Part shown: positions 1 through 38,725 of the stretch, one piece after another
How positions within the stretch are numbered: the stretch's first letter is position 1
How the letters are laid out: every line of letters starts with the position of its first letter
NCBI GenBank assembly: GCA_944372445.1
Contig: CALVZE010000007.1
Location: 1-38,725 of the forward strand
Length of the DNA: 38,725 nt
Direction of reading: 5' to 3'
From: an uncultured Clostridia bacterium
Lineage (GTDB): Bacteria; Bacillota; Clostridia; Christensenellales; UBA1242
Program-made: the position numbers and the translations under genes
The notes under the pieces: generated by a model
The model's database searches: none
What the model was told of the DNA's origin: nothing
What the model saw: only the letters and a program-made list of their open reading frames with translations

Positions 1-64
1 CGAAAGAGTGTGTGAAAAGTGAAGGGACGTAGTTAAAACAAGCGTGAAGAGCGAAGGGACACTT

Positions 65-313
65 TTAAAAGTGAAGATTTTTTTCTTCAATCGGTAGATA
101 TGCATCAAAATCTTTGTAATTTTGAAGTATAAGTCTGTGGTCAAAGGCATAAAAACATTTAGTGTTGCCCTTTTCTATCTTTATTAGCTTGCTGGTGGTT
201 TAGGAGGCGAGGTTGTTGTTTATGAAATAAAAAAACTTATAATTTTTTTCAAACAATCCGTTTAATATCTGTTTAAATTTTCGTTTTTGTGTGATTTCCT
301 CATTAAGTAGCAC
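65..313 (-). pseudogene. Possible coding remnant with an in-frame stop, unknown product
   Basis: On the minus strand one frame reads from about 313 (a GTG) down to a TAA at 67-65. It is interrupted only by an in-frame TAA at 202-200. The upstream part contains residues such as EEITQKRKFKQILNGLFEKN and ends in FYFINNNLAS. The downstream part contains KLIKIEKGNTKCFYAFDHRL and ends in YLPIEEKNLHF. The residue mix on both sides of the stop looks like protein and not like translated AT-rich spacer, which suggests the 3' end of a decayed gene whose N-terminal part was lost where the neighbouring regulator now lies. There is no ribosome binding site before the GTG. I do not recognise the family, and chance openness in AT-rich DNA cannot be excluded. 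Confidence 0.3.
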
Positions 314-332
314 TAGGCAATGAGAGAGTTTT

Positions 333-654
333 ATGAACAACAAATTGAGTGAAAATCGCAAATTTTTAATTAACCGTCTAGGCTATTTCAGGGTGCGTGC
401 AAAACTGAGCGCGCGTGATTTGTCGCTAAGAATGGGCAAGTCGCCAGGTTACATAACTAAGTTTGAAGCGGGTGGTATCAATTTACCAGCTGATGTTATT
501 TGATATTCTTGATATTTTGAATGTAAGCAAGGAAGAGTTTTTCTCGTATGAGCCAGAAAAGTATGAGAGTGATAAGAGATTTATTATGAAATTTCGTAAC
601 CTTTCCAAAGAAAATCAAGAGTTAATCTATAATATCATGGAAAGTTTAAAGTGA
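333..654 (+). pseudogene. Xre-family helix-turn-helix regulator, frameshifted
   Basis: An ATG at 333 opens a 56-codon frame with a classic Xre HTH: an arginine-rich first helix, then the stretch LSARDLSLRMGKSPGYITKF. It stops at TGA 501-503. The adjacent frame carries on without loss of homology as LFDILDILNVSKEEFF followed by a C-terminal tail ending IMESLK at 654. In intact members of this family the same order occurs in one chain (a recognition helix, 'E.G..LP', then 'hF.I...h.V...EFF'), so the two halves are one gene split by one extra base near 495-501. The junction reads GTT ATT TGA T, where slipping forward one base gives TTT GAT, so programmed +1 shifting is conceivable but unproven. 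The DNA target may be the inverted repeat at 677-698. The start lacks a strong Shine-Dalgarno sequence. Confidence 0.75.
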
Positions 655-659
655 TTTAC

Positions 660-689
660 TTGACAATCTTTAACTTCTAGTGATAAAAT
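660..689 (+). promoter_or_regulatory. trpS promoter
   Basis: TTGACA lies at 660-665 and TAAAAT at 684-689 with 18 bases between them. The -10 box is preceded by TGA, an extended -10 (TGn). The leader to the trpS ATG at 708 is only about 12 bases, which leaves no room for a T-box. Confidence 0.7.
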
Positions 690-698
690 TACCACTAG
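677..698. promoter_or_regulatory. Inverted repeat across the trpS -10 box, possible operator
   Basis: CTAGTGATA at 677-685, a spacer AAAT, and TACCACTAG at 690-698 form 9-base arms with one mismatch, centred on the -10 box. The half-site CACTAG occurs again at 311-316, just upstream of the broken Xre gene. This suggests, but does not prove, that the Xre protein once bound both places. Confidence 0.45.
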
Positions 699-707
699 GA
701 GTAATTC

Positions 708-1697
708 ATGAAAAGAGTTTTAACAGGTATTAAGCCGACAGGGTATGCGCATATCGGAAATTACTTTGGTGCTATTAAGCCCGCAATAGAATTAAGTAAG
801 CAAGACGACTTTGAATGTTTCTATTTTATTGCCGACTATCATGCTTTAACAACGCTCAATACTAAGGCGGAACTAAAGGAGTATTTTTATAATATTGCTT
901 GCACTTGGCTTGCCTGTGGTCTTGACCCTGAAAAGGTGGTTTTTTATCGCCAATCGGACATTAAAGAGGATTTTGAACTTAATTGGATACTTTGTAATGT
1001 GACTCCTAAGGGGTTGATGAATAGGGCGCATGCCTATAAGGCGTGTGTTGAGAAAAATGAGGCTAATGGACTAGATAGAGATGACAAGGTCAATATGGGG
1101 CTGTATAACTATCCTATTTTAATGAGCGCCGACATTATGCTTTTTGATGCTGACTATGTTCCTGTTGGACTTGACCAAAAGCAACATATTGAAATAGCGC
1201 GCGACATTGCACATAATTTTAATTTAAAATATGGCGAAACTTTAAAAGAACCTATGGAGTATATTGACAAAAACAACAACACACTTGTCGGACTTGATGG
1301 ACGCAAGATGAGTAAAAGCTATAACAACACAATAAAACTTTTTGGTGATGAAAACGAATTAAAAAAAGCTATTTTTAAAGTGGTAACTGATAGTCGCATG
1401 CCAGGTGAGCCAAAGGACGCAGATTGCACCGTTAATAAACTTTTTAAGCTTTTTGCAAGTGAAGATGAAGCAAAAGCGTTTGAAGAAGAGTTATTAAACG
1501 GCTTAGGTTGGGGCGAGGCAAAAAAGCGTCTTTTTGAGGTGGCAAACAGATACCTTTCGCCGATGAGGGAAAAGTTCAATTACTATATGGCACACAAAAA
1601 AGAAGTTGACGCGATTCTTGATGCGGGTGCTGAGAAAGCTCGCATGGTCGCAAGAAAAGTGCTTAGAAGAGTCAGAAAGGCTATTGGCGTAGAATAG
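708..1697 (+). CDS. trpS: Tryptophanyl-tRNA synthetase
   Basis: Cytoplasmic class I aminoacyl-tRNA synthetase that charges tRNA-Trp with tryptophan using ATP. The 329-residue length is normal for bacterial TrpRS (about 325-335). The N-terminal Rossmann half carries the HIGH-type signature HIGN at residues 15-18, and the second class I signature KMSKS sits at 200-204. The Trp-pocket region around 'MSADIMLFDADYVPVG' (about 139-154) and the DQ.QH element at 156-160 are typical. The start follows an AGGAG at 696-700. The gene stands alone behind its own short-leader promoter, with no T-box or leader peptide visible. It is followed at once by a GC-rich hairpin cluster that separates it from alaS. 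Confidence 0.97.
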   Translation: MKRVLTGIKPTGYAHIGNYFGAIKPAIELSKQDDFECFYFIADYHALTTLNTKAELKEYFYNIACTWLACGLDPEKVVFYRQSDIKEDFELNWILCNVTPKGLMNRAHAYKACVEKNEANGLDRDDKVNMGLYNYPILMSADIMLFDADYVPVGLDQKQHIEIARDIAHNFNLKYGETLKEPMEYIDKNNNTLVGLDGRKMSKSYNNTIKLFGDENELKKAIFKVVTDSRMPGEPKDADCTVNKLFKLFASEDEAKAFEEELLNGLGWGEAKKRLFEVANRYLSPMREKFNYYMAHKKEVDAILDAGAEKARMVARKVLRRVRKAIGVE

Positions 1698-1807
1698 GGC
1701 GCTAGGGCAAGCGTGAACGCTTGCACTCGCGCGAGCGAGTTTTCTAGCGCGCTAAGGCAAAGTGAAAAAAGATAGAAAAATTTTTGGCGCGCTAGAACCT
1801 TGCGCCC
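1697..1807. repeat. GC-rich cluster of nested hairpins between trpS and alaS
   Basis: This 111-base block is much richer in G and C than its surroundings and is closed by GGGCGC (1697-1702) and GCGCCC (1802-1807). Inside are a CAAGCGT/ACGCTTG hairpin (1708-1723), an ACTCGC/GCGAGT hairpin (1725-1740), a TAGCGCGCTA palindrome (1745-1754) and an 11-base inverted pair (1742-1752 with 1787-1797). There is no T-box signature. It may be a REP-like repeat, a transcription terminator, or a structured leader of alaS. Confidence 0.6.
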
Positions 1808-1846
1808 GTATAACATTAACTTAACAAAAACAATTAGGAGAAAAAC

Positions 1847-3664
1847 ATGATAAGCGATGTAGAAATTAAAAATAAGTGGTTTGAGTTTTTTGAAAGCAAA
1901 GGCTTTAAACGCATAGACAGTTATTCAATAATACCAGAAAATGACCCGACAGTTTTATTTACAACTGCTGGTATGCATCCTCTTGTGCCATATCTTCTTG
2001 GGGAAACTCATCCGAAAGGTAACAAGATTTGCAATATTCAAAGATGCATACGCACGACCGACATTGAGGATGTCGGCGATGACAGTCACTTGACCTTTTT
2101 TGAAATGTTAGGCAACTGGTTTTTAGGCGAATGTGATAAGGAAAAGATGATTGAATATTCTTACGAATTTTTGACAAGTCCAAAATATTTAGGTATTGAT
2201 AAGAAGAGGCTTGCCACAACTGTGTTTGCAGGAGATGAACTCGCGCCTCGCGATACTTTTTCGTATGATGTTTGGAAAAAGTGCGGAATTGAAAATGTCT
2301 ATTTTTTAGACAAAAAGCACAATTGGTGGGCGTTAGGTGGCGGAGTTGGTCCATGTGGTCCTGACACTGAGATGTTTTTGGATACAGGCAAAGAAAAATG
2401 TAGTGAAAAATGCTCGCCAGCCTGCGATTGTGGAAAGTATCTAGAAATTTGGAACGATGTTTTCATGCAATATGTTGTAGAACATGAGGGTGATGCTGTC
2501 AAACCATTAAAAAAGCCTAATATAGATACAGGTATGGGCTTGGAGCGAACGGTTGTTGTTATAAACGGCTTAAAATCTGTCTATGACTGCGGTGTTTTAA
2601 AGAAAGCGATTGATTTTATCTCTTCGCACGCAAAAATTTCTTATCTTGAAAGCGAAAAATCAAAGCGTTCATATCGTATTATTGCCGACCACTTGCGTTC
2701 TGCTCTTTTCATTCTTGGTGATGAAAGAGGGGTGGTGCCTTCTAATGTTGGTCAGGGTTACATTTTAAGGCGCTTAATTCGTCGTGCGGTAAATTGTGCT
2801 AGAAACATCGATTTAGACACAAAATATTTTAATGATATAATCGACATCTATGTTGATAGACATGGCGAAGATTATGCGGACATCAAGCGAAATAGAGAAT
2901 TTGTCAAAGTTGAACTTGATAAAGAAGTGGAAAAATTTTCAAAGGCGCTTGAAGAGGGTCATAAGGAATTTGACAAGGTCATCAGAGGCATTGAAAAACA
3001 CAAGGAATTTGCATCGAAAAATGGCGAAGTGGTGGAAAATGTTATCTCTGGCAAGGCATGTTTTAGACTTTATGATACTTTTGGTTTTCCTTTTGAACTC
3101 ACAAAAGAGCTTGCAAAAGAAATAGGCTACGATGTTGACGAAGAGGGCTACAAAAAGGCATTTATGGAGCATCAAGAAAAGAGTAGATCAGCATCCGCTG
3201 GAACATTTAAAGGCGGACTTGCCGACATCTCTGACGCGAGCGCTCATCTTCACACTGCAACACATCTACTTATGGCAGGGCTTAGGAAGATGTTTGGTAA
3301 CGGCGTTATGCAAAAGGGGTCCAACATCACGCCTGAACGCATGCGACTAGACTTTAATGTTGACCATAAACTTACACCAGAGGAAATTAAAACGCTTGAA
3401 GATTTTGTCAACGATGCCATTAAAAAGGAAATTCCTGTAACCTATGAAGAGATGACACTTGAAGAGGCTAAAAAGAGCGGTGCGGTTGGAGTTTTTGAAA
3501 GTAAATACGGCGAAAAGGTTAAAGTTTACACCATAGGCAACATTTCCAAGGAAATTTGCGGTGGACCTCACGCCAAAAACACCAAAGACTTGCATCACTT
3601 TAAAATAGTTAAAGAGGAAAGCTCTTCAGCTGGAATTAGAAGAATAAAGGCAATTTTAGATTAA
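1847..3664 (+). CDS. alaS: Alanyl-tRNA synthetase, short form lacking the beta-barrel and C-Ala domains
   Basis: Charges tRNA-Ala and edits mischarged Ser/Gly. The class II catalytic core covers about residues 1-240 (including 'HLTFFEMLGNW' near 81-91), followed by the helical tRNA-recognition domain. The editing domain is present, with HTATH at 469-473 and CGGPH at 571-575, the HxxxH/CxxxH metal set. It is only 605 residues long, against about 870 in typical bacteria. It ends right after the editing domain ('SSAGIRRIKAILD'), so the C-Ala domain is absent. The beta-barrel with the usual 'TPFYAESGGQ' element before the editing domain is also absent. CGGP replaces the common CGGT. This layout and wording resemble the short AlaRS I associate with Patescibacteria-type genomes. 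The stop codon is clean and no leftover domain follows, so it is not a recent truncation. The ribosome binding site is TTAGGAG, 6-7 bases before the ATG. Confidence 0.93.
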   Translation: MISDVEIKNKWFEFFESKGFKRIDSYSIIPENDPTVLFTTAGMHPLVPYLLGETHPKGNKICNIQRCIRTTDIEDVGDDSHLTFFEMLGNWFLGECDKEKMIEYSYEFLTSPKYLGIDKKRLATTVFAGDELAPRDTFSYDVWKKCGIENVYFLDKKHNWWALGGGVGPCGPDTEMFLDTGKEKCSEKCSPACDCGKYLEIWNDVFMQYVVEHEGDAVKPLKKPNIDTGMGLERTVVVINGLKSVYDCGVLKKAIDFISSHAKISYLESEKSKRSYRIIADHLRSALFILGDERGVVPSNVGQGYILRRLIRRAVNCARNIDLDTKYFNDIIDIYVDRHGEDYADIKRNREFVKVELDKEVEKFSKALEEGHKEFDKVIRGIEKHKEFASKNGEVVENVISGKACFRLYDTFGFPFELTKELAKEIGYDVDEEGYKKAFMEHQEKSRSASAGTFKGGLADISDASAHLHTATHLLMAGLRKMFGNGVMQKGSNITPERMRLDFNVDHKLTPEEIKTLEDFVNDAIKKEIPVTYEEMTLEEAKKSGAVGVFESKYGEKVKVYTIGNISKEICGGPHAKNTKDLHHFKIVKEESSSAGIRRIKAILD

Positions 3665-3668
3665 TTTA

Positions 3669-3697
3669 TTGACATATTTTAATTTTATTGATAAAAT
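3669..3697 (+). promoter_or_regulatory. Promoter of the DUF4097 gene
   Basis: TTGACA at 3669-3674 is followed after 17 bases by TAAAAT at 3692-3697, again with TGA before the -10 (extended -10). The leader is roughly 58 bases and ends in a strong GGAGGGAGC ribosome binding site before the ATG at 3762. Confidence 0.7.
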
Positions 3698-3761
3698 AAA
3701 TTTGTTGATAGGGTTGTAATGTCAATGTAAAACATTGATAAATTAAATTTGAGGAGGGAGC

Positions 3762-5285
3762 ATGGCTCAGGGCGGAATTAGAAAGGGATTTTTCTTCTAC
3801 TTTGGACTTTTTGTGCTGTTACTTATTGCCATATTTTTGATAATATTAGTTGTCCTATTCTTTAATCCTGGAAAAACTATATGCTGGTTACAATATTTCA
3901 CGGGTGGCGAGCAGGTGCAGTTACAGATGACCACGGATGAAACAAAGACGCCGTTTGATTTTACCGCAAACGGAAATGTCAGCCATATTGAAGTTGATTG
4001 TTCATATGCCGATGTCTATGTTAAGGTGAGTGAGGACATACACAAAAATTGCGTGCAGATAACAAACGAAGCATCTGGCTTTGCTACATATAAGCAAGCT
4101 AGACCTTATAAATATTCGGTTACGCTTGAAGGCTCCACATTAAAGATAAGCGTTGAGGAGCCTGTTGGTTTTCTGTATTTTTCACAAAATATCTCTATTG
4201 TTATCAACATTGAAGCACGCTATTTCGACGGCAGTGTTTCCTTTGACGGCAAATTTCAAAATATAGATTTCAATATCAACACAACAAACGGCGATGTGTA
4301 TTTTGGCACAGCAAGCTCGGACGCCTATGAGATTATGCCAGGAAATATAAATGTTGAAACAACAGGCGGAAATATTTACCTATCTAAAAACTTAAATTTA
4401 AATGGCATAGATAAACTCTCTCTTGAAACGGGAAGCGGTGAGATAACTACTGATAGCTACAATGTTTCACTTGATAACAGCGGTAACTTAAACGGAAAAG
4501 GTATAGTTTTAAACTCAGGAACGATAAATTTAACCACTGATACCGGCTTAATGGACTTTGACCTAATTAAAATAAATAACGGCGGACAGCTAAATTTCAG
4601 CAATGAAAACGGTAATATGTCGATCGGCGAGATTGATGTTCAAAAGGTAAATCTGAATGCGCTTGAAGGAAATTATTATTTTGATAAGGTTACAGCAGAA
4701 ACACTCTCTTTTACTCCGTCTGAGGACAGGATTGAAGCACCAAACATAAGAGTGGGTGCGCTTTATGGTGATTTTGTAATTTCATCCTCTGAAAATAGTT
4801 CTTCTCCAAATATTAATATCGACAAACTTGTAGGCGATTTTGCATCGACAGGTGTAAACGGAAGTTTTAATATCGGTGAAATCGAAGGCGAAGTGCGTGT
4901 AGACACAAAGAGTGCTGATATAAATGTTAACTATGCAAGTTCAACCACAAGTTATACTGACAGCATTGTCACTGAAAGAGGTGATGTGACACTAGGATTT
5001 TTAGGTGCATGCAACCATAAAATAGAAATCTTGACCGATAGCGGAAAGGTGACAATAAATGTTGTTGATGAAACAGGTTTTACTTCAACTGTGTATGATT
5101 ATGCTGAATACTCAAAGGGTGAAGCGGAAAGAAATCCATTATCTAACGATACCGACAGAATAACCGTAAATGTCGGAACGCATGAGGCTACTAAAAATCC
5201 TCTTAATATAGAGCCTTCACAAGGTTCGGTCAAAGGTAATTTTGTAATTTTCACAAATGACAAAGTTGAATATGTTAAAGCCTAA
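3762..5285 (+). CDS. Membrane-anchored DUF4097-type beta-helical protein
   Basis: A 507-residue protein with one N-terminal transmembrane segment (about residues 11-35) and a long outward-facing remainder. The outer part is made of repeating short beta units of the kind 'GDVYFG', 'GNIYLS', 'GEITTD', 'GLMDFD' and 'GNMSIG', the hallmark of DUF4097/adhesin-like solenoids. No catalytic motif is visible and the biochemical role is unknown. It has its own promoter and a strong ribosome binding site, and is closed by a terminator at 5340-5368. It heads a block of three surface proteins. Envelope sensing or scaffolding is an inference from topology only. Confidence 0.75.
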   Translation: MAQGGIRKGFFFYFGLFVLLLIAIFLIILVVLFFNPGKTICWLQYFTGGEQVQLQMTTDETKTPFDFTANGNVSHIEVDCSYADVYVKVSEDIHKNCVQITNEASGFATYKQARPYKYSVTLEGSTLKISVEEPVGFLYFSQNISIVINIEARYFDGSVSFDGKFQNIDFNINTTNGDVYFGTASSDAYEIMPGNINVETTGGNIYLSKNLNLNGIDKLSLETGSGEITTDSYNVSLDNSGNLNGKGIVLNSGTINLTTDTGLMDFDLIKINNGGQLNFSNENGNMSIGEIDVQKVNLNALEGNYYFDKVTAETLSFTPSEDRIEAPNIRVGALYGDFVISSSENSSSPNINIDKLVGDFASTGVNGSFNIGEIEGEVRVDTKSADINVNYASSTTSYTDSIVTERGDVTLGFLGACNHKIEILTDSGKVTINVVDETGFTSTVYDYAEYSKGEAERNPLSNDTDRITVNVGTHEATKNPLNIEPSQGSVKGNFVIFTNDKVEYVKA

Positions 5286-5339
5286 TAATAAAGCAGAAGA
5301 ACTTACATTTAAATTAAATTTTCGTAAAAATTCAATACA

Positions 5340-5368
5340 TTATCCTTGTTAAAGCAAGGATAATTTTT
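5340..5368 (+). terminator. Rho-independent terminator after the DUF4097 gene
   Basis: TTATCCTTG (5340-5348) and CAAGGATAA (5355-5363) form a perfect 9-base stem with a 6-base loop, followed by TTTTT. The rest of the gap to 5559 is very AT-rich and holds only a likely promoter. Confidence 0.85.
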
Positions 5369-5470
5369 GTTATAAGCTTAATAAATGCGCAATAAAAAAT
5401 ATTTTGCTAAAATATTTGGAAAAATATATAAAAATGTGTTATTAATATAATGTAACTAATAAAATTTTTA

Positions 5471-5498
5471 TTACATATAAAACTAAGTTTGCTATACA
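5471..5498 (+). promoter_or_regulatory. Likely promoter of the GLUG/InlB_B surface protein gene
   Basis: TTACAT at 5471-5476 and TATACA at 5493-5498 are 16 bases apart. A TATAAT at 5500-5505 is an alternative -10 without a good -35. Placement is tentative because the interval is so AT-rich. Confidence 0.4.
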
Positions 5499-5559
5499 TT
5501 ATAATTTAAATTTAAAGAATACTAATAATACTCACTATGACACATAAAGAGAGGGTATG

Positions 5560-8028
5560 ATGAAAAAGACTTTAAAATTTTCTATAATTTCGTTAATTGT
5601 TTTTCTTGCTTTTTGCGGATTGTTTCTTTTTTCTATGCCATGTATTATAAATAACGTGGATGCTGAAATAACAAAAAGCTCGGCAACGATTTCAATAGGA
5701 TCGCCAGAGGATTTACAAGCTTTTATCAATGGTTACTCTGAGAATGCCTCTGACTGCACCGTGCTATTAACAAAAGATATAGACATGTCTAAGAATTCCG
5801 TTGAAAACACAATCGGAACAAGTGAAATTCCTTTTACAGGTGTTTTTGACGGTGATGGTTACACTATCAGTAATTTAAACATTGATTTTTCAAATACAGC
5901 AAAAGATTATGTTGTGCCTTCCTATTTAGGACTCTTTGGTGTGACAAATGGTGCTACTATTTTCGACCTTAAAATTTCTGGCGTTACTAATATTACTGTA
6001 TCAAATTCTCCAAATATATTAGCCGTTGGAACTCTTGTTGGTAAAGCGCAAAACACAACTATTGAAAACTGCGATATTAACGCCACTTTAAATTATGTTG
6101 ACAATAAAAATCAAGAGGGAGTCAATGAAGAAAACAAGGGCATAAAAACAATAAATGCAGGCGGTTATGTGGGAGAACTTGTTGACTCTACCATAAAAAA
6201 TTCTTTATATCGTCCTGATAGCAGAAATGGAGCATCTAGTTTCTCTCTTTCAAGCATATTTAAGCGAGATGCTAAAATAGGTGGTGTTGCTGGCGTTGTG
6301 CAGAATTCCACTATAATGTTCATGGTGAGCGCACCAAGATTGAGCGTTGAGATTGCAAGTGAAAACTTTACAGGAACTACATATATTGGTGGCATTTTTG
6401 GAACAATTAGCCAAGGCAATAGTAAGGTTATTAACTGCGTTGTAGAGCCAACAATAACCATTAACAACAACTATAATAAGACGATATATAGCGGTGCTAT
6501 CGGTGGATATATTTCACTTCCAGCACCATACGAAAACAACATTTCTTATGTTTATTATAATTCTAGCTTAATGGCTTTTGGTGATACAACAAATTACAAT
6601 GCAAACAACAATGTTACAAGCGTTAGCGACACGATAATAAGTCATAAGGCTGGTGCGCGTGATTATTTTGAGTCGAAAAAATGGAATGGACTTTATGGCG
6701 ACCATTGGGATTTTGCAAACACCTTTATTATTCAAGACAACAACATAGATTTGCAAGCGTTTCAAGGCGATTTTGCTATCAGAGTCACAACAAGCAGTGT
6801 TAGTGTTGATGATAATATAATTATTCTCTTAGATACTAACGAAGCTGGCGAATTAGTGCCAGCAACAAATAATGAGCTTGAACTCACAAGTAGTGGTTAT
6901 AATGACACAGTTCAGATTAAATTTAAATTTAATGCTAATGTTAACGCGAAGATTGGAAAATATTATAGTTTATCTAGTTTAACTCTAAGAAGCGGAGAAA
7001 CCAAAACAGTAGCTTCTTTCCTAGAAGGTGATAATGGCTATCGACTAGACACAATGGATGATTATGACAGAATTAGTATGTCGACCATTAATGACGAAGA
7101 AGAAACAATTTACACAATAACAATTTCGGGTGTGACAAACAACTACACAGGTTTATACCAACTAAATATTGTTGCTAATAAATTTGTCGGAAAATTTGAA
7201 TATAGACTTTTTGCTAAGGACGAAACAACCGAAATAGATGAAGGTGTTGTGCAGACGGAGTGCTATGTTTATAACAAAACAGGAGGCAACCAAACATCTC
7301 GCAGTTACACCATTGATGATATGACTTATAACAACTCTTACACCATAGCAACGCGAGCTGATTCGCGTTCAATATATGAATTTCGTGGCTGGTATTTAGA
7401 AACTGATGACGGAGATATTCCGCTTAGCGATGCGGACGAAGAAGGGGGAAATGTTTTTTCAAATAGTGATCTCTCTTTTACTTTTGGGCAAAAAGATTTT
7501 GCTTTAACTGATAACTTTGTTGTGTATGCAAAATATGTTGATAACTCTTGTGAGATAACTTTTGACTTCGATGAAGGCATTGAAAGAATAGTAATTTCGA
7601 CAAATGAAGATGCAATCACAACAACAGGAACAACGATTAAAGTTAAGAAACAATCTAATGTCAAAATGGAGCTATATTTAAAGGAAGATTATTCCTTTGA
7701 TGTTCAAAGATTTTTGGATATAGTCAGCATCTATAAGGGTGTCTGTGAGCGTGTTGACGATGGCTCGAATGCTCGTTATTATCAATTCAATTTAGATATG
7801 ACACAGCTTAACGATCCTAGCTTCAATAATGTATTAAATCTTTCTTTTGAAACAGAGGTTGAAGATACAACCGATTGGACGCTCATTTGGACGATAGTTG
7901 GCTCTTTAATAGGTGGACTTGCTTTAATTGCGATTATAATTGTTGTAGTGGTTATTGTGAAACGAAGAAAAGGTGGCGGAGGCGGTGGAAGAACTCGCAA
8001 GGCTTCCTATAAAAATATGTATTATTAA
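5560..8028 (+). CDS. Large secreted type I membrane protein with GLUG-like and InlB_B/Flg_new-like repeats
   Basis: An 822-residue cell-surface protein. It has an N-terminal signal peptide (lysines then a hydrophobic stretch to about residue 35). The following region is a right-handed-helix type with GLUG-like units such as 'FTGVFDGDGYTISNLNI' and 'YLGLFGVTNGATIFDLKI' (about 85-300). A middle beta-rich region leads into one copy resembling the InlB_B/Flg_new repeat ('YEFRGWYLETDDGD' to 'FVVYAKYVD'). Near the C-terminus lies one transmembrane segment, then KRRKGGGGGGRTRK and a tyrosine-rich end. Two ATGs compete (5557 and 5560). I chose 5560 because GAGGG at 5551-5555 is only one base from the first. 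There is no LPXTG motif, so anchoring is by the transmembrane segment. The role is unknown, with adhesion or wall contact likely. Confidence 0.72.
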   Translation: MKKTLKFSIISLIVFLAFCGLFLFSMPCIINNVDAEITKSSATISIGSPEDLQAFINGYSENASDCTVLLTKDIDMSKNSVENTIGTSEIPFTGVFDGDGYTISNLNIDFSNTAKDYVVPSYLGLFGVTNGATIFDLKISGVTNITVSNSPNILAVGTLVGKAQNTTIENCDINATLNYVDNKNQEGVNEENKGIKTINAGGYVGELVDSTIKNSLYRPDSRNGASSFSLSSIFKRDAKIGGVAGVVQNSTIMFMVSAPRLSVEIASENFTGTTYIGGIFGTISQGNSKVINCVVEPTITINNNYNKTIYSGAIGGYISLPAPYENNISYVYYNSSLMAFGDTTNYNANNNVTSVSDTIISHKAGARDYFESKKWNGLYGDHWDFANTFIIQDNNIDLQAFQGDFAIRVTTSSVSVDDNIIILLDTNEAGELVPATNNELELTSSGYNDTVQIKFKFNANVNAKIGKYYSLSSLTLRSGETKTVASFLEGDNGYRLDTMDDYDRISMSTINDEEETIYTITISGVTNNYTGLYQLNIVANKFVGKFEYRLFAKDETTEIDEGVVQTECYVYNKTGGNQTSRSYTIDDMTYNNSYTIATRADSRSIYEFRGWYLETDDGDIPLSDADEEGGNVFSNSDLSFTFGQKDFALTDNFVVYAKYVDNSCEITFDFDEGIERIVISTNEDAITTTGTTIKVKKQSNVKMELYLKEDYSFDVQRFLDIVSIYKGVCERVDDGSNARYYQFNLDMTQLNDPSFNNVLNLSFETEVEDTTDWTLIWTIVGSLIGGLALIAIIIVVVVIVKRRKGGGGGGRTRKASYKNMYY

Positions 8029-8130
8029 TCAATTTCTAAATAAATAGATTTACTTTTAATTTATAGTATTATGTCACAATATGTTGTATATTTGAATGCG
8101 TAATACACCACATATATTTATTGAGGAAAT

Positions 8131-10036
8131 ATGGCAAAAAGATTATGTTTGGTAATATTTGTCTTTATGATTGCGCTTTTTAGCTCAATCATTTTTCCAT
8201 TTAACACGGTAAATGCTTTATCTATTAAAGATAGCAACATTGTCTATAATAGCATAGATAAATTAATTGAAGTAGGAGAAGATAAAGTTCTAAATATCAC
8301 CGAAACCATTGTTCTAACCTATAAGAATTCGGGTATAAATGTAGGTTTGTCAAGACATAAGGCTAAATAAGGTTACTCGCATAGTAAACGGAGATAAGAT
8401 TTCTAAAACTTATGTTCATACTTTGAAATTAGAAAGCGTTACCATGAATGGAGAGGAAGAATATAGCTTTGTTGAAAGAGAGGGCGATTATTATATCATC
8501 AATATAGGTGCTGACGGAGATTATAAAAGCGAAGGACAATATGTTTATGAAATCAAATATACTTATGATTTAGGAGAAGATTTCATATCTTCTTTTGATG
8601 ATTTTACCTTTGATTTGATGGACTATGACTATTTAACTTCTGTGGAGAATTTTTCTGCCACGATAATTTTACCAGCACTTGAAGGCGACTTTCTTGACAA
8701 TCTATCGTTTAGAACTAATGACTTTGAGGGACTAGGTCATGAAGCGGTCAATTTAGATGTTTCAAGTCTAATTGACGAAAATGGATTTACAAAAAGTGTT
8801 TTAAAACTTAGCATGCGGGATATTCCAGCTCAAGCAGGGCTCACAATTCAGCTTTTACTTCCAAATAATTTTTTTGACACAAATTTTGTTCCGCATCCTC
8901 TTTATTATGTCACCATCGCCGTTTCAATAGTTGCAGTAATAGGAATTATTTTACTACTACTGTCGCACAAATTCCATAAAAAAGAAATTGTAACTGTGGA
9001 ATTTTATCCGCCGAAAAATTGCTCGGCGATAGATGTTGCTAAGATTTATCGAGGTAAGGTCAAGCCAAAAGATTTCACTGCTTTGATATTGGAATGGGCG
9101 AGTAAGAAATTAATTAAAATTGAACTTGTTGACAAAAAGACGGTAAAACTTGTGAAACTACAAGACTTTCCTATGATTGAAAATGTTTCAGATGAGCTTT
9201 TAAATGGCAAATTAAATGAAAAAAATTTGTTTGAAGCATTTTTTGCTAATAGTGATACTTTTGTGGCGAAAAAGAATGTTGCGATAAAAAATACGAAACT
9301 CGCTATGGCTTCACGAAAAATCTACAAGCAAGACGAAAGTGTAACCAAAAAATGTTTGTTGCTAAGGCTAGCGGTGTCAGTTTTAGCCGTTTTACCTATA
9401 TTTTTTCTAATAATTTGGTATGAAACCTTTGTTGGCGGAGTGTTTCTTAATTTTATTATTCTGATATTTCCTATCATAGCGCTCATAGTCTTGACATATA
9501 CGCCTATTCCGTGGTGGTTTAAGATTTTGTGGTGCGGGTTGTTCGGAGGTGCTCCGCTCGTAATTATGATATATAGCATGCTTATTCCATACGATTTTTT
9601 ATATCTTTCAATAATAACCGCAGTAATTTTGATAGTTGGATTTTGTTTAGCTCCGCTTGTCAAGGTATTTACTAAATTTGAGCGCTCAATGCAAGGGAAA
9701 GTTATAGGGTTTAAGAATTTTTTAAAAGTTGCAGAACTTGATAAGTTAAATGCGCTTGTTCAAGATGACCCTGAGTATTTCTATCATATTCTTCCATACT
9801 GCTACATTTTTAATCTGACGGACAAAATGGAAGAAAAGTTTAAAGCATTGAATATAGAATATCCTGAGTATTTGAACGGAAACAGCACTGTTATTGTTGC
9901 TGGGTGCATCGGAAGTGTCATCACACGCAGAATATCAAGTTCTTCATCCTCTTCATCTTCTTCGTTTAGAGGTGGCGGAGGCAGGCGTGGTTCGTCTGGT
10001 GGCGGTGCTGGTGGCGGTGGCGCGCGAGGACGCTAG
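8131..10036 (+). pseudogene. DUF2207 membrane protein, split by a frameshift
   Basis: The first frame (8131-8370) gives a signal peptide and the start of a DUF2207 domain, ending '...GINVGLSR' and then a spurious HKAK stop. The frame one base ahead continues 'DIRLNKVTRIVNGDKISKT' and runs without a break to 10036. Family members read R-D-I here, so the loss of one GA/AG pair near 8355 (TCAAGA[GA]CATA) explains the break. The second part holds the rest of the DUF2207 domain, a transmembrane helix (about 8890-8960), a cytoplasmic domain, further transmembrane helices (about 9360-9660), and the serine run plus Gly/Arg-rich tail usual in DUF2207 proteins. All else looks intact, so this may be a recent mutation or an assembly error. 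The ribosome binding site is GAGGAAAT before the ATG at 8131. An internal ATG at 8423 has no ribosome binding site. Confidence 0.8.
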
Positions 10037-10656
10037 ATAACTAAGATTACTTTTCCGTTCAATAGATATAGTAATAGCGTTTCGGTTAAATTTAAAAGTA
10101 GCAATATCAAAAGTCCAAAAAGTAAGTATAGAAATCTGTTGCACTCAGTTCCGCCATAACGCTTACAATTGCCGTTGATTTTGCTTAAAATTAGATAGAA
10201 CATAATAAGCACAAAAAGCGTTAAAAGTTGGCAGGGTAATATCACGACAATGGCAGTTAAACTTCCACCAAGTCCATATAGAATAAAAATTAATGCAAAG
10301 TTTAAGCCAAACAAATAACCACGGTAGACGATTAAAATTTCAGCTATTGGAAAGAGAAAAGGCACAAAAGAAACGCCAAACAGAATAATAGCGTTGACTG
10401 ACAGCGAAAGTAGGCGTGAAAAGAAGGCAGAAGAAGAACCGACTAGCCTACTTTTAAAGTCATCCAGAGATATCTCTTGTAGGCGTGACAAGCTTTCACT
10501 GCCAGAGTATTTTATTGCCACAAAAATTCCTGCGAACATAGCTACTAAAACTAGAATTATCGTTAAAAGAAACTTTCCGCGATTTTCTTTTAAAGTGCGA
10601 GCGCAGGAAAAACGCAGTCCGTTTATAAATGAGTGTGATTTATATGACTTTAACAT
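10033..10656 (-). CDS. spoIIM: Stage II sporulation protein M family membrane protein
   Basis: A multi-pass membrane protein of the SpoIIM family, which in spore formers works with SpoIIP and SpoIID in peptidoglycan remodelling during engulfment. I count about five hydrophobic segments. The central 'GVSFVPFLFPIAEILIVYRGYLFGLNFA' region is the conserved family core (with the G-x-x-x-G type turns), and a soluble loop follows the first helix as in SpoIIM. I place the start at ATG 10656; a longer form from a TTG at 10683 is possible. Neither start has a Shine-Dalgarno. The stop codon shares the four bases CTAG with the stop of the convergent DUF2207 gene, leaving no room for a terminator. The family call is solid; a role in sporulation is inferred. 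Confidence 0.78.
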   Translation of the reverse strand: MLKSYKSHSFINGLRFSCARTLKENRGKFLLTIILVLVAMFAGIFVAIKYSGSESLSRLQEISLDDFKSRLVGSSSAFFSRLLSLSVNAIILFGVSFVPFLFPIAEILIVYRGYLFGLNFALIFILYGLGGSLTAIVVILPCQLLTLFVLIMFYLILSKINGNCKRYGGTECNRFLYLLFGLLILLLLNLTETLLLYLLNGKVILVI

Positions 10657-10776
10657 AGATAATAGTATTAAAATTTTTGACAAAAAAGAACAATAATTGA
10701 TTATGCTTGTTGTTTCTTATTGAAAATAAAATTTTAATATGAGTTTTTAGATTTCTTTTTTATAACTACCTTTTGT

Positions 10777-10805
10777 TTGACTTTTTTTTGAGCAAGTAGT
10801 AAAAT
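10777..10805 (+). promoter_or_regulatory. Promoter of the MBL-fold hydrolase gene
   Basis: TTGACT (10777-10782) is followed after 17 bases by TAAAAT (10800-10805). The ATG at 10824 is served by CAGAGGTG. Confidence 0.65.
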
Positions 10806-10823
10806 TTTAGGCAGAGGTGAAAA

Positions 10824-11438
10824 ATGAGACTTGTCGGCGATATTTATGACAGCAATGTTTTTGTGGAAAATATAGATAAAAACATTTTTATTATAGATGC
10901 AGGAGCAAATTTTGACAAGATAAATGATGTCACGGAAAATGTGAGGGCAATATTTCTTACACATGGGCATTTTGACCACGCATATTTTGTTGAAGATTAT
11001 GCTAAAAAACTAAATGTAAAAATTTATGCCAGCGAAAAAATAAGGGAGTATTTAGAAGAGCCGAAAAAGAATTATTCCACCGATTTTAATTGCGATTTGT
11101 TAAAGATTACTGACTTTTCAAATTTCGTCTTTTTGCAGGGGGATGGAGAAGTAAAGATAGATGCTGTCGTGATAAAATATTTTCAAATGGGCGGACATAG
11201 TAAAAGCGATATGTGTTTCTTGATTGGTGAAGATTTGTTCGTTGGTGATTTGATTATCGGTCGTGGCATCGGCAGAATGGACTTGTATGGCGGGAGCAAG
11301 CAGGAAATGATTAAAAGCCTGAAAAAACTTGCAACTTTAAATTATAAGACTATGCATTGTGGACACGGCGAAGATTTATCGAAAGAAATGGCGGATAAGG
11401 TAATTTCAACATATTTAAAGTTTTTGACAAGAGGGTAG
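10824..11438 (+). CDS. MBL-fold (metallo-beta-lactamase) hydrolase, glyoxalase II-like
   Basis: A 204-residue soluble metallohydrolase. The metal-binding motif THGHFDH is at residues 46-52 (H47, H49, D51, H52), H125 lies in 'GGHSKSD', D142 in 'FVGD', and H181 in 'CGHGED'. This is the full two-metal ligand set of the glyoxalase II/YcbL branch, and the length fits the small YcbL-like group. The substrate cannot be told from sequence; thioesters such as S-lactoylglutathione analogues or other esters are possible. It is transcribed alone from a good promoter, diverges from spoIIM, and ends at a bidirectional terminator shared with degV. Confidence 0.88.
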   Translation: MRLVGDIYDSNVFVENIDKNIFIIDAGANFDKINDVTENVRAIFLTHGHFDHAYFVEDYAKKLNVKIYASEKIREYLEEPKKNYSTDFNCDLLKITDFSNFVFLQGDGEVKIDAVVIKYFQMGGHSKSDMCFLIGEDLFVGDLIIGRGIGRMDLYGGSKQEMIKSLKKLATLNYKTMHCGHGEDLSKEMADKVISTYLKFLTRG

Positions 11439-11444
11439 GCGAAA

Positions 11445-11480
11445 ACAAAAAAGCAACTTAATTTAAGTTGCTTACTTTTT
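11445..11480. terminator. Bidirectional terminator between the MBL hydrolase and degV
   Basis: AAGCAACTTA (11451-11460) and TAAGTTGCTT (11464-11473) form a perfect 10-base stem, flanked by an A-run on the left and a T-run on the right, so it can stop transcription in both directions. It sits exactly between two convergent genes. Confidence 0.9.
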
Positions 11481-12319
11481 TATTTTGCAAAATATACCAT
11501 GCCATAAACACCGGGACCTACATGTGTTCCTACCACACATCCAATACCATGATATTCAATTTTATCAGGGTTAACATCAAGTTTATCTTGATATTTCTGC
11601 ACAAAATTTTCGATATTCTTTTTTATAGCAGAATATCCAAAGTAAATAGGATATGACTTGTCACGATTTTTCACGACTTCATCCACAATATATATATTTG
11701 CTTGTTCTCCACGCTTTTTAGCTTTATTTGCCACTCTGCCATCTTCTAGGGTGATTATAGGTTTCATATTAAGCACTGTTCCGAGGGCGGCAACGGCTCC
11801 GCTAATTCTTCCGCCTTGTTTAAGGTATTTTAAATCACTTACAACGGCAATTAATCGCACTTTCTTTTTTAGGCGTTCAAGTTCCTCAATCGCTTCTTCT
11901 GGTGATGGATTTTTCTCTTTTATGTATTTTACGATTTCCATTATAAGCGCGCCTTCTGCAAAGGTGGTTAATTCGGAGTCGCAAATATATACATTTTTCA
12001 TCTTTAAGGCTTCAACTGCATTTTTTGCTTGCGCTATTGTGCCTGCGAGATTTGAAGAGATGACGATTGTCAAAACAAACCAATCTTCTTTATTGCAATA
12101 AGGCGAGAGTGCGTTTTCAAACTTGTATTGATTTGGCTGACTGGTTTTAGGAATTATTCCTGTTGTTCTCATTTTTTCATAAAATTCATTATTAGGAAGC
12201 CCCTCAGGAAATAGTTCGCCTGCGAAGTTAAGCTCAATAGGAAGAATAGTTATATCATTCTCTTTTACAAAACTATCTGGCATATCAACAGATGCTTCGG
12301 TAACAATTTTAAACTTCAT
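11480..12319 (-). CDS. DegV family (FakB-like) fatty acid-binding protein
   Basis: Cytoplasmic DegV/FakB family protein. Characterised members bind a fatty acid and present it to the kinase FakA for phosphorylation. The 279-residue length is normal. Family features seen are the N-terminal 'KIVTEASVDMP' strand and loop, 'KTSQPNQ' (the TSQPS-type element), 'ISSNLAGT' (the SSxLSGT element that contacts the carboxylate), and the C-terminal 'GCVVGTHVGPGVYG' (the common hxTHxGPGxxG ending). The start is set at ATG 12319 by GTGAGGCG seven bases upstream; an in-frame upstream ATG at 12373 lies inside the promoter. No fakA lies in this window. The promoter overlaps the terminator of the ABC operon. 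Confidence 0.92.
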   Translation of the reverse strand: MKFKIVTEASVDMPDSFVKENDITILPIELNFAGELFPEGLPNNEFYEKMRTTGIIPKTSQPNQYKFENALSPYCNKEDWFVLTIVISSNLAGTIAQAKNAVEALKMKNVYICDSELTTFAEGALIMEIVKYIKEKNPSPEEAIEELERLKKKVRLIAVVSDLKYLKQGGRISGAVAALGTVLNMKPIITLEDGRVANKAKKRGEQANIYIVDEVVKNRDKSYPIYFGYSAIKKNIENFVQKYQDKLDVNPDKIEYHGIGCVVGTHVGPGVYGMVYFAK

Positions 12320-12344
12320 AAACGCCTCACTTTCATTTAATAAA

Positions 12345-12373
12345 ATTATATAAAAAAAGCCTGCATAAAGCAA
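12345..12373 (-). promoter_or_regulatory. degV promoter, overlapping an upstream terminator
   Basis: On the minus strand TTGCTT (12373-12368) and TATAAT (12350-12345) are 17 bases apart. The -35 box lies within the right-hand hairpin described in the next entry. Confidence 0.7.
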
Positions 12374-12375
12374 GC
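12352..12375 (-). terminator. Terminator of the ABC transporter operon
   Basis: On the minus strand GCTTGC and GCAGGC (12375-12359, one G-U pair) form a 6-base stem with a TTTAT loop, followed directly by TTTTTTT. The -35 and -10 boxes of degV straddle this structure. Confidence 0.65.
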
Positions 12376-12459
12376 AAAAAACAAATAAATTTAAAGATTT
12401 TTAAGTTTTTTATAGAATTTTTTTGTATGATTTTTTTAATTTTTAATTTTAAAAACAAA

Positions 12460-14130
12460 TTAATTGCGTTTAAAAAGTTGATTGGTGAAGAAATACATGC
12501 CTACCATCAAAACAAGCGTATAGCAAATGGAAATAAAGAAATTTCCGCCAGAAATAAACGCTGTGTTTAAGAAACCGATCGAGGAGTTCGCTCCACCAAA
12601 GAACGAGAAAAGGTTGGCGTGTGCAAATGGAAATAGCGCATATACGAAGAAGCCACTTAAAAAGGTATTTAATGTGAAAGCGACGGCAAAGATGCCAAGA
12701 GATATACCAAACATTAACTCAAATTTTCTTGACACATTCATAAGAAGAATGGTGATTAGCGTGTAAAACATAATTTCAAATTCTATGCAGAGAAGCTTAA
12801 AGAATAGACAGATAAGAGGGTTAACAACATACGAAGACGACAGGTTAAAAACGGCAAGCACAGGAGCGAATGTGACTCCATATATGAGATAGCTAATTAA
12901 AATTATTAGAATAGAAAAGACAATAAGCAGAGAGAAAGTGGCAAGTAAAATAGCAAAAAATTTACCTGCAAACACAGAGTTAAATGAGGCGTTTTGAGCC
13001 AGCACAACATCAACTTTACCCTTTTTGCGGTCGCGCCCGAAAAGTTTGTATGCAAAAAAGATACTAATGAAAATTAAAATAAATCCTATTATAGATATTA
13101 GATAATAAGCGAAATCGTAGGCGTTAATAGTCCCACTTGCACTATTGAAATTCATAGGTTGAAGATAATGTGTATAATATAGACTAGCTTCTTTTAATAT
13201 ATGGTTGTTCTGTATTATGGTTTGTTTAAGTTCCAATTCCTCTTGACTTTCATAGCCGATATAGTTTGCGTAATTTGGTAAACTTTTTGATAGGAGAAGG
13301 AAAAGCTCTCCTTGCATGTTGTAGCTTGCAAAAGTCACAATGCGTTTGTAATTAAGGGCAAGGCTCTCCATATCGTCTAAATTTTGTGAACCATGATAAA
13401 CATTTTCAAATTCCTCTAAAATATCATCAAGCTTTTTCTCGGCGTTAACCACATAATTTACTTCTAATTCCACTGTTTTGTCTTTGTCAGTTTGCCAATT
13501 TATAACTTCAATGTTCAAAAAGTCACGAAAGAGTTGTCGGCTTTCTAGTAAAATATCGTACATTGCTTTTACATCATCTCGATTTGTGGTGTAATAAAGA
13601 GTGCTATCTAAAAGGTCAACTAAACTTTTTATCGTATTCATTTCGTTGTCTGTGAAATAGAGAGGGCTTTCAAAATCTTTTAAAGAGGCGATGGTGTCAT
13701 AGAAATTATGAAGTTCTGTTTTAAGATTTACATCAAAAGCATTATCTTTGAACGTGCTAGCGTCAGGATAATCGTCAGGGTAGGCGTTGTAAACCAAAAG
13801 ATTTTCATAAAATGTGCTTATGTTAAGGGTAAGGTTGTCGTAAGTGTCAATCAAGGTAGTATTGCGCTGTCCGTCGATGATTTTTTTATTCTCCATAATC
13901 TTGGCGTCAAGATTGACAACACTATCTTCAAAATTGCCGTTTATAAAATTGTTGTATAATTCTTCTGTTGTTTCATACTCAAAACTCAAAGATAGCGCTG
14001 GCGAAACAAAAGGTTTAAAGCAAAAGCCTGCAACTACGCATGCTACGATTGCGATAATAAAACCACATAAAGTTATCGGATTTAGTATTAGTCTTCTAAA
14101 ATCATACATACAAATTTTAAATGATTTCAT
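12460..14130 (-). CDS. ABC transporter permease, ABC-2 type with large extracellular domain
   Basis: A 556-residue membrane protein. One N-terminal transmembrane helix ('LILNPITLCGFIIAIVACVVAGF') is followed by roughly 300 residues outside the membrane, and then at least five transmembrane helices, the layout of ABC-2 type export permeases of the gliding/YhaP kind. The start is fixed at 14130 by a perfect AAGGAGATATT before the ATG; an upstream ATG at 14172 is ignored. It lies 149 bases after the ATPase gene and is very likely its partner. The substrate is unknown; such systems often export peptides, toxins or lipids. 'FGRDRKKGKVDVVLAQNAS' between transmembrane helices is a typical coupling loop. 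Confidence 0.75.
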   Translation of the reverse strand: MKSFKICMYDFRRLILNPITLCGFIIAIVACVVAGFCFKPFVSPALSLSFEYETTEELYNNFINGNFEDSVVNLDAKIMENKKIIDGQRNTTLIDTYDNLTLNISTFYENLLVYNAYPDDYPDASTFKDNAFDVNLKTELHNFYDTIASLKDFESPLYFTDNEMNTIKSLVDLLDSTLYYTTNRDDVKAMYDILLESRQLFRDFLNIEVINWQTDKDKTVELEVNYVVNAEKKLDDILEEFENVYHGSQNLDDMESLALNYKRIVTFASYNMQGELFLLLSKSLPNYANYIGYESQEELELKQTIIQNNHILKEASLYYTHYLQPMNFNSASGTINAYDFAYYLISIIGFILIFISIFFAYKLFGRDRKKGKVDVVLAQNASFNSVFAGKFFAILLATFSLLIVFSILIILISYLIYGVTFAPVLAVFNLSSSYVVNPLICLFFKLLCIEFEIMFYTLITILLMNVSRKFELMFGISLGIFAVAFTLNTFLSGFFVYALFPFAHANLFSFFGGANSSIGFLNTAFISGGNFFISICYTLVLMVGMYFFTNQLFKRN

Positions 14131-14279
14131 AATATCTCCTTGTTTTTGTGTAAAAAACTTATATTTTTTCAAAAAAAATTAGAAAAAGTGAAAAAAACTT
14201 ACTTTTTAATGCTTTTTGTCAATATTTATTTTTTTAAATAGAGCGTCAAATATTTAGATATGTCGATAGTGAGCAATTT

Positions 14280-15197
14280 TTATAAACTTTCAGTTTTAAA
14301 ATAAGAAGACAATTTGTCTACAACTTTTTCTTCGTCTTTATCTTTGTGACCAGCAGAATAAATGGTTACCTTTTTTGTTTTCAAAAATTTTAATATCTCT
14401 TCAAGGTCATCGTCGCTAATTTTTGGAATCAGGACTTTTTGATTGTCTAATAAAACATCCATTCCTTTTTCTTCTTTCAATAATTTACCTAGATAATTTG
14501 GTTGTTTTGTAACTAAGAAAGTGTATCGTTTTTGGTTAAAGTTTTTCCATTTTTCATTTGCTTCAATATTTGTTATCTCTCTATTATTCATATAGATAAA
14601 TGTGTTTGCGAAATCGAAATCGTTGGTGCTTGTTCCTGTTAAAAGAAAGGCGCAATCTTTTTTTGTTTTTAAGTAAGAGGTAAAGAGTTTTCTGTCTTCT
14701 TCGTTTAATTCAAGGAATGGTTCGTCAAAAATATAAACTTTGGCATCAACCGCTAACGCCACCACAAGCGAAAGCTTCTTCTTTTCACTGTTTGTTAGCG
14801 AGAAAACGCGATTGTTCATCACATCATACATATTAAAAGCTTTTAATGTTTCTACTACCTTGCCTAAGACATATTTTCCTTTTAATTTGAGGAGGTATTG
14901 TATATTTTTTAAAACGGTTTGAAATTTAAAAAACATAGGAGGGTGAAGTGCGATGCTTATTTCACTTTGAAGCGCTCTATGCTGTTTTAAATTTTTGCCT
15001 TCTAAAAAAATACTACCATTAGAAAGCGGAAGGGCGCCAGCAATAAGCTTGCACAAACTTGTTTTTCCACTGCCGTTTTCACCGATGATGACAGCGACTT
15101 CGTTTGCATGTAAATTTAATGTCACATCTTTAACTAGATATTTCTTGTTTATAAATGAAGAGATGTTATCAATTTCTAAAACAACTTTATTTTCCAT
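14280..15197 (-). CDS. ABC transporter ATP-binding protein with altered signature
   Basis: A 305-residue ATPase. Walker A is GENGSGKTS (39-47) and Walker B 'VYIFDEP' has D158 and E159 intact. The signature loop reads LTNSE (134-138) where LSGGQ is usual, and the H-loop position ('LLTGTS') has no histidine. About 90 extra residues follow the nucleotide-binding fold, as in ATPases of ABC-2 exporters. It probably pairs with the downstream permease gene. There is no Shine-Dalgarno. TATAAT ends exactly six bases before the ATG, with TTTACA 17 bases further upstream, so the mRNA is probably leaderless. The missing histidine suggests slow or asymmetric ATP use (inference). Confidence 0.82.
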   Translation of the reverse strand: MENKVVLEIDNISSFINKKYLVKDVTLNLHANEVAVIIGENGSGKTSLCKLIAGALPLSNGSIFLEGKNLKQHRALQSEISIALHPPMFFKFQTVLKNIQYLLKLKGKYVLGKVVETLKAFNMYDVMNNRVFSLTNSEKKKLSLVVALAVDAKVYIFDEPFLELNEEDRKLFTSYLKTKKDCAFLLTGTSTNDFDFANTFIYMNNREITNIEANEKWKNFNQKRYTFLVTKQPNYLGKLLKEEKGMDVLLDNQKVLIPKISDDDLEEILKFLKTKKVTIYSAGHKDKDEEKVVDKLSSYFKTESL

Positions 15198-15203
15198 AAT
15201 AAT

Positions 15204-15232
15204 ATTATAACAAAAAGCACGAGATTTGTAAA
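15204..15232 (-). promoter_or_regulatory. Promoter of the ABC ATPase gene, predicted leaderless start
   Basis: On the minus strand TTTACA (15232-15227) and TATAAT (15209-15204) are 17 bases apart. Six bases (ATTATT) then separate the -10 box from the ATG at 15197, so transcription should begin at or next to the start codon. The -35 box sits in the loop of the upstream terminator. Confidence 0.78.
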
Positions 15233-15248
15233 GTTAAATCTCATGCTT
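15210..15248 (-). terminator. Terminator after the DUF4364 gene
   Basis: On the minus strand AAGCATGAGATTT (15248-15236) pairs with AAATCTCGTGCTT (15227-15215) over 13 positions with one U-G pair, followed by a short T-run. It overlaps the promoter of the next gene. Confidence 0.75.
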
Positions 15249-15287
15249 AGAAATTCTTTTGACAAATTTATGTAGAACTTCTTATAT

Positions 15288-15821
15288 TTAATCGGTGTTA
15301 ATTAGATTGTCAAAGACATATTCATAGATGTTTGGAGCTTGCTGACGCCATTTTTTACAACACTCTTCTGCGCTTTGTCTGGTCGGTGCTTTAACCTTTA
15401 TCTCAAAGAGCGGAGTGGCAATTAAACTTTCGTAAATTCTCATTGTGACAAGATATGAGCCGTCATCGCTGTCTGTGTAGTTAGCATAGTATTCTTGCGA
15501 TATCTTAATATTTAGGCGATTGTTTTTTGCGTATTCAGTGATTTCGTCGCGTAGGGCGTTTGGTATTCTCTTGTAGAAATATGAAAGACAATCTCTGCCT
15601 TCAAAGGTGAGAGTGTAGCGCATTTCGCCTTCTTTACATTGTGTTTTGTAGATGAGTTTTGCCTCCGAAAGTTGATATAAAAGGTCTAGGCAGTCCATAT
15701 AATTTATCCAATTATTTTTAACTGCGCAGATTTCAATTATTGAATTTTCAGTTAGTGGCATTTCCACCTTATCCATAACAAAGAGGATTATTAATTTGTT
15801 GGTGACTGCGTCGTAATTCAT
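15288..15821 (-). CDS. DUF4364 family protein
   Basis: A 177-residue soluble protein of the DUF4364 family, common in Clostridia and of unknown function. The N-terminal 'NKLIILFVMDKVEMPLTENSIIEI' region looks like a winged-helix DNA-binding fold, followed by 'YTLTFEGRDCLSYFYKRIP' and a C-terminal domain rich in charged residues with 'CCKKWRQ' near the end. The start at 15821 is set by GGAG ten bases upstream. An in-frame upstream ATG at 15866 lies in the promoter. A transcription-factor role is plausible from the fold but unproven. Confidence 0.78.
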   Translation of the reverse strand: MNYDAVTNKLIILFVMDKVEMPLTENSIIEICAVKNNWINYMDCLDLLYQLSEAKLIYKTQCKEGEMRYTLTFEGRDCLSYFYKRIPNALRDEITEYAKNNRLNIKISQEYYANYTDSDDGSYLVTMRIYESLIATPLFEIKVKAPTRQSAEECCKKWRQQAPNIYEYVFDNLINTD

Positions 15822-15837
15822 TTTTTTCTCCAAAACA

Positions 15838-15866
15838 ATTTTATCACTTATAAAGTAAAAAATCAA
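15838..15866 (-). promoter_or_regulatory. Promoter of the DUF4364 gene
   Basis: On the minus strand TTGATT (15866-15861) and TAAAAT (15843-15838) are 17 bases apart, with TGA before the -10 (extended -10). The same GTGATAAAAT string occurs at the trpS promoter. Confidence 0.65.
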
Positions 15867-15884
15867 TTATCTTCTTATTTTAAT

Positions 15885-15912
15885 TTGAATTTTTTTTAAA
15901 TTGTGCTATTAT
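15885..15912 (+). promoter_or_regulatory. Promoter of the hypothetical gene at 15934
   Basis: TTGAAT (15885-15890) and TATTAT (15907-15912) are 16 bases apart, followed by ACGAGGGGG as ribosome binding site. It diverges from the DUF4364 promoter. Confidence 0.6.
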
Positions 15913-15933
15913 ATTGAGTAACGAGGGGGCGAT

Positions 15934-16740
15934 ATGGAAAAGAATGTGAGAAAAGTGGAAAAATTTGTTGCTAATTGCAACGATATGCTTAGCGGTAGAT
16001 TTTTAGATTTTAATAAAAAAATTGAAAATATAGCAAATTCTATAAACGACAGTGATGATATTTTGTCATATCTTGCAACAAAAATGTTAGACAAAGATAG
16101 AGAGGAAATTTTCAGTCATGCGTTTACTGTTGACAACAAAACGAAGAATGGTAAAATTTCTCTTCCAAGTGAGGAAAAGGAAAAGTTGACGCTTTTTGTG
16201 ACGGTGATTAATGATTTATATAGCCATAAGTTAAACGCCAATAAATTTTTGGAAACATATTTTAGAAGTGGACAAGGTTCTCCGACGCAATTGTTTTTAG
16301 AAAAAATCATTGAACCTTTTAAGAATATGATTGCAGATTATTTTAAAGTTGACAAGTCCTTGACGCTTGCTGATTTAAGTAAGAAGGAAGAAGAAATCTT
16401 AGAGGAAGAGATTGTTGCTGACGAAGAGGATGATGAAGTCAATTTTGAAAGAGAATTTGAAGAGGAGGACACGCTTGCTCTTTCATTAGGCAATGTAGTC
16501 CGTGTTTGCGATGAACTTGAAGCAAAATTAAAATTTGAGAAAAAACATGAAAGCATTGTGGAAGATTTTAGCTTTATGATTTCCGCTTTAAGACATGCTT
16601 GTGAGAAAAAGGATATGCAAAGCGTGAATGGTTTGATACTTGGCATCAACTATGTTTCGCAAAAGATTAAAAGTGCAAAATATTTAGTGAATGAGTTAAA
16701 CGAAATTGTTTATAATATCTATCAATCAGAAAATATTTAA
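15934..16740 (+). CDS. Conserved-looking hypothetical, acidic helical protein
   Basis: I do not recognise the family. The 268-residue product has no signal peptide or transmembrane segment. Residues about 1-140 are helical. A strongly acidic stretch follows (about 150-185, rich in E and D, for example EEEILEEEIVADEEDDEV), and then a second helical part ends in 'NIYQSENI'. The ribosome binding site GAGGGGG is very strong. It diverges from the DUF4364 gene. A cytoplasmic scaffold or regulatory role is possible, but nothing in the sequence shows it. Confidence 0.6.
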   Translation: MEKNVRKVEKFVANCNDMLSGRFLDFNKKIENIANSINDSDDILSYLATKMLDKDREEIFSHAFTVDNKTKNGKISLPSEEKEKLTLFVTVINDLYSHKLNANKFLETYFRSGQGSPTQLFLEKIIEPFKNMIADYFKVDKSLTLADLSKKEEEILEEEIVADEEDDEVNFEREFEEEDTLALSLGNVVRVCDELEAKLKFEKKHESIVEDFSFMISALRHACEKKDMQSVNGLILGINYVSQKIKSAKYLVNELNEIVYNIYQSENI

Positions 16741-16757
16741 TAAAAATCAAGAAAAAC

Positions 16758-16804
16758 AGCAAATTTTGTTAAAAAATGGTGATTTTTGGTTAATTTTTGC
16801 CAAA
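16758..16804 (+). repeat. Copy 1 of an imperfect ~46-base upstream repeat
   Basis: It starts AGCAAATTTTGTTAAA and ends TAATTTTTGCCAAA. It aligns with 17616-17661 (AGCAATTTTTTGTCAAA to TAATTTTTGACAAA) with only a few changes and a 2-base gap. Each copy lies upstream of a promoter: here the deacetylase, there spoIIIE. The high A+T content weakens the case. Confidence 0.4.
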
Positions 16805-16839
16805 TTTCATCTTTTTTCATTTTTAAAAACTAGCTCACA

Positions 16840-16845
16840 TAAAAT
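16840..16845 (+). promoter_or_regulatory. -10 box of the deacetylase-like gene, probable leaderless start
   Basis: TAAAAT ends six bases before the ATG at 16852. There is no Shine-Dalgarno in front of the ATG and the -35 region is weak. Confidence 0.45.
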
Positions 16846-16851
16846 GATAAC

Positions 16852-17568
16852 ATGAAAATATGGACGCTTAATTTGCATAGACAATTTATCAATTTTTTAA
16901 TCATTATAATGCTTGTGGTGGTTTCAATGCTTGCTGTTTTAGGAGTGGGTTTATCCACGACATCCTCTGTTATAAATGGAGTTTATTACAGCGGAAATAC
17001 TGAAAGTAATAAAATTTCACTCATGATTAATGTTTATTGGGGAACAGAATATCTTGACGACATGCTGGAAATTTTAGATAGGTATGAGGTAAAGACGACA
17101 TTCTTCGTCGGTGGAACCTGGGCGGTAAAAGAAAGCGATATGCTTAAAAAGATGTATGATGCCGGTCATGAAATTGGCAACCATGGGTATAGTCACAAGG
17201 ACCAAGATAAATTAAATAGAGAGCAAAATAAAAATGAGATTTTAACAACTCATACTCTTGTCAATGATTTAATAGGAGTTAATATGGATTTATTTGCTCC
17301 GCCAAGTGGTGCATATAACAAAACGACCGTAGAGGTGGCAACAGAACTAGGCTACAAGATGATAATGTGGACGCGTGATACTGTTGATTGGAGAGATAAA
17401 GATGAAGAGGTTATTTATAAGAGGGCGATAAAAGATGCGAAAGGAGGCGACTTAATTTTAATGCATCCAACCGCTTGCACGCTAATTGCGCTTGAAAGAA
17501 TTATCGTCAGTTTACAAGAGCAAGGATTTGTTTTGACTACCGTCAGTGAAAATTTGGCAGAAAGTTAA
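16852..17568 (+). CDS. NodB-fold polysaccharide deacetylase-like protein with altered motif 1
   Basis: A membrane-anchored NodB-fold protein (238 residues; transmembrane segment about 13-35). Motif 1 reads MINVYWG with N60, where the usual TFDDG or FDAAWG would put the catalytic aspartate. Motif 2 keeps both metal histidines (H111 and H115 in NHGYSH). Motif 3 is APPSG instead of RPPYG. Motif 4 has 'TRDTVDWR', and motif 5 keeps H205 (LMHPT). Loss of the aspartate and the arginine predicts low or different activity, and may define a subfamily near YlxY. There is no ribosome binding site. The gene sits just upstream of spoIIIE but is followed by a long AT-rich spacer with its own promoter. Confidence 0.82.
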   Translation: MKIWTLNLHRQFINFLIIIMLVVVSMLAVLGVGLSTTSSVINGVYYSGNTESNKISLMINVYWGTEYLDDMLEILDRYEVKTTFFVGGTWAVKESDMLKKMYDAGHEIGNHGYSHKDQDKLNREQNKNEILTTHTLVNDLIGVNMDLFAPPSGAYNKTTVEVATELGYKMIMWTRDTVDWRDKDEEVIYKRAIKDAKGGDLILMHPTACTLIALERIIVSLQEQGFVLTTVSENLAES

Positions 17569-17615
17569 AAATTATAAAAAATAGGTCGAAATTTAGCAAA
17601 AAAATCAAAAAATAT

Positions 17616-17661
17616 AGCAATTTTTTGTCAAATTGTGGTTTTAAAGCTAATTTTTGACAAA
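17616..17661 (+). repeat. Copy 2 of the ~46-base upstream repeat, with Spo0A-like half sites
   Basis: Matches 16758-16804. It contains TTGTCAAA (17625-17632) and the reverse orientation TTTGACAA (17653-17660), each one base from the Spo0A core TTGTCGAA. Confidence 0.4.
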
Positions 17662-17672
17662 AATTTTGTTAA

Positions 17673-17702
17673 ATATTTTTCAATAAAAAAATTGAAAAAT
17701 AT
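17673..17702. repeat. 12-base inverted repeat upstream of spoIIIE
   Basis: ATATTTTTCAAT (17673-17684) and ATTGAAAAATAT (17691-17702) are perfect inverted arms around AAAAAA. There is no T-run, so it is either an operator or a weak terminator; it lies just before the promoter at 17715. Confidence 0.5.
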
Positions 17703-17714
17703 ACTAAAAGTGTT

Positions 17715-17742
17715 TTGAAGAAGAAAATTTAAGTGTTATAAT
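17715..17742 (+). promoter_or_regulatory. spoIIIE/ftsK promoter
   Basis: TTGAAG (17715-17720) and TATAAT (17737-17742) are 16 bases apart; AGAGGGGAGT is the ribosome binding site before ATG 17768. Confidence 0.6.
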
Positions 17743-17767
17743 TATTATATAATAATAAGAGGGGAGT

Positions 17768-20503
17768 ATGGCGGTTTATAAGCTTAATTCAAAAAAGAAA
17801 GGGAAGAGAGATGTCAAAAAGATTGTAGGTTTTACGCTTATTGGCATTTCCTCTGTTGTCTATCTTTTCTTGACAGGTATTTGGCCTCTTATGCTTTCCT
17901 TTCTACTCGGTGTGTTTGGAATTTTTGCCTATCCTCTTTTTCTAATTTTGTTTATTGTTGGACTTGCTCTCGTCAATAAAAGAAGATATGTTATGCCAAA
18001 GCGTTATATCATCTCTATGGCGCTTATGGTGTATTTCTTTTTAGCCATCCTTCAACTTATCATAGTTGGCGGTAGGGGAGAGCTTAATTTTTTTCAATAT
18101 CTCGGTCTAAATTATTCTCGCACATGGACGGCAGGTGGAATACTAACAGGTATAATAACTACTCCTCTTTTGTATCTCGCAAACAGTGTCGGAGCATATA
18201 TCATTTTGGCGCTTGCCTTTTGCCTATCACTTGCTATCTTTCTTGATAGTCTTAATGTGTTTAGGCGCGGTTCCGGAGTTTCAGTGAAGAAAGAGACGAA
18301 AACAATCAATCGCATTCAAACTACTGTTGAAGAAAAGAAACAAGAAGAGATTACTCTTCCTAAAAAAGAAGAGTTTAATCCTGTTTTAGCTGGCAAACTT
18401 GAAGAAGAAAAAGTGGAAGAAAAGAAAGCGTTGTCGGCACGCGAGTTACTTGGCTTAGACAAAAAACGAAATAAGGCGTATGAATATTTTAAGGAAGATA
18501 CGCCAACTGTTACGAAAAAGAAAGAAGAGCCAAAATCCTTAAAAGAACTTATTTTAACTCCGCCAGAAATTAACTATGAAGAATATTTTAAAGACTATAA
18601 CACTCCAAATAAAGAAGAGGTTAAAACAAATGTTGAGATTTTGAAACAAGAAGAAACATCTTTGCCTGTGGAAGAGGAAGATGTTCAGGTTGTTAAAGAA
18701 GAAGTTAGAGCGGACGAATTTCAAAATGTCAATAATCCTTTTGCAAGAAATGACGATGAAGATATTGTTCGTGAAGCCGACGACATCATAAGAAGTGCCG
18801 TCAATGAAGAAAAGTTGGAAAATCCAGAGATATATGAGAATGCAATAGATAGCCAAGAAGCTTTCTCTGACAGAATAAACGATCGAATGGGCGACCGTTC
18901 GTTTGAGCGTTCCTCTTTCGACTCGATAAGGCGTGACAACAATTTTGCGCCAGAGTTTCCAGAAAGAAATGATAGAAACAATATCTTTACGCGCGGTCAA
19001 GTGGAGGAGGAAGAGGAAGTTGTCGAAGAACCAGAAGAGCCTTATGTTTATGAAAAGCCACCTCTTGAATACATCACCACAAAGTCGGTTGACTTATCAA
19101 CTTTAAATGAGGATGTGGCAGAGAAGCGCGTGCTTCTTGAAAATAGCTTGGAAAATTTTGGAATACCTGCAAAGGTTCAGGGAGTTGTGGTAGGTCCTGC
19201 GGTAACAAGATATGAGCTTGAAATGCCACAGGGAATATCTGTGTCTAAAATTAAAAATCGCGCAGACGACATTGCTCTTTCGCTCGCGGCTGAGGGGGCG
19301 ATAAGAATTGAAGCGCCTGTTCCGGGCAAAAGCGTTGTCGGTGTCGAGGTTCCGAACAAATCCATTGCAACCGTCAGCCTTAGAGATGTTTTAGAAAGCA
19401 GGGAATTTAAAGAGAGTTCTTCTCCGCTTACTTTTGCTCTTGGAAAAGATATTACAGGAAACATTATAACTTGCAATATGCAAAAACTTACGCACCTTCT
19501 TGTTGCGGGTTCAACGGGTTCAGGTAAAAGTGTTTGCCTTAACTCTATCATTTTAAGTATCATCTATAAAGCTTCACCTGAGGATGTGAAAATAATTTTG
19601 GTTGACCCTAAGCGCGTGGAGTTTACCTCTTATAATGGCTTACCTCATCTCATCATGCCAAATGTTGTCTGTGAAACGCAAAAGGCCATCAACACTCTTG
19701 CGTGGGCGGTAACAGAAATGGAGCGCCGTTTTGAAGTTTTGGGTTTTGCACGCGTTAAGAATATTGATGAATATAACCAAACGCCTGATGTTGTTTCAGG
19801 AAAAATCAAAAAGATGCCATTTATTATCATCATTGTTGATGAGCTTTCTGACCTTATGATGACAGGGAAAAAAGAGGTGGAAGAAAAGATTATTCGTTTG
19901 GCGCAAAAGTCGAGAGCGGCGGGTATTCATCTAATCTTGGCAACACAGCGTCCGTCAGTTGATGTTATCACGGGACTTATTAAATCGAATTTCCCTTCGC
20001 GTATTGCCTTTGCTGTGACAAGCGCAGTAGATAGCATGACTATTCTTGATAGAGTTGGCGCGGAAAAACTTTTAGGTAAAGGAGATATGCTTTACTATCC
20101 TGTTGGCGCGCAAGAACCTAAGCGTGTGCAAGCTTGCTTTATAAGCACAGGCGAAACAAATCGAATTGTTGACTATGTTCGCGAAAACAACAAGCCTATC
20201 TTTGACAAGGAAGTTGAAGAGCAAATAAATAATCCAAACAAAAACAATAAAGAGGGTGGAGTGCAAGTGAACAACGAAATGGACGAACTTTTGCCTCTTG
20301 CTCTTAAAGCTGCGATTGATTGCGGGCAAGCTTCTGCAACTATGATTAGGCGTAAGTTTGCTATTGGTTATCCGCGTGCTGCGCGCATTATCGACCAAAT
20401 GGAGGCAGCAGGCTATATCTCCACTGCGGACGGAGTTAAAGGTAGAACTGTCTATACCACTATGGACGAATTTAGGGAAATTTTTGGCGATCAATATGAT
20501 TGA
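17768..20503 (+). CDS. ftsK: DNA translocase FtsK/SpoIIIE
   Basis: A membrane-bound hexameric ATPase that pumps chromosomal DNA at division and into the forespore. The 911 residues begin with about four transmembrane helices (about 20-165), then an acidic linker rich in E, K and V (about 180-430). The motor follows: Walker A GSTGSGKS at 581-588 and Walker B 'IIIIVDELSD' with D691. The C-terminal winged-helix gamma domain ('AAIDCGQASATMIRRKFAIG') recognises KOPS/SRS DNA. Length and order match clostridial members. It heads the run ftsK-rimO-pgsA, a common clostridial order. The symbol spoIIIE would be equally fair; the sequence does not separate the two roles. Confidence 0.95.
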   Translation: MAVYKLNSKKKGKRDVKKIVGFTLIGISSVVYLFLTGIWPLMLSFLLGVFGIFAYPLFLILFIVGLALVNKRRYVMPKRYIISMALMVYFFLAILQLIIVGGRGELNFFQYLGLNYSRTWTAGGILTGIITTPLLYLANSVGAYIILALAFCLSLAIFLDSLNVFRRGSGVSVKKETKTINRIQTTVEEKKQEEITLPKKEEFNPVLAGKLEEEKVEEKKALSARELLGLDKKRNKAYEYFKEDTPTVTKKKEEPKSLKELILTPPEINYEEYFKDYNTPNKEEVKTNVEILKQEETSLPVEEEDVQVVKEEVRADEFQNVNNPFARNDDEDIVREADDIIRSAVNEEKLENPEIYENAIDSQEAFSDRINDRMGDRSFERSSFDSIRRDNNFAPEFPERNDRNNIFTRGQVEEEEEVVEEPEEPYVYEKPPLEYITTKSVDLSTLNEDVAEKRVLLENSLENFGIPAKVQGVVVGPAVTRYELEMPQGISVSKIKNRADDIALSLAAEGAIRIEAPVPGKSVVGVEVPNKSIATVSLRDVLESREFKESSSPLTFALGKDITGNIITCNMQKLTHLLVAGSTGSGKSVCLNSIILSIIYKASPEDVKIILVDPKRVEFTSYNGLPHLIMPNVVCETQKAINTLAWAVTEMERRFEVLGFARVKNIDEYNQTPDVVSGKIKKMPFIIIIVDELSDLMMTGKKEVEEKIIRLAQKSRAAGIHLILATQRPSVDVITGLIKSNFPSRIAFAVTSAVDSMTILDRVGAEKLLGKGDMLYYPVGAQEPKRVQACFISTGETNRIVDYVRENNKPIFDKEVEEQINNPNKNNKEGGVQVNNEMDELLPLALKAAIDCGQASATMIRRKFAIGYPRAARIIDQMEAAGYISTADGVKGRTVYTTMDEFREIFGDQYD

Positions 20504-20573
20504 TTTGATTGTTAGTCTATTCTTTATTACAAAAATCATAAACCTCAAAAGTCTAAAATAAAGGAAAAAAACT

Positions 20574-21905
20574 ATGGATGAAAAATTGAAGGACAAAAAA
20601 GTGTCGGCTATTTCACTAGGTTGTGACAAAAATAGAGTTGACCTTGAAAAAATGCTCTTTAAACTTAGTGATTATGGCTTTAAAATCGTAGATGATGTAA
20701 ATGACGCCAATATTGTCATTGTCAACACCTGCGCTTTTATCACGCCTGCAAAGAAAGAAGCGCTTGAAAATATCTTTGATGTTTGTCTTTTAAAAGCAAA
20801 AGGTAAGGTGGAAAAGGTTATTGTGACGGGATGCTTGCCAGAACGGCACAAAACGCAATTAGAAAAAGAGATAAAAGAGGTCGATGCCTTCTTAAATTTA
20901 AAAGACAATGACAGGATTTGCGAGATTATAGAAGACCTATATAAGGTTGGGCATGAGCAAAGTAAATCTAAAAATGGACGCATTTTTACTTCGCGTGGGT
21001 CTTATGCGTATCTTAAAATTGCCGATGGATGCAGTAATGGCTGTTCCTTCTGCACTATTCCTAGAATTAGAGGAAGATATATAAGTTATCCTATGGAAGA
21101 TATTGTTGAGGAAGCAAAATATCTTGCTTCAAACAGCATAAAAGAACTTATTTTGGTGGCGCAAGATGTTTCAAGATACGGCGAGGATTTATATAAAGAA
21201 AACAGGCTTATTCCATTACTTGACAAACTTTCAAAGATTAAAGGAATTGAGTGGATAAGACTTCACTATATCTATCCAGAAAAGACAACGACTGAGCTTT
21301 TGTCTTATATAGATAGCAACAAAAAGATGTGCAAATATGTCGACATTCCACTTCAACATATCGACAATAACATTTTAAAAAGCATGAACAGGCGACTTGA
21401 TGAAGATAAGACCAGAGCTTTAATACATCTTATTAAAAATCAATATCCATCTATTCATATTCGTTCTACCTTTATTGTTGGATATCCGACAGAAACAAAC
21501 AAAGAGTTTAAAAAGCTTTGTGATTTCATAAAAGAAAGTAAATTCGATTATGCTGGCTTTTTTCCATACTATCGTGAAGAAAACACAGCAAGTTATTACA
21601 TAAAGCATCAAAACAGCGAGTGGAAAAAGAAAAGACGGCTTAAAAAGATACAAAAGTTGCAGGCAGAAGTGGCATATAATAGAGCGCGCATACATCTAGG
21701 AAAGAGCTATAAGACTCTTGTTGACTACTTCGAGGATTCGACAGGATTATTTGTTGGACACACAGAATTTCTCTCTCCAACAGTTGACTTTAATGTGAAA
21801 ATAGTGGATAATGGAAATATTAAGGTGGGCGATTTTGTCATGGTAAAATTTTTATCTTTTGACGGCGCTGATTATAAAGGAGAAGTATATGAATCTTCCA
21901 AATAG
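20574..21905 (+). CDS. rimO: Ribosomal protein S12 methylthiotransferase RimO
   Basis: A radical-SAM enzyme that adds a methylthio group to an aspartate of ribosomal protein S12, using two iron-sulfur clusters. The 443 residues carry the N-terminal UPF0004 cysteines C17, C53 and C87 and the radical-SAM triad C153, C157 and C160 (CSNGCSFC). A C-terminal TRAM domain follows. 'SAISLGCDKNRVD' near the start is the usual RimO signature and separates it from MiaB. The start follows AAAGGAAAA. It lies 70 bases after ftsK and overlaps pgsA by 17 bases, so it is probably one operon. Confidence 0.95.
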   Translation: MDEKLKDKKVSAISLGCDKNRVDLEKMLFKLSDYGFKIVDDVNDANIVIVNTCAFITPAKKEALENIFDVCLLKAKGKVEKVIVTGCLPERHKTQLEKEIKEVDAFLNLKDNDRICEIIEDLYKVGHEQSKSKNGRIFTSRGSYAYLKIADGCSNGCSFCTIPRIRGRYISYPMEDIVEEAKYLASNSIKELILVAQDVSRYGEDLYKENRLIPLLDKLSKIKGIEWIRLHYIYPEKTTTELLSYIDSNKKMCKYVDIPLQHIDNNILKSMNRRLDEDKTRALIHLIKNQYPSIHIRSTFIVGYPTETNKEFKKLCDFIKESKFDYAGFFPYYREENTASYYIKHQNSEWKKKRRLKKIQKLQAEVAYNRARIHLGKSYKTLVDYFEDSTGLFVGHTEFLSPTVDFNVKIVDNGNIKVGDFVMVKFLSFDGADYKGEVYESSK

Positions 21906-22572
21906 AATAACGCTTTGTAGATTACTTTTAATACCTGTTTTTGTCTTTTTCTATCTTGCTACATTTATTCCTTATGGCAAACTTGTGGCGACTATCATCT
22001 TTATGGTGGCATGCCTCACTGACTTTTTAGATGGACACATTGCGAGAAAGCGCAATATGGTGACGACATTGGGAAACTTTTTCGATACTGTTGCTGATAA
22101 GCTTTTAGTGATGAGTGGTTTTTTGCTTATCGTTGCTTATCCTGTGACTGCGAATGGAGGAAACTTTTCTTCAAGTCCTATCATTTATCCTGACTATCTA
22201 GGCATAGTTATTGCCATAATCATAATTGCGCGCGAACTCATGATAATGGCACTTCGTTCTCTTGCGGCATCTAGGGGTATTGTTTTGAAGGCTGATATGT
22301 ATGGCAAAGTTAAGGCAACTTTTCAGTTTTTAACTCTCATCTATTATTTTGCATACGCGTTTATCGTTGAAGAATTCTATTATGCAATATCAGGGGTTGC
22401 AAACACTGTGCTTAGTCTTATAGGCTATGTCTTCCTTGCTATAACGATAATTCTTACCATTCTTTCTATGATAAATTACCTTGTTAAAAATAGGCATGTT
22501 TTTAAAGAAGAAAAACAAGTTGTAGTAAAAGAAGAAAATATTGAGAAGAAAGATGATGATGCGAAGGTGTAG
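21889..22572 (+). CDS. pgsA: CDP-diacylglycerol--glycerol-3-phosphate 3-phosphatidyltransferase
   Basis: An integral membrane enzyme of phospholipid synthesis that makes phosphatidylglycerol phosphate from CDP-diacylglycerol and glycerol-3-phosphate. It has 227 residues with about five transmembrane helices. The CDP-alcohol phosphotransferase motif DG..AR........G...D...D is complete (D45, D48, G49, A52, R53, G62, D66, D70). I take ATG 21889, since AAGGAG lies six bases upstream and the family starts 'MNLPNRITLCRLLLIP'; an in-frame ATG at 21859 lies inside rimO. A charged tail (KEEKQVVVKEEN, then acidic) follows the last transmembrane helix. Its start overlaps the end of rimO. Confidence 0.95.
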   Translation: MNLPNRITLCRLLLIPVFVFFYLATFIPYGKLVATIIFMVACLTDFLDGHIARKRNMVTTLGNFFDTVADKLLVMSGFLLIVAYPVTANGGNFSSSPIIYPDYLGIVIAIIIIARELMIMALRSLAASRGIVLKADMYGKVKATFQFLTLIYYFAYAFIVEEFYYAISGVANTVLSLIGYVFLAITIILTILSMINYLVKNRHVFKEEKQVVVKEENIEKKDDDAKV

Positions 22573-22635
22573 AAGCCGAGCTATAAAAGTTAATTTAGAA
22601 GAAGCATAACGCAAAAAATTAATTTGCACTTAAAG

Positions 22636-22661
22636 TAGGCGAAAGCCTATTTTTATTTTTG
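22636..22661 (+). terminator. Terminator after pgsA
   Basis: TAGGC (22636-22640), a GAAA tetraloop and GCCTA (22645-22649) are followed by TTTTTATTTTT. It closes the ftsK-rimO-pgsA unit. The remaining spacer to recA holds only the recA promoter. Confidence 0.8.
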
Positions 22662-22733
22662 TAGATTATCATCATTAAGACAGATAAATGCACAGTTTTT
22701 GTCTTCCTTGTAAAAAATTCCTTTAAAATCGTT

Positions 22734-22761
22734 TTGAGATATTATTAGAATTTAGTATAAT
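22734..22761 (+). promoter_or_regulatory. recA promoter without a visible SOS box
   Basis: TTGAGA (22734-22739) and TATAAT (22756-22761) are 16 bases apart. I see no CGAAC-type LexA box in the 150 bases before recA. Confidence 0.65.
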
Positions 22762-22791
22762 ATAATTGAAAATATGGAATAAGAGGTAGAT

Positions 22792-23838
22792 ATGGAAAAA
22801 GGAAAAGTTTTAACAAAGGAAGAGTCGCTTGATCAGGCACTTTTGCAAATTGAAAAACAGTTTGGTAAGGGCGCTATTATGAAACTTGGCAAGCAAAATT
22901 ATCAACAGGTGGAAGTTATTCCAACGGGTTGTCTGACACTTGATATTGCACTCGGTATCGGCGGTGTGCCAAGAGGAAGAATTGTGGAAATATATGGACC
23001 TGAGTCCTCTGGTAAAACAACGGTTTCTCTTCACATCATTGCAGAAGCTCAAAAATTAGGTGGCACATGCGCTTTTATTGACGCAGAGCATGCTCTTGAC
23101 CCTATTTATGCGGAAAAGTTAGGCGTCAACACAAGCGAGCTTTATGTTTCACAGCCTGACAACGGTGAGCAAGCCTTAAATATCTGCGACACCTTGGTGC
23201 GTTCGGGTGCATTTGCACTTATCGTTGTTGACTCTGTTGCCGCTCTTACTCCAAAGGCGGAGATAGACGGTGAGATGGGCGATAATCATGTGGGACTGCA
23301 AGCCAGAATGATGAGTCAAGCTTTAAGAAAGCTTACTTCTGTCACAAGCAAAAGTAACACAACAGTCATCTTTATCAATCAACTTCGAGAAAAAGTTGGC
23401 GTTTTGTTTGGCTCTCCTGAAACAACAACAGGCGGTAAAGCACTCAAATTTTATGCTAGCATTAGGCTTGATGTAAGAAAGGTTGATGTTGTTAAAGACG
23501 GTCAAAATATCATCGGCAATAAAACTAGGGTTAAAGTTGTCAAAAACAAGCTTGCTCCACCTTTTAAAGTGGCAGAATTTGAAATTATGTATGGCAAGGG
23601 CATTTCAAAATCGGGTTGTATCGTAGATATGGCTGTTGCCTATAACATCATTAAAAAATCAGGAGCATGGTTCAGCTATAATGACGAAAAAATCGGGCAA
23701 GGTAAAGAAAATACCAAACTCACTTTGGAGAAAAATCCTGAGCTTATGGCGGAAATAGAAGCTAAGATTAAAGAGGCAACCAAGACTAACACTGAGGTTG
23801 AACTTCCTGTGTCAGAAGAAAAAGATATAGACGAATAA
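22792..23838 (+). CDS. recA: Recombinase RecA
   Basis: A DNA-dependent ATPase that forms filaments on single-stranded DNA for strand exchange and induces LexA cleavage. The 348 residues match the family. Walker A is GPESSGKTT at 69-77. The family also shows '[10 protein letters not shown]', '[20 protein letters not shown]', the loop '[13 protein letters not shown]' and the L2 region '[28 protein letters not shown]'. The C-terminal tail is acidic (ending KDIDE), as usual. AAGAGGTAG sits before the ATG. It has its own promoter and terminator, so it is monocistronic here. The usual cinA neighbour is missing. Confidence 0.98.
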
Positions 23839-23840
23839 AG

Positions 23841-23884
23841 AAAATCCTAATCATATTGAAAAGTCTTTATGGTTAGGATTTTTT
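23841..23884 (+). terminator. Terminator after recA
   Basis: AAAATCCTAA (23841-23850) and TTAGGATTTT (23873-23882) form a 10-base stem that continues with a few inner pairs, followed by T's. Confidence 0.88.
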
Positions 23885-23952
23885 GTGCTTGCATTTTTTG
23901 AGAATTTTAAAGTTATTTTACTTAAATTGCTAAAAACAATAAGGAGGTAATC

Positions 23953-25314
23953 ATGTTTAAAATAGCCATCGATGGGTATATGGGTTCTGGAAAATCCACT
24001 CTTGCAAAAGGTTTGTGTGAAAAATTAGGCTCTGACTTTAAGATGTTAGACACGGGAGCTATCTTTCGTGCAATTGCATACTCTTATTATGCTAGCTATG
24101 GTGATATTGTGGAAGAAAGTAAAGTTAGAGAGCTTGTCAATACTAAAAATATTGAGGTGAGGTTCATAGACGGCAAGCAAAATGTCTTTATCAATCAAAA
24201 GAATGTCACTCCTTTTCTTAGAACAGAGGTTATAAGTCAAATGGCTTCAAAAATATCTATCTTTCCTTTTGTGCGCGAAAAATATCTAAAAATAGCAAAG
24301 GAATTTGCAATTCGCAATAATTGTGTTATGGAAGGAAGAGATATCGGCTCAGTTGTCATGCCTGATGCAGATGTCAAAATTTTTTTAACCGCGAATGAGA
24401 ACATTCGAGCCATGCGCAGGTTTGAAGAAGCGAAACTAAGAGGTCAAAAGGTCAAATTTGAGGATGTGTTAAAGGATTTAAGGGAGCGTGATTTGAGAGA
24501 TACGACAAGGACAGAGGCGCCGTTAAAGCCATGTAAAGACAGCATAATAGTTGATAATAGCGATATGAATTTAGAGGAAACAATTGATTATTGCTATGAT
24601 ATTATCACAGAAAAATTAGATAAAAACAATGTGAGTATTGCAATTGATGGTTATGTTTGCTCGGGCAAAAGCACCATTGCAAAGGAGCTTGCAAGACGCT
24701 TAAAATTTAACTTTTTTGACACAGGCGCTGTCTATCGTGGCATAGCATGTGCTTTTAAGTATCTTAATTTAGATGAAAACAAAATTGACGAAAGGTATAT
24801 TGAAATGTTTGCCAAGCAAATTTTTGTAGAAGTTAAATTTGTTAATAATCAAGAACATGTGTATGTAAATGGAGTTGACCATACAAAAAATTTGAGAAGA
24901 GATGATATCACTGTGCTTTCTGCCAAAATTTCACCATTTGTTGTAATTAGAGATAAGGTGCTTAAAATTCAACGCAACTTTGCAAAAATTCATAACGTTG
25001 TTATGGAAGGAAGAGATATAGGAAGCGAGGTTATTCCTGACGCTGATTTTAAATTTTTTATCACTGCGGAGGAATCTGTGCGAGCAGAAAGGCGATACCA
25101 ACAATTTTTAGAGCGTGGCGAAGACATCACTTATGAGAAGGTGTTGGAAGAGTTAAGAGATAGAGACTATAAGGATATTCATAGAGAGCATGGCGCGATA
25201 AAGATGATGCCAGATGCATATCTAATCGACACAACAAATCAGACGCTGGATGAGAGCGTAAATGAGTGTATTGATGTGATTTTAAAGAAGAAAAATCTTA
25301 AAATTTATAAATAA
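23953..25314 (+). CDS. cmk: Tandem cytidylate kinase fusion (two Cmk domains)
   Basis: The 453 residues hold two complete cytidylate kinase domains, about 1-223 and 227-453, where a usual Cmk has about 220-230 in one. Each has a P-loop (DGYMGSGKST, 7-16; DGYVCSGKST, 232-241), a DTG..(F/Y)R CMP-binding element (33-39 and 256-262), a MEGRDIGS element (126-133 and 351-358), an RR pair (155-156 and 380-381), and an RDxxD-type region (179-183 and 404-408). The second P-loop has Cys for Gly at its fourth position. Domain 1 keeps the 'RTEAPL' end common in Cmk; domain 2 reads 'REHGAI'. The enzyme should phosphorylate CMP/dCMP; whether both halves are active is unknown. The start follows a perfect AAGGAGGTAA. 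Confidence 0.92.
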   Translation: MFKIAIDGYMGSGKSTLAKGLCEKLGSDFKMLDTGAIFRAIAYSYYASYGDIVEESKVRELVNTKNIEVRFIDGKQNVFINQKNVTPFLRTEVISQMASKISIFPFVREKYLKIAKEFAIRNNCVMEGRDIGSVVMPDADVKIFLTANENIRAMRRFEEAKLRGQKVKFEDVLKDLRERDLRDTTRTEAPLKPCKDSIIVDNSDMNLEETIDYCYDIITEKLDKNNVSIAIDGYVCSGKSTIAKELARRLKFNFFDTGAVYRGIACAFKYLNLDENKIDERYIEMFAKQIFVEVKFVNNQEHVYVNGVDHTKNLRRDDITVLSAKISPFVVIRDKVLKIQRNFAKIHNVVMEGRDIGSEVIPDADFKFFITAEESVRAERRYQQFLERGEDITYEKVLEELRDRDYKDIHREHGAIKMMPDAYLIDTTNQTLDESVNECIDVILKKKNLKIYK

Positions 25315-25317
25315 TAT

Positions 25318-25347
25318 TTGCTATAATCCTCGAAAAGATAGTATAAT
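25318..25347 (+). promoter_or_regulatory. Promoter of the Ig-like membrane protein gene
   Basis: TTGCTA (25318-25323) and TATAAT (25342-25347) are 18 bases apart. A second TATAAT lies at 25322-25327. Confidence 0.55.
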
Positions 25348-25362
25348 GTCCATGTTGAAAAA

Positions 25363-25370
25363 TTGTCGAA
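25363..25370 (+). promoter_or_regulatory. Spo0A-box-like site
   Basis: TTGTCGAA, a perfect match to the Spo0A core, lies 16 bases downstream of the -10 box, in the leader before ATG 25389, where binding would block transcription. Confidence 0.45.
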
Positions 25371-25388
25371 ATTTGTTAGAGGACGATG

Positions 25389-26045
25389 ATGAAAGAAGCA
25401 TGGAAAAAGAGTTGGAAATATCTTTTAATTTTGCCGATAGTTATTGTTGCGGTGGTGGTGCTTATAGTGACCTTACCAAAGGAGGAAAATAATCCACTCA
25501 TGGTCACGGCGAGAGATATAGTTTTAACGGTAGGCGGAAGTAAAGAAATTGATTATGATGTAAACATAAAACAAGCCATAGTTTCCTTTGATGTAAGTGA
25601 TGAAACAAGGGCGAATGTTGATGAAAGTGAAAAGAAGATAGTGGGCTTGTCAGAGGGCAAAACCGCATTAACTGTGACGGCAAAGTATGGCAATGAAACA
25701 AGTGTGGTTACGGTTGATGTCACTGTTTTAGACAAAAATTCAATCATACCAGAAAATCCAGATTCACCAGATGAAATAGAGGAAGAGATAGAAGAGTCTG
25801 ACGACATCAAAGTGCTATTTGATAATGTTGAAGTTGATGAGTTAGTGTTAAATATAGGCGAAAATTATAATTTTACGCTTAACAGCGACGAACCTTTTTA
25901 TTCTTTCAGTCATAATTATGATGAGGTGCAGATTACCAAAATAGCAACAAATACCTATAACATCGTGGTGAGCGAAAGTGGGCATTATTCTATTATCATC
26001 CGAACACCATCATACAAAAAGACACTTAACATTATTGTAAAATAA
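25389..26045 (+). CDS. Membrane-anchored protein with bacterial Ig-like (Big_2-type) domain
   Basis: A 218-residue protein with an N-terminal transmembrane helix (about 11-28) and an extracellular remainder. Residues about 37-115 look like a Big_2-type Ig domain ('DIVLTVGGSKEIDYDV...GLSEGKTALTVTAKYG...VTVDVTVL'). A short acidic linker (PDEIEEEIEESDD) leads to a second small beta domain. Two ATGs are adjacent; I choose 25389 because AGAGG is then six bases away, against three for 25386. It lies behind its own promoter after cmk. The function is unknown, with cell-surface binding plausible. Confidence 0.68.
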   Translation: MKEAWKKSWKYLLILPIVIVAVVVLIVTLPKEENNPLMVTARDIVLTVGGSKEIDYDVNIKQAIVSFDVSDETRANVDESEKKIVGLSEGKTALTVTAKYGNETSVVTVDVTVLDKNSIIPENPDSPDEIEEEIEESDDIKVLFDNVEVDELVLNIGENYNFTLNSDEPFYSFSHNYDEVQITKIATNTYNIVVSESGHYSIIIRTPSYKKTLNIIVK

Positions 26046-26330
26046 CATCTTTGCTCAACATGACATCGGCGAAAACTGCACTCTTGCTCATTTTCGAAAC
26101 AAGTTCGAAAAGTATCGCTTTTACGCTTGTTTTCGCCTCTCGCGACCAAACGAAAACCGCATTACATTGGCGGTTTTGTCGCGACTTAAAGAGGATTTGA
26201 TTGATAATTCTGTCATCCTGAGCAGGAACGCTTGCCGTTCCGTCGTCGAAGGATCTAAAAAATACTGCTTGGTTTATGAGATGTTTCGGTGGTGGAGCAT
26301 AAATGTTCCTACTTGACATGATGCGGGTAT
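26046..26330. repeat. Intergenic region packed with palindromic repeats
   Basis: No gene is visible here. The block starts with CTCAACATGACA (26054-26065), the reverse of a TGTCATGTTGAG end. An outer inverted pair GGCGAAAAC/GTTTTCGCC (26068-26076, 26129-26137) is followed by a 15-base stem, TCGCGAC + AAAACCGC against GCGGTTTTGTCGCGA (26140-26184). Next comes a CATCCTGAGC ... CGAAGGATCT unit (26211-26256) with an internal GGAACG/CGTTCC hairpin. Last is an inverted half unit starting GAGATGTTTCG (26278-26323). Related copies occur at 26966, 27773 and 36338. Confidence 0.8.
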
Positions 26331-26414
26331 AGGCGTGATAATTAAAAATATAAATTGTCTTAAACTTTCATTTTTTATTTGTTTATAATCTAAAATTTTG
26401 TAAATAATAAAAAC

Positions 26415-26924
26415 ATGAAGAAGATTTTGTTATGTTTTTTAACTTTTATACTTTTATTTTCAGTTGGCTGTGACAATCAAGGACTTATATGCGCACATCT
26501 TAGTGATGCTACGCAGGGGTTAAGCACAAATTATGCGGTTAGAATGGTGCTTGATGACGAATCGCGTGTAGAAGAAAAGTATGTAGAGCTTCAAATAAAA
26601 TCGACTATTGAAGGTTTAAAATTGAATTTTGGAGAAGAGGGAGAGGAAAAACAAGAAATTGTAATTGACAAGGCGGATGAGTGGTATAATATCACAGTTT
26701 TGCAGGCTTCGGCTAATGGCATGAGTGGTAAAGAAACCTATGAAAAGTATTCTAAAAAGGGGAATATGACTTATCTTTTTACTACATCAGATGAGGCTAA
26801 ACTTTCTTTTAGAGTTGTGGTTGGCGAGGCTATTCAAAACGATGACAAAACAGGCTATATCTTAACCGCAACCGAATGTATTTCTAACGAACTCAAAATT
26901 AGTGTGAAAAAAGCGGAAGAGTGA
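26415..26924 (+). CDS. Putative lipoprotein
   Basis: A 169-residue exported protein. The signal peptide carries a lipobox LFSVGC with the lipid-attached cysteine at residue 19, and a mature beta-rich domain follows. I do not recognise the family. There is no Shine-Dalgarno before the ATG. A TATAAT lies about 31 bases upstream, and AATAAT ends six bases before the ATG, so translation may be weak or leaderless. A terminator follows at 27031. The gene stands between two repeat blocks, next to an orphan ABC ATPase with which it might work, but the spacing gives no firm operon link. Confidence 0.68.
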   Translation: MKKILLCFLTFILLFSVGCDNQGLICAHLSDATQGLSTNYAVRMVLDDESRVEEKYVELQIKSTIEGLKLNFGEEGEEKQEIVIDKADEWYNITVLQASANGMSGKETYEKYSKKGNMTYLFTTSDEAKLSFRVVVGEAIQNDDKTGYILTATECISNELKISVKKAEE

Positions 26925-26965
26925 TACTTTTCGAGCTTGTTTAAAAATGAACAATAGTTATTTTC

Positions 26966-27012
26966 GTCATAGTTCAATCTGAGCAAGAATACGAAGCACT
27001 CGAATCTTTGAC
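26966..27012. repeat. Degenerate palindromic repeat unit
   Basis: GTCATAGTTCAATCTGAGC ... CTCGAATCTTTGAC resembles the CATCCTGAGC ... CGAAGGATCT unit at 26211 with several changes. It lies after the lipoprotein gene. Confidence 0.4.
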
Positions 27013-27030
27013 CGCTTACTAATTTTTTTT

Positions 27031-27064
27031 AAAGGAAAGTTATTAAATTGCTTTTCTTTTTTTT
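27031..27064 (+). terminator. Terminator after the lipoprotein gene
   Basis: AAAGGAAAG (27031-27039) and CTTTTCTTT (27051-27059) form a 9-base stem with one G-U pair, followed by T's. Confidence 0.65.
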
Positions 27065-27091
27065 AGTTTTAATGTATCATATATTTATAAT
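27063..27091 (+). promoter_or_regulatory. Likely promoter of the orphan ABC ATPase gene
   Basis: TTAGTT (27063-27068) and TATAAT (27086-27091) are 17 bases apart. AAGGGGAAAAT precedes the ATG at 27120. Confidence 0.5.
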
Positions 27092-27119
27092 ATTTGTTGT
27101 TGAAAGGTAAGGGGAAAAT

Positions 27120-27764
27120 ATGATATCAATTAAGAATTTGTTTTTGAAATATACTAAGGAATATTATGCTTTGAACAATATCAATCTTGATGTGGCAGAA
27201 GGAGAAAGCGTCGCTCTTGTTGGAGAGCAAAATAGTGGCAAGACAAGTTTGTTGCGTGTTATTGCCAAGCTTGAAAATTACGATAGTGGCGAGATTTATA
27301 TAAACAAAATACCGCTAAAAAAAGTGGATTTTAAAACAGATGTCAGTGTTGGCTATGTGCCGTATTGTCCGGTTTTTTTGGAAAATAAAACTGTATATGA
27401 AAATTTCAAATATGTCCTATTAAAGAAAGGCGTCAAAGAAGCCGAAGCTGAAAAAATGATAAATAATGCAATAATAGAGTTTTCCATAGAAAAACTTAGG
27501 GATGTCAAGCTTAAAAATATAAGGATTGAAGATAAATACATTCTTTCACTTATTAGACTGTCGTTTAGACCGATAGATCTACTTTTAGTCGATAACATAT
27601 TTGACGAAATTTCAGGCGCATATATAGATGCAATTTTAAGCATGGTTAAAAAGTTGAAAGCTCAGAAAACCACTTTGATTTTAGCTACCACAAGACCAGA
27701 GATTGCTGATAAAATTTGCAAGCGTAAAGTTTTCTTTGAAAATGGTTGCGTTGTGGATGATTAG
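27120..27764 (+). CDS. ABC-type ATPase-like protein lacking catalytic motifs
   Basis: A 214-residue single ABC domain. Walker A is present (GEQNSGKTS, 35-43). Walker B reads LLLVDNIFDE, so asparagine (N159) stands where the catalytic glutamate should be. The LSGGQ signature is replaced by a stretch around 'LKNIRIEDKYILSLIR', and the H-loop histidine is missing ('ILATTRPE'). ATP binding is plausible; normal hydrolysis is not. No permease gene adjoins it. The ribosome binding site is good and the reading frame is clean, so it is kept as a protein, perhaps as a regulatory or structural ATPase-like partner. Decay is the other reading. Confidence 0.72.
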   Translation: MISIKNLFLKYTKEYYALNNINLDVAEGESVALVGEQNSGKTSLLRVIAKLENYDSGEIYINKIPLKKVDFKTDVSVGYVPYCPVFLENKTVYENFKYVLLKKGVKEAEAEKMINNAIIEFSIEKLRDVKLKNIRIEDKYILSLIRLSFRPIDLLLVDNIFDEISGAYIDAILSMVKKLKAQKTTLILATTRPEIADKICKRKVFFENGCVVDD

Positions 27765-27772
27765 CTTTGTCA

Positions 27773-27905
27773 TTTTTAGATGATGTTTTGACGGACGCAC
27801 TATTGGGTTGCCGAAAAAACCTTCGCAACTTTTCATCTACTTGTGATCTAAGAGAAAAAAGCCTGATTTCTGAGATGTTTCGACGGCGAATATATATTGG
27901 CACCC
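27773..27905. repeat. Degenerate palindromic repeats after the orphan ATPase gene
   Basis: The stretch ends in CTGAGATGTTTCGACGGCG (near 27878-27896), the same word as GAGATGTTTCGGTGG at 26278. The rest is too eroded to define ends. Confidence 0.4.
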
Positions 27906-27949
27906 TGAAAATTGCTTGTTATTTTTTGAGCAAACAAACGAATGGTAAG

Positions 27950-28267
27950 TTACATTTCATCTAGGTAATTTTGTTTTTTTAAAGTTACTTTTTTTTCGTC
28001 TTTCTTACTCTTTTCTTCTTTTGTCATATTGTTCATGATTTGTGAAAACATTTCATTTTTGTTTAACCCTTTTCCAAGAAGAAGAGGTAACAGGTCATTT
28101 ATATTTTTATTTGAAAAAAGATTGCTCAAATTTGGAAGATTGCCAAGATTTGGGAAACTGTTAGGTGTTGAGGTGTTTGTTTCTGATTTGTTCTGTGACA
28201 AATTTTCTTCACTTATTTTTCCGTCTTTTATTATTATGCCTTTTGGGTAGTAGCTAAAATTATCCAT
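27950..28267 (-). CDS. Small hypothetical protein
   Basis: 105 residues, not a family I recognise. The N-terminus 'MDNFSYYPKGIIIKDGKIS' is followed by a low-complexity middle rich in N, S, L and P ('NSFPNLGNLPNLSNLFSN'), then 'INDLLPLLLGKGLNKNEMFSQIMNNM' and a lysine-rich tail. There is no signal peptide or transmembrane segment. There is no Shine-Dalgarno; TATAAA ends six bases before the ATG, so a leaderless start is possible. It points away from the gene at 28348. The residue mix and the ordered hydrophobic motif argue for real coding, but support is thin. Confidence 0.5.
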   Translation of the reverse strand: MDNFSYYPKGIIIKDGKISEENLSQNKSETNTSTPNSFPNLGNLPNLSNLFSNKNINDLLPLLLGKGLNKNEMFSQIMNNMTKEEKSKKDEKKVTLKKQNYLDEM

Positions 28268-28347
28268 ATACTATTTATATGTTAATTATTTTATAATTTG
28301 TGTAAAAAAAGAAAATTTTTGGCATATATTGTAAGTAGAGAGGAAAT

Positions 28348-28611
28348 ATGAAGCTTAGTGATTTTGTTAAAAATGGCAACTTAGAGGAAAAAGAAAAGGA
28401 AGATATCAATAAAAAATATGGAGAGCTTAAAGATTTGTCGCATGATGAGTTGCTATTGCGTTTGAAAAGTGAGATTGAAAGGCAAAAAGAGGCGGGTGAA
28501 TTTAATTACGACGCGCTTATTTCTTCATTAAATGCTATAAAAATGTATTTACCTAATGAAACATATGAAAATATGATAAGGATAATTGATGAGATAAATG
28601 AAAAAAATTGA
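28348..28611 (+). CDS. Small hypothetical protein, coupled to the subtilisin-like gene
   Basis: 87 residues, charged and helical ('LEEKEKEDINKKYGELKDLSHDELLLRLKSEIERQKE'), with no transmembrane segment. I do not recognise it. AGAGGAAAT is a good ribosome binding site. Its last codons overlap the start of the protease gene by 14 bases, which indicates translational coupling. A chaperone or inhibitor role for the protease is possible but only by position. Confidence 0.7.
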   Translation: MKLSDFVKNGNLEEKEKEDINKKYGELKDLSHDELLLRLKSEIERQKEAGEFNYDALISSLNAIKMYLPNETYENMIRIIDEINEKN

Positions 28612-29737
28612 TAAAAGACTGTTTGGATTAATTTCTTGTCTATCGCATGAGAAAAAGATAGGATGTTTTATCTACTACAACAACAAAGAGCGCTTAAAGC
28701 GTTTTCTTGAAACTAAAAATATACATATAGAAAATGAATATTTATTCATTAGAGCTTTTTATTGTCAAGCTACAAAAGACGATATATTTTCGCTGTCAAG
28801 GCTTGAAACTGTCGAGTATATTTCCTCATTAACCATTGCAAGTTATCAAATGAAGATATCAAAGGAAATTTTAAAAACGCAAAGCTTTAACCTCACAGGT
28901 AAAGGTGTCGGCGTTGCATTTATTGACACGGGAATTGCTCCGCATTGTGATTTTATGCTTAGTGAAAATCGCATAAAATTTTTTAAGGATTTTGTGAAAA
29001 ATAAAACACAATTTTATGATGATAATGGACATGGAACCTTTGTCTGTGGCGTGTGTGCGGGAGGTGGGTATCTATCAAATTTTAGATATAGTGGTATAGC
29101 TCCAAAAGCAAACCTATATGTTTTGAAAGCGCTTGGCGAAACAGGAGAAGCAACGGCAAACAAAATTTTAGATGCAATGGAATGGGTCTATGATAATCAT
29201 GATAGATATAACATAAAGGTTGTCTGTATGAGTTTTGGTAGCGAACCAATAGGTTATAATGACCCGATTATGCAGGGCGCCAATGCTCTTTGGAGAGATG
29301 GTGTTGTTGTGGTGGCAGCTGCTGGAAATAGTGGTCCAAATGAAAACACAATTATGTCGCCAGGCATTAGCCCAGAAATTATCACAGTCGGCGGATTTGA
29401 CGATAATCGTTTAGATGAAAGTTCGTATAATAAAGATTTTTTTGAAATGGCGTCGTTTTCCTCGCGAGGACCAGCTCTAAGACATTATAAGCCTGATGTT
29501 GTTGCGCCGAGTGTTGATATTATCTCATGCGGTCGAAAAAATTTTTATACCCATTTAAGCGGAACAAGTGTGGCAACACCGATGATAGCCGGTGTTATAT
29601 TATTGATGTTTGAGCGTTTTCCAAGGATGAAGCCGAATGAGGCAAAGTTCAGACTGCTTAGAGGTTGTCAAAGCATTGGTTTTGATGCTAATAGTGAAGG
29701 ATATGGTGTGCCAAATTTGTCAAGAATTTTAACTTGA
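28598..29737 (+). CDS. S8 family (subtilisin-like) serine protease
   Basis: A 379-residue protease without signal peptide, so probably intracellular like AprX/Isp. The catalytic triad is complete: D110 (FIDTG), H145 (GHGTFV) and S324 (GTSVATP), plus the oxyanion N243 (AAGNSG). An N-terminal part of about 95 residues precedes the fold and resembles an inhibitor-like prodomain ('RAFYCQATKDDIFSLSRLETVEYISS'). The start overlaps the preceding small gene. It ends near a hairpin TATCAA/TTGATA and the bidirectional terminator shared with murG. The target is unknown; roles in protein turnover or sporulation are usual for this group. Confidence 0.9.
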   Translation: MKKIDKRLFGLISCLSHEKKIGCFIYYNNKERLKRFLETKNIHIENEYLFIRAFYCQATKDDIFSLSRLETVEYISSLTIASYQMKISKEILKTQSFNLTGKGVGVAFIDTGIAPHCDFMLSENRIKFFKDFVKNKTQFYDDNGHGTFVCGVCAGGGYLSNFRYSGIAPKANLYVLKALGETGEATANKILDAMEWVYDNHDRYNIKVVCMSFGSEPIGYNDPIMQGANALWRDGVVVVAAAGNSGPNENTIMSPGISPEIITVGGFDDNRLDESSYNKDFFEMASFSSRGPALRHYKPDVVAPSVDIISCGRKNFYTHLSGTSVATPMIAGVILLMFERFPRMKPNEAKFRLLRGCQSIGFDANSEGYGVPNLSRILT

Positions 29738-29765
29738 AATATCAATTTTTTTTGATAAAACCAAC

Positions 29766-29800
29766 AAAAAAATGAGCAAATTATTAAAGCTCATATTTTT
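29766..29800. terminator. Bidirectional terminator between the protease gene and murG
   Basis: ATGAGC (29772-29777) and GCTCAT (29789-29794) with an A-run on the left and T-run on the right. On the minus strand it overlaps the last codons of murG. Confidence 0.75.
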
Positions 29801-30806
29801 TAATTAATTCCAAAATCTTCTCATTTGCATCTATTTTTTCGCTTTTTTTCAAATTTTTTACCGTTTTTTTATTGTTTTTTAGTAAATTTAATAAATTTTC
29901 TTTAATTTTTAAATAATCAGCATCCTCTTCTTCGATAAATTTCGCATAACCTTTTTCTTCAAAATATTTCGCATTTTCTATTTGGTCGCCTCGTGAAATT
30001 TGTTTTGAAAGCGGAACTAAAAGCATTGGTAAATTAAGAGTTTTTAATTCATTGATAACACCACTGCCAGCTCTTGATAAAACGACATCTGCTGTCGCAT
30101 AAAAATCTTCAATATGGTCGGTATAGGGAACGCCGTAATAATTTTCATGCGCAACTTCCTTTCCGTTTTTGCCGTAAATATGTAGCACAAAAAAATGTTT
30201 TGTAAAGTCATCTATATTGTCATATATTAGATTGTTTAAAAAGCGCGCACCACTGCTTCCGCCTAGCACCAACAAAAAAGGCAAGTCGCTATTTATAGGC
30301 AACCTCTTTCCCTTTATTATCTTTTCGCGAATGGGCTGACCGGTATAGACGCACTTTTTTCTTTTGGCCGTCTCGGGGAAAGTGGTGCACATACAGTCGC
30401 AATATTTTAGTATCACTTTGTTTGCTAGCCCTAAACTCAAATCACTTTCATGACTTATGACCGGCACTTTTAATTTGTGTGCAGATATAGCGACAGGGAC
30501 CGAAACAAATCCGCCCTTGGCAAACACAATATTCGGCTTAACTTTTTTAAGTTCTCTTTTTGTCTGTCTTATTGAAGAGATGAGTTTAAAGGGAAGCATT
30601 AAGTTTCTAAGAGTTATCTTTCTTTCAAGTTTGACGACAGGAATTTCGTGATATAAAATAGAGGGATAGTTTTTTAAAATTTCCTTTTCCATTCCGCTAC
30701 TGCCAAAGTAGTGTATTTCGTGGTCTTTTTCTAGGTCGCTGACGAGTGCTAAGGCGGGGTAAACATGACCTGCTGTGCCTCCACCTGTTAAAATTATCTT
30801 TTTCAT
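29784..30806 (-). CDS. murG: UDP-GlcNAc:undecaprenyl-PP-MurNAc-pentapeptide GlcNAc transferase MurG
   Basis: Membrane-associated glycosyltransferase that makes lipid II from lipid I and UDP-GlcNAc for peptidoglycan. It has 340 residues with two Rossmann domains. The N-terminal glycine loop is GGGTAGH at 8-14, and the donor site shows 'VLGGSSGARFLN' and 'RAGSGVINEL' with the later 'GDQIENAKYF' motif (the QxxNA of MurG). The first loop normally reads GGTGGH; here TAGH, a small change. TTTGAGG precedes the ATG. It stands alone on the minus strand between a protease gene and the topoisomerase genes, away from the usual division cluster. Confidence 0.92.
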   Translation of the reverse strand: MKKIILTGGGTAGHVYPALALVSDLEKDHEIHYFGSSGMEKEILKNYPSILYHEIPVVKLERKITLRNLMLPFKLISSIRQTKRELKKVKPNIVFAKGGFVSVPVAISAHKLKVPVISHESDLSLGLANKVILKYCDCMCTTFPETAKRKKCVYTGQPIREKIIKGKRLPINSDLPFLLVLGGSSGARFLNNLIYDNIDDFTKHFFVLHIYGKNGKEVAHENYYGVPYTDHIEDFYATADVVLSRAGSGVINELKTLNLPMLLVPLSKQISRGDQIENAKYFEEKGYAKFIEEEDADYLKIKENLLNLLKNNKKTVKNLKKSEKIDANEKILELIKKYEL

Positions 30807-31051
30807 ATAACCTCAAATTTAGTTTGTTTATCTTTTTAATTTTTATGATGTTAAACATTGTTTTTGTTAATATATTTAAATTCATATCTTTTGCTAGCAC
30901 CAAAAATTTCTATGTTTAATTATACACTTTAATGCATAATAATACGCATCATCTAAAAGTGATTTTGCTCCATAAATGAGTTATAGATTTGAAATTAAAG
31001 CAAGATTTTATGAAAATTGTCAAAAATCATTTTTTTATTTTTATACTTTTG

Positions 31052-31060
31052 TGATATAAT
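31052..31060 (+). promoter_or_regulatory. Extended -10 promoter of the topoisomerase genes
   Basis: TGATATAAT at 31052-31060 is a perfect TGnTATAAT extended -10 with a poor -35. The leader is about 70 bases. The 332-base gap between murG and the topoisomerase genes (30807-31138) otherwise shows only AT-rich sequence. Confidence 0.55.
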
Positions 31061-31138
31061 CTAATAGGAAATTATTTGCTTTTTATCAAATTGCTTATAT
31101 AAGTTAATAGTTTATACATATTAAAAATGGAGAACGCT

Positions 31139-33091
31139 ATGGCAGAAAAAAATTATGAGTCAAAAGATATTGTGGTTTTAGAGGGGTTGGATGCTGTCCG
31201 ACTTCGTCCAGGCATGTATATCGGAACGACGAGTGCGCGTGGTTTTCATCACATCCTTTGGGAAATTGTTGACAACGCTATTGATGAAATCAGTAACGGC
31301 TATGGCGACACGATTAAAATAACTATAAATGATGATGGCAGTGCCACTGTTTCGGATAATGGTCGCGGTATTCCTGTTGATATGCATCCAACTTTAAAAA
31401 AGAGCGGTGTTGAAGTTGTTTATACCACTCTCCACGCAGGTGGTAAGTTTAATAACGATAACTACAAATTTTCAGGCGGACTACACGGCGTGGGCGCTTC
31501 GGTTACAAATGCTCTATCGAGATGGTGCAAAGTGACAGTTTGCAAAAATGGAAAGAAATATTTTATTGAATTCCATTCTTATGAAGATGAAAATGGCAAA
31601 ATTCATAGCGGTGTGCCTGTTGCACCTTTAAAGGAAATAGGAGATAGCACGGAAACAGGAACATCTGTTACATTTATGCCAGATGATAGGGTTTTTGGTG
31701 AGCAAAAATTCAATATAGAGTCAATTATTAGGCGTGCTAGGGAACTTGCGTTTCTTAATAAAGGTCTTAAAATTGAAGTCTATGACAAGCTTACAGGCGA
31801 AGACTATAAGTTTCACTATGAAGGTGGTATTTCCGACTTTGCGCTCTATCTTGTAGAGGGCAAGACATCGCTTTTTAAGGAGCCTATTTATTTTAGTGCT
31901 GAAAGCAAAGTGTTGCAATTAGAGGTGAGTATAATTTACACGGATTCTTACACAGAAAACACCTTTTCTTTCGTCAATAATATTCCTACAACCGAAGGCG
32001 GTATGCACGAAACAGGCTTTAAGTCAGCTTTTACCAAGGTCTTTAATGACTATGCAAGAAACAATGGATTTTTGAAGGATAAAGAACAAAATCTTTTAGG
32101 TGAAGATTTTAGAGAGGGTTTAACCACTATCATAAATGTCAAGATGAACAATGTTCAGTTTGAAGGTCAGACAAAGACAAAGCTAGGCAACATTGAAGCT
32201 AAGACAGAAGTGGAAAATTTAACACTAAGAGAATTAACTAGAATTTTGGACGACAAGAAAAACTCGCCTACTGCTGAGATAATCATTAATAAGGCAAAGC
32301 AGGCGGCAAAAGTTAGGCTTGCTGCTAAAAAAGCCAAGGAGCTTACTCGCGCAAAAGCAAATGCAGAGAATTTTAATCTTGTTGGCAAGCTTGCTTCATG
32401 CTCTTCAAGAAATAGAGAAAAAAATGAGTTATTCATTGTTGAGGGCGATTCTGCGGGCGGTTCGGCAAAGCAGGGCAGAGATAGGTCATTTCAAGCCATC
32501 TTGCCACTTCGCGGTAAGCCTCTTAATGCAGAGAAGAAAAGAGTTGACCAGGTGCTTGCAAATGAAGAAATAAGAACGATTATCTCGGCACTTGACACAG
32601 GTTTCGGGGAAGATTTTGACCTAGACAGTTTGAAATATAACAAGGTCATCATCCTTTCCGATGCCGACCAGGACGGCGCGCATATTCGTGCGATACTACT
32701 CACATTTTTCTTCCGATATATGCGACCATTAATAACCGATGGACATGTCTTTATCGGACTTCCTCCTTTATATAAGGTATATAAAAAAGACTATGAAAAA
32801 TATGTGTATAGCGATGCAGAACTTCCTAACGCTGTTAAAGCAGTCGGCAAAGGCTATATGATACAGCGCTATAAAGGTCTTGGTGAAATGAACCCTGAAC
32901 AACTTTGGGAGACAACTATGGACCCAGAAAAACGCACGCTAATTCAGGTTACGATTGAGGACGCGGCAGAGGCTGAAAAGCTCATCACCACACTTATGGG
33001 CGATGCGATTGAAGATAGAAAGGCGTATATCAACGAACACGCTAACTTTGACCGCGAAGATACTTTCATGAAAGATTACAGCAAGATTTAA
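31139..33091 (+). CDS. parE: Type IIA DNA topoisomerase subunit B (ParE/GyrB)
   Basis: The ATPase subunit of a type IIA topoisomerase, 650 residues. The GHKL ATPase domain shows 'EIVDNAIDEISNGYG', 'DNGRGIPVD' and 'GLHGVGASVTNALS'. The transducer follows, then the TOPRIM domain with 'EGDSAGGSAKQGRD' and 'DADQDGAHI', and a C-terminal 'QRYKGLGEMNPEQLWETTMDPE'. I take the second ATG (31139) because GGAG lies six bases before it; the ATG at 31127 has no such site. It is followed after nine bases by the A subunit. The pair could be gyrase or topoisomerase IV; ParE is preferred because the partner lacks a clear GyrA box and no recF/dnaN neighbours occur. A second pair is expected elsewhere. Confidence 0.9.
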   Translation: MAEKNYESKDIVVLEGLDAVRLRPGMYIGTTSARGFHHILWEIVDNAIDEISNGYGDTIKITINDDGSATVSDNGRGIPVDMHPTLKKSGVEVVYTTLHAGGKFNNDNYKFSGGLHGVGASVTNALSRWCKVTVCKNGKKYFIEFHSYEDENGKIHSGVPVAPLKEIGDSTETGTSVTFMPDDRVFGEQKFNIESIIRRARELAFLNKGLKIEVYDKLTGEDYKFHYEGGISDFALYLVEGKTSLFKEPIYFSAESKVLQLEVSIIYTDSYTENTFSFVNNIPTTEGGMHETGFKSAFTKVFNDYARNNGFLKDKEQNLLGEDFREGLTTIINVKMNNVQFEGQTKTKLGNIEAKTEVENLTLRELTRILDDKKNSPTAEIIINKAKQAAKVRLAAKKAKELTRAKANAENFNLVGKLASCSSRNREKNELFIVEGDSAGGSAKQGRDRSFQAILPLRGKPLNAEKKRVDQVLANEEIRTIISALDTGFGEDFDLDSLKYNKVIILSDADQDGAHIRAILLTFFFRYMRPLITDGHVFIGLPPLYKVYKKDYEKYVYSDAELPNAVKAVGKGYMIQRYKGLGEMNPEQLWETTMDPEKRTLIQVTIEDAAEAEKLITTLMGDAIEDRKAYINEHANFDREDTFMKDYSKI

Positions 33092-33100
33092 TGAGGAAAT

Positions 33101-36100
33101 ATGGACGATAGGGACAACGAAGAACAACTAAATAAGCCGATAGAGGGGCAGATGTGCTATGATGAACTTTTGCTGCCTGAGGAGGAAAAGGAGGAGGAAG
33201 AACCTGCGCCTATCGTTTTGGACGGTCAAATAGATATTTGGTCGCTTGAACAGCAAAATAATGAGAAGAAAGAAATAAAAATTGAGAACGACAATAAACA
33301 AGACACTTCTTTTGTCGAAGAAGAGAATGTAGCTGAAAAAAGTTATGAAGAACCTATCAAAGAAAAGGAACTAATTAATGCTGAAAAGTCGCAAGAAGAT
33401 TTAGAAAATGTCGATGATGTAATTGTCGATAGCGACAAACCTCATGAAACAGGAGTTGATAAACAAGACATTCAAAAAATAGCCGAAGACGAAAAAGAAG
33501 AAAGATTTAAAAGCGGACAGAATGCTAAGCGGTTAGTAAACGAAGTCAAAATAAAGCAAAAAGACGAAAAGTTAGAAGTCAATGATGAAAGTTTTGTCGA
33601 AGAAAGTAAAGAAGACGAAAGTATAGGAAATGTTGAAGAAGATATTGTAGATGTTGCTTCTATAAGCGATATAGATGAGGTTGAAGAAAATATATATGAA
33701 AATGCTAAGATAGTAGAAGATATAGAGCAAGAAAACATCGAAAATGAGGAAATATCAGACGAGGCGATTAAACTTCATGAAAAGTTTGAAGAGAGCTTGA
33801 AAAAAGTCGAAAGAAGAGAGAGGGTTATGGAAGATAAAAGTTTTTACGGAGATGGCGGAAGTGGTATCATCACTAAAAATCTTAGTGATGTTCTTCACGA
33901 CTCTATGATACCTTACACAGAGCATGTTGTTATGGATAGAGCGCTTCCGAGAGTGGAGGACGGGCTTAAACCTGTTCAAAGGCGTATTCTATATTCTATG
34001 ATGGAGCTAGGCTTAACGCCAGATAAACCATACAGAAAATCGGCAAGAATTGTCGGCGATTGTATGGGTAAATATCATCCACATGGCGACTCATCTGTGT
34101 ATGATGCTATGGTGCGTATGTCGCAAGACTTCATTTTGCGCGCGCCTCTTATTGACGGACATGGCAATTTCGGTTCGGTTGACGGTGATAGTGCGGCTGC
34201 TATGCGTTATACAGAAGCCAGAATGACGCCACTTGCATTAGAACTACTCCGCGATTTAGAAAAAGACACCGTAAGGTGGAGTTTGAACTTTGATGACACA
34301 TTGAAAGAACCAGATATCCTTCCTGGACGCTTTCCAAATCTACTTGTAAATGGCGCTTCTGGTATTGCGGTTGGCGTTGCAACCAATATACCTCCACACA
34401 ATTTAGGAGAGGTTATAGACGGCGTTGTCGCATATATCAACAATCCGAATATTACACTTAAAGAGATGATGAAGATTATCAAAGGTCCCGATTTTCCAAC
34501 GGGTGGCGAGTTAATCTTCGGTGACGGCTTAAAGAGTGCATACGAAACAGGGAAAGGCAAAATTGTCATCCGAGCAAAGGTTGGTATAGAGCAGAACGGC
34601 GACAAACAAAGTTTGGTTATCACTGAACTTCCATATCAAGTAAACAAAGCGCTTCTGCTTCAAAAAATTGCCGAGCTTAAAGAAAAAAATAAAGATAAAT
34701 TGCAAGATATCAGTGAAATTCGCGATGAAAGTGATAGGTCGGGGATGCGTGCGATTATCAGGCTGAAAAAAGATGCAAACGCAAAGAAAATTCTTGCATA
34801 TCTCTATCAAAACACCAATATGCAACTGTCCTATGCTATCAACATGGTGGCAATAGCTGGTGGAAAGCCAAAGCAGATGGGGCTAATGGAGATAATTGCC
34901 TACTACACTGCTTTTCAGCGCGATGTTATCGTTCGTAGAACAAAGTATGACCTTGATATTGCCAAAGAGCGCGCGCATATTGTGGAAGGGCTTTTGATTG
35001 CCATAAAAAACATTGACGCGGTGATTAAGATTATCAAAACCTCTGCAAGCGTGTCAGAGGCAAAGACTAGACTTCGTGCTAAATTTGCTTTGAGCGAAAA
35101 GCAAGCGCAAGCAATACTTGATATGCGTTTAGCGCGACTTGTTAATTTGGAAGTCAACAAACTCCAACAAGAACTTAAAGATTTAAAGGCAAAGATTAAG
35201 GAATATGAGGCAATCTTAAATTCAAAGAAACGCCAGCTTGAAGTGGTTAAAACGGAAATACTTGAAGTAAAACGCCGATTTAATAATCCTCGCCGTAGCC
35301 ATGAAACGAAAAATGATGATATTGTTTTGAAGAAGGTGGAAGAAGAGGAAGTGGTTAAAGAATATTATCTTCTTTTAACCGCGGGCAAGACTGTTAAAAA
35401 GGTCAATATGTCAAGTTACATGAAGTCCACTCGAACAGTCAGCGACGGCTCGACGCTATTTGACATTGTCACACAAAAAGTAAAAGTAAAATCCACTGAC
35501 CAAGTTTTAATCTTGACGGAAAAAGGTAACTGTCTGAAAACAAACGTTTCGCAAATTGCTGAATGCAAATGGAGAGATAAAGGCGTCACGCTTAAACAAA
35601 TTGATAGAAGTGTAGACATCATGGAAACGCCTATAAGTATTCTGCTTGTTTCAAGCCAAGAAATAATAATGATGACTAAGAAAGGTATGATAAAACGCAT
35701 GAAAAACGAGGACGCAGTGATAACTAAGTCCTATTATCAAGTTTTAAAAGTGGCAGATGATGATGCGCTAATTAATGCAGAGCTTGACGAAAAAGGAAAA
35801 AACATCTTGATGTTTACCTCTCATGGTTACACTGTCAATTTTGACAAGAGCGAAGTTCCACTCCAAGGGCGCATATCTGGTGGCGTAATGGGCGTTAATC
35901 TTGAAAAAGACGACTATGTAGTTCTCGCTTGTCAAAATCATTTTGATAGCGTCATGGTAATTACCGACAATGGTTTTGTTAAAAAAATAAGCACACATCA
36001 AATTCCGACTTGTGCGAGATATAGAAAGGGTGTAAAATACATCAACTTTACTGCTGGTGGAAAAAATGTCTTGTATGTTGGAGGCAGTGATAAGGCAGTC

Positions 36101-36226
36101 ATTGACCAAGGTTTACAATTTAAAATTGTTGAGGCAAAGAAAGTGAAATTGTCAAATGACCGTTTGGCAAGTGGTGTGCAAGAGGTAAAGAATAAGGTTC
36201 TTGATGTTTATAGTTTTGTTGACTAA
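33101..36226 (+). CDS. parC: Type IIA DNA topoisomerase subunit A (ParC/GyrA) with long acidic N-terminal extension
   Basis: The DNA-cleaving subunit, 1041 residues against the usual 800-850. Residues 1-242 are an acidic, low-complexity extension rich in E, D and K (for example '[11 protein letters not shown]'). The normal start follows ('[20 protein letters not shown]'). The catalytic tyrosine is Y370 (AAMRYTEAR). The quinolone-determining region keeps the susceptible serine and aspartate of '[10 protein letters not shown]'. A coiled coil and a C-terminal beta-propeller follow. At the GyrA-box position the text reads '[12 protein letters not shown]', not QRRGGKG, which favours ParC. An internal ATG (codon 243, 33827) just before the usual start has AGAGAGAGGG upstream, so a shorter form may also be made. 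Nine bases separate it from subunit B. Confidence 0.88.
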
Positions 36227-36240
36227 AATGGTTATGAAAG

Positions 36241-36263
36241 AGAAAGCAAAAGCTTTCTTTTTT
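36241..36263 (+). terminator. Terminator after the topoisomerase A gene
   Basis: AGAAAGC (36241-36247), AAAA, GCTTTCT (36252-36258) and a T-run. Confidence 0.88.
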
Positions 36264-36288
36264 GTTTATTATCTTATAAACCAAGCTG

Positions 36289-36308
36289 ACAGGCATTGCC
36301 TGTTTTTT
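36289..36308 (+). terminator. Second hairpin with T-run
   Basis: ACAGGC (36289-36294), ATT, GCCTGT (36298-36303) and TTTTT. The CAGGCATTGCCTG core resembles the CCAAGCATTGCTTGG hairpin in the repeat at 36338, so it may be part of the same repeat family. Confidence 0.65.
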
Positions 36309-36337
36309 GATGTTTCTTGTGTTTAACTGTGTTTTTT

Positions 36338-36433
36338 AGATCCTTCGACCAAGCATTGCTTGGATGTTTGTTGTTTAATCTTTTTTGTCATGTTGAGCAA
36401 GGGAGTGAAACGACCGCTGTCGAAACATTTCAG
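36338..36433. repeat. Palindromic repeat pair, both subtypes
   Basis: AGATCCTTCGACC at 36338 is the reverse of the CGAAGGATCT end seen at 26211-26256, followed by a CCAAGC/GCTTGG hairpin. Then TGTCATGTTGAGC (36386-36398) to GTCGAAACATTTC (36419-36431) is the second subtype. The 423-base gap from 36227 to 36649 holds these, two terminators, the Spo0A-like box and the promoter region of the next gene. I see no gene in it. Confidence 0.7.
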
Positions 36434-36557
36434 AAAATCTTAGATGATGAATTAGAGTTAAAAGACAGATATAAACTCAGACAGGTAGGTATAAAAAATA
36501 GTTATTTTATGATTTTGTTCTAATCTAAAAGTGGCAAAAATATACTAAAATATGTAT

Positions 36558-36565
36558 TTCGACAA
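36558..36565 (-). promoter_or_regulatory. Spo0A-box-like site before the pdaB-like gene
   Basis: ATTTCGACAAAT contains TTCGACAA, the reverse of the Spo0A core TTGTCGAA. It lies 85 bases before the ATG at 36650. Confidence 0.5.
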
Positions 36566-36649
36566 ATCTATCAAAAGATTAACAAAAGTAGTTATTTTTC
36601 TTTTAGCTCTAAGCCAAATAAAATTATAAAATAAAAGCGAGGTTTGCAA

Positions 36650-37414
36650 ATGCATTTCTGTGTTATCAAATCTAGAACCATCAAAATTATCACTATTATA
36701 CTTTTGGTCGCTGTTTTGCTTGCTGTTTCTATCAATGGCTCAACATCAGCGCAAGTCTTTTTCGGATATGCACCTAGAAAGGTCCCTATTTACAGCGTTG
36801 CCACGGAGGAAAAGCGGGTGGCTATTTCCTTTGATGCTGCTTGGGGAGCCGATAAGACGGAGGAAATTCTCAAAATACTTGATGAATTCGATGTCACTGC
36901 CACATTCTTTCTTGTTGGTTTTTGGGTAGATGATTATACCGACATGGTAAAAAAAATTGACGAGGCGGGATGTGAAATAGGCACTCACTCAAACACGCAT
37001 CCAGACATGGTAAAGCTCGACAAAGATAGTGTGAGGGAGGAGCTTACAACTTCCATAGAGAAAATTGAGGCTGTGACTAACAAAGAGGTTAAACTTTTTA
37101 GAGCGCCTTTTGGGTCATATAATAATCAACTACTTGACACGGCAGAGGAGTTAGGGCTTAAAACTATTCAATGGGATGTCGACACCTTAGATTGGAAGGG
37201 GCTTTCAGCGTCAGAGATAAACAATAGGGTGCTATCAAAAGTGCAAAATGGTTCAATAATTTTAATGCACAACAACAGCGACCATGTCTTAGACGGATTA
37301 AGGTTAATTTTGACAACTTTAAAAAATAAATCATACAAGATAGGTTCGGTTGGCGATTTGGTTTATGAAGACAATTATACTGTTGACAGGAATGGCGTGC
37401 AACATTCAAATTAA
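36650..37414 (+). CDS. Polysaccharide deacetylase, PdaB-like
   Basis: A membrane-anchored NodB-fold deacetylase, 254 residues, transmembrane segment about 11-27. 'RKVPIYSVATEEKRVAISFDAAWG' is the wording common to sporulation PdaB relatives. Motif 1 keeps the catalytic aspartate (D62 in FDAAWG). Motif 2 H113 and H117 (THSNTH) bind metal. Motif 3 is RAPFG (151-155), motif 4 'WDVDTLDW' and motif 5 LMH (H207). It should act on N-acetylated peptidoglycan sugars, in spores on the cortex (family inference). The start is ATG 36650, served by GCGAGG; an upstream TTG at 36644 is rejected. A Spo0A-like box lies upstream. The ssb gene follows after 11 bases. Confidence 0.88.
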   Translation: MHFCVIKSRTIKIITIILLVAVLLAVSINGSTSAQVFFGYAPRKVPIYSVATEEKRVAISFDAAWGADKTEEILKILDEFDVTATFFLVGFWVDDYTDMVKKIDEAGCEIGTHSNTHPDMVKLDKDSVREELTTSIEKIEAVTNKEVKLFRAPFGSYNNQLLDTAEELGLKTIQWDVDTLDWKGLSASEINNRVLSKVQNGSIILMHNNSDHVLDGLRLILTTLKNKSYKIGSVGDLVYEDNYTVDRNGVQHSN

Positions 37415-37425
37415 AGGAGAAAATT

Positions 37426-38082
37426 ATGGAAACAAACGAAATTTCAAACATAGCAACACTTGCTGGAACGGTGAAAACGGCACCTGTTATCTCTCATCAA
37501 ATTGAGGGCGAAAATTTTTTAGACTTTGAAGTAGAGGTGGAGCGTTTATCGAAAACCGTCGATGTTATACCTGTGACAATCAGCGAGCGCACAGAAAACG
37601 CAGACAACATTAAGGTGGGCGATAATGTGCTTATGCATGGTCAATATCGAAGTCACAACAAAAACATCAATGACAAAAATAGACTAATATTACATTTCTT
37701 TGCTAAGGACATCGAGAGCGCGAAAGAGCATGAACAGCTCAACGATGTCAAACTAGTAGGCTACATTTGTAAAGCTCCTGTATATCGTAAAACTCCCTTT
37801 GAAAGAGAAATTTGCGATGCTCTAATTGCCGTCAATCGCACAACCAATTATCATAGAACCGATTATATTCCTTGTATATTTTGGGGACGCAATGCGCGTT
37901 TTGTTTCAGGTCTAGATGTGGGAACAAAAATAGAAGTATCTGGGAGAATACAATCAAGAAAATATATTAAGACACAAGAAAATGGATTGATAGAAGAAAA
38001 GACGGCTTATGAAGTTTCTTGTCAAAATGTAGCAATTTTAGAAAACTCATTGAAGAAAGCGGAGGAAGAAAGGATAATTTAA
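37426..38082 (+). CDS. Single-stranded DNA-binding protein with two OB-like domains
   Basis: A 218-residue protein. The first half ('NIATLAGTVKTAPVISH' to about 95) and the second ('DVKLVGYICKAPVYRKTP' to about 205) both look like SSB-type OB folds. The second keeps the core 'ICDALIAVNRTTNYHRTDYIPCIFWGRNARF...GTKIEVSGRIQSR' of bacterial SSB, with conserved aromatics. There is no acidic DDDIPF tip; the end is 'KKAEEERII'. This two-domain form is common in Clostridia beside a canonical ssb. AAAGGAG lies before the ATG. It lies 11 bases after the pdaB-like gene and is closed by a terminator. Confidence 0.85.
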   Translation: METNEISNIATLAGTVKTAPVISHQIEGENFLDFEVEVERLSKTVDVIPVTISERTENADNIKVGDNVLMHGQYRSHNKNINDKNRLILHFFAKDIESAKEHEQLNDVKLVGYICKAPVYRKTPFEREICDALIAVNRTTNYHRTDYIPCIFWGRNARFVSGLDVGTKIEVSGRIQSRKYIKTQENGLIEEKTAYEVSCQNVAILENSLKKAEEERII

Positions 38083-38097
38083 CTATATTTATTTCTA

Positions 38098-38134
38098 ATA
38101 ATATCTCTTAAATTTAAGAGGTATTTATTTTTTA
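38098..38134 (+). terminator. Terminator after the SSB gene
   Basis: CTCTTAAATTTAAGAG (38105-38120) is a perfect palindrome, extended by flanking pairs and followed by a T-rich stretch. A TATAAT at 38140-38145 follows, probably for the next gene. Confidence 0.7.
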
Positions 38135-38182
38135 ATATGTATAATGTAAATCTATAAACACTTAAATCATATAAATTTATAT

Positions 38183-38725
38183 ATGAAAAATGTGTTATTG
38201 ATTGACAGCGGATCGGGCGGGGTAAACATTTTAAAAGAATGCGTCAGGGTTTGTCCATATTGCAACTATCTTCTATATTGTGACCATGAAAATTTACCCT
38301 ATGGCAAGAAGAGTAAGGCGGAATTAATTGCAATAACCGAAAAGAATTTGCGTAAAATATTTTCTTTTTTCAAATTTGAAATTGTGATTTTTGCATGCAA
38401 CACTTTAACCGCTACTTGTATTGATGAAATGCGTGAAAGGTATAAAGACATAACCTTTATCGGCACCGTTCCAGCAATCAAGCCTGCGCTAAATGAATTT
38501 GAAGAGAAAGATATTCTTTTAATCGCCACAAAAACAACAATAAAAAATAACAAGCTTATCGGCAAGTATCGAGATAGCAAAATGAAATTTAAGGCGCTAA
38601 ATGCTCTTGCTCCTCTTATAGACGAGCATTTGGATGAGTTAGATATGCTTTGCCCATATCTTAAAAGGCAATTAAGTGGCAATTTCAAGGCGCTTGTTTT
38701 AGGTTGCACGCACTATACGGCAGTG
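38183..38725 (+). CDS. murI: Glutamate racemase, 5' part (cut by the window end)
   Basis: Interconverts L- and D-glutamate to supply D-Glu for peptidoglycan. The first 181 codons are in frame to the last base of the window; the rest lies beyond it. Motifs seen are DSGSGGV (residues 8-14; the catalytic first Asp), 'NLPYG', ACNT (the first catalytic cysteine), 'GTVPAIKP', and LGCTHY (the second cysteine). The usual length is about 260, so roughly 70-80 residues are missing. There is no Shine-Dalgarno before the ATG; TATAAA ends seven bases before it, so a leaderless start is possible. Confidence 0.92.
   Translation, partial: MKNVLLIDSGSGGVNILKECVRVCPYCNYLLYCDHENLPYGKKSKAELIAITEKNLRKIFSFFKFEIVIFACNTLTATCIDEMRERYKDITFIGTVPAIKPALNEFEEKDILLIATKTTIKNNKLIGKYRDSKMKFKALNALAPLIDEHLDELDMLCPYLKRQLSGNFKALVLGCTHYTAV

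Follow-up and report, generated by a model that had tools for sequence, protein, structure and literature searches.

A fused tandem cytidylate kinase in a gut Clostridia genus from a family in which PyrH was not detected

The UMP kinase PyrH is near-universal in bacteria, where it is generally held to be essential and is an antibacterial target. The minimal cell JCVI-syn3A retains pyrH together with cmk (PMC6609329). Bacterial Cmk, the cytidylate kinase (TIGR00017; structures 1KDO and 2CMK from E. coli and 2H92 from S. aureus), also occurs within longer chains, and NCBIfam describes the fusions AroA-Cmk (PRK11860), PanC-Cmk (PRK13477), and Cmk-Der (PRK09518). Eukaryotes have one UMP/CMP kinase for both nucleotides, which belongs to a different NMP kinase family. 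In this study, we analyzed a stretch of 38,725 nucleotides (the window) from an uncultured Clostridia bacterium, which encodes a protein in which the partner of Cmk is a second Cmk. We found neither a Cmk-Cmk fusion nor a bacterial family without PyrH described in the open-access literature. Each half of the window protein resembles bacterial Cmk in fold, length, P-loop, and residues R110, R131, D132, R181, D185, and R188 (E. coli numbering throughout; the E. coli reference was verified against 1kdo), whereas two copies per chain, Glu for Asp129, Y40F in half 1, and S101A with an HGAI loop in half 2 set it apart. Like the three described fusions, it holds Cmk within a longer chain, but none of their models reaches its cut-off. 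Its likeness to PyrH is confined to the proposed conversion of UMP to UDP, a likeness of proposed function: PyrH is an unrelated protein of the amino-acid-kinase fold and is absent here, whereas the window protein is a P-loop kinase. The eukaryotic enzyme is a precedent for one kinase acting on UMP and CMP, but the window protein belongs to the bacterial Cmk type. The tandem represents a known enzyme in variant form, and its metabolic setting is unusual.

The fused gene occupies positions 23953 to 25314 of the plus strand, on which the features of this gene given below also lie, and forms one uninterrupted open reading frame of 453 amino acids with an ATG start, preceded by a good Shine-Dalgarno sequence, AAGGAGG, at 23941 to 23947. 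Half 1 (residues 1 to 223; 23953 to 24621) and half 2 (residues 224 to 453; 24622 to 25311) score 200 and 193 bits, respectively, against PF02224 (cut-off, 26) and 201 and 188 bits against the TIGR00017 cmk model (cut-off, 135.6). They share 40% identity across 220 aligned residues (E 4e-58). The initial annotation, which described two cytidylate kinases fused in one protein, is borne out by these scores and by the single frame. There is no stop or assembly join near codon 225, and independent assemblies contain the same unbroken frame, which rules out an assembly or frameshift artifact. A search of the whole genome to which the window belongs (37 contigs, 99.7% complete) revealed no further Cmk, so the fused protein is its sole Cmk. 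In the AlphaFold2 prediction, each domain confidently adopts a Cmk fold (mean pLDDT, 89), and the 21 best PDB matches of the model were all Cmks, with TMt values of 0.87 to 0.93 for the best five. In this predicted model, the helix that closes half 1 (residues 207 to 222) is followed nearly immediately by the strand that opens half 2 (residues 228 to 233); the pTM of 0.54 leaves the mutual arrangement of the two domains uninterpretable.

Comparison of the two halves with other Cmks points to two working active sites. Each half of the window protein retains R41, R110, R131, D132, R181, D185, and R188, and the residue table confirms the P-loop and CMP-binding motifs that had been noted in each. 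P-loop 1 (GYMGSGKS; 23974 to 23997) was identified from the sequence and its invariant columns. P-loop 2 (GYVCSGKS; 24649 to 24672) does carry the Cys that had been described as replacing a Gly, but the fourth position of G-x-x-x-x-G-K-S is variable and relatives also have Ala or Ser there, which rules out the Cys as an inactivating change. The RDxxD region of half 2 had likewise been described as changed; R181, D185, and R188 are in fact kept, and the change lies just after R188, where HGAI (25189 to 25200) replaces VAPL, and at Ala324 (24922 to 24924), the position of E. coli Ser101. Half 1 keeps S101 and the APL-type loop. Ser101 presumably also contacts the base in the E. coli Cmk structure. 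According to PMC3603445, the cytosine is bound by Arg110 and Asp132, with Tyr40 stacking against the base. Half 1 has Phe at position 40, which is Tyr in nearly all Cmks, within its NMP-binding DTGAIFR motif (24049 to 24069). Among tandem sequences, Y40F of half 1 is found in 20 of 20, while half 2 has S101A in 17 of 19, G15C in 18 of 19, and an HGAI-type loop in all 19. Asp129 of the DGRD motif is Glu in both halves (EGRD; 24331 to 24342 and 25006 to 25017) and in 60 of 60 Cmk domains of the genus. D129E is a point change inside the motif, and both halves still pass the curated TIGR00017 cut-off; the Asp129 criterion is our own, drawn from its invariance in 30 Cmks outside the family, and lies outside the curated family definition. 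The dN/dS ratios among close relatives were, for the pairs with measurable dS, 0.07 to 0.10 for half 1 and 0.02 to 0.12 for half 2, rough values because dS is near saturation. Retention of the catalytic residues together with strong purifying selection makes a purely regulatory half unlikely, and the suggestion that one half might be regulatory finds no support in the window protein. Both halves are probably catalytically active NMP kinases, to judge from their residues.

The window's genome falls within a genus of gut Clostridia, and the nearest named relative in our search was Candidatus Caccovivens faecavium, with 91% identity in the tandem protein. The same architecture, which the initial annotation had proposed seeking in related genomes, is present in at least a dozen relatives within the genus. 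Our first sample of 36 other genus members contained 10 fused tandems (G001, G003, G006, G024, G027, G030, and G033 to G036) and an eleventh that is cut by a contig end (G019); a wider sample added those of G064 and G264. Ten public records (L034 to L043) also contain the fused frame, two of them corresponding to G027 and G036. The two halves are separate adjoining genes in G009, the second with its own Shine-Dalgarno sequence. About twenty of the 36 sampled members have one Cmk and a few have none. G016 and G020, rated 99 to 100% complete, gave neither Cmk nor PyrH, and assembly gaps at the cmk locus are possible in these two genomes. The gene recA lies upstream in the closest relatives only, and a conserved operon was set aside as a clue for that reason. 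Contigs end within 2.5 kb downstream of genus cmk loci in 20 of 30 genomes (e.g., L053, L056, and L061) and upstream in 4 of 30; no rRNA was found there, leaving an rRNA operon unsupported as the reason.

Other Cmk fusions occur as well. Two single-Cmk members of the genus have Cmk fused to an epimerase-type domain. In L069 (4821 to 6503; G021), Pfam places a C-terminal NAD-dependent epimerase/dehydratase domain of ~335 amino acids after Cmk, and L080 (G032) and L141 (G244) appear to contain the same fusion, judged by length and sequence. A 621-amino-acid frame in L128 (G140) seems, by eye, to combine Cmk with a PlsC-type acyltransferase and a NUDIX domain, and a second cmk adjoins it.

Phylogenetic analysis placed the half-1 sequences in one clade (98/84), with one of the two G009 genes (G009A) as its sister (95/80), and the half-2 sequences in another (100/99). 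This half-wise grouping indicates that the duplication, and on the simplest view the fusion as well, took place before the tandem genomes diverged, and it rules out recent duplication inside them. An AU test did not reject a tree in which all tandem halves were forced into one clade (p 0.41), which is compatible with a duplication either before or after the split from the single-copy relatives. A half-1-type gene also occurs alone in another genus, g94 (clade support, 97/96). The description of the fusion as old and kept is therefore supported by the single clade that each half forms among tandem genomes, together with the purifying selection on both.

The setting of the tandem is marked by the absence of PyrH. 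No PyrH (TIGR02075) over cut-off was found in any of 147 genomes from 42 genera of the family; in other families of the same order, 90 of 96 genomes gave a match, 88 of them over cut-off. There was no match in the window's genome and no full match in 41 genomes of the genus. Weak matches in the family were partial and mostly lay within longer frames, as expected of other proteins of the amino-acid-kinase superfamily. A search for that superfamily (PF00696), which makes a missed divergent PyrH unlikely, found no member in the window's genome and one each in 7 of the 41 genus genomes. CTP synthase (PF06418) was likewise found in none of the 41, nor was a uracil phosphoribosyltransferase over cut-off, and the genus seems unable to convert UTP to CTP. 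The copy number of the other NMP kinases is ordinary, with one full copy of Adk in 39 of 41 genus genomes and one full copy of Tmk in most.

The Cmks of the family have changed at positions that are fixed elsewhere. P13, R110, D129, and D132 were present in all 30 Cmks from outside the family. Among 78 family-clade Cmks, D129 was replaced by Glu in 73 and P13 was changed in 53, while R110 was changed in 6 and D132 in 9; these are counts of sequences, not of independent events, and support for the clade is modest (68/74). Several genera of the family have a second cmk copy. Genera g76, g79, g87, and g114 share an ancient cmk pair (clades 100/99 and 100/91), and g86 combines a copy of the family type with a canonical one (L118 and L120) that groups with a sequence of another family (G060; 99/99) and was likely acquired by transfer. 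These patterns fit, but do not prove, a family that lost PyrH and may now draw its UMP kinase activity from Cmk.

On this basis, we propose a model in which family-type Cmks took over the phosphorylation of UMP and the tandem consists of two active NMP kinases with diverged acceptor sites; we put the chances of this model at about even. PyrH would have been lost in the family, whose Cmks would phosphorylate UMP besides CMP and dCMP, with ATP as the donor. In the lineage of the tandem, two neighboring genes would then have become fused, this direction of events being the one we infer, after which the halves would have diverged in the acceptor site and perhaps divided the labor. Half 1 appears to have retained more of the canonical cytosine contacts, with half 2 changing around them, and our best guess is that half 1 serves CMP and dCMP and that half 2 is broader or leans toward UMP. 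The more specific version, in which the whole family swapped PyrH for retuned Cmks and the tandem splits CMP and UMP work between two specialized fused domains, we offer only tentatively. The initial annotation had raised different nucleotide preferences for the two halves; the family-wide absence of PyrH and the differing acceptor-site positions make this plausible. Overexpression of E. coli Cmk suppresses the loss of PyrH, and bacterial Cmk has low UMP kinase activity (as reported in PMC3603445); Thermotoga Cmk accepts UMP (PMC10248530). Counting against a UMP role, the cytosine-specifying R110 and D132 are present in both halves. Most family genomes lack PyrH and have a single Cmk, which implies that the replacement does not depend on a tandem. 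A few single-copy genera (g78 and g106) are likewise without PyrH, yet their Cmks have the canonical DGRD; these, the genus genomes that gave neither Cmk nor PyrH, and the modest support for the family clade also weigh against the model. The family as a whole offers a clean natural experiment in gene replacement, and half 1, half 2, and the single-copy relatives are ready comparisons for the possible conversion of a CMP-specific pocket into one for UMP.

That same retention of R110 and D132, along with R131, R181, D185, and R188, is what would be expected if both halves were ordinary CMP and dCMP kinases with one preference, fused for dosage or stability, with UMP handled by an unrelated kinase that we did not recognize. 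Candidates for such a kinase in the window's genome (G000) include an uncharacterized 168-amino-acid P-loop kinase resembling AAA_18 (L003, 1111 to 1617, minus strand; contig C11), a possible alternative NMP kinase, and a PRK-family protein. However, PRK-family proteins exceed the cut-off in only 11 of the 41 genus genomes, and substitutions that are fixed or nearly fixed in one half across the tandem genomes are unlike simple dosage. We regard this explanation as rather unlikely.

An unlikely alternative is that the genus needs no UMP kinase. Because CTP synthase and a recognizable uracil phosphoribosyltransferase are absent from the genus, nucleotide import may bypass UMP kinase: pyrimidine nucleotides would enter as di- or triphosphates, and Cmk would merely recycle CMP and dCMP. 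The small size of the genus genomes (~1 Mb) and the restriction of uridine kinase candidates of the PRK family to those same 11 genomes agree with this. Yet Adk, Tmk, and Cmk have been retained, and the window itself contains pgsA, which scores over cut-off, and a murG-like gene, which at 240 bits falls short of its cut-off (250). PgsA releases CMP, and the MraY step, which precedes MurG, releases UMP. Both nucleotides should therefore be released in this organism and need rephosphorylation, which argues against a dispensable UMP kinase.

Finally, a regulatory or structural pseudokinase in one half is very improbable, for although R188 of half 1 is replaced by Lys in G001 and by Asn in G030, where this half may be decaying, and R188A abolishes the activity of Yersinia Cmk (PMC3603445), both halves retain every catalytic residue in the window protein and in all other tandems read, with dN/dS at ~0.12 or less in each.

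Elsewhere in the window, positions 33101 to 36226 encode a GyrA of 1041 amino acids with ~255 extra N-terminal residues ahead of its conserved domain.
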